Virus record (IMG/VR): IMGVR_UViG_3300018876_000008
Span: 62,001 to 126,000 of that record
Reading direction: 5' to 3' (one strand)
DNA from: a virus
Length of the DNA: 64,000 nt
Shown: in pieces, positions 1-64,000 of the stretch
Position numbering within the stretch: the stretch's first letter is position 1
Layout of the letters: every line of letters starts with the position of its first letter
Position numbers and translations under genes: made by a program
The notes under the pieces: generated by a model
What the model was told of the DNA's origin: nothing
What the model saw: the letters and a program-made list of their open reading frames with translations, nothing else
Database searches by the model: none

Positions 1-104
1 GTTTTTATTTTTACAGCCGCATCCCATAGTTGATATTTTTTTGATAAAGTTTATAATAATAAATATATGTAACCATGAATTAATGTAATAATTGGTTTTT
101 AATT

Positions 105-112
105 ATATTTAT
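105..112 (+). promoter_or_regulatory. ATATTTAT phage promoter motif, upstream of 130
   Basis: Core ATATTTAT followed by GATAAAAG, 17 bases before the ATG at 130. It is the first of about 25 copies of a motif of the form ATATTTAT-nn-TAAAA that sits just before transcription units on both strands. Role as a phage promoter is inferred from position and repetition. Confidence 0.5.
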
Positions 113-129
113 GATAAAAGTACAATATT

Positions 130-1743
130 ATGAGTCTTAGTCAAGTTTTAACTGAAAGTAGGAAAGATGATTTTTTGAGAAAATTTAAAAGTAAGTTTTC
201 ACCTGAACAACTTAAGAAAGTGTTTAGTCTTTCAAGAAGTTTAGCACCTAATCAAAAATTCCTAATGTTTTTAGGTAATGTAATATCTTCAGAAAATTTT
301 GATGAGAATCTAAGTAAGGCTGAAAAAGTAGTAGAAAAGTTTATAAAATATCAACAAGCATTAGAACAAAAAGATATTAATCAGTATAGAACTTTAGAAG
401 ACATAATAACTACAATTAATAATCATGAAAATAAAGTAAGACGTACAGTTAAATCAGTAGACGGTGCAGATGTCGTATATGAAAATGATAGATTTACAGT
501 AGTAACACCTCAGACACATAAGGCAAGTTGTTACTATGGGGCTGGAACTAAATGGTGTACGGCCTCTTTAAATGGTTCTACACATTTTGATAATTATAAT
601 GTTGATGGTAAACTTTTTTATATTCTAGATAAAAAGGCTAAAAGTAATGACCGTTTTTATAAAGTGGCGGTTTTACAAAAATATGATGGAGATAAGACTT
701 TTTATGATGCACCAGATAAATCATTCAAAGACGGATGGATATTAGGTACTCCTGAGTATGATGAAATACAGAAGAGTATTGATGAGTATATTGAAACTAA
801 CTACCAACGAGAAATTAAAATTTTCAAAGATAAAGAAGCCGCTCGTTTAGAAAGAGAAAGATTAAGAAAGATAGCTGAAAGACGTAGAATTGCTCAAATG
901 TTAGCTGATGCGGAAGAAAGAAAAGAAAACGATGAATGGAATTTAGAAAACACTGATGTTGATGGTGAAAAGGCTAATGCAGTTTTTGAAGTTTTAGTTG
1001 ATGAATATGGTGTTAATGTTAATGAAGAAGAAGGAGAATCTATCTACAATTTAGTTCCTTCACAATATTCCCATTATGATTTACAAACGTTTGAATGGAC
1101 AGGAGAAGACGAACAAGGATTAATACTCGCTGTTGGAGATTGGGATGAGGTATGGCAGGCGGCTAAGGAATATTATGAGGGTTTATGGGACGATATGGGT
1201 GCTGATGGTTGGAATAGAGGTTTTGTTGAATCATATATTGATGAAAGTGAAGTCAGAGATTGGTTTTATGATATGTTTGAAGAAGATGTAAATAATAATT
1301 ATGAGGTTTACTTTGATGATGACTTACCTCTGTCTGATGAACAGGAATCTCAAATCGCCAAATTAAAAGAAGAACAAGAAGAGTTAGATGAAATAACTGC
1401 TAATCTTGACGATGAATATACTGATGATGAAGTAGAATTAGCTGAAGATAGATGGAATGAAATTGATGATGAAATAACTGATATTGAAAGTGACCCTCAA
1501 GGAGAACCCACAGTTGGACAGATAGAAGATATGGTTAATTCAAGAGTAGACGATGTAATGTATGATATGGTAAGGTCTATGGAAGATTACGGATTAGATT
1601 TAAATGACTATGTGGATACTGATGCTTTATTTGAGGCGGCTATTGATGCTGATGGTGTTGGTAATGCCTTGAATAGTTATGACGGTGCTGAATATGAGTC
1701 ATCAATCAATGGAACTTGGTATCATGTAGTTAGAACAGAATAA
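130..1743 (+). CDS. WCTA-motif phage protein, acidic, leader-peptide N-terminus
   Basis: A 537-residue protein. The N-terminus (SLSQVLTESRKDDFLRKF) matches the leader-peptide pattern seen on many genes here. Residues about 135-190 hold the block CYYGAGTKWCTAS followed by a Y-x-G-x-LFYI stretch. The same block is in the next gene, so the two are paralogues. The middle is a charged Arg/Glu-rich helix (about 230-270), and the C-terminal half is very acidic. The stop overlaps the next start (TAATG), so the pair is an operon. I recognise the Y-G-x-G-T-x-W-C-T-A block as recurring in large-phage proteins but know no function for it. Confidence 0.8.
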   Translation: MSLSQVLTESRKDDFLRKFKSKFSPEQLKKVFSLSRSLAPNQKFLMFLGNVISSENFDENLSKAEKVVEKFIKYQQALEQKDINQYRTLEDIITTINNHENKVRRTVKSVDGADVVYENDRFTVVTPQTHKASCYYGAGTKWCTASLNGSTHFDNYNVDGKLFYILDKKAKSNDRFYKVAVLQKYDGDKTFYDAPDKSFKDGWILGTPEYDEIQKSIDEYIETNYQREIKIFKDKEAARLERERLRKIAERRRIAQMLADAEERKENDEWNLENTDVDGEKANAVFEVLVDEYGVNVNEEEGESIYNLVPSQYSHYDLQTFEWTGEDEQGLILAVGDWDEVWQAAKEYYEGLWDDMGADGWNRGFVESYIDESEVRDWFYDMFEEDVNNNYEVYFDDDLPLSDEQESQIAKLKEEQEELDEITANLDDEYTDDEVELAEDRWNEIDDEITDIESDPQGEPTVGQIEDMVNSRVDDVMYDMVRSMEDYGLDLNDYVDTDALFEAAIDADGVGNALNSYDGAEYESSINGTWYHVVRTE

Positions 1744-3443
1744 TGACAAACATAAAAACATACAAGATTGGAGATAAATGGTCAGATGATTTCGATTACA
1801 ATGGTATGTTGAAATCAGGATTAAAAGTAAGCCTAAAAACTCCAATAAAAAAAATGGAAGATTTGTTAAAATCTTTTACAGATGTTAACTACCATTCAGA
1901 GGGAGGACATTTATCACACCTTATTAAAATGGTAAAGTCAGGTAATAATAAAGATGCGGAAAAACACCTTAAAGACTTTAAAGACTCAATTAATAAAACC
2001 TTACATAATTTATCAGAAGGTCAGAATCCACACAGAAAAAAATATGTAGACGTTATAAGTGAGGGTAGAAGAGAAGATATTTTAAATAGGTTTAATGAAA
2101 ATCCTGAGTTACAAAAAACAGTAGAGGAATTCTTGGATAACGAATTTAACAAAAGAACTAATTACAAATATGTAAATTGGGTCCTCAAAAAAAACTTTGA
2201 TGATTTTGGTAATACTTTTATTTCTTTAGATAGTGTAATTAATTGGCTTGAGAAATTTGATAGAGTAAGAAAAAACTTACAATACAAAGATATTAATCAA
2301 TATAAAAATATTCATGACCTTATAGATACATTAGAGGTTTATGGTGATACAAAAAGTCAACAAAGGTCAAAATTAAAGGAAGGTACTGAAAGGATATATG
2401 AAGACGATAGAATATTAGTGGTAAAACCATTAACCAAAGATTCTTCATGTTATTATGGGTCAGGTACCAGATGGTGTACAGCATCAACACAGTTCGGTAA
2501 TAGATTTGAACAATACAATTCAAAGGGTCCATTGTATTATTTAATAAATAAAAATATGCAACCTACTAATGATTATTATAAAATTGCAATTCATTATGAT
2601 AGTCAAAATAATAGAATGACTCTATATGATGCTAAGGATGTTGTCAATGAAAATCTTTTAGGTTTAATTAAGACACTTCCGGCCTTTGATGCTATTCAAA
2701 ATGACATTACTCAAAATCATAAATGGGATAGGAGTGTGAACATTATTGATATGTTCCGTAAAATATTTAGTGGTGATTCTAAACTTACTCAAAATCTTAA
2801 TTTTAAAAGATATAGTTACATGATAGATGGTAAACCACTTAGATTACAAGGTTTTACATCTGGTAAACTAATAGGTACATGGGGAGTGAGAGAGTTTGTA
2901 TTAACTGTCAAAGATGATGATTTTGTATTTTATGCGACCAAGAGTAATGTTTTAGATGAAAGACCAATATATGAGGCTATTGAATATGTAGAAAACAAAA
3001 CAGGTCAAGAGATAAGTCCTGATAGAGTGGATAAATCATTATTTACATATGTTTTGTATAAAATTGTGGACTTATTCGTAGAAGAAAACTCACAGTTCAT
3101 GACTGTCGGTAATGACGAGATAACATATTGGAGACCTAAAAATAGTCATTCAAATTATAGGTTTGCTAGTGTGAATCCAGACAATGCTTACATCAGATTT
3201 TTAGAATATATTAGAGATAAAGAATCTCAAAATGAACCAGCCAGTAAAAGAGATTTTTTAATTAATGTTTTAGAAAAAGACCCTGAAAAGATAGTTTTAT
3301 CAGGATATCTCTCAACAATGTTCAGTTCAATGAAAGATGCTGGACTCGTTAGTCTTTACAGAGCCAAAGATTACCCTTATTTTAGGTACAAGATTGGACC
3401 CAACTACAATCTTTGGAAACAAGGAAGACTAGAGAGAATATGA
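1743..3443 (+). CDS. WCTA-motif phage protein, second paralogue
   Basis: A 566-residue protein translated from an ATG that overlaps the previous stop. The first about 100 residues are an extra helical, Lys-rich segment. At about residue 105 comes DVISEGRREDILNRF, the counterpart of the N-terminus of the upstream gene, so the homologous part starts internally. The CYYGSGTRWCTAS block (about 237-249) is conserved. The C-terminal part differs from the upstream paralogue: it is not acidic and looks like an unrelated domain. Function unknown. Confidence 0.8.
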   Translation: MTNIKTYKIGDKWSDDFDYNGMLKSGLKVSLKTPIKKMEDLLKSFTDVNYHSEGGHLSHLIKMVKSGNNKDAEKHLKDFKDSINKTLHNLSEGQNPHRKKYVDVISEGRREDILNRFNENPELQKTVEEFLDNEFNKRTNYKYVNWVLKKNFDDFGNTFISLDSVINWLEKFDRVRKNLQYKDINQYKNIHDLIDTLEVYGDTKSQQRSKLKEGTERIYEDDRILVVKPLTKDSSCYYGSGTRWCTASTQFGNRFEQYNSKGPLYYLINKNMQPTNDYYKIAIHYDSQNNRMTLYDAKDVVNENLLGLIKTLPAFDAIQNDITQNHKWDRSVNIIDMFRKIFSGDSKLTQNLNFKRYSYMIDGKPLRLQGFTSGKLIGTWGVREFVLTVKDDDFVFYATKSNVLDERPIYEAIEYVENKTGQEISPDRVDKSLFTYVLYKIVDLFVEENSQFMTVGNDEITYWRPKNSHSNYRFASVNPDNAYIRFLEYIRDKESQNEPASKRDFLINVLEKDPEKIVLSGYLSTMFSSMKDAGLVSLYRAKDYPYFRYKIGPNYNLWKQGRLERI

Positions 3444-4216
3444 GATTAAATACAGACTGGATTTTACAAGAACCTATAGATTTAGAACACAAACAATATG
3501 TTCTATTAGACTACATGGCCAAAGTCAATGAAGACTTTGATAACTTCGTATTATACCCATCTTTTCAAGAACTAGCACTACATTTAGCGAGTATAGGTTC
3601 TTTAAAAGAGAGAGGACAGTACCTTATTTTAAATAGAGAACCTGAAGATATTGACGATGAAATATTATTAAGTGATTTAAACTATAAAAAGTTAATTAGT
3701 ACTAAAGAAAATATTGATGAAATATTCAAAATAGTCGAATACTCAAAAGATAAATTAACCGATTTATTTCTTATTGGTAAGTCTATTTATTCTTTAATTT
3801 ATGATGCTACATTGGTGAGTGTTGTTTTTAATGGGGATAAAATAAAAACTGAAAAACCAGGTAGAGGTTTCATTTACTTCAATTACAAAGGTAAAGGTTA
3901 TATTTACCAATACTTTATTAGGTTATTATCAGATAAATCAGGAGAAAACAAATGTGATATAAGTAAAATATATGAAGGAGATATTATAGGTGAAAATTTA
4001 GAAGATGTTATATCATTAATAAAACAAAATCACCAATTAAAAGATGGTCCTAGATATCAACCACATGAAAAAATAGATAAAAGACTACCAATATTTAGAG
4101 TTAAATTTGAACAAGAATATGATTTAGAAGGTGGTTTACTTGCGATTATAAAAAGAAAGGTAATGAATTATATTTTTCAGACAATAAAAATTCAAGAACT
4201 AAAAAATGACGACTAA
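3440..4216 (+). CDS. conserved hypothetical phage protein
   Basis: A 258-residue protein starting MRLNTDWILQEP. I place the start at 3440 because this ATG overlaps the upstream TGA (ATGA), typical for coupled genes in this window; a longer frame begins at 3413. Its 3' end overlaps the next gene by 11 bases. Mixed alpha/beta and Lys/Asp-rich; no signal peptide or membrane segment. Not recognised. Confidence 0.75.
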   Translation: MRLNTDWILQEPIDLEHKQYVLLDYMAKVNEDFDNFVLYPSFQELALHLASIGSLKERGQYLILNREPEDIDDEILLSDLNYKKLISTKENIDEIFKIVEYSKDKLTDLFLIGKSIYSLIYDATLVSVVFNGDKIKTEKPGRGFIYFNYKGKGYIYQYFIRLLSDKSGENKCDISKIYEGDIIGENLEDVISLIKQNHQLKDGPRYQPHEKIDKRLPIFRVKFEQEYDLEGGLLAIIKRKVMNYIFQTIKIQELKNDD

Positions 4217-4619
4217 AATTAAAAAACCTGACCATATAGTTTGGGATGAAGAAAATCAAAAATATCATGCGAATATTTTACCTTATGGTAGTAGTGTTTC
4301 TGCACCTGTTATTAAGATAGAAGATATATCTTCATATAAACAAAGAAATGTTCAAAAAATACAAACTAAATTCAATAAGAAATATCAAGAGTTAGTTGAT
4401 GAATATAATAATTTAGTTGATGAAGTTAAGTTAAACCAAATAGTGTATGAATCTGATTTCTCATTTGAGCCTGTGATAGGTAATACTTATCATTTATACT
4501 ATAGAGAAAATGGAAAATATTTTTTATCTTTAATTGAACCTGAAATGTGGAATCAAGAATATGTTTTAAGTGTAGAATTAAATTCTGAACATAAATGGGT
4601 TTTAATTAAAGAGGTATAA
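4206..4619 (+). CDS. DUF2452-like protein
   Basis: A 137-residue protein with the order NILPYGSSVSAPVIK, a Lys-rich helix (about 45-75), then FSFEPVIGNTYHLYY and LNSEHKWV near the end. From memory this matches the DUF2452 family, which is common in Bacteroidota and has no known biochemical role. It sits between a hypothetical gene and a glycosyltransferase, overlapping the former. The family call needs a profile search. Confidence 0.65.
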   Translation: MTTKIKKPDHIVWDEENQKYHANILPYGSSVSAPVIKIEDISSYKQRNVQKIQTKFNKKYQELVDEYNNLVDEVKLNQIVYESDFSFEPVIGNTYHLYYRENGKYFLSLIEPEMWNQEYVLSVELNSEHKWVLIKEV

Positions 4620-4621
4620 AT

Positions 4622-5554
4622 ATGAGTTTACAAAATCCAAAAGACGTAAATGTTACTAACAATACCATATCCACTGTATTAGCTGGAGGATTAGGTAATA
4701 TGATGTTCCAAACAGCTACACTAATGGTTTACGCAAAAGAAACGGGTTATGACCCCTTAGTTGGGTATTGGACAACTCATCAATCCGAAAGTTCTAAATT
4801 TAATAAACATCTCAATAGAAACGGTAGAAATATACACTTTGACCCATGGGGAGGACACATACTTAAAGACCCACATATTTCTTTTGGTGATGTATATCCT
4901 AATATACCTTGGTTCGATAGTCGACCTAATGCATTTCAATGGTGGTTCGACCAAAGTTTAGCGTGGGACATCGATACTGGAGAAGGTGGAGTTTATTACG
5001 ATTTAAAACAAAAAGTTAAACCACCTTATCTATTTCAGGGATATTTTTTCAATAAATTATATTGGCATCATGAAAGAGATTATATTTTAGAATTATTTAC
5101 ACCCGATAAAAATATTAGTGATTATATTGAATATAACTATGGTAACTTATTTGATAAAAGTATTTCTTTACATTTGAGAATGGGTGGAGGAAGACAAGAT
5201 AATTTTTTTGATATTAAATTAATTCCAGATGAATGGGTAAGTAAAATTTTAAAAGAAGAAGGTGATGGACATAAAGTACTTGTATTTTCTGATAACCTAA
5301 ATTCAGCCAAATCATTTGTAAATAAATTAGGATTTCCCAAAGAAAAATTTGTTTATATTGACGAAGACCCGTATATTGCGGTTCATATGATGAGTATGTG
5401 TGATAAACATATTCTATCTAATTCAACTTTATCATTTTGGGGTGCATACCTTGATAAAAAACAAGAAAATGAATATACTTTTATACATGAAAGTTTTTTC
5501 GAAAGACACCCTTATAGTATGATACCTTACGATAAATGGAAAATTAATTATTAA
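4622..5554 (+). CDS. GT11-type glycosyltransferase (fucosyltransferase-like)
   Basis: A 310-residue protein. Residues about 21-30 (LAGGLGNMMFQ) match the GLGNQ-FQ motif of GT11 alpha-1,2-fucosyltransferases. ISLHLRMGGG (about 184-193) is at the place of the family's H-x-R-R-G-D motif, but here the second Arg and GD are not kept. A C-terminal LSNSTLSFWGAYL matches the family's S-N-S-F-S-W-W block. The likely role is transfer of a sugar to a glycan, perhaps host surface or virion glycans. The altered H-x-R motif makes the donor uncertain. RmlC and RmlD are encoded elsewhere in the window. Confidence 0.75.
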   Translation: MSLQNPKDVNVTNNTISTVLAGGLGNMMFQTATLMVYAKETGYDPLVGYWTTHQSESSKFNKHLNRNGRNIHFDPWGGHILKDPHISFGDVYPNIPWFDSRPNAFQWWFDQSLAWDIDTGEGGVYYDLKQKVKPPYLFQGYFFNKLYWHHERDYILELFTPDKNISDYIEYNYGNLFDKSISLHLRMGGGRQDNFFDIKLIPDEWVSKILKEEGDGHKVLVFSDNLNSAKSFVNKLGFPKEKFVYIDEDPYIAVHMMSMCDKHILSNSTLSFWGAYLDKKQENEYTFIHESFFERHPYSMIPYDKWKINY

Positions 5555-5565
5555 ATTATATTATT

Positions 5566-5781
5566 ATGAGTGAACAAATTGAAATAACAAAAACAATGAT
5601 GAATAAATTGAATGGTAAACTTAGAGTTCCAATTCACATTAGTTATATAGCTAATTACATCTTAAAAGATTCTGTAGAAAAAACTAGAAAAGTTATGAAC
5701 AAACTTGTAGAAGATGGTATGGTAGTAGAAAGTAAGATTGCAAAAGATTATTACGTATTAAATAAAAGTAAAAATGAATAA
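5566..5781 (+). CDS. small winged-helix-like protein
   Basis: A 71-residue protein. Residues about 10-65 read as helix, helix, helix and a short beta wing (KVMNKLVEDGMVVESKIAKDYYVL), as in winged-helix DNA-binding domains. Probably a small transcription factor or DNA-binding accessory protein. Its end overlaps the DUF3310 gene by 8 bases, so the two are co-translated. Family assignment is by pattern only. Confidence 0.6.
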   Translation: MSEQIEITKTMMNKLNGKLRVPIHISYIANYILKDSVEKTRKVMNKLVEDGMVVESKIAKDYYVLNKSKNE

Positions 5782-6007
5782 AGAGTTAGTCACACATCCA
5801 ACACATTATGGTGGAAAAGACAATCCATATGAAGTTATAAAAATAGCGGAAGCAACAGGATTAGATAAGGATGCTTATCTTTTTAACGTACTTAAGTATA
5901 TTGTTAGAAGTGGTAAAAAAGATGATAATCCCCCTGTACAAGATTTAAAAAAAGCGTTATTTTATTTGGATAGAAGAATAAAAATAATAGAGAAGAATGG
6001 AGAATAA
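5774..6007 (+). CDS. DUF3310 family protein
   Basis: A 77-residue protein with HPTHYGG (about 7-13), NVLKYIVRSGKK (about 38-49) and DLKKALFYLDRRI (about 56-68). This spacing is characteristic of DUF3310, which includes the nucleotide kinase gp1.7 of T7-like phages. A role in nucleotide metabolism fits the thymidylate synthase and DHFR genes in this window. It overlaps the downstream methyltransferase start by 11 bases. Confidence 0.8.
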   Translation: MNKELVTHPTHYGGKDNPYEVIKIAEATGLDKDAYLFNVLKYIVRSGKKDDNPPVQDLKKALFYLDRRIKIIEKNGE

Positions 6008-6866
6008 TAAAATTTATTGCGGTGATGGCCGTAAACTTATGGCTGAAATGCCTGAGAAGACGATTGACTTAGTTGTTACAAGTCCACCTTATGGGGTAGG
6101 AATCGATTATGATAGTTGGGATGACGATAAAGAAATTGCTGAGTATTGGAAATTTACTAGAGAATGGTTAAGAGAGACTTATAGAGTCCTCAAAGATGAT
6201 GGACGTATTGCCTTGAATATTCCTTATGAAATTAACCGACAGAAAAAAGGTGGTAGAATATATTTCTCAGCTGAGTTGTGGATGATAATGAAAGAGATTG
6301 GATTTGGTTTTTTCGGTATTGTGGACTTAGAAGAAAGTTCACCACACCGTAGTAAAACTACCGCATGGGGAAGTTGGATGAGTCCGTCTTCACCATACAT
6401 ATATAACCCTAAAGAATGTGTAATACTAGCCTACAAAAAGAAACACAAAAAGGATGTTAAAGGAACACCCCAATGGAAAGGAGAGTATCAAATGGTACCT
6501 AACGAAAAGATTGAGGGTGAGTTTAGAAAGAAGTTAGTGTATGAAGATAAAGACAAAAAAGATTTTATGTCTTTAGTTTTTGGTCAATGGAATTATTTTG
6601 CGGATACTCAACAAAAGACCAAAGCGACATTTTCATTAGATATTCCATATCGAGCAATTAAAATTCTTTCTTACAAAGAAGATTTGATAATGGACCCATT
6701 CAACGGAAGTGGGACAACATGTTTAGCGGCGGAAATGTTAGGTAGGCCATGGATTGGTATTGATATCAGTAAAAACTATTGTGAGGTTGCTAAAAATAGG
6801 ATAAAAGAATATCAGACAGAACAAAAACAACTCAAATTAGTTTTAGATGAACATACGAGAAATTAA
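5997..6866 (+). CDS. DNA methyltransferase, N4/N6 amino type
   Basis: A 289-residue protein with the catalytic motif TSPPYG near residue 29 and the S-adenosylmethionine site DPFNGSGTT near residue 228, followed by GRPWIGIDIS. The catalytic motif preceding the SAM-binding motif is the beta-class order of N4-cytosine and N6-adenine methyltransferases (PF01555). No restriction endonuclease is adjacent, so it probably modifies phage DNA for protection. The recognition sequence cannot be read from the gene. Confidence 0.9.
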   Translation: MENNKIYCGDGRKLMAEMPEKTIDLVVTSPPYGVGIDYDSWDDDKEIAEYWKFTREWLRETYRVLKDDGRIALNIPYEINRQKKGGRIYFSAELWMIMKEIGFGFFGIVDLEESSPHRSKTTAWGSWMSPSSPYIYNPKECVILAYKKKHKKDVKGTPQWKGEYQMVPNEKIEGEFRKKLVYEDKDKKDFMSLVFGQWNYFADTQQKTKATFSLDIPYRAIKILSYKEDLIMDPFNGSGTTCLAAEMLGRPWIGIDISKNYCEVAKNRIKEYQTEQKQLKLVLDEHTRN

Positions 6867-6867
6867 A

Positions 6868-7017
6868 ATGATTAGTCATGATTATATAACTATAGTTACC
6901 ACCGATAATCACGTAAAAACATTTAAAAAGGAAAAACTAACACCAACACAAAAGGTATGGTTTGAGAATATAATTGCATGTTCTTTATCATTAATCACCG
7001 AAACCCCTACAAAGTAA
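6868..7017 (+). CDS. 49-residue hypothetical protein
   Basis: ATG two bases after the methyltransferase stop, ending at a TAA inside the following hairpin. Translation begins MISHDYITIVTTDNH. Tight spacing supports it as a real gene. Function unknown. Confidence 0.5.
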   Translation: MISHDYITIVTTDNHVKTFKKEKLTPTQKVWFENIIACSLSLITETPTK

Positions 7018-7027
7018 GGGGTTTTTT
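7000..7027 (+). terminator. rho-independent terminator after methyltransferase operon
   Basis: AACCCCT and AAGGGGTT pair around a short loop and are followed by a run of six T. The stop codon of the small preceding gene lies within the loop. Confidence 0.75.
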
Positions 7028-7037
7028 GTTATTCAGG

Positions 7038-7045
7038 ATATTTAT
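7038..7045 (+). promoter_or_regulatory. ATATTTAT promoter motif before lysozyme
   Basis: GATATTTATTAATAAAAC, 13 bases before the ATG at 7059. The identical 17-base string recurs at 33291. Confidence 0.55.
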
Positions 7046-7058
7046 TAATAAAACTTTT

Positions 7059-7628
7059 ATGTCACGTATTATATTAAAAGAAGAAGAAAAACATTATATA
7101 CAAAAACTGTATTTACTTGAAAATGATACGGTAAGGAAAGATGGTACTAAAATGAGGGCTAGTCAAAACTTTTGGGATTTTATAAAATTCGAAGAAGGTG
7201 ACCCTAAGAAACCTGTGGGTTCTATCAAAGAACCTGTACTTAAAGCTTACAAAGACACTAGTGGTATTTGGACTATAGGTTATGGTCACACAGGAAGTGA
7301 TGTTAAAGAAGGGTTAGTTATAACTAAACAACAGGCACTTAAATTATTATACTCCGACGCAACTATTTCCGCAGATTGTGTTAGAAGATTTTTAAGTGAA
7401 TGGAAAGATAAAGGTTTAAAAACTTATATGTTAACACAAGGAGAATTTGATTCATTGGTTTCATTAGTTTTTAATTCAGGATGTGATTCAGTGAGGATGT
7501 CAAGATTTATTCAATACCTTAAATCGGGTCAAAATAAAAAAGCGGGAGAAGCTATTCTAAAATACAAAGCCAATAATTCTGGTTTAAAGAATAGAAGAGA
7601 AAAAGAAAGTAATATGTTTTTATCATGA
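7059..7628 (+). CDS. T4-type lysozyme (GH24 endolysin)
   Basis: A 189-residue protein cutting the peptidoglycan glycan strand. Catalytic residues of GH24 are in place: Glu in FIKFEEG (45/46), Asp in AYKDTSG (66) and Thr in GYGHTG (78). The C-terminal GLKNRREKE matches the family's G-L-x-N-R-R-x-x-E. A 40-residue N-terminal extension starts SRIILKEEEKHYIQKL, the leader-peptide pattern of this phage. The start is set at 7059, after the ATATTTAT motif and terminator; an upstream in-frame ATG at 6978 lies inside the previous gene. The stop overlaps the next start (ATGA). Confidence 0.9.
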   Translation: MSRIILKEEEKHYIQKLYLLENDTVRKDGTKMRASQNFWDFIKFEEGDPKKPVGSIKEPVLKAYKDTSGIWTIGYGHTGSDVKEGLVITKQQALKLLYSDATISADCVRRFLSEWKDKGLKTYMLTQGEFDSLVSLVFNSGCDSVRMSRFIQYLKSGQNKKAGEAILKYKANNSGLKNRREKESNMFLS

Positions 7629-9880
7629 AAAAATTAATTAAAGAATCGGGACTAAGGAATATGAAGGCGTTAGCCGACAGATATAAAAAGGCTAAAATTT
7701 ATTTCCACCAAGATTTAGACGGTGTTACAACTGCCTTAGCTATGAAAAATTATTTAGAAGATAACGGAATTAAAGTTGTTGATTCTGAGATAATACAGTA
7801 TGGTGATAAAGAGTTCACTGTTAAAAAACAAGACGCTCAAGGAGATACTATGCCGGTTTTAGTTGACTTCGCCCACGGTAAACCAATGTTTGTTGTCCAC
7901 ACGGACCACCATGATAGTCAAACAGGTGTTGAAGATGAGACTTCAACTTCTTTCAGGTCATCAAGGTCTAATGTTGAAACCTTATCGCAGATAATGTCTC
8001 CAAAAGATATTTTTACTTCTGATGATATAAGGTTAATATCTACAGTTGATTCTGCAGATTTTGCGAAGTACGGATTAAAACCTAAAGATATTATGAATTT
8101 TGTTTTTAAACTTCAAAAAGACGAATCATTACAAAAAAATAAAACAGCTTTAGGATTGGCGACTAACAAATTAATGTTAGCCTATAAGAATAAACCTGGA
8201 TTTATGGAGGAATTAGTTATGACTTCTAACCCATCGTTGTTAAATATATTTCAAAATATTAATAGAATCGCGGCGGAGAGAGGATATGCCCTTCCTGATG
8301 AAATGGATTTAAATCAAAAAGATTACATTCAAAAACAAAAAGAAAGTGAAAAAGTATATGTGGACGATAATATTATAGTTCAATATGGTGGAGGTTCAAT
8401 GTTTAAACCAGGTTCTTATGATAGATACACACCATTTGAAAATAACCCTGACGCTGATTTCTTAGTTATTGCTTGGCCTATGGGATTAGTACAAGCATCT
8501 TGTAACCCATTTAAAAAAGAAAGAGAACTAAAAGGTGTTAATTTAGGTGAGATTGCTCAAGAAGTGTTAAGTAAATGGGAGAGTCAATTAAAGGATAAAA
8601 TAATTCCATTATCTACAATAAAGTGGATATCTGAAGGTAACAAACAATTTGGTGATGAATCAGTTGGTTTTACAAATGCAGATTTAGAAGCATTTTATGG
8701 TGATAAAGTACGTTCTATTGATGGTGGTGATGAATATATGGAAAAGTTAAAAGACATCATGGATACACCTTCAACTCAATTAACGGAAGACCAGTGGGCA
8801 ATATTAGACAAATTAGGTGTACCTGCGTGGGAAATGATTCAAGCAAACTCAGGAGGACATAAATGTATTACTAATATATCGGCACTTAATTATTTCGGTA
8901 GAGGTAAGAGAAAACCTGAAGGTAAATATAAATACAATAAAGATAAAGGTGACTCACCTTATGTTAAGTTTACTAAAATGATTCAAAATGAATTTGTTAG
9001 AAAACTTAAAGAAAAGATTAATGAATCTAAAAATTTAAATGAATCGGTTTTAAATGAAGCAATAGGTTTTATATTTCCAATTGGTAATGAAGAATTCAAT
9101 GTTGGTTATGATTCCTCAGGATTAGGTAGAGGTAAGAAAAAAGTATTAGATAAAGACGAGGCGATTCATAATAGTGATTATGGGGCAGGTGACGCTAAAC
9201 ATCAACACAGAGGAGGACATTTAGGAATTGATATATTTGCACCTAAGGGTACTCCAATTATTTCAGCTACGGATGGAGAAGTGATTAAAGTTAGAAGAAA
9301 AGATAGAACTACTGGTGGTAAGACAGTTAGTGTATTATTAAATGGTATAGTTTATTATTATGCACACTTAGACCAAGTATCTGATAATATAAGTAAAGGT
9401 GACGATATTAAAAAAGGCACATTCATAGGTACAGTTGGTGATACAGGAAACGCTAAAGGAACCCATCCACACTTACACTTTTCGATGTATGAGAAAAGAG
9501 GTGGGTATAAAAGAGGAACTATTGACCCATGGCCATTTTTAAAAGATAGTCTTGATGGGGGAGATTTAATTGTTATTGAACCAGGACAAGTTGTTGATAA
9601 AGTTGAGGGAAAAATTGCACGTGAAGATTTAAGTATTACGGATATTGTTAACAACGGTGATAACTCTGAATTAATATCAATGGGTTCACAAGGTAAAGGA
9701 GTTGAAGAAATCCAAACAATTTTAGATAAAGAAGGTTACGATTTAGGGGATGCTGGGATTGATGGAATCTATGGTCCTTATACAATGAGAGCGGTTAAGA
9801 AGTTCCAAAAAGATAATGGTTTAAATTTGATTGACGGAATTGTTGGTATTGAAACGTCAACAGAATTCAAGAAACACTAA
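7625..9880 (+). CDS. DHH phosphoesterase-M23 endopeptidase-peptidoglycan-binding fusion
   Basis: A 751-residue protein in one open frame. Residues about 20-330 carry DHH-family motifs: HQDLDG (28-33), VDF (Asp81) and HTDHHD (92-97), as in RecJ/NrnA-type phosphoesterases. Residues about 510-640 are an M23 (LytM) zinc endopeptidase with H532-LGI-D536 and HPHLHF (His616, His618). The C-terminus (about 683-751) is a peptidoglycan-binding repeat (GIDGIYGPYTMRAVKKFQ). It overlaps the lysozyme gene by 4 bases, so the two may be co-expressed. M23 enzymes cut peptide cross-bridges; DHH enzymes act on phosphodiesters. I know no precedent for this fusion. Confidence 0.9.
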   Translation: MKKLIKESGLRNMKALADRYKKAKIYFHQDLDGVTTALAMKNYLEDNGIKVVDSEIIQYGDKEFTVKKQDAQGDTMPVLVDFAHGKPMFVVHTDHHDSQTGVEDETSTSFRSSRSNVETLSQIMSPKDIFTSDDIRLISTVDSADFAKYGLKPKDIMNFVFKLQKDESLQKNKTALGLATNKLMLAYKNKPGFMEELVMTSNPSLLNIFQNINRIAAERGYALPDEMDLNQKDYIQKQKESEKVYVDDNIIVQYGGGSMFKPGSYDRYTPFENNPDADFLVIAWPMGLVQASCNPFKKERELKGVNLGEIAQEVLSKWESQLKDKIIPLSTIKWISEGNKQFGDESVGFTNADLEAFYGDKVRSIDGGDEYMEKLKDIMDTPSTQLTEDQWAILDKLGVPAWEMIQANSGGHKCITNISALNYFGRGKRKPEGKYKYNKDKGDSPYVKFTKMIQNEFVRKLKEKINESKNLNESVLNEAIGFIFPIGNEEFNVGYDSSGLGRGKKKVLDKDEAIHNSDYGAGDAKHQHRGGHLGIDIFAPKGTPIISATDGEVIKVRRKDRTTGGKTVSVLLNGIVYYYAHLDQVSDNISKGDDIKKGTFIGTVGDTGNAKGTHPHLHFSMYEKRGGYKRGTIDPWPFLKDSLDGGDLIVIEPGQVVDKVEGKIAREDLSITDIVNNGDNSELISMGSQGKGVEEIQTILDKEGYDLGDAGIDGIYGPYTMRAVKKFQKDNGLNLIDGIVGIETSTEFKKH

Positions 9881-9886
9881 ATTATA

Positions 9887-10243
9887 TTAAATCAAAGAAA
9901 AGGAGACATTGTCTCCTTTTTTTATGCCGTGATTTTTACAGTATCTACCTTCAACTTCTAAAACTGTATTACCAAAACCTTGATATGACTCACAATTTTT
10001 ATTATCATTACACGGTTGACAGTTGGAATGGATTTCAGTTATTTCTGTTCCGTTAATAAAAATGATATCTAATGGTATTATACAGTTATACATCCAAAAA
10101 CTTTGTTCAGTGGTGTTTGGCATAAAAAATAACATACCATCAAAAGATTCGTCAAACTTTTTACCCATCATTCCTTTAGAAATGGAATCTGGAGTGGCAG
10201 AAACTTTGACTTTTAAAATATTATCATTTATTATTACTTTCAT
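9887..10243 (-). CDS. DUF192 family protein
   Basis: A 118-residue protein. KVSATPDSISKGMMGKK, then DGMLFFMPN, SFWMYNCIIPLDIIFI and an NTVLEVEGRYCKNHGIKKGD tail match the DUF192 fold. The start is at 10243, with an ATATTTAT motif just upstream; a longer frame to 10477 would run into the NUDIX gene. Function of DUF192 is unknown. No signal peptide here, unlike many cellular members. Confidence 0.8.
   Translation of the reverse strand: MKVIINDNILKVKVSATPDSISKGMMGKKFDESFDGMLFFMPNTTEQSFWMYNCIIPLDIIFINGTEITEIHSNCQPCNDNKNCESYQGFGNTVLEVEGRYCKNHGIKKGDNVSFSLI
9897..9923 (+). terminator. terminator after the M23 fusion gene
   Basis: AAAAGGAGAC, 3-base loop, GTCTCCTTTTTT. It is also the last codons of the convergent DUF192 gene. 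Confidence 0.75.
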
Positions 10244-10247
10244 ACTA

Positions 10248-10255
10248 ATAAATAT
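10248..10255 (-). promoter_or_regulatory. ATATTTAT promoter motif for DUF192 gene
   Basis: On the minus strand TATATTTATTAGTATG, 4 bases before the start. This spacing implies a very short or absent leader. Confidence 0.5.
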
Positions 10256-10271
10256 ACAATAAAAAGAATAT

Positions 10272-10679
10272 ATGAAAAAATACGCAGGTATAATTGTAAG
10301 GTGTAACAATAAGGTTCTACTTTGCAAAAGAAATTCGGACACGACATTACCAGGGTTTTGGTCATGTCCTGCAGGAAGTGTAGAAGATGATGAGCCAGTT
10401 AAAGACGCGGCCATTAGAGAATTTATTGAAGAGACTGATTTACCTGTCATGGGTGATATAGATTTTGCTGCAGTCATAAAACGATATAATAGAGATGGTA
10501 CAAAGGTTAAAGGTATGTTATATACCTATCTTATGGATGTTGAAGAAGAAATGTTTCCGGATTTAGAGAACGCTCACGATGGTGATGAGCATACAGAGTG
10601 TGGTTATTTTGGTAAAGATGAACTACCTGAACCAATGACCAAACAATTTAATAAACTTATAAATATAATTTTAAAATGA
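10272..10679 (+). CDS. NUDIX hydrolase
   Basis: A 135-residue protein with a complete NUDIX box between residues 35 and 57 (G-x5-E-x7-RE-x2-EE). NUDIX enzymes hydrolyse nucleoside diphosphates linked to another group. Substrate is not predictable; nucleotide-pool cleaning or mRNA cap removal are both known for phage members. The stop overlaps the next gene (ATGA). Confidence 0.9.
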   Translation: MKKYAGIIVRCNNKVLLCKRNSDTTLPGFWSCPAGSVEDDEPVKDAAIREFIEETDLPVMGDIDFAAVIKRYNRDGTKVKGMLYTYLMDVEEEMFPDLENAHDGDEHTECGYFGKDELPEPMTKQFNKLINIILK

Positions 10680-10885
10680 ACGAACAATTATTTAACATGT
10701 TGATGAAATCTGCTGAGGCAGATAGAGCAAAGGCTTTATTATCTTTAGAATTACTTGGTAATAAAGCAGTGGGGATTGGAGACCATTCAACAGAAGACTT
10801 CTACAAAAATGCTGAAGAAGCACTTACTACTTTAGTGGATGCAGATGATAGAATCGCAGCATTAACTAAGTATTTTAATAAGTAA
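10676..10885 (+). CDS. 69-residue hypothetical protein
   Basis: Ala/Asp/Glu-rich, predicted all-helical, translationally coupled to the NUDIX gene by a 4-base overlap. No recognised motif. Confidence 0.6.
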   Translation: MNEQLFNMLMKSAEADRAKALLSLELLGNKAVGIGDHSTEDFYKNAEEALTTLVDADDRIAALTKYFNK

Positions 10886-10909
10886 ATTCAAAAAAATTGG
10901 TCAAAGAGC

Positions 10910-10939
10910 TTGTCTGAGAGTAATTTTTTTGTATCTTTG
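10910..10939 (+). promoter_or_regulatory. Bacteroidota-type promoter upstream of the large RNA
   Basis: TTG at 10910, 19 bases, TATCTTTG at 10932-10939. Matches the -33/-7 arrangement known for Bacteroidota sigma factor. It may give a longer form of the RNA that starts near 11052. Confidence 0.6.
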
Positions 10940-11013
10940 TATAACTTTTAAAGAAAACGGGCATATTTATATTTTACCCTACTGATTATTTCAGAAATTT
11001 TTTTTAAAAAGTA

Positions 11014-11045
11014 TTTGACAGATTGAAAATTTTGTTGTAAGTTTG
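11014..11045 (+). promoter_or_regulatory. Bacteroidota-type promoter of the large structured RNA
   Basis: TTTG at 11014-11017, exactly 20 bases, TAAGTTTG at 11038-11045. A start site about 7 bases downstream is expected. No protein gene follows for almost 1 kb. Confidence 0.7.
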
Positions 11046-11049
11046 TCAA

Positions 11050-11969
11050 ACAAATCAGTAAGAGTACTGAAGACGTTCTTTGAAAATATTAATAAGTGTC
11101 TAATTTGACCATCACAGTTTGTGAAAGAAATACAAAAAGATTAACCCCTTTTTTCTACAACGGTTAAAATAAGACATTTGACGGCGGTTTAGCGTCGTTA
11201 GATAACCCCAGTAATGGGACTAAAGGGATTGAAACGGGAATAGTACACCGTGAATGTCCGCAGTCGTGAGGCTGACAACTAAACAAAGTGGCTACAATCA
11301 AGACCCTAAGGGCAACTGCTAAAGGGACGAGATTACTCTGAATCCGTGGAATATCAGAGTTGAGATAGTGATATCAATAGGAAAAGCTACAGGTGACGGT
11401 TCGACACATCCTGTCAGATGTTGTAGGGCTGGGTACCAGTACGAAGGGATTCCGAGACGATAAGTTAACGTATTCCTGAAGTACCGTAAGTTGACAGACT
11501 TACAGAGAGGTGTGAAGCATTTTGTTTCCAAAAGAAACGAACCTTCTCCCGAAGCACATCTTTCATTATCCCACAGTTGCTATACTAACTAACAATTAGA
11601 AAGCAAAAGTTCTTCGGGCGTTGACAACGAAAGGTGTCTAACACTTCGAGTCATAGACTAACGAAGTCATTGGTAAGACCGCAAGTCTTCTGATGTCGAT
11701 TACCAAATACCTGGTGGGACGGCCATCCCTTCGTAAACTCGCAAGGTTTAACAGAGTAAAGTAGTAGTTGAGTAGTTGTTAACGAGAAGAGTGGTTCACT
11801 CAAATAACCGACACTGACTTGATACTCTCGGCAACGATAGTGGATAAGTGAGCAACCGACATAGGGTAATCTCACTAAAGACAGGTCACATAAACGTGTA
11901 ATCTCAGCGTTCTATACTTTATATATATCTTCCTTAACCTCAGTTCTAACCAACTGAGGTTTTTTTTTA
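11050..11969 (+). ncRNA. Large (about 0.9 kb) structured non-coding RNA, GOLLD/ROOL-sized
   Basis: No credible protein frame on either strand, visibly richer in G+C than flanking genes, with its own promoter and a strong terminator. Local helices are dense: CAGTC-GTGA-GGCTG, ACTCTGA with TCAGAGT, ACAGG with CCTGT, GTAAGT with ACTTAC, GTTTC with GAAAC, TTGGTAA with TTACCAA enclosing AAGAC-CGCAA-GTCTT, and AAACTC-GCAA-GGTTT. Several hairpins are capped by GNRA-type loops (GTGA, GCAA). Size, ornate folding and phage context resemble the giant phage RNAs GOLLD and ROOL, but I cannot match it to either family. Function unknown. Confidence 0.75.
11936..11969 (+). terminator. terminator of the large RNA
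   Basis: Perfect 10-bp stem AACCTCAGTT/AACTGAGGTT with a 6-base loop, running into nine T. Confidence 0.9.
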
Positions 11970-11977
11970 CCTAATAA

Positions 11978-12009
11978 TTTGTGAGTTAGAATAATATTCC
12001 TTATATTTG
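11978..12009 (+). promoter_or_regulatory. Bacteroidota-type promoter before 12030
   Basis: TTTG at 11978-11981, 20 bases, TATATTTG at 12002-12009, directly after the RNA terminator. Confidence 0.7.
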
Positions 12010-12029
12010 TAATACTAAAAAAAAATATT

Positions 12030-12338
12030 ATGGAAGGAATTATCACATTAATCATTATCGGTTTCATTTTAACATTTGGTTCACAATTACTAAAAGGTAT
12101 TGGAAACATCTTCGCAGCTTCAGGTAGAGTGGGAGGATGGATTTTAGGAATTATTTTAGTTCTATTTCTTTTAAAGACCATTGTATTCTCACCTAAACCT
12201 ACAGAACCAGGTTCACTATCTCATGCAGAGGAAGTATTTGGAGGTAAAATTACTAAGGAAGGTGAATTTTTTATAGACGTATACGGTGATAAGTACAGAT
12301 GGAATGATACTGAAGAGGATTACGAATGGGTTCAGTAA
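12030..12338 (+). CDS. small membrane protein
   Basis: A 102-residue protein with two hydrophobic segments (about 3-25 and 34-53) and an acidic soluble C-terminal tail (YGDKYRWNDTEEDYEWVQ). First gene of a transcription unit starting at the promoter just upstream. Function unknown; a holin is possible but nothing specific supports it. Confidence 0.7.
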   Translation: MEGIITLIIIGFILTFGSQLLKGIGNIFAASGRVGGWILGIILVLFLLKTIVFSPKPTEPGSLSHAEEVFGGKITKEGEFFIDVYGDKYRWNDTEEDYEWVQ

Positions 12339-12376
12339 AATCACTCAAATTATTAGGTCAAGTCATTAATTTTAAT

Positions 12377-12384
12377 TATATTTG
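12377..12384 (+). promoter_or_regulatory. TATATTTG -7 element placed for a leaderless start
   Basis: TATATTTG ends four bases before the ATG at 12389. A start site 5-7 bases downstream would fall on or beside the ATG. Confidence 0.4.
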
Positions 12385-12388
12385 TTAT

Positions 12389-12637
12389 ATGGAAAAAGGA
12401 GATAAAATAAAAGATATCAGAGACAATAGTATTCACATCGTTGAGTCAGTAGATGTATATGATGAAGTTACACTTATTTATACAGAAGGTAAAAAATACA
12501 TACCAATCGAGTCAGTTGAATTACTTAGTAAAGTGATTGAAAAAATAAAAAGTTTAATTTTTAACTTAGTTAAACCCAAAAACGAAAAGATACTAACCGT
12601 TAAAGAATTTGAAAAAAAATATTATGAAAATAGTTAA
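12389..12637 (+). CDS. small beta-rich hypothetical protein
   Basis: An 82-residue protein beginning MEKGDKIKDIRDNS. The KGDKI...VTLIYTEGKKYIPIESVELL pattern resembles a small SH3-like barrel and is echoed by the gene at 13242, suggesting paralogues. Start chosen at 12389 because a TATATTTG element lies just upstream and the longer frame from 12326 overlaps the previous gene. Confidence 0.6.
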   Translation: MEKGDKIKDIRDNSIHIVESVDVYDEVTLIYTEGKKYIPIESVELLSKVIEKIKSLIFNLVKPKNEKILTVKEFEKKYYENS

Positions 12638-12881
12638 AATTATACATCCTACATTTGGTAATCTACAAGAGAAAGTTTTTGAGGATTCTATACAATTTAA
12701 GATTTACCTTAAAATGGTACATTCTTGTTTGGAATTAAAACAAGACCTCACAACATCTAATGGGAATGATTTTCTTCTCCATATTCCTTACGATGTTCTT
12801 AAATGTTCGATTATTATGGGAGAGGCACAAACAGTAAGTTTGGCTGAATATGCAATTCAAAAATCTAAAATGGAAAAATAA
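12624..12881 (+). CDS. 85-residue hypothetical protein
   Basis: Starts MKIVKIIHPTFGN; overlaps the preceding stop. Mixed alpha/beta, no motif recognised. Its stop overlaps the next start (TAATG), so 12389-13433 reads as a coupled operon. Confidence 0.6.
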   Translation: MKIVKIIHPTFGNLQEKVFEDSIQFKIYLKMVHSCLELKQDLTTSNGNDFLLHIPYDVLKCSIIMGEAQTVSLAEYAIQKSKMEK

Positions 12882-13249
12882 TGGTAAAAATAATTAATAA
12901 TTTATGGAGTATGATTAAAATGATTATCGTTTTAATCTTTATGTTAGTAGGTGTTCACTTTGTAGGAACTGAGAAACTTGTAGAAGTGGGTCTTATTTGT
13001 CTTGGATTCTATCTTACATATAAACTCATAGATTTAGGTTATTTGTACCTTAAAAATAAGATAAACGGTTTTAAAACGAAAGAAACTAAAGATTCTAAAA
13101 CTGTTAAGGTTAAAGAAGAAATTAATCCTGAAATTAAATATATTGAAGGACTGATTAATGATATAAAAAAGAAAACTAAAAAGAGTGTAAAAGATAAAAA
13201 TACTTTAGACCTTTTAGGTATTAAACTAAAACAATTAAAGCGTGTATAA
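12881..13249 (+). CDS. small membrane protein with charged tail
   Basis: A 122-residue protein with two hydrophobic stretches (about 9-25 and 33-55) and a Lys-rich C-terminal half predicted to be coiled coil (KETKDSKTVKVKEE onward). Function unknown. Confidence 0.65.
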   Translation: MVKIINNLWSMIKMIIVLIFMLVGVHFVGTEKLVEVGLICLGFYLTYKLIDLGYLYLKNKINGFKTKETKDSKTVKVKEEINPEIKYIEGLINDIKKKTKKSVKDKNTLDLLGIKLKQLKRV

Positions 13250-13433
13250 AGTTGGGGATTATGTAATACCAAAAGATAGTAAGACTATCAAGGTAATACA
13301 GGAGATAGAGGAGATTGAAAATCAAGTAATCATTTACATGACTGATAATAGTTCTTATCATATTAGTCAAATATTAACCTTAGATGAGGTAGTAAAAAAA
13401 GATAAACATTATAAAGAAAGTTTTAAAATATGA
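13242..13433 (+). CDS. small beta-rich protein, paralogue of 12389
   Basis: A 63-residue protein read from a GTG start overlapping the previous gene by 8 bases. YKVGDYVIPKDSKTIKVI resembles the KGDKIKDIRDNSIHIV region of the gene at 12389. Stop overlaps the next ATG. Confidence 0.55.
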   Translation: MYKVGDYVIPKDSKTIKVIQEIEEIENQVIIYMTDNSSYHISQILTLDEVVKKDKHYKESFKI

Positions 13434-13909
13434 GTGAAAAAAAAGAAATAGTAGGATTTACTGCGGGTAATTTCGATTTGATACACCCTGGTTACATTTA
13501 CACATTTGAGAGCGCTAAAAAACATTGTGATAAATTTATTGTATTCTTACAAAGAGACCCATCACTTCATAGAAAATCTAAGTATAAACCAGTGGTTCCT
13601 TTATATGAAAGGTATAGAACATTAATGGCTATTGAATATATTGATGAGGTTTATGTTTACCAAACTGAAGAAGAGTTGTATGAGTTAATTAAATTTTTTA
13701 AACCTGATGTGAGAATTTTAGGTGAGGATTATATTGGTAAATCTTTTACGGGGGACGACTTACCTCCCAAAGTAGTCTATACTACACGAGCACACGGATG
13801 GTCGACTACCAGAATGAAAGACATGATTGCGATGCAGACAATCAAACAAAACCCCGAAGTAATCAAAGATGCAAATTATTTTGAACGTAAATTAGGAATG
13901 GATGATTAA
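13430..13909 (+). CDS. cytidylyltransferase-like nucleotidyltransferase
   Basis: A 159-residue protein of the HxGH nucleotidyltransferase superfamily. GNFDLIHPGYI (about 13-23) replaces the second His of HxGH with Tyr. STTRMKDM (about 126-133) is the C-terminal ISSTxxR-like loop. Homologues make CDP- or ADP-linked sugars or alcohols. The phage form with HPGY recurs, from memory, in marine phages, so the Tyr is probably not a defect. Substrate unknown. Confidence 0.75.
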   Translation: MSEKKEIVGFTAGNFDLIHPGYIYTFESAKKHCDKFIVFLQRDPSLHRKSKYKPVVPLYERYRTLMAIEYIDEVYVYQTEEELYELIKFFKPDVRILGEDYIGKSFTGDDLPPKVVYTTRAHGWSTTRMKDMIAMQTIKQNPEVIKDANYFERKLGMDD

Positions 13910-14108
13910 AAAAGTATTAAGTTCAAGTAAAGTAGAGGTTAGTGATGACATTAAACACATGCCCAATCAAAAATGGCATAGAATTATAAGTTTTATTAAA
14001 TCAGGGATTAGAATTATTGGTTACGGATTTATACCCTTTAACTTGACAGTCGCGTGTTTCATACTTATTATTAGTGAAGTTATAGGAATCATTGAAGAAA
14101 TGGTTTAG
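13902..14108 (+). CDS. 68-residue protein with one membrane segment
   Basis: Overlaps the nucleotidyltransferase by 8 bases. Residues about 42-65 (FIPFNLTVACFILIISEVIGII) form a likely membrane helix. Function unknown. Confidence 0.6.
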   Translation: MIKKVLSSSKVEVSDDIKHMPNQKWHRIISFIKSGIRIIGYGFIPFNLTVACFILIISEVIGIIEEMV

Positions 14109-14109
14109 A

Positions 14110-14210
14110 GGTAAAGGAAAGATAGATTTTCCTATTAGATTAAATAGGATGGTGGAGTAGTCCGATAGCCAAAGTCGGTCCCTAAAGGTGGAGGAAACTC
14201 CACCTTTTTT
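14110..14210 (+). ncRNA. possible small structured RNA ending in a terminator
   Basis: Between two genes: GGAAA/TTTTCC, CCTAT/ATAGG, a GTCCGATAGCC...GGTCCC element and a 10-bp terminator hairpin. No frame fits. Could simply be a leader plus terminator. Confidence 0.3.
14184..14210 (+). terminator. terminator
   Basis: AAAGGTGGAG-GAAA-CTCCACCTTT followed by T-run; 10-bp stem with a GAAA loop. Confidence 0.85.
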
Positions 14211-14242
14211 AGTTTTGAAACTACAATTTTATTAACATTCAT

Positions 14243-14250
14243 ATATTTAT
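14243..14250 (+). promoter_or_regulatory. ATATTTAT promoter motif before 14269
   Basis: ATATATTTATAATAAAACACC, 18 bases before the ATG. Confidence 0.55.
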
Positions 14251-14268
14251 AATAAAACACCAAAAGAT

Positions 14269-14568
14269 ATGTCAAATATAATAATAACAGAATCTCAGTT
14301 ACGTAGATTAAAATCAAATATCAAAGAAGGGTCTCATGAAGGTTCTTATATGGCCAAACAACAGTTATTTACTATTGCAACATTAGCCTATAAAATGTGG
14401 GAACAAATGGAAGATGGTGAACAACTTGAAGATTGGATGGAAAGTAAAATAGCACAATCTGAACAAGGTTTAGTGTCTGTTGTAAAATCTTTTATGTACG
14501 ATGAGGCTGAGGAAGAGCTAAAAGGTATGGAAAAACTAAATTATGATGATTTAGTTATAGGTACTTAA
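14269..14568 (+). CDS. leader-peptide (ITESQL) protein
   Basis: A 99-residue protein whose N-terminus SNIIITESQLRRLKSNI is the clearest example of the shared leader pattern. The rest is acidic and helical. Flanked by an ATATTTAT promoter motif and a terminator, so it is a single-gene unit. Possibly a virion or internal head protein (inference). Confidence 0.7.
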   Translation: MSNIIITESQLRRLKSNIKEGSHEGSYMAKQQLFTIATLAYKMWEQMEDGEQLEDWMESKIAQSEQGLVSVVKSFMYDEAEEELKGMEKLNYDDLVIGT

Positions 14569-14593
14569 TCAAAATAATTTATTGACAAATAGT

Positions 14594-14628
14594 AACCTTT
14601 CTTCTATTTTAGGAGAAAGGTTTTTTTA
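14594..14628 (+). terminator. terminator
   Basis: AACCTTTCT and AGAAAGGTT stem followed by seven T. Confidence 0.8.
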
Positions 14629-14649
14629 TACCTTAAAAAAAATAATACT

Positions 14650-14862
14650 ATGATAAAATTAACATTTAACACAAAAAAACACACGATGGTTTTTAAACCA
14701 GATACTGATAAAAACTATGTGATGGAATATCCTAATGTGACAACCATAAAGGATGAGGATAAGTACTATGAAGTTAGACAAAAACAAGAACCTACTGGTC
14801 CTAGTGTCCCAATTCTCAGAGTACCTATACAATCAACTATAATTGAATATATACATTCTTAA
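14650..14862 (+). CDS. 70-residue hypothetical protein
   Basis: Two bases upstream of thyA, so probably co-transcribed. Beta-rich; begins MIKLTFNTKKHTMVF. Not recognised. Confidence 0.6.
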   Translation: MIKLTFNTKKHTMVFKPDTDKNYVMEYPNVTTIKDEDKYYEVRQKQEPTGPSVPILRVPIQSTIIEYIHS

Positions 14863-14864
14863 AA

Positions 14865-15923
14865 ATGAATAAATTAGACGAACAGTATAGAGATTTATTA
14901 TTAACTATCTTAGAACACGGTGTTAATAAATCAGACAGGACTGGTACAGGTACTAAGTCTATTTTTGGTTATACGATTCGACATAACATGAAAGACGGGT
15001 TCCCACTATTAACCACAAAGAAGATGGCAGTCAAAACTATGATGACTGAATTGAAGTGGTTCTTAAAAGGAGATACCAACATCAAGTATTTGGTTGATAA
15101 CGGATGTAATATCTGGAACGGTGATGCTTTCAAAAACTATATTAGTAAGACTAATGAGTATAAAGGTAATTGGCCTGATACTATGGATGAGTTTATTGAA
15201 CGAATCAAAACCGATGATGAGTTTGCTAAGAAGTGGGGGGAGTTAGGTCCTATCTATGGAGCACAATGGAGAAATTGGTTTCAAGAGGGAGAACAAATTT
15301 TTGAAGGTGAAACATTACAAGGTTATACTGAAAATAGTGTAGACCAGATTAAAAATTTAATTGAACAGTTAAAAACTAATCCTGATTCAAGAAGATTGAT
15401 GGTTAGTGCTTGGAATGTTGGGGAATTAGATTTAATGACTCTACCTCCATGTCATTACGGATTTCAATTATATACTAGACTTCTAACCGATGAAGAACGA
15501 TATAATATATGGTTTACAAACAATTATATGACGGGTATGGAGAGATTCTTTGACCCTAATAATCTACCTGACTTCGATGAAAAATATTATGAACCAACAC
15601 CTAAACGAGCAATATCACTTATGTGGAATCAAAGGTCGGTTGATACTTTTTTAGGTTTACCTTTTAACATTGCCTCATACGCAACTTTACTTGAGTTAAT
15701 TGCTAACGAAGTGTTTATGGTTCCTGACCAACTGATAGGTAATTTAGGTGATGTTCATCTTTATAATAATCATTTAGAGCAGGCAAAAGAACAAATAAAA
15801 AGAAAGGGATATAAGTTACCTTCAATCCATCTTAAAAATATAAATCTACTAAAGGGAGAATTTAATTATAATATAGATAATTATGAGTATCACCCAACAA
15901 TAAAAGCACCATTAAGTAATTAA
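14865..15923 (+). CDS. thyA: thymidylate synthase
   Basis: A 352-residue protein converting dUMP to dTMP with methylene-tetrahydrofolate. DRTGTGT near the N-terminus (phosphate-binding Arg), LPPCHYGFQ with catalytic Cys196, WNQRSVDTFLGLPFNIASY (dUMP and folate contacts) and GDVHLYNNH are all present. It is longer than the 264-residue E. coli enzyme because of insertions between the first and second motif. The folate cycle partner DHFR is at 23231. The methylene-dependent enzyme makes dihydrofolate, which explains pairing with DHFR. Confidence 0.95.
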   Translation: MNKLDEQYRDLLLTILEHGVNKSDRTGTGTKSIFGYTIRHNMKDGFPLLTTKKMAVKTMMTELKWFLKGDTNIKYLVDNGCNIWNGDAFKNYISKTNEYKGNWPDTMDEFIERIKTDDEFAKKWGELGPIYGAQWRNWFQEGEQIFEGETLQGYTENSVDQIKNLIEQLKTNPDSRRLMVSAWNVGELDLMTLPPCHYGFQLYTRLLTDEERYNIWFTNNYMTGMERFFDPNNLPDFDEKYYEPTPKRAISLMWNQRSVDTFLGLPFNIASYATLLELIANEVFMVPDQLIGNLGDVHLYNNHLEQAKEQIKRKGYKLPSIHLKNINLLKGEFNYNIDNYEYHPTIKAPLSN

Positions 15924-15925
15924 AA

Positions 15926-16429
15926 ATGAAATACGCAGGAATTGAATTAACAGAAGAACAAATTAAAGAAAGAAGAAGAAAATCTGATAAATACTTTGAT
16001 TCATTAGGGATAAACCCTGATACTAAAGGTAATATGCACACTGAACGTATATTAGATAAAAAACCAATATACAGACCTGAGGGTCCAATCATTAATGCAG
16101 ATGCAATGATTGAAATAGATTGTTATCTTTTTTATACACATATTGAAATAACCATGCAGGTAGGTGATGATACATATGTTTTTTATGGTAACTCAGGAGG
16201 TGTAGGATTTCCAGGTGGGATGACACAGGTTGGAGATGTTACATATTCAGATTTGGATACTTTACTTGCAACAACTACCTTTGGAGTCTTCTTTGGTGGA
16301 GACGTTGGAGGTGGAGTTGAGGTTACATGGGGAAGTCACGGTAATTGTGTTGGAGGAGGTACTGCTGATTGTTTCCCATGTTGTGCAGGTTCTTTTGGTG
16401 GTAGCGGTAATTGGGTTAAGAAAAATTAA
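15926..16429 (+). CDS. Gly-rich hypothetical protein
   Basis: A 167-residue protein starting two bases after thyA. Residues about 1-65 are charged; about 65-167 are rich in Gly and Thr, with VFFGGDVGGGV and a Cys-containing tail (CVGGGTADCFPCC). It reads like a compact beta-barrel or structural protein. Function unknown. Confidence 0.65.
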   Translation: MKYAGIELTEEQIKERRRKSDKYFDSLGINPDTKGNMHTERILDKKPIYRPEGPIINADAMIEIDCYLFYTHIEITMQVGDDTYVFYGNSGGVGFPGGMTQVGDVTYSDLDTLLATTTFGVFFGGDVGGGVEVTWGSHGNCVGGGTADCFPCCAGSFGGSGNWVKKN

Positions 16430-16455
16430 TGAACTAAGAAACCAAAAATAGTATT

Positions 16456-16638
16456 ATGACTAAAAATAGACTTATTGAGAATATTGAAAGAGAAGATGTT
16501 TGGGACAGTGCTAAACATAATTACGCTGACACCTTACTCGAAAAATATGACAGTAAGGGAGTTAGAGATTATCTAACCAATAAATTCAAAGAGACTGGTG
16601 ATTACTATTACATCTCTATAGTTAAGAATAAGACATAA
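16456..16638 (+). CDS. 60-residue hypothetical protein
   Basis: Polar, helical; stop overlaps the next start (TAATG). No motif recognised. Confidence 0.55.
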   Translation: MTKNRLIENIEREDVWDSAKHNYADTLLEKYDSKGVRDYLTNKFKETGDYYYISIVKNKT

Positions 16639-17030
16639 TGGAAAAAAATATAATTGATTTCATTCAAAGGTTTTATGTGATAGAGAGGAACTATAAAAAT
16701 GAACTTTATATTAGGGATATTTTTGAAGATAGTATTCAAAATTACGTTATAGAGATTACACCAAAAGTTAAGTTTATATGGGGTAAAGCACAAAACGTAA
16801 CAGGTGTCAATTTATGGAATAAAGAATATAGTCATATACAAAAAATAATAAGAGAAGTTTTTAGAGATAAACAGAGTATTGGTTTTTATAAATTTATTAT
16901 TGACGAGGCACATCAAGAAGATTATAAAAATATAACCATACCTCTTAAAATGGTTAAAAATGAGTTTCCAAATCTGTATGGTGAAGAATTAGAAAAAATA
17001 ATAACTGAAAATATTAAAAAAAATGAGTAA
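16638..17030 (+). CDS. 130-residue hypothetical protein
   Basis: Lys/Ile-rich, mostly helical, coupled to both neighbours by short overlaps. Not recognised. Confidence 0.6.
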   Translation: MEKNIIDFIQRFYVIERNYKNELYIRDIFEDSIQNYVIEITPKVKFIWGKAQNVTGVNLWNKEYSHIQKIIREVFRDKQSIGFYKFIIDEAHQEDYKNITIPLKMVKNEFPNLYGEELEKIITENIKKNE

Positions 17031-17166
17031 CCATTTAAAAGAAACTAATATGACGTATTGGAAACATTGGAAGATAGCAATGAGTTCAGGTATTGCACTA
17101 ATAATACACGCTTGGTTTCCTAATATTTTAAAGGACTACGCAAGTAATAAAATTTGTAAAAAATGA
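17023..17166 (+). CDS. 47-residue protein, DUF6356-like
   Basis: Overlaps the neighbours by 8 and 4 bases. HLKETNMTYWKHWKIAM followed by GIALIIHAWFPNIL resembles the short family with H-L-x-E-T-x-M-x-Y-x-x-H-x-x-x-A and one membrane helix (DUF6356, from memory). Function unknown. Confidence 0.55.
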   Translation: MSNHLKETNMTYWKHWKIAMSSGIALIIHAWFPNILKDYASNKICKK

Positions 17167-17753
17167 ATAGAGATTATAATAGTTTAAAAGATGTTATTGG
17201 TAAATTCAATAAGATTATTGTAACAGGACCACATGGGGCTGGAAATAAAATAACCACCAAAGTAATTGCTCATGATTTTAACTTACCTGAATTAAGAGGT
17301 GAATTTGCTTGGTCTTTAGATGAATATGAGTCAGAAGATGGAATCGTAACCTTTCATAATAAACATAAAAACTCAAAGTATTCTTCATTTGGTCCATCAC
17401 AATCTTGTCATCTACATCGAATACCTGAACAGTTAAAAGATGTTCTAGTTGTTTTTATGTATAAAGACATGAATAGTATTGAAAGGTATTCAGATAGAAA
17501 TCCTTTTGTTAAAGACCAAAGCCATCGTTATGAGTGGCAAGTCTATAGACAAATGGTTATGGAAGATTTTCCTGAAAGTGCAAACTATCTTAATAAAAGT
17601 ATAGAACAACTAACGTACCATATATGGGAAAACCATCAAAGAAAATTAGTACCTAATTGGGTTGAGATTAATCATAGTTCTTTAGAAGGTCATGAACTAT
17701 GGATTAGTAAGGAGGATAGAAAGAATTTTAAAGAGTGGCAAACTACTTTTTAG
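17163..17753 (+). CDS. P-loop-like (sulfotransferase/kinase-like) protein
   Basis: A 196-residue protein. IIVTGPHGAGNKITTKVI (about 17-34) is a P-loop-like nucleotide-binding loop after a beta strand, with Asn in place of the usual Lys-Ser pairing. VVFMYKDMNSIERY (about 92-105) is like the strand and loop after the P-loop core of sulfotransferases. The C-terminus is Trp-rich (WENHQRKLVPNWVEI). Could bind PAPS or ATP. Assignment tentative. Confidence 0.5.
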   Translation: MNRDYNSLKDVIGKFNKIIVTGPHGAGNKITTKVIAHDFNLPELRGEFAWSLDEYESEDGIVTFHNKHKNSKYSSFGPSQSCHLHRIPEQLKDVLVVFMYKDMNSIERYSDRNPFVKDQSHRYEWQVYRQMVMEDFPESANYLNKSIEQLTYHIWENHQRKLVPNWVEINHSSLEGHELWISKEDRKNFKEWQTTF

Positions 17754-17755
17754 AT

Positions 17756-17763
17756 ATATTTAT
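17756..17763 (+). promoter_or_regulatory. ATATTTAT promoter motif before 17769
   Basis: GATATATTTATCTATAATG: the motif ends five bases before the ATG. Confidence 0.5.
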
Positions 17764-17768
17764 CTATA

Positions 17769-18593
17769 ATGAAACTACTTAAACTTTTAGAAAATATGGT
17801 TCACGAGCAATATACCGGTGTTGACGTTAAAATGTTTGCATTATTTTCTGATGTATTCAGTGAACTTATAAAAGGGTTAGAGTTAGGTATGATGGATGAG
17901 GTTTACGAAGATTTACGAATTAAGTATAAGGACACTAAAAAACTAATACCCTTAAATTATTTCTATGAGTTTTTAATTAAAAACGGAGACTATTTTTTAC
18001 GTGATTCTGAACAATTAAGTGAAAATGACCAAACAAAATCAACACTATTTAAATATTGGGACGATAAAGGTATTGAAGCCAAACCTATTTATCATTATCT
18101 AAATTTAGATGATAGTAATAAGGATGACCGTAAAAAGATATTATCTTACAAAATAGAATATTTTGGTGGGATTGGGAAATTGTTTGATTTAATAAAACAA
18201 AAACTCAATATAGGTAAACCAGTTATAATTACTTCAGGAGGTTATGAAATGGAGGTATTTTTGAATGAGGTTAATATGGATATATATACCGGAAACACTA
18301 ATCATCCTCTTTTCGATAATGATACATCTTATCTTGCTTATTATGATGTTGAATTTATAATTAATGAAGATAATTCACAAGTTACACTAATGACTGACGG
18401 TGAAACTTATGATTTCAACGAATTAGGTAAAAATCCTGAACTAGCTGATTCTGTGGTTGATGAAATAGGATATGAGATTGGTGATGTATTAAGAAATTAC
18501 GTAGACGAAATAACACACCCTTATGGTTTGGATAGTGATTCTGTAGATTTTAAAGGTGTTAGTGAGGAAGACTTCAATAGGTTAAAAAAATAG
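17769..18593 (+). CDS. leader-type hypothetical protein, acidic
   Basis: A 274-residue protein. N-terminus MKLLKLLENMVHEQYTG ends in the recurrent E-Q-x-x-x-G signature. The rest is acidic and Tyr/Asp-rich, with an all-beta C-terminal half (about 155-260). Function unknown. Confidence 0.7.
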   Translation: MKLLKLLENMVHEQYTGVDVKMFALFSDVFSELIKGLELGMMDEVYEDLRIKYKDTKKLIPLNYFYEFLIKNGDYFLRDSEQLSENDQTKSTLFKYWDDKGIEAKPIYHYLNLDDSNKDDRKKILSYKIEYFGGIGKLFDLIKQKLNIGKPVIITSGGYEMEVFLNEVNMDIYTGNTNHPLFDNDTSYLAYYDVEFIINEDNSQVTLMTDGETYDFNELGKNPELADSVVDEIGYEIGDVLRNYVDEITHPYGLDSDSVDFKGVSEEDFNRLKK

Positions 18594-18624
18594 TTGATTA
18601 ATCAAAATTTTTATTTTAAGTTTG
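18594..18624 (+). promoter_or_regulatory. Bacteroidota-type promoter before 18643
   Basis: TTG at 18594, 20 bases, TAAGTTTG at 18617-18624. Confidence 0.65.
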
Positions 18625-18642
18625 TATAAATAAAATAACATT

Positions 18643-19047
18643 ATGCAAATTACAGAAAAAATATTTCAATACCTACAAACTTGCACCTATCCTTTTGAAA
18701 CTGTAAAAGTTGGTGATACTTCAGTATTAAGGAGTTACCCTGATATGGAAGACGTTCTAAGTTGGTTACGTAATCAACATGTTTATATCACAGCGCTTCC
18801 ATTTCGTGATGCGGATGATGGTCCTGAACTTTCATATTATTATTCGGTAATAGACCTAAATGATTTTGGGCAAGAAGAAGATATTCTCTGTGATGAAACT
18901 AACTTAGGTGTTTCTGATTTGGATTATGATACCTATGAAAATGCATTAATTTCGGGTGTTGAGAGTTACCTCAGTTATAAATCCAAAGATTTGAAATGGA
19001 AACGTGAGTTAATGTTTGGTGATAAAATTGGTGAAAAATTAACTTAA
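18643..19047 (+). CDS. 134-residue hypothetical protein
   Basis: Begins MQITEKIFQYLQTC. Acidic, Tyr-rich, no signal peptide. It has its own promoter. Its 3' end overlaps the convergent gene by 4 bases. Not recognised. Confidence 0.65.
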   Translation: MQITEKIFQYLQTCTYPFETVKVGDTSVLRSYPDMEDVLSWLRNQHVYITALPFRDADDGPELSYYYSVIDLNDFGQEEDILCDETNLGVSDLDYDTYENALISGVESYLSYKSKDLKWKRELMFGDKIGEKLT

Positions 19048-19712
19048 AATTTCTCAGTTGAAATTAATTCTCTTGCTTGTTCTTCAGTATTATAAGCAAA
19101 TTCCCATATGATAATACGTCTGTGTGGGTCAAATGTGAATACGGAATAAGAACCTTCATTGATTTCCCATCCTGGATGTTGACTTAATAACCTGTAACAA
19201 ACATCTGACATTTGTTCTGATGTTTGAATAGTTTTACCATTCACATCATCATTTTCGTCATGGACCCATCCACTATCACCACCAGCATCTACATTGACTT
19301 CTAAGATATCAGAGCCAACCTCTTCTAAATAATCAAAGATAGGTTTTAATTCATCAGGCTCTTCATCTTGGTCTATTACAGTTTCATTAATTTCTTCAGT
19401 ATCATAAACAGTGTAAGTCCCAAATATTTCAACACTTCTAAATTCTGAGTTAATTTCAAGTTCGTAAGTATAATACTCTGAACCCGTCTCTTCATGCCAT
19501 GTGTTATCACCAACATATTCTTCTACATATTCACTTAGTTCACGTTCAACAGGAACTAAAAATGATATACGTTTACCATTCATATGATTACAGTAATAAC
19601 CATCTTGATATGGGCTAAATCCCTCATCAAATTCCATTGTGGCTTTTTTACAGTTGGATTTTAAAAGTGCGGGATTAATTAAATTAAATAATACTTTATA
19701 TTTCTGTTCCAT
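19044..19712 (-). CDS. 222-residue acidic hypothetical protein
   Basis: Many Glu/Asp; central VTIDQDEEPDELKP-like linker about residue 110 and a beta-rich end (SYSVFTFDPHRRIIIWEF). Preceded by an ATATTTAT motif. Not recognised. Confidence 0.65.
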   Translation of the reverse strand: MEQKYKVLFNLINPALLKSNCKKATMEFDEGFSPYQDGYYCNHMNGKRISFLVPVERELSEYVEEYVGDNTWHEETGSEYYTYELEINSEFRSVEIFGTYTVYDTEEINETVIDQDEEPDELKPIFDYLEEVGSDILEVNVDAGGDSGWVHDENDDVNGKTIQTSEQMSDVCYRLLSQHPGWEINEGSYSVFTFDPHRRIIIWEFAYNTEEQARELISTEKF

Positions 19713-19725
19713 AATTCTTTTATTA

Positions 19726-19733
19726 ATAAATAT
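19726..19733 (-). promoter_or_regulatory. ATATTTAT promoter motif (minus)
   Basis: On the minus strand AATATTTATTAATAAAAG, 13 bases before the start at 19712. Confidence 0.55.
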
Positions 19734-20086
19734 TAGTCAGTGAACTTTAGTTTCATTGTTTTCATCATCCATATAGGTTTTTCATTATTATTTAATGCAT
19801 CGACCCATTCTTTTGCGGATGGAATATAGTTGTTACAATCTTCCCTAACGTGTTGTTCTCCGACATAACGAACAAAAACTTCTTTACCGTCAGAGTTTCT
19901 AAACGACTCACCAAAGACTTTTTCACACTCAAATATACCTTCAGAATGATGTCTAAATACTCTATGAAAGGATGTACCTATCCAAGATTTAGTTTCATCA
20001 AACCAATTGTGTATGTGTAAATAGTCTTCAGGTTTTCCACCAAATTGTTTAGCTGAAGATTTACAATGTAAAATAGGGTGTGCCAT
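19733..20086 (-). CDS. DUF6915-like protein
   Basis: A 117-residue protein: MAHPILHCKSSAKQFGG, DYLHIHNWFDETKSW, FRHHSEGIFECE, then GEQHVREDC. This Trp/His-rich order matches, from memory, the DUF6915 family found in phages and bacteria. The regularly spaced His residues suggest metal binding, but this is inference. Confidence 0.7.
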   Translation of the reverse strand: MAHPILHCKSSAKQFGGKPEDYLHIHNWFDETKSWIGTSFHRVFRHHSEGIFECEKVFGESFRNSDGKEVFVRYVGEQHVREDCNNYIPSAKEWVDALNNNEKPIWMMKTMKLKFTD

Positions 20087-20179
20087 AGGCTTTAATGTTA
20101 GTTCTTAATATATATAAATAAATAATTAACTATACACTAAAATATCTCATTTAGTACTTTTAAAAAAAAACAATAACTT

Positions 20180-20308
20180 ATGATTGTAGTTAAGGTAATT
20201 TTGGGAACCCTTTTAATTTCATGGGTATTTATAATCTATGAAATCATAACTGCACCTGTATGTGACGAGTACGGTAACATAATAAATAAAAATAAAACAA
20301 AAAAATAA
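20180..20308 (+). CDS. 42-residue membrane peptide
   Basis: MIVVKVILGTLLISWVF begins a single hydrophobic helix, followed by a polar Lys-rich tail. It lies eight bases before a lipoprotein gene, so it is probably real. Confidence 0.5.
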   Translation: MIVVKVILGTLLISWVFIIYEIITAPVCDEYGNIINKNKTKK

Positions 20309-20315
20309 GAAAAAT

Positions 20316-20990
20316 ATGTCAAAACCACATTTTAAAATTAAAAGTATATTATTAACAATTACAGCAACCTTAATGTTATTAGGTTGTAATAAAAATGATG
20401 AAAATCATAATAGAGATAGAGGTGTGTTAAGAATACACAATGGAGTATACGCTTTCTGTGGAGCGTCAAGTGCGGTACCTACTGGTAAAAAAGTTGTAAT
20501 ACAAGGTAAAGAGTTTGATGAAGGCTGTGCAATTTGCCCGGTATTAACAGGACCTTCTATTTCTAGTTTGGCAATGAATGGGAATGGTTCCTTAGGAGAA
20601 TTTAATGCTAATGATAACTTTCAAACTCCAGATGGAACAGATTCCACAGTATGGTCTTTATTTTGGTATTTTTCACCATCAGATACAATTCCTCAGTTTA
20701 ACCCTGAAACTAAAGAATGGGAATTATTACCTCCAGTGAACCGTGCATTCACAATAGATTTAAGTTCTCCTAGTACTAGTGAAAGTGATATGTTCCAAAT
20801 GCCTTGTGAAATAATAGATACTCTTGACAATGGTATTATCTTATCTAAGTGTTATGGACCTCTTAATCACATGGCAGTTCCACTTCGTCACCCTCGACCA
20901 ACTAAAAACGGACAAACATCGGTTACGGCGGCTAAAGAAGGTTCACCGTATCCAGTGGGTACACCAATTCCTGAAGGTGGTGATAAATAA
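20316..20990 (+). CDS. secreted lipoprotein
   Basis: A 224-residue protein with a lipoprotein signal (LMLLGC, Cys at about 24). The residues after the Cys (NKNDEN) resemble the acidic export signal that sends Bacteroidota lipoproteins to the cell surface. The mature part is Pro/Ser/Thr-rich. It starts a pair with the 606-residue lipoprotein downstream. Function unknown; a phage-encoded surface lipoprotein could alter adsorption or exclude other phages (inference). Confidence 0.7.
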   Translation: MSKPHFKIKSILLTITATLMLLGCNKNDENHNRDRGVLRIHNGVYAFCGASSAVPTGKKVVIQGKEFDEGCAICPVLTGPSISSLAMNGNGSLGEFNANDNFQTPDGTDSTVWSLFWYFSPSDTIPQFNPETKEWELLPPVNRAFTIDLSSPSTSESDMFQMPCEIIDTLDNGIILSKCYGPLNHMAVPLRHPRPTKNGQTSVTAAKEGSPYPVGTPIPEGGDK

Positions 20991-21017
20991 AAATAAAATA
21001 AAAAATCAAACAAAAAA

Positions 21018-22838
21018 ATGAAAAAAACATTATTAACATTAATTACGGGATTACTCTTAATGGGTTGTTCCAACACGGAAAAACTCACATTTAATGAAAT
21101 GGTTGAGAAGACTGAAGAAGTAGCTTTAGGTATTGATAAGACCGCACTTTTTTATGAATCTAGCGCAACTAAAGAATTAAATGGAGTAAAATCAGTTTTT
21201 GCTGGTAAAAATAATACAACTATTGAAGTATTATGTACTTCTAACGGATTAACCAAATCTATAGTTATCAATGAACCCTTTTTAGAGGATGAGGTTATTA
21301 ATTTACCTGTTAAACTCACATTAGAGGAGGCTGAAGAATTATTATTAGAAGCAGGTTATGGTACTGGAGTTGAAGGTGAGGCGGATTGGTCTGTGGTAGT
21401 TTTAAGAAGACCATTAGGGCCAGATTTTGAATTCGCACAATACATTTTTACGACTAGTAAAGGTTTTGTAAGTGTGGATGCTACCACAGGTAAAGTCACA
21501 CCTGTAGGTTTAGAAGGTTGTCCATGTCCTTTTAAAGACCCATGTATATGTCCTGAAAGTAACTTATCAACTATGTCTAATCAAACATGGAAAAATACTT
21601 CTTCACAGGGTACTCTTAGAGTATCTCAAGGTAATCCACAATCGGGACATCAAGACTTTTCACCAGCAGTAGGTACTGAATTGGCACCAAATGGTACTTG
21701 GAATAATGTAAATGGAGGTGATTGGGCGTACTTAGTTTTAGATATATTAAACGGGACTACTTACCTTACTACTACTACAGTACATTTTACTGACCCTGTT
21801 GGTGGAGCTCCTTTAGACCCACCAGTATCAATGGATGGTAATAATAAACCTGATAGTGTTTTAACTTTTACTAAAGTAGGTGATAATTCATATGATGTTT
21901 CGTATGGTAAATCTTCTTATCCACCACCATACACTACAGGACTAATTGATTGGACAGGTGGTCAAACAGGTAAAAAACCTTTTAGTACTCCAGGTTCATA
22001 TTGGACACAAGACTATAATTTTGATGATACATTAAGATGGACATCTGACGGCACTTCAACAGTTCAGAGTACAAAACAAACAGGTGATTCAGTTTACGGA
22101 TACAATTATGGTAGTAGAGCGTACCCTGTTAATGTTTTAGATTCAGATATGAAAACTGATGACAGCGCTTATGGAGTTGCGATGGATGGAGTATGGCAAA
22201 TAGATATTAAAATAGGTTCCAATGGTGGAGGTACTTATCCTGATAGTTTATTTTGTGAAACCTTTTATTTGGCAGAAAGAAAAGTTATGATGTGGGATAA
22301 TAAATATTATTTGGACAACAGTCCAAAAGGTGGTTCACAACAATACTCTCAATACGGAAGAGAGATTGACATTATGGAAACTAAATGGCAACCTTCAGGT
22401 CCACAAGCAAATTTACCTAATGGTAATCCATCAGACCCATCAAGTCAGATGAGTTGGAATACTGAAGTATCTGGAACAAATGGATATAATAAATTAGAAG
22501 CAAAATGGGAGCAAATGTATAGTACATTCCCTAACCCAACTACATATGCTACATTTGGTATTGCAATTTTAGATGATGGGTTATACTTTTATGGTTATAA
22601 TGACAAAGGAACTCAAGTTTATGTAGACGGACCGATTGTATTAAAAAACGATGGGTATACACAAGAAAATCCATTCGTACCTTACATCGGTACTTGGACT
22701 AAGCAAGATACAAAAACAAAACCAGGTGTAGAAGGTGGATTTAGTACTTCATATAAAAACTTTATTTATAAGAAAAAAACAGAAGTATCTGGTAACCCAA
22801 TAACAAATAAGTCAGGTTTTGGACCAGGATTAAAATAA
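21018..22838 (+). CDS. large lipoprotein with GH16-like catalytic motif
   Basis: A 606-residue protein with signal peptide and lipobox (LLLMGC). Residues 448-455 (REIDIMET; Glu449, Asp451, Glu454) match the E-x-D-x-x-E active-site pattern of GH16 glycosidases. Surrounding strands are Trp/Tyr/Gly-rich, as in a beta-sandwich. A Cys-rich linker (CPCPFKDPCICPE) separates an N-terminal domain of about 175 residues from the sandwich. Likely a secreted polysaccharide-degrading or binding protein on the infected cell. A catalytic role is inferred from one motif only. Confidence 0.65.
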   Translation: MKKTLLTLITGLLLMGCSNTEKLTFNEMVEKTEEVALGIDKTALFYESSATKELNGVKSVFAGKNNTTIEVLCTSNGLTKSIVINEPFLEDEVINLPVKLTLEEAEELLLEAGYGTGVEGEADWSVVVLRRPLGPDFEFAQYIFTTSKGFVSVDATTGKVTPVGLEGCPCPFKDPCICPESNLSTMSNQTWKNTSSQGTLRVSQGNPQSGHQDFSPAVGTELAPNGTWNNVNGGDWAYLVLDILNGTTYLTTTTVHFTDPVGGAPLDPPVSMDGNNKPDSVLTFTKVGDNSYDVSYGKSSYPPPYTTGLIDWTGGQTGKKPFSTPGSYWTQDYNFDDTLRWTSDGTSTVQSTKQTGDSVYGYNYGSRAYPVNVLDSDMKTDDSAYGVAMDGVWQIDIKIGSNGGGTYPDSLFCETFYLAERKVMMWDNKYYLDNSPKGGSQQYSQYGREIDIMETKWQPSGPQANLPNGNPSDPSSQMSWNTEVSGTNGYNKLEAKWEQMYSTFPNPTTYATFGIAILDDGLYFYGYNDKGTQVYVDGPIVLKNDGYTQENPFVPYIGTWTKQDTKTKPGVEGGFSTSYKNFIYKKKTEVSGNPITNKSGFGPGLK

Positions 22839-22860
22839 TCTCAATTGATTATGAACTCTA

Positions 22861-22893
22861 AACCCTCATCAGAAATGGTGGGGGTTTTATTTT
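22861..22893 (+). terminator. terminator after lipoprotein pair
   Basis: AACCCTCATC pairs with GGTGGGGGTT (two G-T pairs), then a T-rich run. Confidence 0.75.
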
Positions 22894-22898
22894 TACAG

Positions 22899-22906
22899 AT
22901 ATTTAT
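22899..22906 (+). promoter_or_regulatory. ATATTTAT promoter motif before 22941
   Basis: GATATTTATGGATAAATG; 34 bases before the next start. Confidence 0.4.
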
Positions 22907-22940
22907 GGATAAATGATTAAATTTATCTTATATTTTATTT

Positions 22941-23228
22941 ATGGGTAAACTAATATTAGACTTTTCTGAATCAGTTAAAATTGATTTTAATGATATAATT
23001 GATGAGGTTATTGAAAAAGATTGTAGGGACGAAGCTCATAAAATAATTAGTCATTATATTAAAGGTGATTTTTTAATGCGTTTCAAATTACTCAATGTAT
23101 ATAAGGAATATCTAAATGAGGATTTAGATAACTTAATTTTAGAAATTGATAATTTAAAGTTAAAATTAATTAAAGAAAACCTTATTTCAGAACGTGGTTG
23201 TTTTGGTGTGGTTGTTGATGAAGGATAA
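22941..23228 (+). CDS. 95-residue hypothetical protein
   Basis: Leu/Asp-rich, helical; begins MGKLILDFSES. It sits two bases before DHFR, so it is co-transcribed with it. Not recognised. Confidence 0.6.
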   Translation: MGKLILDFSESVKIDFNDIIDEVIEKDCRDEAHKIISHYIKGDFLMRFKLLNVYKEYLNEDLDNLILEIDNLKLKLIKENLISERGCFGVVVDEG

Positions 23229-23230
23229 AA

Positions 23231-23608
23231 ATGAAAGCCATAATTGCTGTTAATAATTTAGGGTTTATCGGAAAAGGAGATAAACTTTTATGGTATAATA
23301 AAAAAGATTTGAGTCATTTTAAACGTATGACTTCGGGTGATACGTTACTGGTCGGTCACAGGACCGCACAAGCCTTACCCCTTTTACCTAATCGTGAATT
23401 AATCATTGTAGATAGAAGGGACCACTCAACTTTTCATTACTATAATTGTGATTGGTGTATTGGTGGTAAAAAAACATATGAGAGATTCTGTGAGGTCTTT
23501 ACGGAATTACATATATCTCATATAGATAACAATGATATCGGAGATGTTACGTTTCCAAATCTAAGTAGATTAAATCCTGATTGTAAGATTTATAACTACA
23601 ACTTTTAA
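23231..23608 (+). CDS. folA: dihydrofolate reductase, compact form
   Basis: A 125-residue protein. AIIAVNNLGFIGKGDKLLWY is the N-terminal strand and Met20-type loop. DLSHFKRMT carries the substrate-binding acid (Asp). GDTLLVGHRT and CIGGKKTYERF are NADPH-binding motifs. At 125 residues it is shorter than the usual about 160. It regenerates tetrahydrofolate consumed by ThyA. Confidence 0.85.
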   Translation: MKAIIAVNNLGFIGKGDKLLWYNKKDLSHFKRMTSGDTLLVGHRTAQALPLLPNRELIIVDRRDHSTFHYYNCDWCIGGKKTYERFCEVFTELHISHIDNNDIGDVTFPNLSRLNPDCKIYNYNF

Positions 23609-23618
23609 AAACAAACAT

Positions 23619-24452
23619 ATGAAAAAATTACTATTATTAATGGGTTCACTACTATTAACTAGTTGTGGTGTACAATGGCAGTACAGTACCTTAAACCATG
23701 CGGGTCATAATCCAAAATACAATACAGTTATTAAATTACCTGATGATGTGGTTGTAGATACTTTAAGTTATTTTGATTTACAACGAAAACTTAGAAACGA
23801 TTTTGTCTTTAGACATAATTTTGCTCTTTACGCATCTAATCAACCTTATAATTGGTATTTTAACAATCCCATGTTTAATAGATACAATTATTGGTCACCA
23901 TTTAATTCCTTTGATTTTTATACTAACAGATATTGGTTTTGGAATGATTGGGCGTTTAATTATTCGTGGTATAGTCCTCATCGATGGTCTTTCTTTGGTT
24001 ATGACAGATGGGGTTATAATCACTACGGATGGAACAATTATGGGTGGAATAGTTGGGGTTGGAATGGATACTATGGTAACAATTGGGGTTGGAGACAACA
24101 CATGAATAATTATGCTTGGAATAATAGGTATAGAAGAAATACGGTATATGTGAATGGTAGAAGAGGACAATCTTCAATAATAGAATCAACTAAACGTAGT
24201 ATTAAGGTTGATAATAAAAGAGAAAGGATTTATATTAATAATAATAGTCGACCTAACATTAACAATAGTAGACCAAATAATAATAGACCTAACATTAACA
24301 ATAGTAGACCAAATAATAATAGACCTACTATTAATAATACTAGACCGACCATTAATAATAATAATACAAGACCAAGAGTTAATAATAGTCGTCCTGTAAT
24401 TAATCGAAGTACACCGACAAAAACAAATAATAATAGGAGGAGAAAAAACTAA
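23619..24452 (+). CDS. Trp/Tyr/Asn-rich lipoprotein with repeats
   Basis: A 277-residue protein with lipobox (LLLTSC). The middle (about 70-160) is extraordinarily rich in Trp, Tyr, Asn, Gly and Phe (e.g. GWNNYGWNSWGWNGY). The C-terminus is an Arg/Asn repeat of the form RPNINNSRPNNN. Such low-complexity aromatic lipoproteins occur in Bacteroidota, so this may come from the host. Function unknown. Confidence 0.7.
   Translation: MKKLLLLMGSLLLTSCGVQWQYSTLNHAGHNPKYNTVIKLPDDVVVDTLSYFDLQRKLRNDFVFRHNFALYASNQPYNWYFNNPMFNRYNYWSPFNSFDFYTNRYWFWNDWAFNYSWYSPHRWSFFGYDRWGYNHYGWNNYGWNSWGWNGYYGNNWGWRQHMNNYAWNNRYRRNTVYVNGRRGQSSIIESTKRSIKVDNKRERIYINNNSRPNINNSRPNNNRPNINNSRPNNNRPTINNTRPTINNNNTRPRVNNSRPVINRSTPTKTNNNRRRKN
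24251..24322 (+). repeat. two exact 36-base tandem repeats inside lipoprotein gene
   Basis: Units 24251-24286 and 24287-24322 are identical and encode the twice-repeated RPNINNSRPNNN block. They suggest recent slippage or duplication. Confidence 0.85.
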
Positions 24453-24455
24453 AAT

Positions 24456-24911
24456 ATGATAATAGTAGACCACAAAACATTTAAAGATAATCGAGGAAGT
24501 TACACTCCAATGGAGTTAGACATAATGGGAAAGGAATGGACACAATGCTCCATTTCAATTAATGATGGTAGATATACCTTCAGAGGTTTACATTACCAAA
24601 CAGACCCACCACAAGAGAAATACGTTAAAGTTATTCGTGGTTCAATTATAGACATAGGTTACGATTTAGAAACTAAACAAACACAACATGTCTTGGTAGA
24701 TGAAGGAAATGCAGTTTACTTACATGATGAGTACGCTCATGGATTTTTAACTTTAGAACCTGATACTATAGTTGTTTATATGGTTAAGGGTGAATACTCT
24801 CCTGAGTCAGAACATTCGATTGTCTGGAAAGATGTTCCTGAAGTAAAATCTATTATAGAGAAGTATACGAATGACCCAATAATTTCAGAAAAAGATAATA
24901 AAGGAAAATAA
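24456..24911 (+). CDS. rmlC: dTDP-4-dehydrorhamnose 3,5-epimerase-like
   Basis: A 151-residue cupin. FRGLHYQ (catalytic His), KYVKVIRGSIIDIGYDL and YAHGFLTLE are the classic RmlC blocks. It is a step in dTDP-L-rhamnose synthesis; RmlD is encoded at 26434 on the other strand. RmlA and RmlB are not in this window, so the phage may draw on host enzymes. Confidence 0.85.
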   Translation: MIIVDHKTFKDNRGSYTPMELDIMGKEWTQCSISINDGRYTFRGLHYQTDPPQEKYVKVIRGSIIDIGYDLETKQTQHVLVDEGNAVYLHDEYAHGFLTLEPDTIVVYMVKGEYSPESEHSIVWKDVPEVKSIIEKYTNDPIISEKDNKGK

Positions 24912-24914
24912 ATT

Positions 24915-25196
24915 ATGAAAAAAATATCAATACTATTTGTTTTACTAACATTTACAATGTTTTTATTTAGTTGTACTGCTGAACAAAGATATAAAAAACA
25001 TATTAAAGAGAGTGGACCGATTCCTCAACCTAAGTTTAGTGTTGAACTATCAGTATTAGATAGTGTAAGTGAAATCCTACACTGGGAAATTATTAATGAT
25101 ACTCTTCATATTTACACACAAAAAGATTCAATAAGAGATGAGTATGAAAGGTGGGAATATATAAGAAGTTTAGACCCTGAGGGCTGGGAGGAATAA
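24915..25196 (+). CDS. small lipoprotein
   Basis: A 93-residue protein with signal peptide and lipobox (MFLFSC). The mature part is acidic, ending RSLDPEGWEE. Function unknown. Confidence 0.6.
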   Translation: MKKISILFVLLTFTMFLFSCTAEQRYKKHIKESGPIPQPKFSVELSVLDSVSEILHWEIINDTLHIYTQKDSIRDEYERWEYIRSLDPEGWEE

Positions 25197-25218
25197 GTGC
25201 GGGCCACTATTAGAAAGA

Positions 25219-25725
25219 TTAAATTAACTCGTCCTCATAAGGAATACCGTATAAGAAAGATTCACTATAGTCATAATTATCCGCCATCTTTTTCATAATG
25301 TCAGAGTCCTTAATTACATTATCATAAAAGTCTTTACCACGAGAAATAACATCAACCCTAAGGTCACCCCAACCATCATCACCAACATTAATACCTCTCC
25401 CACGGTCAGATGAGATATCCAAAGATGTGGATTTAAACATTATTATTTTCTCCAATAATCTAATGGCTTCAGATGGAACACCAGCAAAACGGTTAAGGTC
25501 CATTAAGTATTTTTTAACTCTTCGGTAGTCGTCATCTTTTTTATAGTCCAATAAGTCAACTACATACCAAAAGAAATCATCGGCACTAGTAACCCCTGTT
25601 TTTCTACTACCTGTTAACTTTTCTAAGTCATTATACATTCCGGTAATAACTTCACCTTTTTCAATAAGGTCTTTAGCGTTAATGGATTCCCTTAATACTT
25701 TTTTAATTAAGTCTTTATATATCAT
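25219..25725 (-). CDS. hypothetical protein with leader-type N-terminus
   Basis: A 168-residue protein starting MIYKDLIKKVLRESIN. Overlaps the upstream gene by 11 bases. Lys/Asp-rich, helical. Possibly a virion accessory protein, because it has the N-terminal pattern shared with many genes here. Confidence 0.65.
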   Translation of the reverse strand: MIYKDLIKKVLRESINAKDLIEKGEVITGMYNDLEKLTGSRKTGVTSADDFFWYVVDLLDYKKDDDYRRVKKYLMDLNRFAGVPSEAIRLLEKIIMFKSTSLDISSDRGRGINVGDDGWGDLRVDVISRGKDFYDNVIKDSDIMKKMADNYDYSESFLYGIPYEDELI

Positions 25726-26089
25726 ACTTATATTTCATATGTATGTCGACACTATCAATGTCAACGTCAAATGTTTTAGTGAACCAATCGGCTAATAAAT
25801 CTAACACTTTAGATTGTCTAAATCGTAAGTTTCTCATGAACAAAGATACCAAACTGTGTTGTAGTGATAAATAACCTGATTCATTCTCAACTACTTTTCC
25901 GTTCATATGTTTTGGTCCATAGTGTATATAATACATTAAAAACTTACCGCTTTTACTATAAAGGTCCCATCTAGTATTTCCGTAATCGTCAGTATCTCTC
26001 TTTCTTACTTCACCGCCTGCCATTTGTTCGGACATAAAGTTTTCAACTAAATCGAATAGCTGAGATTGTGAAATAATATAACGTGACAT
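25715..26089 (-). CDS. leader-peptide (ISQSQL...EQ) protein
   Basis: A 124-residue protein. N-terminus SRYIISQSQLFDLVENFMSEQ matches the leader pattern, including its terminal E-Q. An ATATTTAT-type element precedes the start. Function unknown. Confidence 0.7.
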   Translation of the reverse strand: MSRYIISQSQLFDLVENFMSEQMAGGEVRKRDTDDYGNTRWDLYSKSGKFLMYYIHYGPKHMNGKVVENESGYLSLQHSLVSLFMRNLRFRQSKVLDLLADWFTKTFDVDIDSVDIHMKYKYDI

Positions 26090-26105
26090 ATAAAATACTT
26101 TTAAT

Positions 26106-26113
26106 ATAAATAG
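26106..26113 (-). promoter_or_regulatory. CTATTTAT promoter motif (minus)
   Basis: On the minus strand CTATTTATATTAAAAG, 16 bases before the start at 26089. Confidence 0.45.
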
Positions 26114-26115
26114 TT

Positions 26116-26430
26116 TTATGAAGAAAAAACTATCTCAATTTTATAGTGATTATTAATTAATTCAAAAGAACGATTAACAGTATTAATAATATCTGAGGTG
26201 AGAATCTCATAAAAATAGTCAGATGTGTAACAATCATATTCTTCTTCCAACTGTATATAAGTGTTAAAATCAATGATGTCACTCATAGTAAAGTCTACTT
26301 TATTAGTATCAACAAATAATAAAAGGGTATCTTCATGTATATCCCAATCGGTAAGTTCAGGATGTTTAGGATATATAAATTTATCGAATAGTACATCAAT
26401 AACTTCTAATAATAAAACAGAGGTGGACAT
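26116..26430 (-). CDS. 104-residue acidic hypothetical protein
   Basis: Begins MSTSVLLLEVIDVLFDKF; acidic, with a DTLLLFVDTNKVDF strand pair reminiscent of the small-protein family around 40-46 kb. Three bases after the rmlD-like gene, so in the same operon. Confidence 0.6.
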   Translation of the reverse strand: MSTSVLLLEVIDVLFDKFIYPKHPELTDWDIHEDTLLLFVDTNKVDFTMSDIIDFNTYIQLEEEYDCYTSDYFYEILTSDIINTVNRSFELINNHYKIEIVFSS

Positions 26431-26433
26431 GTG

Positions 26434-27114
26434 TTAAGGTAATGAAGACTTTAACTTAGATATGTCCATAGAAAGGTTATTAGGTACGTGTGGCGGAACC
26501 AAAGACTTTTCGACAACATTTGTCTCACTGGCCAAGTCAAACATCGTCTTAACCTCTGTACCTAAGTTATATACACCTGACAAATCTTTATTAACGCAAT
26601 CGATAATAAGAGAGGCGATGGTATCAACATAATCAAAGTTACCGATATAATCGACCCAAGCGGTATCATAAGTAAAAGGGGAAGGTTTATGAGAACAACG
26701 TATAAGAAGATAATCTTCAGACCTTAACTGAACCAAACCGTCAGATAATAGTTTAGTATATCCATACCAATTATTACAATGAACAGGGACATCATCTTCA
26801 CTAGCGAAAGGGATGGAGTTAGCATAAACATAATCAGTAGATATATGAACGAGTTTAATAAAGTTCTCGTTACAATAATCAATAAGTTTATCAGTAAACT
26901 CACAATTAACTTTCCAATGGTCATCCTTTCTTATATCATATGTGTCGGTGTGGGCAATACAATTAATAATAACATTATAGTTAGATAAGATAAATTCATC
27001 AAAATGTTCAATATCAAAACCATCTTTACTACGGGAAACATAATCCCAATTAGACTGACTAACTAATTCACGACCTAACAGTCCATCACCAAGAACTAAT
27101 ACTTCATTATTCAT
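26434..27114 (-). CDS. rmlD: dTDP-4-dehydrorhamnose reductase-like SDR
   Basis: A 226-residue protein. VLVLGDGLLGREL (about 5-17) is the NAD(P)-binding loop; YGYTKLL (about 136) holds the YxxxK catalytic pair. HISTDYVY is typical of RmlD. It reduces the keto-sugar made by RmlC. It is shorter than the usual about 290 residues, so the C-terminal substrate domain is reduced. Confidence 0.85.
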   Translation of the reverse strand: MNNEVLVLGDGLLGRELVSQSNWDYVSRSKDGFDIEHFDEFILSNYNVIINCIAHTDTYDIRKDDHWKVNCEFTDKLIDYCNENFIKLVHISTDYVYANSIPFASEDDVPVHCNNWYGYTKLLSDGLVQLRSEDYLLIRCSHKPSPFTYDTAWVDYIGNFDYVDTIASLIIDCVNKDLSGVYNLGTEVKTMFDLASETNVVEKSLVPPHVPNNLSMDISKLKSSLP

Positions 27115-27115
27115 A

Positions 27116-27241
27116 TTACCAATTTCTTCTTTTGTTTAATCTATCTTTCAGTGTCACATAAAGATATACACCTATAAAACCGAATAGACTTACATTCATT
27201 ATTATCTTAAGACCAACCATTATAGTATCAATTATCTCCAT
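27116..27241 (-). CDS. 41-residue membrane peptide
   Basis: MEIIDTIMVGLKIIMNV continues into one hydrophobic helix, then KDRLNKRRNW. It overlaps the oxygenase gene and precedes rmlD by one base, fitting the operon. Confidence 0.5.
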   Translation of the reverse strand: MEIIDTIMVGLKIIMNVSLFGFIGVYLYVTLKDRLNKRRNW

Positions 27242-27989
27242 CATCTTTTACTCTCTTACAATTTATACAAGTAAAAAACTTTTTAACTAACCAATCAAGA
27301 ATAAATCTTTCAAAAAATACATCTCTAAATAAACGCCAAGGGAGTATAGTTAAGATAGTCCACGGAGTTATTTTAAAACTTCTTAAAACGATAACAGTTT
27401 TCTCACCGGCAGTAACAGGCATACCACCATGATAGGCCAATATGTGATTAGAGTTATAATGTATGTAATGACCTGGCTTATAATCCTGAGGACGATGTTC
27501 TAAATTAGCAAGAGGGAAGTTAGTACCACCACCTTCAAAATTAGTATTCAAATATATAAGGGTCGTAGTATAACTCCCATCATAATGAGGTTCCATTTCG
27601 AGACGGTCACCCCTATACTTAATAACGAATTTATCTTCATTATATTTAACACCTAATTCTTTCTGTAACTTATTAATTCTATAATCCATAAGTTTCTTAC
27701 CCTCACAATCTAATATATCCTCATAAGGACATTCATAAACGGAAAGGGAGACATCACCAAAAGCATCAGTGATAGTAAACTTATCATGTTGTCTTTCTAA
27801 ATCCCTAAGGATAATCTGACATTCAACATTCGGAATAGCTTTACCTACTTTATAATTAAATTTAAACATACTAAGAAATAATAAGAAATAATATATAGAA
27901 AGGAAATAAAGGTAATAGATTAATTCCATCCCCCTCACCCTAAAGGGACGTTCACTATCGTTCACTTTCAGTGTCTGAAATAAATCCAT
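27228..27989 (-). CDS. 2OG-Fe(II) oxygenase (prolyl-4-hydroxylase-like)
   Basis: A protein of up to 253 residues. HYDGSYTTTLIYLN contains the H-x-D iron pair, followed by FEGGGTNFP, and HGGMPVTAGEKTVIVLR near the C-terminus contains the distal His and 2-oxoglutarate Arg. Such enzymes hydroxylate protein or sugar targets. The N-terminal about 40 residues are hydrophobic and lie in DNA resembling the adjacent non-coding region, so the true start may be the Met at 27869. Grouped with rmlD, suggesting glycan or cell-surface work. Confidence 0.75.
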   Translation of the reverse strand: MDLFQTLKVNDSERPFRVRGMELIYYLYFLSIYYFLLFLSMFKFNYKVGKAIPNVECQIILRDLERQHDKFTITDAFGDVSLSVYECPYEDILDCEGKKLMDYRINKLQKELGVKYNEDKFVIKYRGDRLEMEPHYDGSYTTTLIYLNTNFEGGGTNFPLANLEHRPQDYKPGHYIHYNSNHILAYHGGMPVTAGEKTVIVLRSFKITPWTILTILPWRLFRDVFFERFILDWLVKKFFTCINCKRVKDDGDN

Positions 27990-28660
27990 TCCCTATTTCC
28001 CCTTAAGAAGGTCATTAAAGACTTATCTCATAACTTAGTAGGGTATAACAAAACAATATATCTACCATACCCTAAAGGGTATTATTATGTATATGAAAAC
28101 ATTATACTATAAGAGAAAGAATACAATAGTATATAAACAATAACCCATAGGGTTAATTAACAATACTTCTCCCACTTTCTACCACTTTTGTAAGTCTAAA
28201 TAAGACCTTATTCGTTGAGGTCATTTTGTCATAGTTTTAAAAAAGTAGTCCTACAGATACGTTGAGGTATACTTATTTAAACCTATAAGACTACGTCTCC
28301 CCCGCTTATGGGATTAATACTATATTATTTACTGGAAATTAGACATAGTAATTTATTACCCTCTACAAACCCCTAAACAGGGATTTATTGTCGATTTCAT
28401 CGGTGAAATCAGGGATTTTCTTATTTTACACTATTACAGGATGGTGGTAGAAAGTGGGGAAAGGGACTGTGCTGTGTGTAACGTCCACATGACATTCTGA
28501 CAAATCCAAATAAATTAGTAAAAAGTTTTCAACAAAATATCCCCTGACACCCTGTCAGAGGTAATTTATAAAAAGTTATCAACAATTTTAATGTGTACCA
28601 AAACGGGACCATAATAAAAAGTTATTAACATATGGTGTTCACAACTCTCCAAAGGGTGAT
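27990..28660. other. long non-coding region, left part of origin-like zone
   Basis: No credible gene for about 670 bases. It holds short palindromes (CCCTAAAGGG, ACCCATAGGGT), a perfect 15-bp inverted repeat (28171/28444), GTAGTC/GACTAC, the hairpin GATTTCATCGGTGAAATC (28393), CTGACA-ccc-TGTCAG (28543), and three AAAAAGTT-type iterons near its right end. Confidence 0.6.
28171..28458. repeat. perfect 15-bp inverted repeat
   Basis: CCCACTTTCTACCAC at 28171-28185 and its exact reverse complement at 28444-28458, enclosing about 260 bases that contain smaller hairpins. Could close a structured RNA or a cruciform. Confidence 0.75.
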
Positions 28661-28668
28661 ATATTTAT
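28661..28668 (+). promoter_or_regulatory. ATATTTAT promoter motif before 28673
   Basis: GATATATTTATTAGTATG: four bases before the ATG. Confidence 0.5.
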
Positions 28669-28672
28669 TAGT

Positions 28673-28984
28673 ATGAAAGAAATCAGGGAGTTCATAGAAG
28701 AGAGTTTCACCCCAAGGGTAGATGAAGACATGAATGGTGTTAAGGTAATATTCTCCTCAACGGTAGGGGAAGGGACCATTTGGTTTGAACCTGCCAAGAG
28801 AGGGTGGAATAGAAAACCCTTATCCACAAATCAATATATCATTGTGGATGCTGACCTGACCCATGTGTTAACATTCTTAAATAGATACTACCAACTCAAC
28901 GAGGAGAACTACCACGACATAAGAAGAATGTTTATCCAGCTCGGAATGGATATGGTAGACAAACATACCAAGGGGGAAGATTAA
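28673..28984 (+). CDS. 103-residue hypothetical protein inside origin-like region
   Basis: Begins MKEIREFIEESFTPRV. GVKVIFSSTVGEGTIWFEP and ADLTHVLTFLNRYYQLN are the main strands and helix. Isolated between two long non-coding stretches. Codon use is slightly richer in C than neighbours. A replication-related role is possible only by position. Confidence 0.65.
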   Translation: MKEIREFIEESFTPRVDEDMNGVKVIFSSTVGEGTIWFEPAKRGWNRKPLSTNQYIIVDADLTHVLTFLNRYYQLNEENYHDIRRMFIQLGMDMVDKHTKGED

Positions 28985-29101
28985 ATTGTTAATAAATAAC
29001 TCCCCTAAAATTTGGTAGTCTCAAAAAAAAGTGGTACCTTTAGGGTGGTATGAGGGAGGGTAGTATACCAAACAAATCCCCCACACTCTAAAGCATCAAC
29101 A

Positions 29102-29132
29102 CAAAGATACAACAATCTTTTTTAATACACAA
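29102..29132 (-). promoter_or_regulatory. Bacteroidota-type promoter (minus), origin-like zone
   Basis: On the minus strand TTG (29130-29132), 20 bases, TATCTTTG (29102-29109), then GTTGATGC...GTGTGGGGG. No minus-strand gene follows for about 1.1 kb. It overlaps the opposing promoter at 29134. Confidence 0.6.
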
Positions 29133-29133
29133 C

Positions 29134-29164
29134 TTGTATGGTAACTTTTTTTTCCTTATCTTTG
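29134..29164 (+). promoter_or_regulatory. Bacteroidota-type promoter (plus), origin-like zone
   Basis: TTG at 29134, 20 bases, TATCTTTG at 29157-29164. The next plus-strand gene is about 570 bases away. Confidence 0.6.
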
Positions 29165-29249
29165 TTATGTAATATCTCACAAGGATAGGACCGAGTAGAC
29201 TCCAACCTGCCTTATACTTTCCTTCCCCCTAAACTCCAGGGCATCAGTA

Positions 29250-29281
29250 CAAAGATACGAATAATAATTGACACTGCCAAA
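29250..29281 (-). promoter_or_regulatory. second minus-strand promoter with duplicated leader
   Basis: On the minus strand TTTG (29278-29281), 20 bases, TATCTTTG (29250-29257), followed by TACTGATGCCCTGGAGTTTAG and a G5 run. The leader repeats that of the promoter at 29102. Confidence 0.6.
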
Positions 29282-29394
29282 TCCCCACACCATAAAGTTA
29301 TTAACATGACATAATGACTGTTGATAACTTTCCCCACATATATTTGGATATTAACTTGTTCTGACATGACTCCCATAGATGAGGTCTCAGCTAT

Positions 29395-29520
29395 TCCCCC
29401 CCTATATGGGGGTAGGGGTTAAAATACCTTAGGAACCCCCCCTTATGGGGTCCCCCCTCCCTGTATGGGTCCCGTATCCCCCCTCCCCCTGGGGGTGTTT
29501 TGGGGTCCAAAAGGGGGTTC
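29395..29520. repeat. cluster of C/G runs and GC hairpins
   Basis: More than a dozen runs of 3-7 C or G in an otherwise AT-rich genome, arranged as short palindromes: CCCCC-TATAT-GGGGG, CCCCTTATGGGG, CCCCCTGGGGG. Either strand could form G-quadruplex or hairpin DNA. Confidence 0.8.
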
Positions 29521-29715
29521 AATCCCGTAAATAAAATATGTACAGATTTCTATATAAAAATGTTTATAAAAATTTTTGGGAAAATTTGGAACTATTTACC
29601 CTTGTTCTATGTATGAGAGTAAATGTTACTTGTGTTTTCTAAAAGGGGACCCCTTATTGAAAAAGGGTCCCAAATGTTGAAACAAAATTTCTGGAAAATT
29701 TTTTGGTAAAATTGG

Positions 29716-29723
29716 ATATTTAT
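29716..29723 (+). promoter_or_regulatory. ATATTTAT promoter motif before 29741
   Basis: GATATTTATTATTAAACG, 17 bases before the ATG. Confidence 0.55.
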
Positions 29724-29740
29724 TATTAAACGAAATTATT

Positions 29741-30058
29741 ATGGGACAAAGAATAACAATAACAGAAGAACAAAAGGAACATCTACTTGGGATGCATGGT
29801 TTAAATGAACAACCATCTACAGGTTTTGAACGTAGTCTTGAACGTAGTCTTGAGAAAGATATTCCTAAAGGAGAGAAGATAGGTTTTTTGAGTGATGGTG
29901 AATTCAAAGACTTAATTGAAAAACTATCAAAGTGTGTAGATGAAGATGGGTTAAACAAAATGAAAAGATTAAGACCTGAACAGAAAAAGGAATTTGTTGA
30001 GAGAATGGAAATGGCTCTTGGTATTCACATTGATAGACCAGATAGGTCAAAGGGATAG
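29741..30058 (+). CDS. leader-peptide (ITEEQ...NEQ) protein
   Basis: A 105-residue protein. RITITEEQKEHLLGMHGLNEQ is the leader pattern with a terminal N-E-Q. A 12-base tandem duplication encodes ERSLERSL just after it. The remainder is charged and helical. Flanked by promoter motif and terminator as a single-gene unit. Confidence 0.7.
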   Translation: MGQRITITEEQKEHLLGMHGLNEQPSTGFERSLERSLEKDIPKGEKIGFLSDGEFKDLIEKLSKCVDEDGLNKMKRLRPEQKKEFVERMEMALGIHIDRPDRSKG

Positions 30059-30082
30059 AATATAAGATATAATATTATTTAT

Positions 30083-30117
30083 AAACCCTCGCATTGTTGT
30101 GAGGGTTTTCTTTTTCT
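30083..30117 (+). terminator. terminator
   Basis: AAACCCTC and GAGGGTTT stem, then TTCTTTTTCT. Confidence 0.8.
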
Positions 30118-30120
30118 AAG

Positions 30121-30128
30121 ATATTTAT
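30121..30128 (+). promoter_or_regulatory. ATATTTAT promoter motif before 30145
   Basis: GATATTTATGTATAAATAG, 16 bases before the ATG. Confidence 0.55.
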
Positions 30129-30144
30129 GTATAAATAGAATATT

Positions 30145-30753
30145 ATGAGTTGTCCAAGTAAAGAACAGATAGAGTTTACAGTTAAATCCAAAGGGTATAA
30201 ATGGTTTGAGAGTGGTAACTACAATGTTAATATTGTTGGAGTTAGGAATTCTTCTACTTTGAATGATGTTACCAACCAATTTGATGATTGTATGACAATT
30301 AGTTATATGGTTAATGGGATTTGGAATTATAATTGTTTTAAATGTACCACCGACCCTGGTCGTTATTGGGTTGAGGACCCGATGAATGATTCGGGGTGTG
30401 CTATTTTAAAACCTGGCCAATACAGGGGAGCGTATCAAGTTGGATTACATAAGAATGATTATGAGGCTTTGTGTCAGGTTAAACCTGTTGAAGTATATAG
30501 AGACAATGATTTGGATGACGAATATGATTTGAATGATGCCACCGTTCAACGTGGATTGTTTGGTATTAATATACATAGAGCTACTTCCATCCCTGGTAAT
30601 GTTTCCACTCAGATTGATAAATGGTCTGCGGGGTGTCAGGTGATTGCTTCTTATGATGAATACCAAATCTTTATGTCCATTTGTAATGCTGCCAAAAACA
30701 TATGGGGTAATTCATTCACCTATACTCTTATAAATTCGGATGATTTATTATAA
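30145..30753 (+). CDS. L,D-transpeptidase (YkuD)-like protein
   Basis: A 202-residue protein. GLFGINIHRAT (about 133-143) followed 15-18 residues later by WSAGCQVI (about 155-162) has the His and S-x-G-C geometry of YkuD-type L,D-transpeptidases. It would act on peptidoglycan stem peptides, as a cross-linker, a carboxypeptidase or part of a tail lysin. No signal peptide. Four additional Cys are scattered in the first half. Family call is by motif only. Confidence 0.6.
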   Translation: MSCPSKEQIEFTVKSKGYKWFESGNYNVNIVGVRNSSTLNDVTNQFDDCMTISYMVNGIWNYNCFKCTTDPGRYWVEDPMNDSGCAILKPGQYRGAYQVGLHKNDYEALCQVKPVEVYRDNDLDDEYDLNDATVQRGLFGINIHRATSIPGNVSTQIDKWSAGCQVIASYDEYQIFMSICNAAKNIWGNSFTYTLINSDDLL

Positions 30754-30758
30754 CCTGT

Positions 30759-31085
30759 ATGGTAAACGTTAAAGATATACTCGATAAATTAATTGATGGT
30801 TTGTATGTTGATGTTGTGGATGGTCTTCTTAAAGACTATGTTATTAAACAATATCCCAACAAAGGTCCCCTTGTTGTTCATGCGTTATTGAATAATGATA
30901 CCTATTGGAAGGATGGACCCAATGGTAACGGTGGATGGTACAATCTTAAAGAGATGAAAGAAAGAATAGGTAATCTTATGAGGTATGTAAACCTTGAAGT
31001 TGTTGATGTTGAGGTTGTTCCTTACTTTGATAATTCTCCTGAGGATATGTTAGAATGGGAAAAATTAATTAGTGATGAAAGATAA
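30759..31085 (+). CDS. small acidic protein of a paralogous family
   Basis: A 108-residue protein. IGNLMRYVNLEVVDVEVVPYF (about 76-96) resembles ALRYVNLQNYF in the gene at 41305 and IMKYVSPLKYERYLF in the next gene. Function unknown. Confidence 0.6.
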   Translation: MVNVKDILDKLIDGLYVDVVDGLLKDYVIKQYPNKGPLVVHALLNNDTYWKDGPNGNGGWYNLKEMKERIGNLMRYVNLEVVDVEVVPYFDNSPEDMLEWEKLISDER

Positions 31086-31398
31086 ATATAAAACGGTCCG
31101 TTCTGTGATTGATAATTTATTGGATGAACATACTAAAGACCTCATCAAAGATTATCACGTTGAAATCGTCCCATTTGTTGGGGATTCTTTTAGTGTCAAT
31201 CTTTATGTGTTGATTGATTCGGAGTATTATAACTCTTACGATTCCATAACCAAGTATTCTCAGATAATTCAGATGGATAAAAACCTTAAAGCCATTATGA
31301 AATACGTTTCTCCACTAAAATATGAGAGGTATCTTTTTATGGACGATAACCCCGAACAAGTGAAAAGATACCACAAAATTATCGGTCAGACAGAATAA
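31075..31398 (+). CDS. small acidic protein, paralogue of 30759
   Basis: A 107-residue protein. Start set at the ATG at 31075; an in-frame GTG precedes it. Overlaps the upstream gene by 11 bases. Contains VNLYVLIDSEYY and IMKYVSPLKYERY, resembling neighbours in the family. Confidence 0.6.
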   Translation: MKDKYKTVRSVIDNLLDEHTKDLIKDYHVEIVPFVGDSFSVNLYVLIDSEYYNSYDSITKYSQIIQMDKNLKAIMKYVSPLKYERYLFMDDNPEQVKRYHKIIGQTE

Positions 31399-31400
31399 AA

Positions 31401-31430
31401 AAAACCCCAACTATTAAGAAGGGGTTTCTA
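31401..31430. terminator. bidirectional terminator between convergent genes
   Basis: AAAACCCC...GGGGTTT with A and T runs on either side. Confidence 0.75.
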
Positions 31431-31448
31431 ATTGTGACAGATTTGGTT

Positions 31449-31868
31449 TTACTCGCCAATAATATACTTCCATGAATCATTAATTTCTTCCATTAATGTT
31501 TCCTCGTTATATGTATCTGAGTGTAATCCTGATGCGATGGTTAAACGATATCTCTCAATGAACAATTTCTTGTTATCATTATCAAGGTTTTCGAATTCTT
31601 CCATCCACCATCTTCCAAAGTCCATTAACCATTCATCAATATCTTCATAGAACTCTTTTTCACTTTCCTCAAGGTTATTGTACTCTTCGGTTAGTGATTC
31701 GTATCTATCAGGGAAGGCTTCTCGAAACCATTCTCCCATTAATGATTCGATAGTAATAGTCATGTCTTCGTGTAAGTATGCGAAATCAAGCATTCCCCAT
31801 AAGTTTTCATCCAGTTTCTTCAACTGTCCGTCTAAATCTGACTCGTCAATGTAAAATCTCTGTGGCAT
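31449..31868 (-). CDS. acidic hypothetical protein
   Basis: A 139-residue, Glu/Trp-rich protein (WLMDFGRWWMEEFENLD around 82-98). Predicted helical. Function unknown; possibly a DNA mimic given its acidity, but that is only a guess. Confidence 0.6.
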   Translation of the reverse strand: MPQRFYIDESDLDGQLKKLDENLWGMLDFAYLHEDMTITIESLMGEWFREAFPDRYESLTEEYNNLEESEKEFYEDIDEWLMDFGRWWMEEFENLDNDNKKLFIERYRLTIASGLHSDTYNEETLMEEINDSWKYIIGE

Positions 31869-31990
31869 AATATTATTTTTTATTAATTAGTTAATTGTAT
31901 AAAATTTTATTTAATCTTTGGTAGTATAATATAAAATTAATTTTAATAAGACAAGTCATCTATTAAAGTTTTTTGAAATATATATATTTG

Positions 31991-32068
31991 ATGGAAAAAA
32001 GAAAAATAGATATTAGTAAGAGTTTATACGTAACAATTATGGTTGTGGTTTACATTTTATCAATTTAA
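31991..32068 (+). CDS. 25-residue membrane peptide
   Basis: MEKRKIDISKSLYVTIMVV then a short hydrophobic end. It follows a TATATTTG-like box. Weakly supported. Confidence 0.25.
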   Translation: MEKRKIDISKSLYVTIMVVVYILSI

Positions 32069-32070
32069 TG

Positions 32071-32078
32071 ATATTTAT
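32071..32078 (+). promoter_or_regulatory. ATATTTAT promoter motif before 32097
   Basis: GATATTTATAAATAAAAACG, 18 bases before the ATG. Confidence 0.55.
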
Positions 32079-32096
32079 AAATAAAAACGGTTTAAG

Positions 32097-32735
32097 ATGA
32101 AAAAAGTAATTAAATTAACAGAATCTGATTTAGAAAATATTATCCAAAAAGTTCTTACTGAAAAGACTATGGGAGAAGTGCCAGGTGAACATCCACTATG
32201 TAAAGTTAAGTGTAAGAAAAAAGTATTAGGTAAAGGTAATGTCGGTGTCGATGTTAAAATGGTACAAAGTGCTTTATCTAAGTGTGGATTTAACAAAGAA
32301 AAAGAAGGTGGTGGTATGAACGCCGGTTGTGGTAAAGACTACAAAAAATGTGACGGTAAGTTTGATGTTGAAACTCAAAAAGCTGTTCGTGAATTTCAAA
32401 AAGATAGAGGTATTACAATCGATGGACTTGTTGGACCAAGAACATTAGAAGAATTGACAAAAGGTCAAGACTCGTGTTTGGCACCTTTCAAATGTAACTG
32501 TAAACAAAAAACAAGAGGAGACAAAGAGGGTACTATTCCCGGCACAGGTGTTGTTCCCGCTCCAGGAGATAAGGTTTCAATAAGTTGTAAGAAATCAATA
32601 TCATGTTTTGAAAAACATAAAGACGCATGTGGATTAGCTAAATGTTTAGGAATATGTATACCTGACAATATGTGTAGTACTAAGAAAGATTATCCAATTA
32701 GTGACTTCCCACCAAAATATAGATTTGACGTTTAA
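32097..32735 (+). CDS. peptidoglycan-binding protein, Cys-rich, leader-peptide N-terminus
   Basis: A 212-residue protein. Leader KVIKLTESDLENIIQKVLTE (2-21). A peptidoglycan-binding repeat (about 45-122) includes CDGKFDVETQKAVREFQK and GLVGPRTLEEL. The rest has about 18 Cys in C-x-C and C-x3-C spacings, suggesting disulfides. A virion-associated or secreted wall-binding protein is plausible. It is the only protein here where the leader is fused to a recognisable wall-binding domain. Confidence 0.75.
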   Translation: MKKVIKLTESDLENIIQKVLTEKTMGEVPGEHPLCKVKCKKKVLGKGNVGVDVKMVQSALSKCGFNKEKEGGGMNAGCGKDYKKCDGKFDVETQKAVREFQKDRGITIDGLVGPRTLEELTKGQDSCLAPFKCNCKQKTRGDKEGTIPGTGVVPAPGDKVSISCKKSISCFEKHKDACGLAKCLGICIPDNMCSTKKDYPISDFPPKYRFDV

Positions 32736-32755
32736 CGACAATATTTAATAGATTA

Positions 32756-32789
32756 AAAACCCTCATAGAAATATGGGGGTTTTATTTTT
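32756..32789 (+). terminator. terminator
   Basis: AAACCCTCAT pairs with ATGGGGGTTT around AGAAAT; T-rich tail. Confidence 0.75.
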
Positions 32790-32794
32790 ATAAG

Positions 32795-32802
32795 ATATTT
32801 AT
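32795..32802 (+). promoter_or_regulatory. ATATTTAT promoter motif before 32807
   Basis: GATATTTATAGATATGG; four bases before the ATG. Confidence 0.5.
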
Positions 32803-32806
32803 AGAT

Positions 32807-33274
32807 ATGGAGTTCAACGTATTCAAAGATAAATTTAGTAAAGTGATTTTCTTAGTCACTGCAATTGGTGCAACTATTACACTAATCAACTATGTTGGTC
32901 CTGTTATTAATTATGCTAATGATTTAAATGACCTTGTTCAACAGTATGAACAAATAAATGAATCCTTAGAAAGAATGGACAAACATATTGACCAATACGA
33001 ACAAGATAGGTCTAATAAGAAAAAAAGTTTTTCAATCGGACTGAGAAGTGATACAGAATCGGGTCAAGTTATTTATGTTGATGAAAATAATGGTATTTAT
33101 AGAGCCTTTTTAGATAAGACAACTAAGCAGTATTTTTATTATGATATTGAAGGTATTGCTGTTTACTGTTATACAAAAAAACCAGTGAGAGGTGAGGAAC
33201 GTCACGTTGAGATTAAACCTCTTATTATTCCTGATACTGTTATTATTAATAACTTAGATTCAATACAGAGGTAG
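32807..33274 (+). CDS. membrane-anchored coiled-coil protein
   Basis: A 155-residue protein: one membrane helix (about 10-32), then a coiled coil (about 36-68; LVQQYEQINESLERMDKHI), then a beta-rich C-terminal domain. The layout resembles phage spanin or holin-associated proteins, but no family is recognised. Single-gene unit with own promoter motif. Confidence 0.6.
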   Translation: MEFNVFKDKFSKVIFLVTAIGATITLINYVGPVINYANDLNDLVQQYEQINESLERMDKHIDQYEQDRSNKKKSFSIGLRSDTESGQVIYVDENNGIYRAFLDKTTKQYFYYDIEGIAVYCYTKKPVRGEERHVEIKPLIIPDTVIINNLDSIQR

Positions 33275-33291
33275 GTTTTTCCATTTAACCG

Positions 33292-33299
33292 ATATTTAT
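33292..33299 (+). promoter_or_regulatory. ATATTTAT promoter motif before 33318
   Basis: GATATTTATTAATAAAAC, 18 bases before the ATG; identical to the copy before the lysozyme gene. Confidence 0.55.
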
Positions 33300-33317
33300 T
33301 AATAAAACAATTAGACT

Positions 33318-33782
33318 ATGAAACATTTATTAAATGACATGAGCCAAGATGAAATGAATTCTATTCGTGAACAACATACTGGCGGTAAAGAATTAACAAT
33401 TGAGAATTTCTCAGAAATGGTTAACAAAAAATTAGGAGAAGTACCAACATTAGTTACTGAATCAGAATTAGAAGAACAAGGTTTAGGTGCTAGAATGAGA
33501 GCTAATAAAGAAGCTAGAAAACAATCTAAAGAAGCTAACAGAAAATACGATAATTGGGCACGTTCTAAAGGTAAAATACTTTCATACAACCGTGATTTTA
33601 TTAAACGTATTGGTAAATTTCAGGAACAACTAAAAAAAGATTACGTTATTGGTGACAGTTTAAAACTTAGTAAAGATTCACAAATGTTTGAAAAATATCT
33701 TAAAAGTGTTGACGATATGAGAAAGACTTTACAGGCCGCTGAAGAACAAATCAAAAAGTTAGAATTCGACCCTAACAAGTAA
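33318..33782 (+). CDS. leader-peptide (REQ) basic helical protein
   Basis: A 154-residue protein. HLLNDMSQDEMNSIREQHTGG is the leader variant, ending E-Q-x-x-G-G. A second stretch, LVTESELEEQGLG (about 45-57), repeats the pattern internally. The rest is Lys/Arg-rich and helical, as in scaffold or internal head proteins. Function inferred only from pattern. Confidence 0.65.
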   Translation: MKHLLNDMSQDEMNSIREQHTGGKELTIENFSEMVNKKLGEVPTLVTESELEEQGLGARMRANKEARKQSKEANRKYDNWARSKGKILSYNRDFIKRIGKFQEQLKKDYVIGDSLKLSKDSQMFEKYLKSVDDMRKTLQAAEEQIKKLEFDPNK

Positions 33783-33859
33783 TGACTTGGAAAATTCTTT
33801 TCCTTTTTAGTCTTATAATTATAATTTATGGTTATTGGGTAGATTCCAAACACGAATAA
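33782..33859 (+). CDS. 25-residue membrane peptide
   Basis: ATG overlaps the preceding stop. MTWKILFLFSLIIIIYGYW forms one hydrophobic helix with a short DSKHE tail. Five bases before the next gene. Confidence 0.45.
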   Translation: MTWKILFLFSLIIIIYGYWVDSKHE

Positions 33860-33864
33860 TTATT

Positions 33865-34137
33865 ATGAAAAACTTACTTAAGATAGATGAGTCCGAGAAA
33901 AAAAGAATCTTAGGATTACATGAAAATGTTTTACCTAAAAAGGTAAACCTATCTGAACAATGGTGGGAAGAAGAACCACCAAAAGATAAGTGGCAATTAC
34001 TTGAAATGGACATTAGAAAAAGTATGGATAAGATAATTGATAACCATAAACATAATTGGGGAAATGACCAATATAATGTTATGGGTGCCATTGAAGAAAT
34101 AATGGAAGGTCTATTTCAAAAAGTACAAATAAGGTAA
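33865..34137 (+). CDS. leader-peptide (DESEKKRILGLHEN...SEQ) protein
   Basis: A 90-residue protein. KNLLKIDESEKKRILGLHEN continues to a S-E-Q-W-W site at about 32-36. The start is at 33865 (second Met of a longer frame), where the leader begins. Function unknown. Confidence 0.65.
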   Translation: MKNLLKIDESEKKRILGLHENVLPKKVNLSEQWWEEEPPKDKWQLLEMDIRKSMDKIIDNHKHNWGNDQYNVMGAIEEIMEGLFQKVQIR

Positions 34138-34145
34138 TAAAAATA

Positions 34146-34173
34146 AAAACCCAACTTATTGTTGGGTTTTTTT
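34146..34173 (+). terminator. terminator
   Basis: AAAACCCAAC-ttatt-GTTGGGTTTT plus T-run; 10-bp stem. Confidence 0.85.
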
Positions 34174-34210
34174 ATGTAATTAATCTTCGTATTCACCGTT
34201 CCACATCATT

Positions 34211-34531
34211 CTATTTTTTAAATTCATCTTCATCAACATCTTTAACTATATCATTAAGTACCATATCTAACGCATGTTCTTCATCCCATTCGTTTTCCTC
34301 TTCTTTACAATTTTCGTGAACTTCATTAATTACTCCTTTAAAGTGAACATGTTCTTTAGGTAAGTAGATACTTGCTAAGATTTCAATGACAGTCGCCACA
34401 AAAGCTATAACTGCAGTTATGTAAGCTGATTCATAAAGAGCTGAGAAAAATTCAACTACATGAAATAGTGAATGTAACCTTAATCCCCATCTTATGAAAC
34501 TTACTAATATTTTATTGTGAGAATCTTTCAC
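34211..34531 (-). CDS. small membrane protein
   Basis: A 106-residue protein read from a GTG start. Two hydrophobic stretches (about 20-55) are followed by an acidic tail (CKEEENEWDEEHALD). Overlaps the upstream gene by 20 bases. Function unknown. Confidence 0.55.
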   Translation of the reverse strand: MKDSHNKILVSFIRWGLRLHSLFHVVEFFSALYESAYITAVIAFVATVIEILASIYLPKEHVHFKGVINEVHENCKEEENEWDEEHALDMVLNDIVKDVDEDEFKK

Positions 34532-34796
34532 TACCTAACATATATTTTAACACAGATTGAGGTATTCCTGAATTTGTGAATTGGTTTAATTTTGCTAACG
34601 CTTGAGTTACATCATAAGCAAGTATAGAAACGGTCTTTTCCACCTTACCGTCAAGGTAAGTACATTGATAAATTAAATTATCTTTTACTTTTGAAGTACC
34701 TAATAATTTAATTTCTATTACTACGGCATCTCTACCTAACTCCGTAAGTGACTCACGGAATTCTTGCTCTTCTTTTTTGTATTTTTTTCTAATCAT
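34512..34796 (-). CDS. 94-residue hypothetical protein
   Basis: Basic N-terminus (MIRKKYKKEEQEF) then alpha/beta. Part of a cluster of tiny overlapping minus-strand genes between 34211 and 35147. VIEIKLLGTSKVKDNLIYQCTY is the main strand pair. It has a weak echo in the gene at 61037 (an -NLIYQ/-VKVEKTVSI-type strand order followed by an A-L-x-x-L helix). Confidence 0.55.
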   Translation of the reverse strand: MIRKKYKKEEQEFRESLTELGRDAVVIEIKLLGTSKVKDNLIYQCTYLDGKVEKTVSILAYDVTQALAKLNQFTNSGIPQSVLKYMLGSERFSQ

Positions 34797-34950
34797 TTTT
34801 TTCTCTAATTTTTTTATAGGCTAATTCGTAAACATCTTCTAATAACATATTAGGATGTTTGTCTCTAATATTAGAAACGTTATTAAATAACTCCATACGC
34901 TTATTTAAATAATACGCTTCATAAACTAATTCTTCAATTCTATTACTCAT
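34789..34950 (-). CDS. 53-residue hypothetical protein
   Basis: MSNRIEELVYEAYYLNKRM onward; helical; stop overlaps the start of the 94-residue gene (ATGATTAG). Confidence 0.5.
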   Translation of the reverse strand: MSNRIEELVYEAYYLNKRMELFNNVSNIRDKHPNMLLEDVYELAYKKIREKND

Positions 34951-34954
34951 TTTT

Positions 34955-35065
34955 TTACATTAATGGACCAGCACTACAAGTGTGAATTGCAGCTTTGATT
35001 CTTTGTTCTTCCATCCATTTAATGAACTTCCAAAATTCAACTATCTTTTTGACTATTTTCATCAT
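34955..35065 (-). CDS. 36-residue basic peptide
   Basis: MMKIVKKIVEFWKFIKWMEE: amphipathic Lys/Trp-rich helix. Overlaps the next upstream frame. An amphipathic helix of this type could associate with membranes (inference). Confidence 0.4.
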   Translation of the reverse strand: MMKIVKKIVEFWKFIKWMEEQRIKAAIHTCSAGPLM

Positions 35066-35147
35066 TTAATTTTTTTTGGTCAGTAAACGTCACAAATAAA
35101 CCTCCGACCATAATACCTACACCGAGACCATACATAAACATTTCCAT
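35037..35147 (-). CDS. 36-residue membrane peptide
   Basis: MEMFMYGLGVGIMVGGLFV is a Gly-rich hydrophobic helix; polar tail (TDQKKLNDENSQKDS). First gene of the leftward microprotein cluster. Confidence 0.4.
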   Translation of the reverse strand: MEMFMYGLGVGIMVGGLFVTFTDQKKLNDENSQKDS

Positions 35148-35224
35148 TATTCTATTTTTTTACAAATGTAATAAAAAGTGTCCTAAATAAAAAGAATATA
35201 CGATATTTTTTTTTATTTGTTTCA

Positions 35225-35232
35225 ATATTTAT
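35225..35232 (+). promoter_or_regulatory. ATATTTAT promoter motif before 35237
   Basis: AATATTTATAGGTATGAG; four bases before the ATG. Confidence 0.5.
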
Positions 35233-35236
35233 AGGT

Positions 35237-36232
35237 ATGAGTTTATATGATGAGATAATAGATTACATTAAAGGGAGAGTTTACCATAGGGAAAATAATC
35301 TTGAATGGGAAGAACACGACATGGAGTATAATCACCCATTAGCAGGTATTGAAAAATCTCATATTTTTAATGCTGATGGAGTCCCTTCTTTCGATATTAA
35401 TAAAATTGGAGAGATGAGTGATGATGAGTTAGAAAATATTCAAAAGTATTTTAACGACTTTGAGACCGCTAATAGATTTAGGGTGAGGACCAATTATGGT
35501 GAGGGTGATGAATTAACTTTTAGGTATTACACAAATAATGACTACATTATACCATTCGCAAGTGTAGCTTACTTTCGTGAAGTACGAAATAATGTAGTTC
35601 AAGAGTTAAGAGAAAGACAAATGAAAAGGCGTAATCAAAATGCTAATGATTTAATCCCTATACTTAATAAATTTATTGAAAAACATAGTAAAAATAATCC
35701 TACATTATATCCTGATTGGTTAACTTTTAATTTTTATGAGGTAAGTTATGGTGATTTGATAGCCCAACCAGTTGTAGATATAGAAAAATTATTAAAATCT
35801 GGAGACAAACTTAGTATTGCAAAAAATACAAGAACTCTTTTAGAGAGAATATGGAATAGACTTTTAAATTCAGACACCTACCGTTCATATCAGGACACTT
35901 CACTTAATCAAGTAAAACCTAAATTACGTTTTACTAACGTTAAGTTTGATGGTTGGAACTCTTATATGAAAAATGTTGTTAATAAAGAGATAAAACCAGC
36001 CATAAAAAACCTTCCGAGAGCGAAAGAATGTGTCCATTCAATAATTTTTAGATTTAGAGGAGGTATCGATTATATAGAAATACAAATTCACCCAAGATTT
36101 AGGAAAGACTGTACTGATAATTATTGGAATCGATTCAATACTTACGATTTTAAAAATCAAATGAGAGAAGTTTTGGATGGTTATGGATGGAAACGAAATA
36201 TAAACTATTCAGATAGTACTTGGAGAGACTAA
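35237..36232 (+). CDS. 331-residue hypothetical protein
   Basis: Begins MSLYDEIIDYIKGR. Two apparent halves: an acidic N-terminal part (to about 130) and a basic C-terminal part containing CVHSIIFRFRGGIDYIEIQIHP. Followed four bases later by another hypothetical gene. Not recognised. Confidence 0.65.
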   Translation: MSLYDEIIDYIKGRVYHRENNLEWEEHDMEYNHPLAGIEKSHIFNADGVPSFDINKIGEMSDDELENIQKYFNDFETANRFRVRTNYGEGDELTFRYYTNNDYIIPFASVAYFREVRNNVVQELRERQMKRRNQNANDLIPILNKFIEKHSKNNPTLYPDWLTFNFYEVSYGDLIAQPVVDIEKLLKSGDKLSIAKNTRTLLERIWNRLLNSDTYRSYQDTSLNQVKPKLRFTNVKFDGWNSYMKNVVNKEIKPAIKNLPRAKECVHSIIFRFRGGIDYIEIQIHPRFRKDCTDNYWNRFNTYDFKNQMREVLDGYGWKRNINYSDSTWRD

Positions 36233-36236
36233 TAGT

Positions 36237-36875
36237 ATGGATTATAAGGACAAAATAGACGCTTTATTGAAATTTTGGGAACGTACAGGTTCTCCAAGGA
36301 TAAAAGATACTCTATTTTTCGGATGGAAATTTGAAAATATGGGACAATATTTAGATGTTTTGGGTAAATATTATGGAATTAGTGATATGAAACAACATAT
36401 GATTAACGAATATAACGAAATCCTTAAAAAATATGACAAATGTGAGTCAAATTTAGCGTTAGAACAGTGGAATGTTGAAGATTATCCCATGAGTGTACCA
36501 TATAATGGATGGGGAGGTAAGCCAACACAACACGTATACTATGATTATGACAAAAATTGGGAATTTCCGACTGAATGGTTTGAACAAAGTATAGAAATAC
36601 TTATTGATGATTCCGAAACTTACTCATCAGACGTAGAAGAGACTTTAGAACACATCGAAGGGGAAGTAACAAATTATATTTATGACTCATATGATGATAT
36701 TTGTGTTTCTGAAGCAATTAATAAAGCTCATCAATACATATATAAAAAATACGGACTATCTAGTAACATGGTAACAGGTCTTAGAGACTATGAGATACTT
36801 GATAAAATCGCTGAAAGAGAATCCGAAAAGGCTAAAAAGAGATTTTTAGAAACATATAACTTAAAGAAACTTTAA
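36237..36875 (+). CDS. 212-residue hypothetical protein
   Basis: Begins MDYKDKIDALLKFWERTG. Acidic, Tyr-rich, with a helical C-terminus. Co-transcribed with the gene upstream. Not recognised. Confidence 0.65.
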   Translation: MDYKDKIDALLKFWERTGSPRIKDTLFFGWKFENMGQYLDVLGKYYGISDMKQHMINEYNEILKKYDKCESNLALEQWNVEDYPMSVPYNGWGGKPTQHVYYDYDKNWEFPTEWFEQSIEILIDDSETYSSDVEETLEHIEGEVTNYIYDSYDDICVSEAINKAHQYIYKKYGLSSNMVTGLRDYEILDKIAERESEKAKKRFLETYNLKKL

Positions 36876-36919
36876 ATTTATATAAAAACACCTAATTTTG
36901 TTCATAAATTACAAATTTT

Positions 36920-37264
36920 ATGAATAAATTACTATTAGGTTTCATTCTTTTCTTTATTGGACAAGCCGCAATATGGTTCCAAACCAACGGACAGTTCGTT
37001 TGGCCTTGGTTTAAGAAAAATCCTCTATTAATATCAATTTTTATGGGTTCAAGTATTAGTTATGTGTTAATCTACGCAACAAGATTCATGGTTGAACACT
37101 TTGATGGTCTATTATGGCCAGGTAGATTCATCGCATTTGGTTCAGGTATCATTTCTTTTACATTTTTAACTTGGTATTTCTTAGGTGAGGGTATTACAAC
37201 CAAAACTATCGTGTCTTTGTTCTTAGCGTGTAGTCTGATAGGTATACAACTTTTTTGGAAATAA
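36920..37264 (+). CDS. four-helix small membrane protein
   Basis: A 114-residue protein with four hydrophobic segments (about 3-18, 33-52, 68-87, 92-113). FQTNGQFVWPWFKKNP lies between the first two. The size and four helices are like small multidrug-type or holin-like proteins, but I see no diagnostic residue. Encoded just before the holin-like gene. Confidence 0.65.
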   Translation: MNKLLLGFILFFIGQAAIWFQTNGQFVWPWFKKNPLLISIFMGSSISYVLIYATRFMVEHFDGLLWPGRFIAFGSGIISFTFLTWYFLGEGITTKTIVSLFLACSLIGIQLFWK

Positions 37265-37284
37265 GTTTTTAAATGAAAACTTAG

Positions 37285-37292
37285 ATATTTAT
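37285..37292 (+). promoter_or_regulatory. ATATTTAT promoter motif before 37311
   Basis: GATATTTATAGTAAAACAC, 18 bases before the ATG. Confidence 0.55.
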
Positions 37293-37310
37293 AGTAAAAC
37301 ACTATAAATT

Positions 37311-37574
37311 ATGAAGAAAATTGTGGATTGGGTCTGTGGACTACTTAAAGATGAGAAAGGAACACCATCATCAAAAAGATTTATTGGTATAATATCAGGA
37401 TTATCACTTTGTGTGGCTTTATTTATCAATTTATACACAGAACAACCCGTTGAACCTACACTTGTACAAGCAGTCGCTGCGATTTGTATTGGTGGATTAG
37501 GATTAGCGTCTGCAGATAAGATATGGGGTAAACATAAGCCTTGGGGTGACAAGAATTCAAACGAACATGAGTAA
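37311..37574 (+). CDS. holin-like membrane protein
   Basis: An 87-residue protein. After KDEKGTPSSKRFIGI come two hydrophobic segments (about 23-43 and 50-70), with a charged tail (KHKPWGDKNSNEHE). This layout, with a short positively charged N-terminal segment and two helices, is common for phage holins of Bacteroidota. It overlaps the next gene by 8 bases. Holin activity is inferred. Confidence 0.6.
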   Translation: MKKIVDWVCGLLKDEKGTPSSKRFIGIISGLSLCVALFINLYTEQPVEPTLVQAVAAICIGGLGLASADKIWGKHKPWGDKNSNEHE

Positions 37575-38886
37575 AAAAATACAATTAACAGAACAAGAAG
37601 TGTCCTCAATTAGAGGATTATACCCATTAGTTAACGAAAAAGTACTTAATGAACAAAGTGTATATGAAAAAATTAAGAAATCTTATAGTGAGCCTTGTAG
37701 TGGTAGTAATGAAATAAAAAAACCTGTAGTAAATGTTAAGGTAGTATTTGATAAAGAGGGTATACCTATCAGGGCTAACTTTTTTTTAAAGGGATATTTT
37801 GGTGCCACTAAGAGTGCCGATGAAGTTTACAAATCAGCATTACTACAAATGAAAGAAAAAATATTCGCAGAACTAAAGGCTAAACGAGTTATAGGTAACT
37901 ATGATTTAGGTTTGGTCTTTATTAAAAAAGTTATAGGTTCTGCAAGTAATTTCTTAAATGGACCACTTCTTCCCACACATAGTTTGTACGGTAAACCTAT
38001 ATCACCTCAAGCTTTAACTCGTGAACCTTATAATAATTTACCTAAAGAAGGTGATTCTAATTGGAATAAAAATAAGGGATATGCTGATAGTAGATGGAAA
38101 AATATGGTTTCTTTTATAAAAAATAATGGAGACTCGATTGGTTTTTCTGTTGGAGAACAATTAAGAGACCCTAAAAATATTGAATCTAGAATCACAGACA
38201 CTGGTGGGTGTACTGACGAAAAAAGAGATATTAATAATTTCCCTAACCCTGGTCAATTTGTTGTCATTGAAGGCGTAATGAAATTAACTCCACAACCAAT
38301 GGACGATGATTTAATACAGCAATTAACCGAATGTGCTGAAGGACTTAAAATTATTGTAGGTTACTTTAATCAATCAATGAGTGCAATGGATACAGGTATT
38401 CGAATGCCACAAAATAGTAGGGGACATAAATGTGATTATGCCACATTTACTGTTTATTGTAACGATATTCCTGTAGGGGTATCAAATATGAATAACGGTG
38501 ACCAAAGAGTAAGAAGTAACAATCCAAAGGCACGTGTTGGAATAGACCAAAGTAACGTTAGATATAGAGCACCAAAAGCAGTCGGTGATACTGTCTACAG
38601 TCTAATAACGGTTGGTACTAAACAATTAGAAGAAATAATTAAAAAGAGTGCTAATGGTAGAGTGAAGATGAGAATTCAAGGAACTCCAAACACTTTATTA
38701 CGTCCGTCAACAAAAGGATATCATGGTGATGCTCCAATGGTATGCGCATATGTTGAAGAAGATAACGGAGATAAGAGAATAGTTTATGGACCTAAAGAAC
38801 CTTTTGGTGGTTCAGGAGATGTTGGACCAGGTAAGTCACAATCACTTGGTTCCTTTAATCCTTGTATAACGATAGATAAAGTTTAA
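37567..38886 (+). CDS. leader-peptide (LTEQE...NEQ) protein, probable virion protein
   Basis: A 439-residue protein. SKKIQLTEQEVSSIRGLYPL, then VNEKVLNEQSV, is the leader pattern with terminal N-E-Q at about residue 27. The body is mixed alpha/beta, with Asn-rich segments and three Cys. The start is at 37567, the second Met of a longer frame, because the leader begins there. It is convergent with the CAP-domain gene (4-base overlap). Function unknown. Confidence 0.7.
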   Translation: MSKKIQLTEQEVSSIRGLYPLVNEKVLNEQSVYEKIKKSYSEPCSGSNEIKKPVVNVKVVFDKEGIPIRANFFLKGYFGATKSADEVYKSALLQMKEKIFAELKAKRVIGNYDLGLVFIKKVIGSASNFLNGPLLPTHSLYGKPISPQALTREPYNNLPKEGDSNWNKNKGYADSRWKNMVSFIKNNGDSIGFSVGEQLRDPKNIESRITDTGGCTDEKRDINNFPNPGQFVVIEGVMKLTPQPMDDDLIQQLTECAEGLKIIVGYFNQSMSAMDTGIRMPQNSRGHKCDYATFTVYCNDIPVGVSNMNNGDQRVRSNNPKARVGIDQSNVRYRAPKAVGDTVYSLITVGTKQLEEIIKKSANGRVKMRIQGTPNTLLRPSTKGYHGDAPMVCAYVEEDNGDKRIVYGPKEPFGGSGDVGPGKSQSLGSFNPCITIDKV

Positions 38887-39383
38887 GCATCTAACCACAA
38901 TACAAAAGTAGAATACACTACTTTAAAGTCATAGTTATTTTTAGTAAAGATACTATTACCACAGTTCACCGCACCTACAGTAGCTCCTTTATTTAACATT
39001 GCTTTATTGTGACCTTTAGAGACCTTCCAAGAATCTACAATTTTTTCTGCAATATCATCAATAGAATCCTCGATTCCGTTTATGGATACCATAGATACAT
39101 TTTCATTTCCTAAAATATAATCGTTATCGACAAATACCATTAGTCTGTCTGTGAATTTTGGTGTTGTACTATTTTCAGTATGTGACAACCTACCTTCTAC
39201 AATCATATATTTAGTATGAACCTCAACAGATAAAAAGGTTTTTTCACACCAAATTAATTCATTTAGTCCATTCTCAACCCTGTACTCATTGATTTTTTCG
39301 AATACTTTTAAGTCTAACGTTGTTTGTGAATACACATTTAACATTAGTATCGTAAATAATATGGTTAGTATCTTTCTTTTCAT
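38883..39383 (-). CDS. secreted CAP/SCP-domain protein
   Basis: A 166-residue protein with a signal peptide (MKRKILTILFTILMLNVYSQ). INEYRVENGLNELIW, H-x3-M, GRLSHTEN, LGNENVSM, VDSWKVSKGHNKAML are the CAP (SCP/PR-1) motifs, including the His and Glu tetrad. Start set at 39383 because TATCTTTG ends four bases upstream; a longer frame begins at 39398. CAP proteins are secreted with varied roles. A phage copy suggests an effect on the host envelope or neighbours. Confidence 0.85.
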   Translation of the reverse strand: MKRKILTILFTILMLNVYSQTTLDLKVFEKINEYRVENGLNELIWCEKTFLSVEVHTKYMIVEGRLSHTENSTTPKFTDRLMVFVDNDYILGNENVSMVSINGIEDSIDDIAEKIVDSWKVSKGHNKAMLNKGATVGAVNCGNSIFTKNNYDFKVVYSTFVLWLDA

Positions 39384-39387
39384 ATTA

Positions 39388-39395
39388 CAAAGATA
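39388..39395 (-). promoter_or_regulatory. TATCTTTG -7 element, likely leaderless start
   Basis: On the minus strand TATCTTTGTAATATG: the element ends four bases before the CAP-gene ATG. No clear -33 TTG. Confidence 0.4.
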
Positions 39396-39419
39396 CAAAA
39401 AATATTTGAATTAAACACG

Positions 39420-39427
39420 ATATTTAT
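39420..39427 (+). promoter_or_regulatory. ATATTTAT promoter motif before 39446
   Basis: GATATTTATTATAAAAGAAC, 18 bases before the ATG. Confidence 0.55.
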
Positions 39428-39445
39428 TATAAAAGAACAAACTCT

Positions 39446-39799
39446 ATGAATTGTTGGACAACAAAATTATTTAAACATTTTCAATCTTATTACGGTAAAG
39501 AAGTTAATAAGTGTCAAATAGCTTTTGAAAGTGGTGAATTTAAAAATATTATAGGTTCTATGTCAAGAACATTTATTATTGAACCTGAAGATTTTTTAAA
39601 TATCCTATTAGTTAAGACTGCACATTTTGGTAAGGAGTGTTTTAAAGATGACAAAATAGAAAGAATAAAACTTTATGATAAATGTGTTTTTATTGCCAAA
39701 AAATATAAAATAGATTTACCTAAAGATGTTGAAATGTTAATAGATGACAGAAAACAAAAAGTAGGATTGTTTAATAAACTAAAATCAATTTTTAAATAA
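39446..39799 (+). CDS. 117-residue hypothetical protein
   Basis: Begins MNCWTTKLFKHFQSYYG; Lys-rich, helical, four Cys. Overlaps the next gene by one base. Not recognised. Confidence 0.6.
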   Translation: MNCWTTKLFKHFQSYYGKEVNKCQIAFESGEFKNIIGSMSRTFIIEPEDFLNILLVKTAHFGKECFKDDKIERIKLYDKCVFIAKKYKIDLPKDVEMLIDDRKQKVGLFNKLKSIFK

Positions 39800-40209
39800 T
39801 GAAAAAACAAGAAAAACAATACATCATTACAGAATCACAATTAAAAACGGTGATTAAAGACGTTATCAAAGAACAAGGTCTTTATGGGAACACTTCTGAC
39901 GTTGTTGATTACGATTTACCTGAATACTTATCCGATGTTATTATTTTAAGTAATTTAGAATCAATGAACGATGTTGAAAATGCGGTTAAAGAATTACATA
40001 AAAGACTTATGAGATTAGAAAAAGGTCTTGACACTGCAGGTTCACACCAAAAAGCTTACGGAACGGGTTTAAATTACGCTGAAAAAAATAAGAAAGATAA
40101 GAGGGATTTAGATAGGGATATCGAAGATAAAGCAGAGTCAGAAGAAAGAGATGAGGAACTAAGAAGAGAAATCGAAGCTCTTCAAAAGATGATTCAAAGT
40201 AATGACTAA
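39799..40209 (+). CDS. leader-peptide (ITESQL...KEQ) coiled-coil protein
   Basis: A 136-residue protein. KQYIITESQLKTVIKDVIKEQ is the leader with terminal K-E-Q. The C-terminal half is a long charged coiled coil (NKKDKRDLDRDIEDKAESEE region). It starts on the last base of the preceding stop and overlaps the next gene. Confidence 0.7.
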   Translation: MKKQEKQYIITESQLKTVIKDVIKEQGLYGNTSDVVDYDLPEYLSDVIILSNLESMNDVENAVKELHKRLMRLEKGLDTAGSHQKAYGTGLNYAEKNKKDKRDLDRDIEDKAESEERDEELRREIEALQKMIQSND

Positions 40210-40831
40210 CAAAGAAGATTTTAAAATTGCTACCGAAAAATTATTAAATACTTTAGGTCGTGACATGGGTATTAAATACTATGGGTTTGATACTGAATAT
40301 GAAGTTGCTAGTATTGTCGATTATACTACCGGTAAAGAAATTACAGACTTTGATTTGAATGATTACGAGAATTATACTGTGATAGTTAAATCTAAAAAAC
40401 CACTTCCTGAAATATTTGATGTAAAAATTGAACCGTTATTTAGATATGGTAAGTATGCTCAACCTGAGGACTTAAAATTTAATTTAGAATATCTTACTCA
40501 ATATATAACACCAAATAGGTTAGGTATAGACCTTGTCGGACCTGAGTGGAAATATGGGGATAGTACATACGCTACTTCAAAATCTTTTGAAGAAAAATGG
40601 GGTAGAAGTTTAGAAAGGGACGCGAATGATTTTAAATTAAATCCCGATAATTGGATACTACTAAGTAATGATGTCGTTGTCGATAAATTAACTGGTGATA
40701 GTTTTCCTTTAATGTATAATGGGTTGATTGATAAAACTGAAGTATGGAACATAGCCAGAGTTGATGACGATGAGTGGTGGAATTCTTTAAATGATGAGGA
40801 TAAAGAAAAGTTAAATGATAACTTTAGTTAG
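40202..40831 (+). CDS. small acidic family protein
   Basis: A 209-residue protein. YENYTVIVKSKKPLPEIFDVK (about 57-77) matches the 'xFxVxxxTDIPLNFD' strand of the convergent neighbour. The C-terminus is Trp/Asp-rich (VDDDEWWNSLNDEDK). Belongs to a set of small acidic, Tyr/Asp-rich proteins between 40 and 46 kb. Function unknown. Confidence 0.6.
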   Translation: MTNKEDFKIATEKLLNTLGRDMGIKYYGFDTEYEVASIVDYTTGKEITDFDLNDYENYTVIVKSKKPLPEIFDVKIEPLFRYGKYAQPEDLKFNLEYLTQYITPNRLGIDLVGPEWKYGDSTYATSKSFEEKWGRSLERDANDFKLNPDNWILLSNDVVVDKLTGDSFPLMYNGLIDKTEVWNIARVDDDEWWNSLNDEDKEKLNDNFS

Positions 40832-41277
40832 TGAAATTGAGAACTAGCGGGTCTACCAAACATATGGTCATTCCAAATAACTTGACCTTCATCACCAATT
40901 ATAGATAATTCAATAGCCACTTTAGGTTGATTCTTACCCTTAGGTAAAATAACATTTAGTATTTGTTCAGGTATTATAATATCCGCCAAATAAAATGGGT
41001 CAATACCGTATTCCCATATTTCATTTTCTATTTCATCATAACCTTCGATTTCACCATTTTTAATCTCTTTATCAAAATTAAGTGGGATGTCAGTGTATAA
41101 TGTTACCTTAAAAATATAGTGTTCGTATTTAGTAGTGAATTGACTATTAGAAGTTTTTTCTACAAATTCAAAATCGATTGCATTAATTTCAAATTTATCT
41201 TTATAGATTGACCTTAATGTAGGGGTATTTAAAAGTACTTTACCTAACTCAACTATTTTATCTATATCTAATTCCAT
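40828..41277 (-). CDS. small acidic family protein
   Basis: A 149-residue protein. YEHYIFKVTLYTDIPLNFDKE is the diagnostic strand shared with neighbours. Convergent with the preceding gene by 4 bases, and divergent from 41305 across a bidirectional promoter motif. Confidence 0.6.
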   Translation of the reverse strand: MELDIDKIVELGKVLLNTPTLRSIYKDKFEINAIDFEFVEKTSNSQFTTKYEHYIFKVTLYTDIPLNFDKEIKNGEIEGYDEIENEIWEYGIDPFYLADIIIPEQILNVILPKGKNQPKVAIELSIIGDEGQVIWNDHMFGRPASSQFH

Positions 41278-41281
41278 AACT

Positions 41282-41299
41282 ATAAATATAACTATTTAT
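41282..41299. promoter_or_regulatory. divergent pair of ATATTTAT-type promoter motifs
   Basis: TATAAATAT for the minus gene at 41277 and CTATTTAT for the plus gene at 41305, back to back. Confidence 0.5.
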
Positions 41300-41304
41300 A
41301 TATA

Positions 41305-41961
41305 ATGAATAGAAGTGAAGAATTAAATAAAAGAAGGGAACAATTAAAAATTGACCACGAAGCTAAGACAAATTTAGAAATGGTTAGAAAGGTCTTAGAT
41401 GGGTTAGCTTTTAAAAATTTAGATGTTAATTATGATATTAAAATTAATAAAAAACATCTAGGTGCAACATTACCATATTACTATGATATTTGGGTGGATG
41501 TTGATGTTGATAAACATTACTCAAAATCCCCTAATTATGACCAACAGTATGTGGATGTGATTTATGACTTAGAACAAAAAATAGAAAATGCATTAAGATA
41601 TGTTAATCTACAAAATTATTTTGGGGGTGTCATATTTGACTACCAAAATGATGAATTAGTAGAATTTGAAATAAATCGATTAAATGACCGATTTAAAAAA
41701 TACATTCAATCACAATTCCCCAATGTAACTGATACAGATTATATTGGTGCTGATATATATTTTTATTTTTATAAAAGTGAAACTGATAATCCATACATGA
41801 GAGTAGAATTTATAGGTAACCCTCCATTCGCCCATGACCCTGAAACGGGTGAAGATTATGATGTATTTAGTTGTGACGAATTATATGAGATGATGAACAA
41901 TTTTTATTTCACTTCTCCACTATCTTCTGAATTCGAATACGAAAACTTTACTTGCTCCTAA
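41305..41961 (+). CDS. small acidic family protein
   Basis: A 218-residue protein. IENALRYVNLQNYFGGV and PYYYDIWVDVDVDKHY resemble the gene pair at 30759/31075. Very acidic. Function unknown. Confidence 0.6.
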   Translation: MNRSEELNKRREQLKIDHEAKTNLEMVRKVLDGLAFKNLDVNYDIKINKKHLGATLPYYYDIWVDVDVDKHYSKSPNYDQQYVDVIYDLEQKIENALRYVNLQNYFGGVIFDYQNDELVEFEINRLNDRFKKYIQSQFPNVTDTDYIGADIYFYFYKSETDNPYMRVEFIGNPPFAHDPETGEDYDVFSCDELYEMMNNFYFTSPLSSEFEYENFTCS

Positions 41962-41979
41962 TATATTAAGTATTAGTTG

Positions 41980-41987
41980 ATATTTAT
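41980..41987 (+). promoter_or_regulatory. ATATTTAT promoter motif before 41992
   Basis: GATATTTATCTATATGAAAC; four bases before the ATG. Confidence 0.5.
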
Positions 41988-41991
41988 CTAT

Positions 41992-43071
41992 ATGAAACAG
42001 ATTAAACTTGTCAATGTATTAAAAGAATCGGTACAAGAAATGTACTCACAAGACAAAACATCATCGGGTGTGGGAGAACTTGTATTTGACAAAATTTGGT
42101 ACTCACAACAATATGGTAACTCGGTATACTTTTCAAATTTTGATAAATCCTTAGGTTCAGTTGCTAACAGTAGTAAATTAAAGTTAACTGATAAAAAAAC
42201 GGGTGAGGAATACATTTTTGATTCCGAAGATTTAAGAAGCACTAGAAACGGTAAAACATTATACATTCCTATGGGAGAGATTAAACAACTCTACCCAAGA
42301 TTACTTTCAGATTTATTAGATAAAGAACATAAAAATAAAAATGAAAACTTAAGTGTTAATACACTAAAAACAAAAGCCTCAGGAATACCTCAACTTATAT
42401 TAGATATTTTAAAAGAAGTGTACCCAAATAATTGGGGTAAGATTGACGAACCTGGATGTGAAACATTAGAAGGGGTCATCGATATCTTTCCCGCGATGGA
42501 AGGGGAAAGATGGTCTATACTAAATTTCTTCGATACTAATCCAGGTGTAATCAGATTATTATTAGAAAAATATCAGGACGAAAACGAGGATACTACATTA
42601 GAAGGATTCAAAGATTACCTAAGAGATAATAAGGATGAATTGTTCAGAGCTGACAGTCCATTCTTACAAACATTAGTAAAGAGAAACTTACAATCATTCG
42701 AAAGAGGGTGGAAGACCGAAGCAGAGGTCATAGACATCGTTAAAAGAGAGAATCCCGAACTAACTGATGAAGACTTTGTACAATACTGTTTAGGTTCAAT
42801 ACAAGACCGTGTAAGTGGTGTAGACTTTAAAGTTAAAGGAAAGGGTTACCAAACAAAACCAGCGTCTAAAATGGAAAGATTAAGAAACGGTGGTATAAGA
42901 GTACAAACTTATGGTATGAGAGATTGGTACAAAAGAAAACCTGAGATAGATTACATACTATATTCTAACGGTAAAAACATAGCCGTATTCCCTAACAGTA
43001 ACTATACAGTTTCGAAAGATGGTAAAACAGTAACACATTTCGGACCCATAGTTAAAGATTCATTTGTATAA
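41992..43071 (+). CDS. leader-type protein, possible nuclease-like C-terminus
   Basis: A 359-residue protein starting MKQIKLVNVLKESVQEMY. Residues about 265-300 (QDRVSGVDFKVKGKGYQTKP) have the D-x(n)-Q-x-K order seen in some PD-(D/E)XK nucleases, with Glu upstream (WKTEAEVIDIVKRENPE). It could be a nuclease or a structural protein; confidence in the nuclease reading is low. Start at 41992 rather than 41977, since it fits the promoter motif. Confidence 0.6.
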   Translation: MKQIKLVNVLKESVQEMYSQDKTSSGVGELVFDKIWYSQQYGNSVYFSNFDKSLGSVANSSKLKLTDKKTGEEYIFDSEDLRSTRNGKTLYIPMGEIKQLYPRLLSDLLDKEHKNKNENLSVNTLKTKASGIPQLILDILKEVYPNNWGKIDEPGCETLEGVIDIFPAMEGERWSILNFFDTNPGVIRLLLEKYQDENEDTTLEGFKDYLRDNKDELFRADSPFLQTLVKRNLQSFERGWKTEAEVIDIVKRENPELTDEDFVQYCLGSIQDRVSGVDFKVKGKGYQTKPASKMERLRNGGIRVQTYGMRDWYKRKPEIDYILYSNGKNIAVFPNSNYTVSKDGKTVTHFGPIVKDSFV

Positions 43072-43086
43072 ATAAAATTATTATTC

Positions 43087-43094
43087 TATATTTG
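43087..43094 (+). promoter_or_regulatory. TATATTTG -7 element before 43114
   Basis: TATATTTG with a TTTG about 17 bases upstream (slightly short), 19 bases before the ATG. Confidence 0.4.
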
Positions 43095-43113
43095 TCCTAT
43101 AACAAAGACAGAT

Positions 43114-43404
43114 ATGAGTAAATACCGAGTAGTTCGAGAAGATTATTATAATGAACGGGGTATCTCTTTTGATACATGTTTCTTTATTCAAAAACAAAAA
43201 TCATTTCTATTTTTTAAAAGATGGGTATATATCACACATAAGGATGTGGGAATTAAAACTCTAAATAAAGTACCTCTACATTTTAAAGGTGGACTACTCG
43301 AAGCTGAAGATTTTATTAAAGATGTTCTCAGTAAAGATATTATGATTAATGGTCATCATCTTTCTGTCCTAAAAGAGTATGACTCTAAGGGTGTCAGTAT
43401 ATAA
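43114..43404 (+). CDS. 96-residue hypothetical protein
   Basis: Begins MSKYRVVREDYYNERG; basic, with aromatic-rich strand (FIQKQKSFLFFKRWVYI). Not recognised. Confidence 0.6.
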   Translation: MSKYRVVREDYYNERGISFDTCFFIQKQKSFLFFKRWVYITHKDVGIKTLNKVPLHFKGGLLEAEDFIKDVLSKDIMINGHHLSVLKEYDSKGVSI

Positions 43405-44198
43405 ATTTCTAAATTTTTTTGTGTCTACATTTCTCAGGCGGGGGGTCTTTAAAAAACTTTCTATTGTAAACCTCAAGGTTATAACTCCAAAGTTTCTTCA
43501 ATATATTATATAAGAGATTCATTTATATAGAGTCCATAAGATAATACCCACTCTTTACATATACACAGTAAAAGAAAGGGGTATTGTATGGATATACATA
43601 TAAAGGTTAAGAAAAGGGGGTATCTATATGAGTAAACATATAATCCCTAATAAAAGGGTGTGGAGTATAGTCTATTATATAATACACTACCTATAATTCT
43701 CCGTAAGGAGAAGAAAACCAAAGTGTAGTGTGAGTATAGACTCATATAAGAACACCCTCTTAATAGAAAATCACCCAAAATCACGGTTTCATCTACGAAA
43801 CACTCTACAAAACACCACTTAGAACACCATTAACCGATATATAGGGATGGTGCCCACTAGTATTTCTAAATAGGGGATTCCGACAGTAAGGGAGGGGGTT
43901 ATGACCATTAGTGAACATAATCACCTAAAAGTATAACTAAATGGGGATTTCACCGATGAAAACAAAGATTTTTTAGGTATCTGTCGGAATAAACTCTTTG
44001 GAAATATTATTAAATGGTGTAAAACTAATGATTTAATATACTTAATTAATCATTCATATGCCGGAATCGGTTCCTTCGGACCTCTTTCTCGACCTTCGGT
44101 CGGTCTTTTTTCTTCTAAAAAATTTTTTTTTAACGGGTCCTTCGTCCCGTATTATTTACACCTTTTTAAGAAAGTCTTTAAACATAAAGGGGTCACAT
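43405..44198 (+). ncRNA. second structured non-coding region
   Basis: About 0.8 kb without a credible gene. Nested helices: AATACCC (43543) with GGGTATT (43579); AGTCTAT/ATAGACT, ACACTAC/GTAGTGT and TTCTCC-GTAA-GGAGAA around 43705; perfect 10-bp ATTCCGACAG (43877) with CTGTCGGAAT (43981) enclosing GATTTCA-CCGA-TGAAAAC (43946). Then come three hairpins with CTTC/TTCG loops (44067-44150), the middle one followed by T6. The GTAA (GNRA) loop suggests the plus strand is transcribed. RNA identity is inferred. Confidence 0.5.
44085..44112 (+). terminator. hairpin plus T-run, probable terminator of the structured region
   Basis: CGACC-TTC-GGTCG followed by GTCTTTTTTC. Confidence 0.55.
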
Positions 44199-44206
44199 AT
44201 ATTTAT
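44199..44206 (+). promoter_or_regulatory. ATATTTAT promoter motif before 44211
   Basis: CATATATTTATAGTTATGG; four bases before the ATG. Confidence 0.5.
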
Positions 44207-44210
44207 AGTT

Positions 44211-44732
44211 ATGGATTTTAATTTAATGAGTGACATGTTTAATAGAATAATGCCTAAATCATATGAAGATTTATCTAAGTATTCTAATATGGTTATGGAC
44301 CATACTTTATTAGATGGTAAGATAAAGAATATTGAATTAAAGTTTGAACCTTCTAAAGAACCTATTAAATATGGTGGATGGGAAATGAGACAACCCGGTA
44401 CTTTAGTTGTTAATGTATTTTTAAATACAGAAAATTTTTATGGAATATCTGATAGTATACCAGGGATAGAAAAGACATATGAATTAATGCCTGAACTTGA
44501 AGCCGACACTTTTTTAGAATTTAATGGATACGAATTTATAAAAAACATAATCTTCCCATATATTTCAAAAAAGTTTCTTAGATTATTAGGGTTGTCATTT
44601 AATGATATCCCTTATATAGAATTTAATCTTATTAATCACAAAGGTGATGTTTTAGTTAATTACGAAGAAGATTTGGATACGTATGTTAGACCTTATTTGT
44701 TTGACAAACGTTTGTGGAAAAAAATAGATTAA
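44211..44732 (+). CDS. small acidic family protein
   Basis: A 173-residue protein beginning MDFNLMSDMFNRIM. GTLVVNVFLNTENFYG matches the shared strand of the family. Start placed at 44211; the longer frame from 44058 runs through terminator-like hairpins. Convergent with the next gene. Confidence 0.6.
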   Translation: MDFNLMSDMFNRIMPKSYEDLSKYSNMVMDHTLLDGKIKNIELKFEPSKEPIKYGGWEMRQPGTLVVNVFLNTENFYGISDSIPGIEKTYELMPELEADTFLEFNGYEFIKNIIFPYISKKFLRLLGLSFNDIPYIEFNLINHKGDVLVNYEEDLDTYVRPYLFDKRLWKKID

Positions 44733-45610
44733 AGTTCGTACTTACCTTTATTGGTTTCTAACCAATTAACAAACATATCTAATACTTCAAAGTCAACGTC
44801 CTCAAGGTATTCACCATAATTTAAATTATTTAAACCATCATAAGATGGTAAAGTAACTTGAATTAATACTGATATATTTTCAGTGAAAATATTATCATAG
44901 ACCATACCTGAATCGTATAGCATATCATAAAATGATGAGAATATATCACCATCAACGTTAAAGTGTCTATCTCTTGATTCTTCAGTAACTAAATTAGATA
45001 TTAATTCAAAAATATAATCAGGAGAAACCTCTTCAGATATACCTTCAACACTCTCTATAAAATCGTTAATAGTTTTACGAGTAAACGGATTACCATTTAA
45101 TTTTAATAATTCAGGATTATTTATTATTGCATCAAAACGAATAAAATCTTCATCCTCTAATTCAAAATAATAATTTATTTTACTATTGTATCCTTCTAAT
45201 AGTAAACTCTTAACAGTAGAGTTTAAAGGGAGTGTAACTTTAAAGTATTTAGTTATGTTTTTATAGTAATCTTGAATATTATTTTTAAGTTTATCACTTA
45301 AAGTTAAATTATTCCCAATTTTTTTACCATTTAAAATCACATTTCTAATATAAAAAGTTTTATTTAGAACTTTAGGTATATTGAAATAGGGTGAGTCTTT
45401 CATAAAAAGAGAAACAAACATATCTGAAAACATGACTTTAGTTAATATTGGTACAGGAAAATCTCCTTCCACAAAGATATCGATTGGTCTCAAACCATTA
45501 TCAGGTTCTTTCTCTCCCAATTCATAAGTTATATCCATACCCATATACTTAGAACGAGTTTGGTTCATAAATTGAATTAACATGTCGAATTTGGTATCCA
45601 TTTCACTCAT
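44729..45610 (-). CDS. acidic family protein, long member
   Basis: A 293-residue protein. LRPIDIFVEGDFPVPILTKVMF (about 36-57) is the shared strand. Asp/Glu/Asn-rich. Function unknown. Confidence 0.6.
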   Translation of the reverse strand: MSEMDTKFDMLIQFMNQTRSKYMGMDITYELGEKEPDNGLRPIDIFVEGDFPVPILTKVMFSDMFVSLFMKDSPYFNIPKVLNKTFYIRNVILNGKKIGNNLTLSDKLKNNIQDYYKNITKYFKVTLPLNSTVKSLLLEGYNSKINYYFELEDEDFIRFDAIINNPELLKLNGNPFTRKTINDFIESVEGISEEVSPDYIFELISNLVTEESRDRHFNVDGDIFSSFYDMLYDSGMVYDNIFTENISVLIQVTLPSYDGLNNLNYGEYLEDVDFEVLDMFVNWLETNKGKYEL

Positions 45611-45615
45611 AACCT

Positions 45616-45623
45616 ATAAATAG
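45616..45623 (-). promoter_or_regulatory. CTATTTAT promoter motif (minus)
   Basis: On the minus strand ACTATTTATAGGTTATG, five bases before the start at 45610. Confidence 0.45.
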
Positions 45624-45653
45624 TTACGTAAAACATATTTAACCGAACAACTA

Positions 45654-45661
45654 ATATTTAT
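45654..45661 (+). promoter_or_regulatory. ATATTTAT promoter motif before 45666
   Basis: AATATTTATTAATATGAG; four bases before the ATG. Confidence 0.5.
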
Positions 45662-45665
45662 TAAT

Positions 45666-46028
45666 ATGAGTAACAAAGTTGCATTAGAGTTATTAAGGGA
45701 CTTTTTCATGATGCTTGGGCCCAAGAGACCTACCGAGTTTTATAACTTTGTGGTGACCCCTTATAAGGATTATAAGGAGGGTTCTCACGTTATATCTTTT
45801 AACCTATCAGATAAGTTAAAGGAAGAGTTGAATATTGATATAAATATGTTACCATTAAGTGCCAGTTCTTTAGAGAATTTGATTTTGTCTCACATGACTA
45901 GTGAGACCGGAGTTAATCAAAAATTTATGAATCTAATAGATTTTATTAAATCTTTACCTGATTTTAAAAAAAAGATTGACAACTATTTTGAAAAACAAAA
46001 TATAGATATTATATTTGAGTTCCAATAG
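45666..46028 (+). CDS. small acidic family protein
   Basis: A 120-residue protein. EGSHVISFNLSDKLKEELNID contains the family strand. Helical C-terminus. Function unknown. Confidence 0.6.
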   Translation: MSNKVALELLRDFFMMLGPKRPTEFYNFVVTPYKDYKEGSHVISFNLSDKLKEELNIDINMLPLSASSLENLILSHMTSETGVNQKFMNLIDFIKSLPDFKKKIDNYFEKQNIDIIFEFQ

Positions 46029-46056
46029 TATTCCATAAATTATTTAAACAGAAAGA

Positions 46057-46272
46057 ATGGGAAATGCAGAGAAAATTAATCAACTTGAAAAACAGATTAA
46101 AGTTTTGGAGGATGAGAAATCAACTATACAAGAACAGTGTAGTCATAAAGAAACTCGTGTCCAATTCGAAAAAGGTACCAGTAATATGAGATTGTACTGC
46201 TGTGAATGTAATAGACAATTAGGTTTTCCTTCACAGAGCGAAATCGATAAATTTTTAAACGTAAAAAAATAA
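46057..46272 (+). CDS. coiled-coil zinc-ribbon-like small protein
   Basis: A 71-residue protein: coiled coil (about 3-28) followed by C-x-H (29-31) and C-C-x-x-C (49-53), a possible zinc site. Four bases before the metallothionein-like peptide gene, so they may be co-expressed. Confidence 0.6.
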   Translation: MGNAEKINQLEKQIKVLEDEKSTIQEQCSHKETRVQFEKGTSNMRLYCCECNRQLGFPSQSEIDKFLNVKK

Positions 46273-46275
46273 AAT

Positions 46276-46383
46276 ATGGCTTGTGAAAATTGTACGTGTA
46301 ACAAAGACAAATGTCTTAACGAAGGTTGTACTTGCACTAACTGTGAGTGTAAATTTATAGATAATACCTCTGAGGAGGTTTAG
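46276..46383 (+). CDS. metallothionein-like Cys-rich peptide
   Basis: A 35-residue peptide with eight Cys at positions 3, 6, 8, 13, 18, 20, 23 and 25, in C-x2-C-x-C and C-x-C-x2-C-x-C spacings, ending in an acidic tail. This is the spacing of metal-thiolate clusters. It follows the zinc-ribbon-like gene immediately and is followed by a terminator. It would bind Zn, Cd or Cu (inference). Confidence 0.6.
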   Translation: MACENCTCNKDKCLNEGCTCTNCECKFIDNTSEEV

Positions 46384-46407
46384 GACCGCTTATGTTTATG
46401 GGCGATT

Positions 46408-46441
46408 TTAAGGGGGAAGGTTCGCTACCGTCTCCCTTTTC
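46408..46441. terminator. terminator between convergent genes
   Basis: AAGGGGGAAGG and CCGTCTCCCTTTT arms with TTCG-containing loop. Confidence 0.6.
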
Positions 46442-47199
46442 TATTTTCTAAAACCTTTGATTTCTTTTCTGTTAACCACATCAATTAAACTCTTTAATTG
46501 GTTAACTCTATTAGATATAACTGATTGCATTAATTCTAAGGTTTCAATATCATATTCACCATTAACGAAGTTCATAAAATCCTCCGATTTTATTTCTGGC
46601 TGTACCTCAACATCTTCATTTAATTTTGATGTATCTGAGTTCATCGGTACTTCTTTAATGTCATCTACAATTTGTTCAGTATCCCAAGTGTCACCCCACT
46701 CCTCATATAAAAACTTACCATCAGATACGTCAATTTCACGATAATCAATTTGTTTTTTGATAAACTCTTTTGAATATCCTTCAACAAATAATTTATAATA
46801 ATCGCCTTTTCTACCGGTATATCTTTCTTCAGCTAATACTTCAAATTTTTTAAGAGTTGGTACGACATACTTAGTTTTATCAGTTTCACCATCACGAATT
46901 AGTTCAATATTTTCTAATATGAAATTTCCATATAAATCTTCAATAATTCCATCAAATTTAGGTAAACCAAATAAAGATAAATTTTTAATAATTAAAGGTT
47001 TTAAACTTGTACTGTAATTTGAATCAGTAAAATCGATATCATCAAAATCTTCTACATAATCAAATGGTTCAGGGTTTTTTTCTTTTAAAAATAATAACAT
47101 AGTTATAAGTGCGTCTATATTAATTGAAGGAGCAACAACCTTTTTAAAACTTTGTTCTGTTATCATCATAATATTTTTGATTCTTTTAACTGTAGACAT
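46441..47199 (-). CDS. acidic hypothetical protein with leader-type N-terminus
   Basis: A 252-residue protein. Residues 10-18 (IMMITEQSF) echo the leader. Very acidic (EDFDDIDFTD around 48-57). C-terminus forms a helix with RVNQLKSLI. Function unknown. Confidence 0.6.
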   Translation of the reverse strand: MSTVKRIKNIMMITEQSFKKVVAPSINIDALITMLLFLKEKNPEPFDYVEDFDDIDFTDSNYSTSLKPLIIKNLSLFGLPKFDGIIEDLYGNFILENIELIRDGETDKTKYVVPTLKKFEVLAEERYTGRKGDYYKLFVEGYSKEFIKKQIDYREIDVSDGKFLYEEWGDTWDTEQIVDDIKEVPMNSDTSKLNEDVEVQPEIKSEDFMNFVNGEYDIETLELMQSVISNRVNQLKSLIDVVNRKEIKGFRK

Positions 47200-47217
47200 G
47201 TATAGTTTTATTTTTAA

Positions 47218-47237
47218 ATAAATATCTGAATATTTAT
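47218..47237. promoter_or_regulatory. divergent pair of ATATTTAT promoter motifs
   Basis: ATAAATAT (minus, for 47199) and ATATTTATATTAAAAC (plus, for 47255) adjoin one another. Confidence 0.55.
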
Positions 47238-47254
47238 ATTAAAACAATACTAAA

Positions 47255-48109
47255 GTGAATTTTGAACAAATAGTACCCTTAATAAAAAAATTTATCGATA
47301 AGGTAGTTAATCTTGATAAAACATTATCAAAACCAAGCGCCGGATTTATTATTAATAGAATGTTAACACTACCAGGTGCTAGTAGATTAGTTAGGTCTTC
47401 TTTCAATAACAAAGAAATAGTTCAATTAGCATATGCAGTTTATTTCATGTTTAAAGGTAACAGTTTGGAAGCTGCAATATGGAAATCTAAAAATGATTTA
47501 AGTCTCTTAAAATTAAGAGAAGTTGGGGATTCATATACATTAGAAATAGAATGTGAGGAATGTTATGGTGATGGCTATATAGATTGTGATGAATGTGAAG
47601 GTTCAGGTAATGAAGAATGTGAGGAATGTGAAGGTACAGGGTTAGTTTATGACGTAGATGTATCTGATGAGGACATGGAGTGTCAGGAATGCGAGGGTAC
47701 AGGACAACGTCCTTGTTGGACATGTTCGGAAAGTGGGGGACATGTTGATTGTGATAATTGTGTTGGTTCAGGGACTCATGATGATGATGAGGATACCGTA
47801 TTTTATAATGATTCTGTTTGGGTAATCGGAAATCCTGAATTAAGTCAAAAATTAGATTCTTTAGAACAAGGTACATTTATTCCGAATATAGAGGAGTTAT
47901 TAGATGAATATAAAGGGGATATAGTACTTTTATCGTGGGTTGAGGAAGCGGATAGTGAACCGATATATGATTTTGAAAGTACGTATGGAAATTATTCAGA
48001 TTTACACAAAAGTGAATCTATTGAATTCTTAAGAGATTATAAAGAGACTAGTCCATCTAGTTTTATAGAAAAACCCTCAAATAAAAATCTTATAGGTTAT
48101 AGAATCTAA
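47255..48109 (+). CDS. protein with multiple CxxCxGxG zinc repeats (DnaJ-like central domain)
   Basis: A 284-residue protein read from a GTG start. Residues about 98-175 contain CEECYGDG, CDECEGSG, CEECEGTG, CQECEGTG, a divergent CWTCSESG and CDNCVGSG: six C-x2-C units, where DnaJ has four. There is no J domain. DnaJ-type repeats bind zinc and unfolded protein. The N-terminal about 90 residues are helical and basic. A phage folding or assembly factor is plausible. Confidence 0.7.
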   Translation: MNFEQIVPLIKKFIDKVVNLDKTLSKPSAGFIINRMLTLPGASRLVRSSFNNKEIVQLAYAVYFMFKGNSLEAAIWKSKNDLSLLKLREVGDSYTLEIECEECYGDGYIDCDECEGSGNEECEECEGTGLVYDVDVSDEDMECQECEGTGQRPCWTCSESGGHVDCDNCVGSGTHDDDEDTVFYNDSVWVIGNPELSQKLDSLEQGTFIPNIEELLDEYKGDIVLLSWVEEADSEPIYDFESTYGNYSDLHKSESIEFLRDYKETSPSSFIEKPSNKNLIGYRI

Positions 48110-48114
48110 ATATT

Positions 48115-48396
48115 TTAGATTGAATACTTACTTATAAATCTTTTTATTTTATTAATATTACCAAATGATTTTAATACGATAGTTCCCCCATCTCTAGTTA
48201 TAGATACTGATAAATTATCCATATCGTAAATAATTTTATGTGTATCATTTTCCTTTATTAACTTTTTATTGTTAAACGTACTTAATTTAAATCCTAAATT
48301 AATAAGATATTCTTGTATGTCATCTTTAGGAATAAAAGATGGTTCACTCTTTTTAATTCCAAATAAATTTTTTAAAAAATTAATCATCTCTCTCAT
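48115..48396 (-). CDS. 93-residue hypothetical protein
   Basis: Begins MREMINFLKNLFGIKK (a second Met is at 48387). Basic, beta-rich end (NLSVSITRDGGTIVLKSF). Overlaps the upstream gene by 17 bases. Confidence 0.5.
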   Translation of the reverse strand: MREMINFLKNLFGIKKSEPSFIPKDDIQEYLINLGFKLSTFNNKKLIKENDTHKIIYDMDNLSVSITRDGGTIVLKSFGNINKIKRFISKYSI

Positions 48397-48688
48397 CTAT
48401 TAATGGGTATTCTTTATTGATGTGTTTTAGTCTGTTCTCCAACCAACTATTATAGGTTTCATCACTTTCTAAAATACCGTACCTATTTAATGTATCCCTT
48501 AAAATTGAAACTTCATTTCTAATATCATCCATTAATTTCCAAATGTAGGGAGGGGCTTTACTTACATTCTGAATACTTACACTGGTATGGTTTGCGGATT
48601 GCAAATATTTTCTTAATTCAGTATACATTTCGACAATTTTATTGTCGGCTTTAGTTTTATCTAAAAATTTTTCCATTGAAGTACTCAT
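48380..48688 (-). CDS. 102-residue hypothetical protein
   Basis: Helical, charged; ends LIDERDD. Preceded by an ATATTTAT motif. Not recognised. Confidence 0.55.
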   Translation of the reverse strand: MSTSMEKFLDKTKADNKIVEMYTELRKYLQSANHTSVSIQNVSKAPPYIWKLMDDIRNEVSILRDTLNRYGILESDETYNSWLENRLKHINKEYPLIDERDD

Positions 48689-48692
48689 GACT

Positions 48693-48700
48693 ATAAATAT
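48693..48700 (-). promoter_or_regulatory. ATATTTAT promoter motif (minus)
   Basis: On the minus strand ACTATATTTATAGTCATG, four bases before the start at 48688. Confidence 0.5.
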
Positions 48701-48708
48701 AGTCGAGT

Positions 48709-48963
48709 TTATAAAGTATGAAGTATATTTTTATAAACTAATGAAAGATTTTCACCGCCAGTATTATTTTGATAAAATTCTAAATCTCCTGTATGTGTTG
48801 TGTCTTGAGACCAGTAAGTTTCTGTCTCATTTTTGATAGTTTCGATAGTATAAGTTTCTATATTATCAATTTTAAGTACGTTAAATATTTCAGTTAAATC
48901 CTCTTTTGTGAATTTACCGTGTATTTGTATCGTTTTAGTTTTTAAATCTAATGTGAATTTCAT
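48709..48963 (-). CDS. 84-residue hypothetical protein
   Basis: Begins MKFTLDLKTKTIQIHG; beta-rich N-terminus, acidic. Shares one base with the start of the next upstream gene's stop. Not recognised. Confidence 0.55.
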   Translation of the reverse strand: MKFTLDLKTKTIQIHGKFTKEDLTEIFNVLKIDNIETYTIETIKNETETYWSQDTTHTGDLEFYQNNTGGENLSLVYKNILHTL

Positions 48964-49220
48964 TATTTTTCTTTAGTTTCTTTAGTTTCTATATTTTTAG
49001 TGAAACAATTACCTTCATTGATATTATTCCACAAATAGTATAGTAAAAAAACAGAAAGTAGTAAAGAAATTGATTCTACAATCCAAAATTCTTTGGAGTA
49101 ACCACATTCACTTATAATATAACCTTTAAATGTATCAACCACTGATAGTAGTGATAACCCAATAAAGATTAATATAACTTTTTGATACTTTAGACAAAAT
49201 TTTAAATGTTTGTTAAACAT
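48963..49220 (-). CDS. small membrane protein
   Basis: An 85-residue protein with two hydrophobic helices (about 14-33 and 47-66). The start is at 49220 (MFNKHLKFC); an upstream in-frame Met at 49235 would place the start above the TATATTTG promoter. Confidence 0.6.
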   Translation of the reverse strand: MFNKHLKFCLKYQKVILIFIGLSLLSVVDTFKGYIISECGYSKEFWIVESISLLLSVFLLYYLWNNINEGNCFTKNIETKETKEK

Positions 49221-49221
49221 G

Positions 49222-49845
49222 TTACAAATATACATCTAATGTGTCAGCATCAGTACTAAATTCGTCTATGAAATCCTGAGTGAATTTACCATCTTTTCTT
49301 AGATATTCAACAGGTATGTTACTAAAAACCCAATCTAAACAAAGTATAGCTACTAAATGCTTGTCTTTATCATATATCGGTACGGCGCAATGTCCTTTAG
49401 TTCCACTAGAATAAGCCAATGACCTCAAACCAATATCATTCATATCTTCGATATTTGGAAAATACATATTATTTTCCATAACATCTTTTATGTAACTAGT
49501 AAAACTAGTGATTAAATGATTTTGATTTTTTTCGGCTTTTCGTTCTAATCCATCAGAACATCTTTCATAAGTAATTGATAATTTTTGCATAGGTGAAGTA
49601 GTATAAAAACTACCACCATTATGAAATTGCCATATATATACTCTATCGGCGTTATATCTTCGCCTAACGTCTCTTATTGCGAGATGTACTATTTCATCTC
49701 TTTTGATTTGTTCCATTAGTTTTTCTTTAGACTTATTTTTTTCTTGTTTTTCTCTCATTTGTCTAAAGAAACCTGCACCAACTAAAGCGACAATAATTGA
49801 TGTTATAGAGGTTATTAAAACTTCCGTTATTCTTATCCAGTCCAT
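49222..49845 (-). CDS. membrane-anchored GAF-domain protein
   Basis: A 207-residue protein: N-terminal membrane helix (about 9-26), a basic coiled-coil linker (about 30-55), then a GAF-like domain starting DRVYIWQFHNGGSFY and ending HLVAILCLDWVF. GAF domains sense small molecules or light. Cytoplasmic domain tethered at the membrane; ligand unknown. Confidence 0.65.
   Translation of the reverse strand: MDWIRITEVLITSITSIIVALVGAGFFRQMREKQEKNKSKEKLMEQIKRDEIVHLAIRDVRRRYNADRVYIWQFHNGGSFYTTSPMQKLSITYERCSDGLERKAEKNQNHLITSFTSYIKDVMENNMYFPNIEDMNDIGLRSLAYSSGTKGHCAVPIYDKDKHLVAILCLDWVFSNIPVEYLRKDGKFTQDFIDEFSTDADTLDVYL
49225..49232 (-). promoter_or_regulatory. TATATTTG -7 element, likely leaderless start
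   Basis: On the minus strand TATATTTGTAACATG: four bases before the ATG at 49220. It overlaps the last codons of the GAF gene. Confidence 0.4.
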
Positions 49846-49865
49846 TAAATCGTAATTTATATCTT

Positions 49866-49873
49866 ATAAATAT
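49866..49873 (-). promoter_or_regulatory. ATATTTAT promoter motif (minus)
   Basis: On the minus strand CATATTTATAAGATATAAATT, 20 bases before the start at 49845. Confidence 0.45.
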
Positions 49874-49878
49874 GTGGT

Positions 49879-50118
49879 TTAGAGGACTTTTTTTGTTTTT
49901 TCAACTCTTTTAGTCCCAAAATTTACTTTGTACCACAATCTCTCGTGTATAAAATAAAGAATCATCTTGGTTACAATCTCAAATGAACCGATAGTTAAAC
50001 CAATTAGTGGGTCACCTGAAACAAACCATCCAATTAACATTGTGTCAATAGTACCTACAATTCTCCATGTTATAGTTTTTAGTAGATGTCTTTTTACTGT
50101 TACTTTTGTTTTTACCAT
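49879..50118 (-). CDS. DUF2061 membrane protein
   Basis: A 79-residue protein: KRHLLKTITWRIVGTIDTMLI, a GDPLIGLTIGSFEIVTKMIL segment and ERLWYKVNFG. This is the DUF2061 family pattern. Two membrane segments, function unknown. Confidence 0.8.
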   Translation of the reverse strand: MVKTKVTVKRHLLKTITWRIVGTIDTMLIGWFVSGDPLIGLTIGSFEIVTKMILYFIHERLWYKVNFGTKRVEKTKKVL

Positions 50119-50155
50119 ATAGTATAAGTATCTAAGTAAAAAATACTAAGTAAAT

Positions 50156-50183
50156 AAATCCCCCACAATTAGGTGAGGGATTT
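50156..50183 (-). terminator. terminator after the ClpP-like gene
   Basis: AAATCCCCCAC and GTGAGGGATTT stem immediately beyond the stop. Confidence 0.7.
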
Positions 50184-50189
50184 AAAAAA

Positions 50190-50861
50190 TTACTTCTTAC
50201 TACGAATCACCTCATCGATAATTCCATACTCTAAAGCCTCTTCCGATGATAACCACAAATCACGGGACGCATCCTGTTTTACTTTTTCGGGGTCTTTATC
50301 ACAAAATTCACCAAGTAGGTTAAATAATGTGTCATTTAGTTTAGTCCATTCTTTCATTGTAATTTCAGCATCTTGAATGTTACCTACCGCACCTCCCGAT
50401 GATTGATGTAACATTGTACGAGAAAATCTAAGTGATGAACGTTTACCTTTAGTTCCCGCTCCCAATAGAATTGAACCCATAGATGCCGCCATACCTGTAT
50501 TTACTGTAACAATATCAGATTTAATGTAGTGCATAACATCGACCATTGAAAGTCCTGATTTAACCGAACCACCAGGTGAATCAATATGCATCGTTATATC
50601 CATATTATCGACAGAATCTAAATACATAAGTTGTGCTTGTACCACTGTTGACATTGCGTCATTAACAGGTCCTGCAACCCATAAAAGACGGTCTCTCATT
50701 AATCTTGAGAAGATATCTAATTGTACTGCCCTCATCTCTCTTTCTTCTAAAATGTAAGGGGTCATAGAACCCTCAAGTTCTTTTTTAATGTGATGCATTG
50801 TTAATGAAGATAAATTATGTTCACTCATTGCATACTTTTGAAAATCTTTTCCGTAATCCAT
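50190..50861 (-). CDS. ClpP-type serine protease
   Basis: A 223-residue S14-family protease. Catalytic triad: Ser127 in GMAASMGS, His152 in MLHQSSGG and Asp201 in SRDLWLSSEEAL. The N-terminal about 30 residues precede the first ClpP strand. No Clp ATPase is nearby, so it may use a host ATPase, or act alone in head maturation, as ClpP-like prohead proteases do in other phages. It is the only protease here that could process the leader peptides, but that link is inference. Confidence 0.85.
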   Translation of the reverse strand: MDYGKDFQKYAMSEHNLSSLTMHHIKKELEGSMTPYILEEREMRAVQLDIFSRLMRDRLLWVAGPVNDAMSTVVQAQLMYLDSVDNMDITMHIDSPGGSVKSGLSMVDVMHYIKSDIVTVNTGMAASMGSILLGAGTKGKRSSLRFSRTMLHQSSGGAVGNIQDAEITMKEWTKLNDTLFNLLGEFCDKDPEKVKQDASRDLWLSSEEALEYGIIDEVIRSKK

Positions 50862-50887
50862 ATTTTTTTAATTTTAGTTCTACCGTT

Positions 50888-50895
50888 ATATTTAT
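50888..50895 (+). promoter_or_regulatory. ATATTTAT promoter motif before 50935
   Basis: TTATATTTATAGTAACAAAGG, 39 bases before the ATG. Confidence 0.4.
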
Positions 50896-50900
50896 AGTAA

Positions 50901-50908
50901 CAAAGGTA
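50901..50908 (-). promoter_or_regulatory. TACCTTTG -7 element for the ClpP-like gene
   Basis: On the minus strand TTACCTTTGT, 39 bases before the start. No convincing -33 element. Confidence 0.35.
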
Positions 50909-50934
50909 AGTAAAAAAAACCAAATAGAAAAGAT

Positions 50935-51999
50935 ATGAGTTTAAATTTGAAAGAAGCTGCTGGAGTACCTAAAGGTATTGTTGATGCGGGTGAAAAACTA
51001 TATAATGATTTTAAACAAAAGGTAGTTCCTATGTTAAAGGATGGTCAAACTGAATATGAAGTTAATTTTAAACCATCAGAACCATACAAAATAGGTGATG
51101 AAGAAATTAGTGATGTTGAGATTAATTTAACCCTTAGACCTGATAGCGATAGTTATGGGGAAGCTAACATGCAAGTATTTAGAAAAAATACTTTGAAAAA
51201 AGTTGGTAATGAATATGTTCTAATGAAGGTTAATAAGAATGGTAAAGTTATATTAACTATTGATAAACCTGTACCTGAAGATTGGAATGTAAAAGATGTG
51301 ATAAATTCTATTAATAACTCAAAAGTTCAAACAGTTAGCGCCTTATCACACGAATTAAAACATGAGTATGACGATTTAAAAACACCTCATATGGGAGTTG
51401 AAAAAGTTTCAGAATATCAATCAAATACTGAAATGTTTAACTTTCCAATTGCGCCAATCCAAAGAATGTTTTTTGATTTATATTATTTAGATGAAATAGA
51501 AAATTCAGTTAGACCCACGGAACTTTATGCTAAATTAAAAACTTTAGGTATAGGTAAATCAGGATTTTTAGATTACTTGAAAAAAGAATATTTCATTATT
51601 ATGGAATCTATGAGATTTAGTGTTAATGAAATGATAAAGGAAATATATGGTAATATGAATTCAGTTGATGAGTTATTAAGTCAGGTAGATGGTTTAGGGG
51701 TACCTGTTTCTGAACTTAGTGACGATGAAAAAGTAAATTTAGTTTTGAGGATTGCTTATATATCTGCGTCTAATACTCGAAGACAGAATTATGGAGACTC
51801 ATTAGTTGACAATGATATTGAAACTGAAATAGGGTTTTTCGGAGACAAAGCCGTACAATTTGATAAGTATGAAAAAAGTTTTGGTAAGTACGAAGAAGAT
51901 ATTATGAAATTTTATCAAGACATCGAAAAATACTTAAAAAGAAGTTCCGCAAAAGTTATGAAGAAACTAGGGAAAGTTTATTCTCTACTCCCTGACTAA
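50935..51999 (+). CDS. zinc metallopeptidase-like protein
   Basis: A 354-residue protein. ALSHELKHEYDD (about 136-147) is an HExxH zinc site (His139, Glu140, His143). DLYYLDEIENSVRPTELYAKL about 45 residues on has Glu residues that could be the third ligand, as in gluzincins. No signal peptide, so it would act in the cytoplasm or virion. Substrate unknown. Its end overlaps the convergent gene by about 44 bases. Confidence 0.7.
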   Translation: MSLNLKEAAGVPKGIVDAGEKLYNDFKQKVVPMLKDGQTEYEVNFKPSEPYKIGDEEISDVEINLTLRPDSDSYGEANMQVFRKNTLKKVGNEYVLMKVNKNGKVILTIDKPVPEDWNVKDVINSINNSKVQTVSALSHELKHEYDDLKTPHMGVEKVSEYQSNTEMFNFPIAPIQRMFFDLYYLDEIENSVRPTELYAKLKTLGIGKSGFLDYLKKEYFIIMESMRFSVNEMIKEIYGNMNSVDELLSQVDGLGVPVSELSDDEKVNLVLRIAYISASNTRRQNYGDSLVDNDIETEIGFFGDKAVQFDKYEKSFGKYEEDIMKFYQDIEKYLKRSSAKVMKKLGKVYSLLPD

Positions 52000-52462
52000 A
52001 CCATTTAGGGGTTTTTCTATTTTTCCATTTAGAAAAATAAGCTTTATCTCCGAGATAATAGTTTCTATAAGATTCTACAACAGATTTAACCTTATATTGG
52101 TTTGGCATTGCTTTAGGTGGTTCAGTAAAACCTTTATCGGAAATGTTAGGTTTATTTACCACACACCATTCAATAACCTCCTGAGATTTGTGCTTACGAC
52201 CATAACGGTAAGTGTATTCATAACATAACTCTAATCCTAATTCGCACAACCACAGATAATTGGTGATACTTTCACGTGCCCAAATAGAACATGGATGATT
52301 CTTATGTGATAATTTATAAGGTATCTCATTACTGATTGATTCTGTCATGTGATGTACTCCGCAAAGTAGTTGGGCGGATTCAAGTATCATTTTAACTACA
52401 TGTTTGTCGTTGTGATATTCGGCACATTTCTTTACGTCTAAATCTAATACAAATATATTCAT
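51956..52462 (-). CDS. conserved phage protein, His/Trp-rich
   Basis: A 168-residue protein. MNIFVLDLDVKKCAEYHNDKHVVKMILESAQLL, HKNHPCSIWARES, YEYTYRYGRKHKS and PPKAMPNQYK are blocks I recall as highly conserved among marine phages. Function unknown; the His and Cys positions suggest metal binding or nucleic-acid contact. Convergent overlap with the metallopeptidase gene. Confidence 0.7.
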   Translation of the reverse strand: MNIFVLDLDVKKCAEYHNDKHVVKMILESAQLLCGVHHMTESISNEIPYKLSHKNHPCSIWARESITNYLWLCELGLELCYEYTYRYGRKHKSQEVIEWCVVNKPNISDKGFTEPPKAMPNQYKVKSVVESYRNYYLGDKAYFSKWKNRKTPKWFSQGVENKLSLVSS

Positions 52463-52480
52463 AGTGTTTATTTATTAATA

Positions 52481-52488
52481 CAAATATA
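52481..52488 (-). promoter_or_regulatory. TATATTTG -7 element (minus)
   Basis: On the minus strand TTATATTTGTATTAATAAAT, about 19 bases before the start at 52462. No convincing -33 element. Confidence 0.35.
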
Positions 52489-52499
52489 ATAAAAAATGT

Positions 52500-52733
52500 T
52501 TAATTAAAGCCTAACTCTATCGACCGAAATGCTATTTTTTCAGAAATTAAATTCCACCTCTCTATTTCATTTACATGTGTTGAGTTAAATAAATCTATAA
52601 CATCACTTGATAAGTCATCATTCATTACAAAGGCGTCCGCATGACCTAAATAAGTTTTTATCTCAGTTATCCCCCCTCTCCTGTATTTTTCAACTAATAC
52701 TTCTTCTGTAATCCATCTTTTATGAAATCCCAT
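52500..52733 (-). CDS. 77-residue hypothetical protein
   Basis: MGFHKRWITEEVLVEKYRRGGI opens with a helix-turn-helix-like stretch. Acidic end. Downstream of the kinase gene. Not recognised. Confidence 0.55.
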   Translation of the reverse strand: MGFHKRWITEEVLVEKYRRGGITEIKTYLGHADAFVMNDDLSSDVIDLFNSTHVNEIERWNLISEKIAFRSIELGFN

Positions 52734-52746
52734 AATTTTTATTTTT

Positions 52747-53286
52747 TTATAATCCTAAACTAAATGTTAATATGTAGTCAATAGTACTATCATTGACTTT
52801 TAAAGTTCGGTAATCTATAGAGTGTTTATCTAAGATACCTTTAATTTTATTGTCGAACTCTAATGACTCTTTATAATCTTGAAATCTACCCTCATCTTGG
52901 AACACTTCAGGTCTATCTAAAAATATATTAATATTTTCGTATTGTTTAAAAATATTTAAAACCATATCGTCAAAAGTAGTATCGTATAATGCAGAGGGGT
53001 AACCATCTTCATAACCGTTTTTATAAGCTAACGACAATAGTAGTGGAGAGTCTAAAATAATATAATCTACTTTACCATAAGACCTTACTATACCACGATG
53101 TTGACTTGCAAAAATAAAAAGTTGGTCATTTATTTGTGACGAGTTTTCTTCCCAAGCTACTTGTTTAGGGAATTCGTATGGATTATCACAGCTAATATTT
53201 CTTTTTTTTAATTCGTAAAATAATCCTGAAGTGATTGTTGATTTTCCTGAACCTGGACCACCGAATAGATTTATTATTTTAGTCAT
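52747..53286 (-). CDS. P-loop kinase-like ATPase
   Basis: A 179-residue protein with Walker A GGPGSGKST (9-17) and a Walker B-like YIILDSPLLLS (about 75-85). The fold is like AAA_28/deoxynucleoside or NadR-type kinases used by phages. A nucleotide or cofactor kinase is likely, but the substrate cannot be told. Confidence 0.7.
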   Translation of the reverse strand: MTKIINLFGGPGSGKSTITSGLFYELKKRNISCDNPYEFPKQVAWEENSSQINDQLFIFASQHRGIVRSYGKVDYIILDSPLLLSLAYKNGYEDGYPSALYDTTFDDMVLNIFKQYENINIFLDRPEVFQDEGRFQDYKESLEFDNKIKGILDKHSIDYRTLKVNDSTIDYILTFSLGL

Positions 53287-53292
53287 CTTTTA

Positions 53293-53499
53293 TTAAAATA
53301 TCTTGGTGAATAAATAAATAAGTCCCATTAAAAACATACCAACAAACCCAACAAATGCACCAATATAACTACTTCTCATCTGTAATTCAGTTTTACCTTG
53401 ATTATCAAAAACACGTTCATCTACCGATTCTTTAGGTAATGGTTGTTTATATCCGTACTCTTTAGTCTGTCTTAATTCATTTATGGTTCTTTTCTTCAT
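53293..53499 (-). CDS. 68-residue membrane protein
   Basis: Soluble N-terminal half (EYGKQPLP-like linker) and a C-terminal Gly-rich membrane helix (AFVGFVGMFLMGLIYLF). Six bases before the kinase gene. Confidence 0.55.
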   Translation of the reverse strand: MKKRTINELRQTKEYGYKQPLPKESVDERVFDNQGKTELQMRSSYIGAFVGFVGMFLMGLIYLFTKIF

Positions 53500-53504
53500 C
53501 TTTT

Positions 53505-54095
53505 TTATTTTTTTAAGTCTCGTTTAATATCTTTTTTTACTGTCTCTAAATACTTTTTACGTTTTTTGTCGCTCACAAATGGTACTGACCAAAATTGTTT
53601 AGTTTTTCTCCATCTTGATGGGCTCCAACCAAATACAAAAGTATAAACCCCCATTACTAATCTTAATTTAACTGAATTTAAATAAAGGGTAATTACGGGT
53701 AACATTGGAGCTCCATGAGTTATATAAGTCCTCACCTTTTTATCACTTAGAAATGGTTTAGGGTAAGCATACATACCAAATAGGGGTACAAATTTATATG
53801 CGAATCCAGGAGTGAAAACTTCATCAAAAAACGTTTCCATTTTAGGTACCATTCTAAACCACCAAACAGGTGAAATAAAATAGATATGTGTTGACCATGT
53901 AACTAATTCTTGATAATCTTTAATTAAATCCTCTCTGTTCCTATGTAGTTTATCTTCATAAACGTCAATAACTTCATAAGTTTCATTTTTAGAATCTAAT
54001 TCATTAATTATAGTCTTGAATATACCATTATAACAAAAGGATTTATGGTCAGGATGACCAACAACGACTAAATGTTTTTTATTTTTAGAGTTCAT
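53505..54095 (-). CDS. flavodoxin-fold NAD(P)H oxidoreductase-like
   Basis: A 196-residue protein of the Flavodoxin_2/NQO1 family. KHLVVVGHPDHKSFCYNGIF (about 7-26) is the FMN/FAD phosphate loop; FISPVWWFRMVPKMETFFDEVF (about 73-94) is the flavin-contact block; THGAP follows. Family members reduce quinones or act as regulators. C-terminus is Lys-rich. Confidence 0.75.
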   Translation of the reverse strand: MNSKNKKHLVVVGHPDHKSFCYNGIFKTIINELDSKNETYEVIDVYEDKLHRNREDLIKDYQELVTWSTHIYFISPVWWFRMVPKMETFFDEVFTPGFAYKFVPLFGMYAYPKPFLSDKKVRTYITHGAPMLPVITLYLNSVKLRLVMGVYTFVFGWSPSRWRKTKQFWSVPFVSDKKRKKYLETVKKDIKRDLKK

Positions 54096-54118
54096 AATAC
54101 TTTAATATTAGTAAAATT

Positions 54119-54505
54119 TTAGTTTATATTCAACTTAGATTTAAAATATTTAACCATAATATGTCCACTCCTATAATTTGTAGCAAGCGGTACATCATGA
54201 ACATCACATAATCTCATTAACATTGAAATATCTACATCATGTGGGTGTTTATCTAAAGGGTCCCTGAAAAATATAACCCCATCAATCTCACCGCGAGTTA
54301 CCATAGCACCGATTTCCGCATCACCACCTAATGGTCCGCTATTTACCGCGTCAACTTTATCTATACCAGCATGTGTTATTTTTTTACCTGTAGTTCCTGT
54401 AGTTACTAAAGATACTTTATTATTATTAAAAAATTTTAAACGTTTCATTACAAACGCAACCATATCGGATTTTTTACCATCGTGGGCAATAAGTGCTAAT
54501 TTCAT
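54119..54505 (-). CDS. mgsA: methylglyoxal synthase
   Basis: A 128-residue protein. It converts dihydroxyacetone phosphate to methylglyoxal and phosphate. ALIAHDGKK, GTTGKKI, SGPLGGDAEIGAM, FFRDPLDKHPHDVDISML match the family. His8, Asp9, Asp62, Asp82, His89 and Asp92 align with catalytic positions of the E. coli enzyme. Shorter than the 152-residue E. coli form at the N-terminus. In a phage it could bypass glycolysis, release phosphate, or make a toxic electrophile. Confidence 0.9.
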   Translation of the reverse strand: MKLALIAHDGKKSDMVAFVMKRLKFFNNNKVSLVTTGTTGKKITHAGIDKVDAVNSGPLGGDAEIGAMVTRGEIDGVIFFRDPLDKHPHDVDISMLMRLCDVHDVPLATNYRSGHIMVKYFKSKLNIN

Positions 54506-54522
54506 ACTTTAATTATTTTATA

Positions 54523-54530
54523 CAAATATA
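54523..54530 (-). promoter_or_regulatory. TATATTTG -7 element before mgsA
   Basis: On the minus strand TATATTTG, 17 bases before the mgsA ATG. No convincing -33 element. Confidence 0.35.
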
Positions 54531-54567
54531 TTATAAAATATAATATTGATAAAATCAAAAAAATAAA

Positions 54568-54831
54568 TTACTTTAACACATCTACTTTAATAATAATTGA
54601 ATTAGTATCCTTTGGATTTTTTTCAATCCACCATACTCTATTTTGAATATCTACAAATTCTTCCCCGAACTTAACAGGTAAAACCCACTCTTTAACGGGA
54701 TACTCACCATTCCATTGGGTGTCAACTATAATTGGTACTCCCCACATACTTGGATTTTTAATTATTTTTGCGGGTGTTTGATTATAACATCCCGAAAATA
54801 GTATTGAACAAACTATTAATATTTTTTTCAT
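54568..54831 (-). CDS. small lipoprotein
   Basis: An 87-residue protein with lipobox (ILFSGC). Mature part Trp-rich (NRVWWIEKN). Between mgsA and the two T9SS-type proteins. Function unknown. Confidence 0.6.
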   Translation of the reverse strand: MKKILIVCSILFSGCYNQTPAKIIKNPSMWGVPIIVDTQWNGEYPVKEWVLPVKFGEEFVDIQNRVWWIEKNPKDTNSIIIKVDVLK

Positions 54832-54856
54832 ATCATTTAATTTTTATATAATTTAT

Positions 54857-55747
54857 TTATCTAAATAATGTCACATGTCCGTGAGTTTTTATCCCATAAC
54901 CAGGACGAGTAGCCTCTAATTTCCAAGTATAAACACCATCGGGACAATAATAATCTCCACTATATGGTAAAAACCAACTCAATTCGGGAAGAGGTGCCCC
55001 CGTCCAATTAGCTAAAGGATAGTCAGTTCTCCATACTAAATTGCCCCATCTATCGTAAATTTTCATATCCCACGTTAACCAACAATCAGCTTCAGTTACT
55101 ACCCTAAATGATTCGTTTTTACCATCTCCGTTTGGTGTAAATGCGTTAGGAATATATAAGTCATCATCAACACATGGAACAACTGGTCCGTCATTGGATG
55201 AATTACAATCAGGGTTTGTTAGTGAGAAGGTAACTATGTTATTTAAGGGTTCCACATCAGGATAGTCAAAGTTTCCTAAACCACTATCACTTTCGTATGG
55301 CCAAGTATTACTATCGTTTATTTGAGTTATGGAAAGAATCCAACATTGTTCATCAAAGAATCCATCATTTATTGCCTCCTCCCAACAAAAGCTGGCGTCT
55401 GAACCGGTAACAAATGCGTCTACAATGTTAAAAGTAACTTCATCACCTGTTTGTAACCAAGGACCTGGTGAATTAATATTGACTAAAGGAAAACTTACAG
55501 GGTAGATTAAAAGTGCCCAACCATTATCATAAAAACACGGATATGGGTAGGTATCTAATTGTGGTTCTGTAGTTATACCTAATAAAAATTCACCGATTGA
55601 ATCAGAAGGTGAACCACAATTTACTCCTGAATTCACGTATAAAGTAATATCCATGGTTTGAGGGTCAAATGACACAATTTCCATATCACATTGACCTTTC
55701 ACTATGAATGAAATAAATAATAAAATTAATGTAAGTGGGTTTTTCAT
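54857..55747 (-). CDS. secreted protein with T9SS type B C-terminal sorting domain
   Basis: A 296-residue protein with signal peptide (NPLTLILLFISFIVKGQC). C-terminal about 90 residues: DDLYIPNAFTPNGDGKN, then WDMKIYDRWGNLVW, then a DYYCPDGVYTWKLEAT block ending HGHVTLFR. This is the gliding-motility-associated (CHU_C) domain used for type B sorting by T9SS. N-terminal CDMEIVSFDPQTMDITLYVNS resembles the upstream gene's start, so the two share a domain. It would be exported and displayed by the host T9SS. Confidence 0.85.
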   Translation of the reverse strand: MKNPLTLILLFISFIVKGQCDMEIVSFDPQTMDITLYVNSGVNCGSPSDSIGEFLLGITTEPQLDTYPYPCFYDNGWALLIYPVSFPLVNINSPGPWLQTGDEVTFNIVDAFVTGSDASFCWEEAINDGFFDEQCWILSITQINDSNTWPYESDSGLGNFDYPDVEPLNNIVTFSLTNPDCNSSNDGPVVPCVDDDLYIPNAFTPNGDGKNESFRVVTEADCWLTWDMKIYDRWGNLVWRTDYPLANWTGAPLPELSWFLPYSGDYYCPDGVYTWKLEATRPGYGIKTHGHVTLFR

Positions 55748-57603
55748 CTGAATATAGTTATATGTCCCCTTTCTTCAATTATCAATGCACTATTTACTTT
55801 CTTACCTGTAACTACATAAACGTATAGCCCGTCAGAAACGTAATGATTTCCTCCATTCACACTTCCATCCCAATAAGGATAGTCGTCAAAATTATCACCA
55901 GTATTGTAATACACTTCATTTCCCCATCGGTTAAAAATTCTAAATTCAACGTTTTCCCAACAGTTTAAATCATAGATTAGTTTCCACACATCGTTAATTC
56001 CATCATTATTTGGTGTAAAAGTATTAGGAATATGGATAGTTGTCCAATCAGGACATATTAAACCTGGTGGGTCTTCATCACAAGGTAATCCCGTTTCACA
56101 GTCAATCCAAATTTCTTGTACAACATACTCGGTAACTGTGTCAGTTAGGTATATGTAATTATCAATAAAGACTGTATCTGTAAGATACTCTGTTATGTAA
56201 AGGGTGTCAGTTATGAATTCTGTTTCAGTTAAATAAATCGTATCTGTAACTACTTCTGTAATATACAGTGTGTCTATAATGTATTCTGTTTCTGTAATAT
56301 AGAGTGTATCTGTGACGTATTCTGTGATATATTCATAAACAGTATCTGTTACATACTCTGTTACATACTCAGTTATATATTCATAAACTGTATCCGTTAA
56401 GTAAATATAATTATCCACATACTCAATTAAAGTATCAGGTGGTGACTCAACATAAAGAGTGTCTATAATAGTATCAGTTATAAAGATAGAATCGATTTCA
56501 TAGATATAAGTTACCGTTTCAATTTCAATAGTATCTGGCTCACAAACCTCAGGACAGATTAAATCTTCTAATTCATCAGGATAGTAAACGGTAGTGTTAT
56601 TGTTACCCGTTACAATCTCATCATTAACATTATCAACAGTCATTGTAAAGAAACTACCTAATGCGTCATATTCAAAGAAAGGTGAGGTGAATTGTTGACC
56701 CTCACCTACAGGAATATCATACCCACCAAACATAGAATCATCAAAGCATTGATAGTAATCTTCATTCCATATCTCAATACAGTAATTTGTGATAGGTTCA
56801 TTACCGTAATTGTAAACGGTATAAGTTATTTGATATGAGGGAATATCACCAATACACCCTATTTCAAATTCTATATTATCAATAACAGCATCAGGGGCAT
56901 CGGGAGGACAATCAAAATCGGGAGAGGCTACTGCCGCACCGGGATTCTCATCTCTACATAGGTACCAAGAATTATTACAATTTTGGTCTTGATATGTATT
57001 TGGTGCGAAATCGGGATTAGTTGACGAACTTGCCCAACCTCCGTTTCCAACATACCAAGAAGAACCATAATTTACCTGCCACACAACAAATTCAATACAC
57101 TCATCTTCAGATAACCAATAATCTATTAAGTCATCACCACACTCGGCAAGTGGATATGGATATGTATCATAATCTCCAGGTGGGTTTAAAGGGATATTTA
57201 CAACATCTCCTGTTACTAAACCGTCTCCCATTATCTCTTCCTGAAAAGTAACAGACGCTGAAGGACTGTACCACCAACCCGGATGATTATTATCGGGATT
57301 CTGACCCAAGTAGTATCCATTAGCATCCCATCCTGGACTACATGGTGGTAATCCAAATGTTTCATTAAAATCTTCAATGACTTCATTATCGGGATTTATA
57401 GGTTCAGGAAGATGATAACCTATCTGTAATTGTGTAACTTTACCGTTTACACCACCAGGACCGTTTGATAAACATCCTAGTGAATTAATTACCTCAATGG
57501 TGACTTCGTATGTGTTAAGGTCAACAGCGGTAATTGCGACATCACATTGTCCTTGTATAAAAAAGGCATGTAGATATGCTATAAGAAATAATAGTCTTTT
57601 CAT
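55744..57603 (-). CDS. large T9SS type B protein with DTLYITE-type stalk repeats
   Basis: A 619-residue protein: signal peptide (1-19), N-terminal domain, a CARDB-like beta domain (about 245-340), a stalk (about 365-505) of recurring DTLYITE/DTVYEYITEYV units, then the CHU_C sorting domain (IHIPNTFTPNNDGINDVW, FRIFNRWGNEVYY). It overlaps the shorter paralogue by 4 bases. The stalk probably projects the N-terminal domains from the cell surface. Confidence 0.85.
   Translation of the reverse strand: MKRLLFLIAYLHAFFIQGQCDVAITAVDLNTYEVTIEVINSLGCLSNGPGGVNGKVTQLQIGYHLPEPINPDNEVIEDFNETFGLPPCSPGWDANGYYLGQNPDNNHPGWWYSPSASVTFQEEIMGDGLVTGDVVNIPLNPPGDYDTYPYPLAECGDDLIDYWLSEDECIEFVVWQVNYGSSWYVGNGGWASSSTNPDFAPNTYQDQNCNNSWYLCRDENPGAAVASPDFDCPPDAPDAVIDNIEFEIGCIGDIPSYQITYTVYNYGNEPITNYCIEIWNEDYYQCFDDSMFGGYDIPVGEGQQFTSPFFEYDALGSFFTMTVDNVNDEIVTGNNNTTVYYPDELEDLICPEVCEPDTIEIETVTYIYEIDSIFITDTIIDTLYVESPPDTLIEYVDNYIYLTDTVYEYITEYVTEYVTDTVYEYITEYVTDTLYITETEYIIDTLYITEVVTDTIYLTETEFITDTLYITEYLTDTVFIDNYIYLTDTVTEYVVQEIWIDCETGLPCDEDPPGLICPDWTTIHIPNTFTPNNDGINDVWKLIYDLNCWENVEFRIFNRWGNEVYYNTGDNFDDYPYWDGSVNGGNHYVSDGLYVYVVTGKKVNSALIIEERGHITIFR
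56120..56420 (-). repeat. degenerate tandem repeats encoding the stalk
   Basis: Imperfect direct repeats of the order of 24-48 bases (a form of gaTACacactgtatctgt on the plus strand), each encoding D-T-[LVI]-Y-[IEL]-[ITL]-E. About ten copies. Confidence 0.7.
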
Positions 57604-57755
57604 TAATGGAAAGTTTAGTTGTTTTATATAAGAATCGTATGTCTAATTTTTAATTTGTAGAAGATTATAATTAAAAAGTTAGACAAGTATAACAGTGTTT
57701 CCTATAAATATATAACTAAACTTGTTAATACTATACTTTTTTAACACTAAAAAAG

Positions 57756-58043
57756 TTAAATTGTTAACATAACTAGAGCTCTATCAAAATCTGCAAACTC
57801 TTTATAGGTTTTGGCTCTACGAACGGTATTAGGGTTTACACGAAGACGAACATGTGTAGGGTATTTTTTTTCAGACTCTTTCCTTTCTCTATTAACTTTA
57901 GAAATTGCCTCACGTTTAGTTTTTGCCCAAACATTATTACCCCCTGTGGTTGGTTGGAAGTCTTTATTTCCCGTTGTCCCTGCGGGTGCTTCCAACCAAC
58001 CAAACATATAAAGGTTCTCACCTTTTTGATTCTTGTATGCCAT
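57756..58043 (-). CDS. 95-residue hypothetical protein
   Basis: Basic; MYMFGWLEAPAGTTGNKDF-like start and a Lys/Arg-rich helix (WAKTKREAISKVNRERK). Preceded by a small gene. Not recognised. Confidence 0.6.
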   Translation of the reverse strand: MAYKNQKGENLYMFGWLEAPAGTTGNKDFQPTTGGNNVWAKTKREAISKVNRERKESEKKYPTHVRLRVNPNTVRRAKTYKEFADFDRALVMLTI

Positions 58044-58051
58044 ATTACTAC

Positions 58052-58231
58052 TTAGTTTAAAATTGATTTACCCAATACCAAAGGAGATGCGTCAGGATGC
58101 GACGATACTAAAAAGCAATTATCTCTTTCAGTAATGTAAAGTGTTTTGTTTTTGAACATTTTGTAGTTGTTGTATGCGTACTCCTCAACTTTTGATTTCA
58201 CTTCCGGTGCGATTGTTTCTTCTTTACCCAT
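58052..58231 (-). CDS. 59-residue hypothetical protein
   Basis: MGKEETIAPEVKSKVEEYAY onward, ends SPLVLGKSILN. Eight bases upstream of the 95-residue gene. No match recognised. Confidence 0.5.
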   Translation of the reverse strand: MGKEETIAPEVKSKVEEYAYNNYKMFKNKTLYITERDNCFLVSSHPDASPLVLGKSILN

Positions 58232-58318
58232 GATTTTTAATTTTTAAATGTTTAACTGTTTTGATGATACAAATATAAGTAATAATTCTTTAAGTTTTAC
58301 TAAAAATATTATTTTTTT

Positions 58319-58456
58319 TTAAATTCCTATAACAACTTCTTTATTAATCCAACCTACACATAATTCTAAATCACCATTTAGAAATCTATCGTAAGTTATT
58401 TTGATATATGGTATAATATAAATTTGAGATACTATAGTTGATATTGATATTTTCAT
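58319..58456 (-). CDS. 45-residue hypothetical protein
   Basis: MKISISTIVSQIYIIPYIKI then a polar end; four bases after the membrane-protein gene. Tentative. Confidence 0.4.
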   Translation of the reverse strand: MKISISTIVSQIYIIPYIKITYDRFLNGDLELCVGWINKEVVIGI

Positions 58457-58460
58457 AATT

Positions 58461-58760
58461 TTAAAATAAAAGTGTTAAATAATAAGCTAATTTATATCCT
58501 ACAAACGCCCCTATTGCGGTTGGTACGGGAAATATGATAAATTTACCTAAACTTGTCACGTATTTAGGTCTATTAACTACTCTCCCTAAGAAAAAATAGT
58601 AAATCATATAACCTAATAGTACTAATATATCTACTCTTTCCGCAATAAAAACAACTAATATTGCCCCAAGTAGACCAAATATAAAGTTATCCAAAACAGC
58701 AGTTGTTAATTCGATTGTTGGTGTTTCTCGATACTCTTCTTGTATTTTTTTAAGACTCAT
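58461..58760 (-). CDS. small membrane protein
   Basis: A 99-residue protein with three hydrophobic segments (about 26-41, 46-60, 75-97). A TTATTTATAATG motif precedes the start, similar to the phage promoter motif. Encoded beside the tRNA-Thr gene. Function unknown. Confidence 0.6.
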   Translation of the reverse strand: MSLKKIQEEYRETPTIELTTAVLDNFIFGLLGAILVVFIAERVDILVLLGYMIYYFFLGRVVNRPKYVTSLGKFIIFPVPTAIGAFVGYKLAYYLTLLF

Positions 58761-58775
58761 TATAAATAAATTTTG

Positions 58776-58849
58776 AGCTTCCTGAGGGACTCGAACCCAC
58801 GACCTGCTGATTACAAATCAGCTGCTCTAGCCAACTGAGCTAAGGAAGC
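58776..58849 (-). tRNA. tRNA-Thr (anticodon TGT)
   Basis: Full cloverleaf: acceptor GCTTCCT/AGGAAGC, D arm GCTC...GAGC, anticodon loop TTTGTAA within GCTGA/TCAGC, T arm GTGGG-TTCGAGT-CCC. No CCA encoded. Confidence 0.9.
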
Positions 58850-58852
58850 TTT

Positions 58853-59068
58853 TTATACTAATTTCCATTTTTTGGCAGATTTGACTATCGCCTCTTCATT
58901 TGTTAAATTTGGTTCCTCTCTAATTATATCCATTGCAGTATACATTATTTGACCCTTTAATCCTTTTTTACTTGCTAAGTCTAAAACGTCAACATAATAA
59001 TTAGGGTCAAATTTTGGTAGTGTACCGTCTTCTTCCATGTCTGCAATTTTACTAAGTATATTACCCAT
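58853..59068 (-). CDS. 71-residue hypothetical protein
   Basis: MGNILSKIADMEEDGTLPKF onward, with a helical C-terminus (EEAIVKSAKKWKLV). The start is at 59068, 22 bases after a TATATTTG promoter. Not recognised. Confidence 0.55.
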   Translation of the reverse strand: MGNILSKIADMEEDGTLPKFDPNYYVDVLDLASKKGLKGQIMYTAMDIIREEPNLTNEEAIVKSAKKWKLV

Positions 59069-59090
59069 AAATGTTTTTTTTATTAGAGTA

Positions 59091-59121
59091 CAAATATATG
59101 ATAAATGCATGAAAAAACCAA
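59091..59121 (-). promoter_or_regulatory. Bacteroidota-type promoter (minus)
   Basis: TTG (59119-59121), 20 bases, TATATTTG (59091-59098). Drives the 71-residue gene and the tRNA-Thr. Confidence 0.6.
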
Positions 59122-59199
59122 CATTAAGTATAAAAAAGTTACCTAATGATGGTTTTTTACTGCATAATTAAAAAAGTGAATTCTTTAACGGTTTATTGA

Positions 59200-59535
59200 T
59201 TATCCGTTAATGACGGAATTATTGTTTTCATCTAATTGTCTATAAATTTCTGATACGTGTTCGCTCATAATATTTATAGTTTTATCAACTCTACTGTCAA
59301 TATGACTATAAAGTCTCTCATTCTCTTCTTTACAATTACGGTCAATGTTATTCCCAAAATCATAAAGTTCAGAACTTCTTTTCTCCAAATCCATATGGGT
59401 ATATTCCAATTCTTTTTGGAGTAGGTTTATTTCCTCTTTCAAGGACTTTGTTGTCAAATAATTCACAAACGTACCCACAACCATTAATAATACAATGACT
59501 GCACATACACCTAAAATAAATGATGTTATTTCCAT
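59200..59535 (-). CDS. membrane-anchored coiled-coil protein
   Basis: A 111-residue protein: one membrane helix (about 5-28), then a long coiled coil (about 31-100; EEINLLQKELEYTHMDLEKR). The layout fits a Rz-type spanin or a structural tether, but no other spanin mark is seen. Confidence 0.55.
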   Translation of the reverse strand: MEITSFILGVCAVIVLLMVVGTFVNYLTTKSLKEEINLLQKELEYTHMDLEKRSSELYDFGNNIDRNCKEENERLYSHIDSRVDKTINIMSEHVSEIYRQLDENNNSVING

Positions 59536-59582
59536 AATTTCTAATTTTTAATTTAAATTTTATGTCAAAGAACTCACCTCGT

Positions 59583-59663
59583 TGGAGAGGAGGGACTCGA
59601 ACCCCCAAGGTCGAAAGACGGCAGATTTACAGTCTGCTGAGCCAACCAATTGCTCAACTCTCC
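59583..59663 (-). tRNA. tRNA-Tyr (anticodon GTA)
   Basis: Acceptor GGAGAG/CTCTCC, anticodon loop CTGTAAA in a 5-bp GCAGA/TCTGC stem, a long variable arm (type II), T arm GGGGG-TTCGAGT-CCCTC. Discriminator A, no CCA. Confidence 0.9.
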
Positions 59664-59669
59664 ATTTAA

Positions 59670-59792
59670 TTATTTAAATTTTGATTTAATGAACAGGTAG
59701 AGACTTTCGAAGATATGATACAACAATAATCCAACCATCCACGATACTAAACCAAATACTAATGATGCAATAATAAATCTAAATATTTCCAT
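59670..59792 (-). CDS. 40-residue membrane peptide
   Basis: MEIFRFIIASLVFGLVSWM continues as a hydrophobic helix, then FIKSKFK. Between tRNA-Tyr and tRNA-Ser. A longer frame reads through the tRNA and is not real. Confidence 0.45.
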   Translation of the reverse strand: MEIFRFIIASLVFGLVSWMVGLLLYHIFESLYLFIKSKFK

Positions 59793-59824
59793 GATTTTAT
59801 TTTTTTTATAGTTTAAGAGTTTAG

Positions 59825-59909
59825 CGGAAGATGTAGGATTCGAACCTACGGTACATTGCTGTACGCTGGTTTTCAAGACCAGTGCATTCGACCACTCTGC
59901 CAATCTTCC
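59825..59909 (-). tRNA. tRNA-Ser (anticodon TGA)
   Basis: Acceptor GGAAGAT/ATCTTCC with discriminator G, anticodon loop CTTGAAA, a long variable arm and T arm GTAGG-TTCGAAT-CCTAC. Confidence 0.9.
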
Positions 59910-59914
59910 GTCTG

Positions 59915-59988
59915 TGGACCTTGTAGGGCTCGAACCTACGACCTACGCATTATGAGTGCGGTGCTCTAACCAACTGAGCTAAAAGTCC
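59915..59988 (-). tRNA. tRNA-Met (anticodon CAT)
   Basis: Acceptor GGACTTT/AAGGTCC, anticodon loop CTCATAA, T arm GTAGG-TTCGAGC-CCTAC. Could be an elongator Met or a lysidine-modified Ile tRNA; elongator form is more likely from the acceptor stem. Confidence 0.85.
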
Positions 59989-60011
59989 GTTATTCAAAAA
60001 TATCTACTCCA

Positions 60012-60083
60012 CTTAGACTCCGTCTTTCGACTTGTAGGCGTGAGATTTGACGCCTCGTTGTTCGGTTGTTAAACCTATCTAAG
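60012..60083 (-). ncRNA. small non-tRNA cloverleaf
   Basis: Between tRNA-Met and the tRNA-like gene. On the minus strand: closing stem CTTAGA/TCTAAG, arm GGTT-taac-AACC, arm AGGCGT-8-ACGCCT, arm GTC-GAAA-GAC. It is tRNA-sized, but has no TTCRANY T loop and no acceptor-like start. The GAAA (GNRA) loop on this strand suggests an RNA. Confidence 0.4.
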
Positions 60084-60087
60084 AGCG

Positions 60088-60205
60088 GGGGAGTAGGGGA
60101 TTCGAACCCCCACCTCTTCTCAACAAGCCTAATCGTATCTCGTAACTAGTATGATATTTTCGGCCTTATAGTTGGAGCGTCGTACCACTTTGACTAACTC
60201 CCCGT
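60088..60205 (-). tRNA. tRNA-like RNA with oversized anticodon arm
   Basis: Acceptor GGGGAGT/ACTCCCC, short D arm (GTC...GAC) and a perfect T arm (GGGGG-TTCGAAT-CCCCT), but 118 bases long. In place of an anticodon arm is a long hairpin: CTCCAAC with GTTGAG, continuing AAGGCC with GGCTT, apex about 32 bases. No standard anticodon loop is visible. Could be an intron-bearing tRNA, a degenerate tRNA or a tRNA mimic. Confidence 0.55.
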
Positions 60206-60211
60206 ATTTAG

Positions 60212-60285
60212 TACACCCATCAGGATTCGAACCTGAGACCGTCTGCTTAGAAGGCAGATGCTCTATCCAGCTGAGCTATGGGTGC
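60212..60285 (-). tRNA. tRNA-Arg (anticodon TCT)
   Basis: Acceptor GCACCCA/TGGGTGT, anticodon loop CTTCTAA in TCTGC/GCAGA stem, T arm TCAGG-TTCGAAT-CCTGA. Discriminator A. Confidence 0.9.
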
Positions 60286-60295
60286 ATGTGAAAAA

Positions 60296-60352
60296 GATAG
60301 GGTTCTTTTTTAAAGTTACATAGTTCCAACGCGTATTGTGTAACTCCCTATC
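60296..60352 (-). other. structured spacer between tRNA-Arg and tRNA-Leu
   Basis: GATAGGG/CCCTATC (7 bp) encloses AGTTACA/TGTAACT (7 bp). Two-stage hairpin, perhaps a processing signal or small RNA. Confidence 0.4.
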
Positions 60353-60357
60353 TATAG

Positions 60358-60443
60358 TACCCGGAGACGGGCTCGAACCGTCACGGACCGTTCGGTCCAA
60401 CAGATTTTAAGTCTGTCGTGTCTACCAATTCCACCATCCGGGC
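60358..60443 (-). tRNA. tRNA-Leu (anticodon TAA)
   Basis: Acceptor GCCCGGA/TCCGGGT, anticodon loop CTTAAAA in CAGA/TCTG stem, long variable arm (GGACCG-AA-CGGTCC), T arm GACGG-TTCGAGC-CCGTC. Confidence 0.9.
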
Positions 60444-60549
60444 ATGTGGTACTAATTTATAATTTCAAATAACGTTTTTGTCTTTCAACAATGTAAATGT
60501 ACGATACAAAAGATTAAGTAACAACTATTTTTTTAAAATAATTTAATTG

Positions 60550-60623
60550 TAGGGATGGAGGGACTTGAACCCCCGACCTTGACTATATAAGAGTCCTGCT
60601 CTAACCAACTGAGCTACATCCCC
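60550..60623 (-). tRNA. tRNA-Ile (anticodon TAT)
   Basis: Acceptor GGGGATG/CATCCCT, anticodon loop CTTATAT (anticodon TAT, decoding AUA), T arm GGGGG-TTCAAGT-CCCTC. Suits an AT-rich genome using AUA. Confidence 0.85.
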
Positions 60624-60679
60624 ATGTTGAAAACACCTATATTTTATGTAGAGGTGCAAAACTCGATTTGTATTGGTGG

Positions 60680-60752
60680 TGACCCCTCAGGGGTTCGAAC
60701 CCTGGACCCTCACATTAAAAGTGTGATGCTCTACCAGCTGAGCTAAGAGGTC
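60680..60752 (-). tRNA. tRNA-Lys (anticodon TTT)
   Basis: Acceptor GACCTCT/AGGGGTC, anticodon loop CTTTTAA in CACA/TGTG stem, T arm CAGGG-TTCGAAC-CCCTG. Discriminator A. Confidence 0.9.
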
Positions 60753-60814
60753 AATTTACCGAATACTGTGTCGTTACTTAATCCCGATGTCAAAGAACAC
60801 TACTAATATAAAAT

Positions 60815-60848
60815 AAGAAACCCAAACATTTCTGTTCGGGTCTCTTCT
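60815..60848 (-). terminator. hairpin before the tRNA array
   Basis: Minus strand AAGAGACCCGAAC pairs with GTTTGGGTTTCTT (13 bp including G-T pairs), followed by ATTTTAT. It lies between the promoter at 61005 and the tRNA-Lys gene, so it may be an attenuator or RNA-processing site rather than a full terminator. Confidence 0.5.
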
Positions 60849-61004
60849 TCTTCATAGCTTTAAGTCTATTTTTATTATATCATGTTTACCGAACTTTTAC
60901 ATAATATTATAGAACCTTATTATTGATAAGCTTCTTAATATTGATATGTATGTTTTCGATTTGTACATTTTAAAATAGTCTTTTAATTGTCTGTTTGTAT
61001 ACTA

Positions 61005-61035
61005 CAAATATACTCCATTTATTTCTATTGTCAAA
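61005..61035 (-). promoter_or_regulatory. Bacteroidota-type promoter upstream of the tRNA array
   Basis: TTTG (61032-61035), 19 bases, TATATTTG (61005-61012) on the minus strand. It faces the tRNA genes with about 250 bases of leader. Confidence 0.7.
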
Positions 61036-61036
61036 T

Positions 61037-61417
61037 TTATTTTGAGATATTTCTTCTTCTAAACCAAATTTTTGCACCAAATACTACTAATGTAATAAAC
61101 ACAAGACCGATAAGGAGGAAGAAACCACGATATGAATCTGTAGGTGAAAGTTCGTAAGTTAGTAAAGTCCATCCTGAAATGTAACCAAACCACAAAGTGA
61201 CCCAAATAAAATCAGGAATTCTCTTAGTTTTTTTCTCAATCTTTAAAACTCTTTCATCATGTACTACACGACTAAGTGCGTCCTGTAAATCTTTACCATA
61301 TGCGGGTACGGTCTCAAATGTACCGTCTATATTTTGAATAGTAACTTCATACTTCAACCATCCTTCAAAAGTTTCACTTTCCTTTCTAAGTTCAACTTGA
61401 ACCGCCTTTCTTTTCAT
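61037..61417 (-). CDS. small membrane protein
   Basis: A 126-residue protein. N-terminal beta region (about 1-60), then two hydrophobic helices (about 70-87 and 96-115), ending RRRNISK. Function unknown. Last gene before the tRNA promoter. Confidence 0.6.
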   Translation of the reverse strand: MKRKAVQVELRKESETFEGWLKYEVTIQNIDGTFETVPAYGKDLQDALSRVVHDERVLKIEKKTKRIPDFIWVTLWFGYISGWTLLTYELSPTDSYRGFFLLIGLVFITLVVFGAKIWFRRRNISK

Positions 61418-61435
61418 AATATTATATTTTTTACT

Positions 61436-61558
61436 TTAACTTAATCTAAAACCTATAAACCATAAATCAACTCTAAAAAATTTATTTCCTTTATTTAATC
61501 CAAAACCAATACGTAACATACGATTTTGTTTATCTAAAATTATTTTAGTTAGTTTCAT
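61436..61558 (-). CDS. 40-residue basic peptide
   Basis: MKLTKIILDKQNRMLRIGFG onward; starts on the base of the preceding gene's stop. Lys/Arg-rich. Confidence 0.45.
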   Translation of the reverse strand: MKLTKIILDKQNRMLRIGFGLNKGNKFFRVDLWFIGFRLS

Positions 61559-62172
61559 TAATTTATGATTCTACCATCTTGAGTATAAATTTCTACCGTT
61601 GCTGCTTTACCCATATTATCCATCCATTCATGAATTTCTAAGAGTTGGTCTTTGAAGAAAATTCTAGAAACAAAATCCCATTCACCGTCAGGTGTGTCAA
61701 TAGAACCTCCCATAACCGAGAAATCCTGTGCAACCGGAATTTGTTCTGATTCAAACATCATTTCGTAAATCCCTCCTTTTTGTTCATCAATAATGAGTAA
61801 AACATGTTCGACACCATCGTCACGATAATGAGGAGATGCTAGAAAAGATTGGTACGGGTACATCTCGTCTACATCTCCAACATTCTCATATTCATCACCT
61901 AAGTCTTTTTCCTCAAATTCGGCAACTACATTATCATTTTCATCTATAACTTTAAAAAAAAGTCTACCGTTATAAAATGGTGCGGACATTTGGAACATAT
62001 CGGGGTCCCACATATCATCTATAATATCATCCTCCATAAGGTGCCTAACTTCCCATAGTTCGTCACTATTATTATCTCTCATAAGGATATCCACCTTTTC
62101 TAATTGTTCATCATTTAAAGAATGTGCCACGGATTCCATAGACCATCCATAAACTTCCAACTTGTACTTCAT
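61558..62172 (-). CDS. acidic hypothetical protein
   Basis: A 204-residue, Asp/Glu/Met-rich protein. RHLMEDDIIDDMWDPDMFQ is a strongly acidic stretch. Not recognised. Three genes downstream of the phosphoesterase operon start. Confidence 0.6.
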   Translation of the reverse strand: MKYKLEVYGWSMESVAHSLNDEQLEKVDILMRDNNSDELWEVRHLMEDDIIDDMWDPDMFQMSAPFYNGRLFFKVIDENDNVVAEFEEKDLGDEYENVGDVDEMYPYQSFLASPHYRDDGVEHVLLIIDEQKGGIYEMMFESEQIPVAQDFSVMGGSIDTPDGEWDFVSRIFFKDQLLEIHEWMDNMGKAATVEIYTQDGRIIN

Positions 62173-62184
62173 TTTGATTTACTG

Positions 62185-62877
62185 TTAATTTAAAAATTTA
62201 ATTTGATTTGTATTTGGGTCCCAATCCACTGTTAAGGGTTTGTTTTTAAAAATATAATCTTCACCCAATACTGAAGCGTTAATGTAATGGGTTCCATTAT
62301 CGAACTTATAACCGTATCCGCTATGAATATGGCCAAAAACGTGTATCTTAGGTTTAACGACCTTTAAACGTTCTGCCAATAGTTCACAACCAAGATTATC
62401 ATATCGACCTACTACAGTATCTAAACATCCTTTAGGGGGTCCATGAGTGATAAGAATATCAATATCATTAGGTATGATACTCCATTTATGTTTTAATTCT
62501 TCACTGTTACGTGGTAGATTAAAAGCCCAATTGTAGAACTCAGGTTGCCATGGAGTTCCCCATACTTTTACTGATGACTGATAATCGTCCCCAATAATTT
62601 GTAAGTCATCTTCAAGATAACTTACATTAAGGTAATTAGAAACAATTTCTTTAGCCAATTTAGGGTTATCCTCAAACATAAGGTCATGATTACCTGCAAT
62701 AACAATTTTATTTGTGTAATTCTCTAAATCATTAAACCAATCCATAAAACCATCAACCTCATGTTCATAACCTCGTGAAGTAAAATCACCCGCATGGATT
62801 AGTAAATCACCACCTGGTAATTGAGATGTCACTTGACGATGTTTCGTGTGTGTATCGGATATGAATGTGATTTTCAT
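62185..62877 (-). CDS. calcineurin-like metallophosphoesterase
   Basis: A 230-residue protein. FISDTHTKH, LIHAGDFT, VIAGNHD, LITHGPPKG and VFGHIHSGYG are the five metal-binding blocks of the two-metal phosphoesterase family. Start at 62877; a longer frame to 62904 is less likely. Substrate unknown; nucleic acid or cyclic nucleotide are both possible. Confidence 0.85.
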   Translation of the reverse strand: MKITFISDTHTKHRQVTSQLPGGDLLIHAGDFTSRGYEHEVDGFMDWFNDLENYTNKIVIAGNHDLMFEDNPKLAKEIVSNYLNVSYLEDDLQIIGDDYQSSVKVWGTPWQPEFYNWAFNLPRNSEELKHKWSIIPNDIDILITHGPPKGCLDTVVGRYDNLGCELLAERLKVVKPKIHVFGHIHSGYGYKFDNGTHYINASVLGEDYIFKNKPLTVDWDPNTNQIKFLN

Positions 62878-62914
62878 TTTATTTCTTTTGGCTAATATAA
62901 ACATAGAATTTTAA

Positions 62915-63514
62915 TTAATAAAACTTTTCTTTTAATTTTTGTTTTTTCACCATAGATTTTAAAAGGTTAACATAATTATCCGCTTCAGCATATGATTTAT
63001 CTAAGTATATATAATATTCTTCTTCAGTTTTTATTGTGGAAAGATACCTACATTGATAAAAGGCGTAGTCGTAGACAGATTCTCTCCAGTGAACATAAAA
63101 TGCGTGATTATATTGTGTTCCTTTTGATGTGTGTACTCTAACTTTAGCTTCTTTCATACCGAATAGATTGTGGTTCTCTAAAAAGATTTTAGACTTATAG
63201 TGTCCACTCTCCAACTGAGCTTGGGCTAAAACAATATGAGGAAATTTAACGTTTAGGGATTTTAATAATAAAATTAATTTTTCTTCAGAAAAATCATTTA
63301 GAGTGTCTTTAACATTAAGGACAACAATATCAGATTCTATATTATCTAAATTGTTTAAGTTGGTAGGTGTACTACATTTATTATTAGTTAAAAAATATAC
63401 AGATAACAAGAATAATATACTTAATATTGGTATTAAAAATTTAAATGTATTAATTTTTTTGAATTGTAATGTTTTACTACAATAATAGTATAATTCTTTT
63501 TTATTTAATTTCAT
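62915..63514 (-). CDS. glucosaminidase (GH73)-like membrane-anchored protein
   Basis: A 199-residue protein with an N-terminal membrane anchor (about 22-45). IVLAQAQLESGHYKSKIFLENHNLFGMK (Glu in the L-E-S-G motif) is the GH73/FlgJ active-site pattern. It would cleave the glycan backbone at N-acetylglucosamine, complementing the lysozyme and M23 enzyme. Confidence 0.75.
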   Translation of the reverse strand: MKLNKKELYYYCSKTLQFKKINTFKFLIPILSILFLLSVYFLTNNKCSTPTNLNNLDNIESDIVVLNVKDTLNDFSEEKLILLLKSLNVKFPHIVLAQAQLESGHYKSKIFLENHNLFGMKEAKVRVHTSKGTQYNHAFYVHWRESVYDYAFYQCRYLSTIKTEEEYYIYLDKSYAEADNYVNLLKSMVKKQKLKEKFY

Positions 63515-63580
63515 ATTTTTAGCTCATTAATTTTAAAAATAAGGCCCATTTAAATTAATAAATGAGCCGTAATGTTTAAT

Positions 63581-63973
63581 TTAAAGACCCATTTCTTTAC
63601 GAATCTTAGTTGCCGAGATATCTCCGATATCAGAAGGTGGGGTATGTTCAATAATATCATATCCAACACCTCTTCCAAACTCTATTGAACAAATATCAGG
63701 TATAATTGTTACTGCTATTTTACCTGACTCAACTTCAGTTTCATAATGGTTGATAATATTCTCCTTAACTTCTGAAGCGGTAAACGGATTCTTTTCATTG
63801 GGTTTACCGTCCCTAATACAAATTAAGACATTCTTACCTTTATCCAAAGCTTGTTTGAATAACTCTTGATGGCCTTTGTGTAAAGGTTGCCATCGACCTA
63901 CAAACATCGCGTACTGACCTTCTCTAGCCGGCATCGATGACTCTACATGAAATTTACTATTCCATTCACTCAT
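63581..63973 (-). CDS. HxGH nucleotidyltransferase
   Basis: A 130-residue protein. FVGRWQPLHKGHQELF contains the HxGH motif, and ISATKIRKEM is the ISxTxxR-like tail. Resembles phage/bacterial adenylyl- or cytidylyltransferases (e.g. NMN-type). Substrate is uncertain. A second, divergent member of the superfamily is at 13430. Confidence 0.8.
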   Translation of the reverse strand: MSEWNSKFHVESSMPAREGQYAMFVGRWQPLHKGHQELFKQALDKGKNVLICIRDGKPNEKNPFTASEVKENIINHYETEVESGKIAVTIIPDICSIEFGRGVGYDIIEHTPPSDIGDISATKIRKEMGL

Positions 63974-64000
63974 AATTTATAATTAAAAATATTTAGACCA

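What the first reader, a model, noticed from the sequence alone, without database searches (positions are those of the whole stretch)
28520..29331. Candidate replication origin with five iterons
Seen: five copies of AAAGTTATnAACA or a close variant (positions in the feature) flank a short gene inside a 1.7-kb mostly non-coding zone; one is inverted; a DnaA-box-like TTATCCACA is at 28820. It also carries promoters on both strands. Inference: an iteron-type origin whose initiator is elsewhere in the genome.
Basis: partly seen in the sequence, partly recalled or inferred. Interest (0 to 1): 0.62.

Follow-up and report, generated by a model that had tools for sequence, protein, structure and literature searches.

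The report
Phage DnaA-box locus, likely replication origin
Large viruses of Bacteroidota bacteria carry a conserved two-part cluster of binding sites for DnaA, the protein that bacteria use to start copying their own chromosome, wrapped around a small unknown gene; this suggests that T4-like viruses, thought not to need host DnaA, may borrow or trap it.

Summary
The repeats are real: four exact AAAGTTATNAACA copies and one single-mismatch copy lie in 811 bp, where 1000 simulated windows never gave more than three at one mismatch. They are better read as DnaA boxes with a conserved AAAG flank than as iterons of a phage Rep. Pairs of the same 13-mer, searched blind in 84,980 cellular species, fall beside dnaA in 13 of the 89 loci and beside dnaB in 3; TTATYAACA pairs lie beside dnaA in Bacteroidota. 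None of ten related phage records has a DnaA DNA-binding domain. The layout is bipartite: 2-3 boxes 16-150 bp upstream of a ~100-aa gene, 2-3 more 0.6-1.9 kb downstream. It recurs in about 20 large phage contigs, where that gene belongs to a new protein family. TGACANNNTGTCA palindromes sit between boxes, and a ~300-nt element with covarying hairpins precedes them. Best reading: an oriC-like origin using host DnaA. A DnaA trap or DnaA-controlled promoter is not excluded. GC skew shows no switch there. The TTATCCACA at 28820 is not conserved.

The parts
28166..28463 (+). Structured element 5' of the boxes: long-range arms 28166-28185 / 28444-28463 (20 nt, 90% complementary) enclosing conserved words CGTTGA[AG]G, hairpin AGAC-TAC-GTCT (28288-28298), TTTACTGG..ATAGTAA; candidate ncRNA
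   Evidence: Conserved in 22 phages at a fixed distance (158-181 bp from the CTGGG word to palindrome P1); two hairpins keep pairing through sequence change (0 of 2000 re-dealings reach the observed stem length); fold z -3.5 in the window; no Rfam hit
28490..28502 (.). Palindrome P1 TGACATTCTGACA
   Evidence: TGACATTYTGWCA present in all 22 phages just 5' of box 1
28503..28521 (.). AT-rich stretch between P1 and box 1, candidate unwinding element
   Evidence: Lowest-GC 40-bp step of the zone (17% at 28500); 68-85% AT in all 22 phages
28522..28534 (+). DnaA box A1 AAAGTTTTCAACA
   Evidence: AAAGTTATTAACA at the same place in relatives
28545..28557 (.). Palindrome P2 TGACACCCTGTCA between boxes A1 and A2
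28572..28584 (+). DnaA box A2 AAAGTTATCAACA
28618..28630 (+). DnaA box A3 AAAGTTATTAACA
28636..28648 (-). Weak inverted box AGAGTTGTGAACA
   Evidence: two mismatches; GGTGTTCACAAC invariant in the eight closest sequences
28673..28984 (+). 103-aa ORF, member of a new small protein family (predicted four strands and two helices) always next to cluster A
   Evidence: no Pfam, PHROG or PDB family, no fold match
29294..29306 (+). DnaA box B1 AAAGTTATTAACA
29307..29319 (.). Palindrome-like P3 TGACATAATGACT lying between the inverted boxes (its last base overlaps box B2)
   Evidence: TGACANNNTGTCA-like in most cluster B sequences, e.g. GACACTATGTC in L012
29319..29331 (-). DnaA box B2 AAAGTTATCAACA, inverted
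29391..29520 (.). G/C-rich hairpin block after cluster B
   Evidence: conserved in relatives; terminator-like hairpins 6 found, 2.0 expected over 27900-29760

Best explanation
The locus is an oriC-like, bipartite DnaA-box origin of a T4-type phage of Bacteroidota. Host DnaA binds cluster A (three direct boxes about 50 bp apart) and cluster B (an inverted pair around a TGACANNNTGTCA-like palindrome). It bridges the two, loops out the small gene, melts the AT-rich stretch at box A1 and lets the phage helicase and primase load. A palindrome-binding protein (host or phage) and the small phage protein are accessory factors, and the structured element 5' of the boxes may be transcribed as a primer or regulatory RNA. 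Shown by computation: the boxes, their identity with DnaA boxes of cells, the bipartite conservation, the linkage with the small protein family, the palindromes, the covarying hairpins. Inferred: DnaA binding, looping, melting, initiation, and the roles of protein and RNA.
For: Box clustering far beyond chance. Cellular loci fetched only by the 13-mer pair lie at dnaA (13 of 89) or dnaB (3 of 89) and mix TTATCAACA with TTATCCACA. In Bacteroidota, TTATYAACA pairs lie beside dnaA in G091, G103 and G135. All eight closest relatives keep cluster A, and those long enough keep cluster B, while the N base and spacers change. About 20 contigs of 33-323 kb keep the bipartite layout. Two relatives found by protein alone, L288 and L290, also have boxes, with C at position 10 (AAAGTTATTCACA, AAAGTTATACACA). 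AT-rich stretch at box 1 in all 22. Leftward genes to the left and rightward genes to the right. No DnaA DNA-binding domain in 10 phage records. Host phylum: two phage proteins carry CHU_C type IX secretion domains.
Against: No GC-skew switch at the locus in G000 or G004. The phages have their own T4-like replication genes (primase-like, SbcC/D, DnaB-like helicase in relatives), and T4 itself starts without DnaA (general knowledge). Five or six boxes are fewer than in many oriCs. Most phage boxes have A where E. coli's TTWTNCACA has C. In the Bacteroidota genomes where the exact motif pair was found, the clusters sit at promoters and not at skew minima. No coverage or binding data.
Confidence: 0.5

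Rival explanations
1. A DnaA trap or switch: the phage copies titrate host DnaA, or reset its nucleotide state as E. coli datA and DARS do, to stop or steer host replication. The phage starts its own replication elsewhere.
For: E. coli datA is a non-coding locus with five DnaA boxes and an IHF site (PMC4585315), much like boxes around a palindrome; titration by DnaA boxes is shown in E. coli (PMC12371093). Phage copy number would multiply the boxes. T4-like phages have their own replisome.
Against: A simple trap does not need a fixed bipartite layout, an AT-rich stretch, a linked gene and a structured element conserved in order across 22 phages; five or six boxes are few for titration.
Confidence: 0.2
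2. DnaA (or another host regulator with the same site) controls transcription: cluster A is the operator of the small gene and cluster B a promoter element, linking phage gene expression to the host cell cycle.
For: In Bacteroidota the same boxes lie directly upstream of dnaB, parA, mraZ/rsmH and engB, at no skew minimum in three genomes tested. Cluster A ends within 16-150 bp of the gene start, and TATATTTAT(TA) resembles the GATATTTATNNNTA word that precedes phage genes. TGACANNNTGTCA-like palindromes also occur in heat-shock-type promoters of these phages.
Against: Cluster B lies 0.6-1.9 kb downstream of the gene and is conserved as strictly as cluster A; the operator view does not explain the bipartite pairing.
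Confidence: 0.17
3. Iteron-type origin or operator bound by an unknown phage protein (for example the 103-aa product), the likeness to DnaA boxes being convergent.
For: The 13-mer is longer than the 9-mer DnaA box and its AAAG flank is conserved; the linked small gene is always present.
Against: Cellular loci with the same 13-mer are at dnaA; array variants are DnaA-box variants; the AAAG flank also occurs in cellular DnaA-box clusters.
Confidence: 0.1

Closest known systems
Bipartite bacterial oriC (Bacillus subtilis, Helicobacter pylori, Clostridioides difficile)
   Same: Two clusters of DnaA boxes separated by one gene, an AT-rich stretch, DnaA-box 9-mers (PMC7561715, PMC5043019)
   Different: The gene between is a ~100-aa phage gene, not dnaA; it lies in a T4-type phage; boxes are mostly TTATYAACA; palindromes and a structured element are added; no skew switch
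E. coli datA / DARS control loci
   Same: Few DnaA boxes combined with a site for another DNA-binding protein in non-coding DNA (PMC4585315)
   Different: Two clusters flanking a gene, on a phage; nothing known of DnaA-ATP hydrolysis or exchange
Iteron plasmid and phage origins with DnaA boxes (P1 oriR, pSC101, lambda ori)
   Same: Repeats plus DnaA boxes used by a replicon other than the chromosome (general knowledge)
   Different: Here the repeats themselves are the DnaA boxes and no Rep gene is adjacent
T4 origins (oriF, oriG)
   Same: T4-type phage; transcription and RNA may matter
   Different: T4 uses R-loops at middle promoters, no DnaA boxes (general knowledge)

Membership tests
DnaA box (TTWTNCACA class) | Sequence within the box family; clusters found at dnaA/oriC of cells | tested here: met
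   13 of 89 cellular loci fetched with the 13-mer pair are at dnaA; TTATYAACA pairs at dnaA in Bacteroidota. Most phage boxes have A instead of C at position 6 of the 9-mer.
DnaA box (TTWTNCACA class) | Bound by DnaA | not testable with these tools
   needs protein binding
Bipartite DnaA-dependent origin | Two box clusters flanking a gene | tested here: met
   window and about 20 contigs
Bipartite DnaA-dependent origin | AT-rich unwinding element next to a box | tested here: inconclusive
   AT-rich stretch at box 1 in all 22; melting not tested; no clear DnaA-trio seen
Bipartite DnaA-dependent origin | GC-skew switch at the locus | tested here: not met
   only a local reversal that follows gene strand
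Bipartite DnaA-dependent origin | Replication starts there | not testable with these tools
   needs infection sequencing
Iteron origin with Rep | Rep initiator gene next to the iterons | tested here: not met
   adjacent ORF matches no Pfam, PHROG or PDB family
Phage-encoded DnaA | DnaA AAA+ or DNA-binding domain in the phage | tested here: not met
   PF00308 none in G000; PF08299 none in 10 records; records may be incomplete
Known RNA family (Rfam) | Match of 28166-28463 to an Rfam model | tested here: not met

The most novel reading that the evidence does not exclude
A group of large T4-type Bacteroidota phages has a composite, bipartite origin driven by host DnaA, with its own small co-factor protein and a new structured RNA at the origin; lytic T4-like phages are then not all independent of the host initiator.
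Probability: 0.4. Interest if true: 0.78.

Novelty: new variant of a known kind. Interest (0 to 1): 0.62.

Why it matters
Where and how large environmental phages start replication is unknown for almost all of them. A locus with a defined anatomy, recognisable in contigs up to about 320 kb, gives a direct test of whether T4-type phages of Bacteroidota recruit or neutralise host DnaA. It also gives an extended motif (AAAGTTATNMACA) for DnaA boxes in a phylum whose origins lie far from dnaA (PMC4755523), a new small protein family, and a candidate RNA family.

Tried and rejected
TTATCCACA at 28820 as part of the element: rejected, it is coding and not conserved. GC skew as proof of origin: no switch in G000 or G004. 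The Bacteroidota clusters found with the exact motif as chromosomal oriC: rejected for G008-G010, which show no skew minimum; G007 is unclear. dnaA neighbourhood of those genomes: no box clusters. Direct AGTTATNAACA pairs as a phylum-wide element: only 3 of 198 genomes. DNA or protein relatives in cultured phages: none. Known family or fold of the small protein: none. RNAalifold on the MAFFT alignment of the 22 upstream regions: no structure, because indels misalign the stems, so hairpins were tested one by one. One search for more distant homologues failed for lack of conserved stretches. Sigma-70 promoters: not above chance.

Full report
OBSERVATION. Exact AAAGTTATNAACA is expected 0.075 times in 64 kb and occurs 5 times, 4 within 811 bp; with one mismatch 5 lie within 811 bp, and 1000 simulated windows gave at most 3. 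The 169-kb record holds one further exact match, at window 5689. A 199-kb relative has exactly five, all at this locus. The TTATCCACA at 28820 is in the ORF and is not kept in relatives.

RELATIVES. A search with the 103-aa ORF gave nine viral contigs. The eight closest have three direct copies at 50/47-bp steps upstream of the ORF. All that reach far enough have an inverted pair with 12 bp between the boxes downstream. The N base changes among C, T and G, and the region between the clusters varies in length, while the boxes stay. The ninth, L014, has AAAGTTTTTCACA at the place of box 1.

THE BOXES ARE DnaA BOXES. A scan of 84,980 cellular species for direct pairs of the 13-mer gave 89 stretches. 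tblastn with DnaA and DnaB found dnaA in 13 and dnaB in 3 of them. Clusters there hold up to 19 boxes and mix TTATCAACA with TTATCCACA. Among 118 Bacteroidota genomes, TTATYAACA pairs outnumber the reversed control and TTWTCCACA pairs do so more strongly. Of the loci fetched, three of the first kind and five of the second lie at dnaA. In other Bacteroidota the boxes lie upstream of dnaB, parA, mraZ or engB, away from any clear skew minimum in three of four genomes tested. A role of DnaA as regulator is therefore also possible. Published consensus TTWTNCACA and the bipartite origin concept are from PMC7561715 and PMC5043019; oriC far from dnaA in Bacteroidetes is from PMC4755523.

BIPARTITE LAYOUT IN MANY PHAGES. 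Pattern scans of viral contigs gave 49 stretches with direct pairs and 32 with inverted pairs. An iterated HMM from the 103-aa ORF found homologues in 27 of the 74 loci that the box patterns had brought in, each next to the boxes. Cluster A lies 16-150 bp upstream of the gene in nearly all (L049 and L057 overlap its predicted start) and cluster B 0.6-1.9 kb downstream. Two loci found by protein alone, L288 and L290, also have boxes, some with C at position 10. Each array has a fixed order: GTGGT..GTGGG words, GGGATTATCCCC (degenerate in the window clade), TGACATTYTGWCA, AT-rich stretch, box 1, usually a second palindrome, further boxes, gene start. In cluster B a TGACANNNTGTCA-like palindrome lies between inverted boxes in most phages. 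TGWCANNNTGWCA occurs at only 4-7 places per 170-320-kb record, two to four of them here, with almost none for the reversed control.

THE SMALL PROTEIN. 20 members align (A2). No Pfam, PHROG or PDB sequence relative. AlphaFold models of two members agree on four strands and two helices (pLDDT 82.6 and 71.7); Foldseek finds no match for the first.

STRUCTURED ELEMENT. All 22 phages have a conserved block 5' of the boxes, with the word CTGGG 158-181 bp before palindrome P1. Two hairpins, one ending at CGTTGA and one at C.CGC, keep their pairing with changing sequence (CCAC/GTGG, CCTC/GAGG, CCCC/GGGG; GTCC/GGAC, GACAC/GTGTC, ACC/GGT): re-dealing 3' arms never reached the observed stem lengths in 2000 trials each. 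The hairpins were anchored on a loop pattern chosen after looking, and not every member fits, the window clade included for the first. A long-range pairing closes the element in the window. Rfam has no match. Whether it acts as RNA or DNA, and on which strand, is open.

HOST AND PHAGE TYPE. Two window proteins carry the CHU_C type IX secretion domain, so the host is most likely a bacteroidote. A T4-type terminase, a phage sigma factor, a primase-like protein and SbcC/SbcD are in the record, a DnaB-like helicase in a relative. No DnaA domain in G000 and no DnaA DNA-binding domain in ten records, which may be incomplete.

VERDICT. A conserved, composite, bipartite DnaA-box locus; most likely an origin that uses host DnaA (0.5). 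A DnaA trap (0.2), a DnaA-controlled promoter (0.17) and a phage-specific site (0.1) remain. The GC-skew prediction of an origin was tested and not met; the decisive data are DnaA binding and replication profiles.

Noticed in passing
window 11505-11910 (+): GOLLD RNA, full-length Rfam match, 301.6 bits.
   Followed up: no
window 7037, 22898, 29715, 30120, 32070, 32794, 33291, 41979: GATATTTATNNNTA: 8 matches against 0.34 expected, all on the + strand, several just upstream of ORFs: likely phage promoter, perhaps for the phage sigma factor at G000 27222-28031.
   Followed up: partly
G000 157648-157691 (L183 11648-11691); L312 7908-7951; L316 4220: TGACANNNTGTCA-like palindromes, in pairs in the first two, in promoters beside Clp ATPase, UVR-domain or DnaK genes: the same regulator site as at the origin-like locus?
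   Followed up: partly
L025, L064, L072, L075, L078-L081, L083, L085-L088: Other phages have only inverted pairs AAAGTTATTAACA / TGTTAATAACTTT 6-16 bp apart, some twice, often next to MKTQTQ- or MNILEN-type proteins of unknown function.
   Followed up: no
L128, L146, L177: Three cellular loci (Ochrovirga, a Bacteroidaceae MAG, Mucilaginibacter) have TTATYAACA box pairs close to dnaB (upstream in L128): possible DnaA control of the helicase gene.
   Followed up: partly
L006, L007, L008, L011, L012, L013, L014: Seven of nine related contigs end 0-2.3 kb after the small gene, perhaps because of the G/C-rich hairpin block.
   Followed up: no
window 54857-57603 (-): Two phage proteins with CHU_C type IX secretion signal domains: a phage using the host's T9SS sorting signal?
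   Followed up: no
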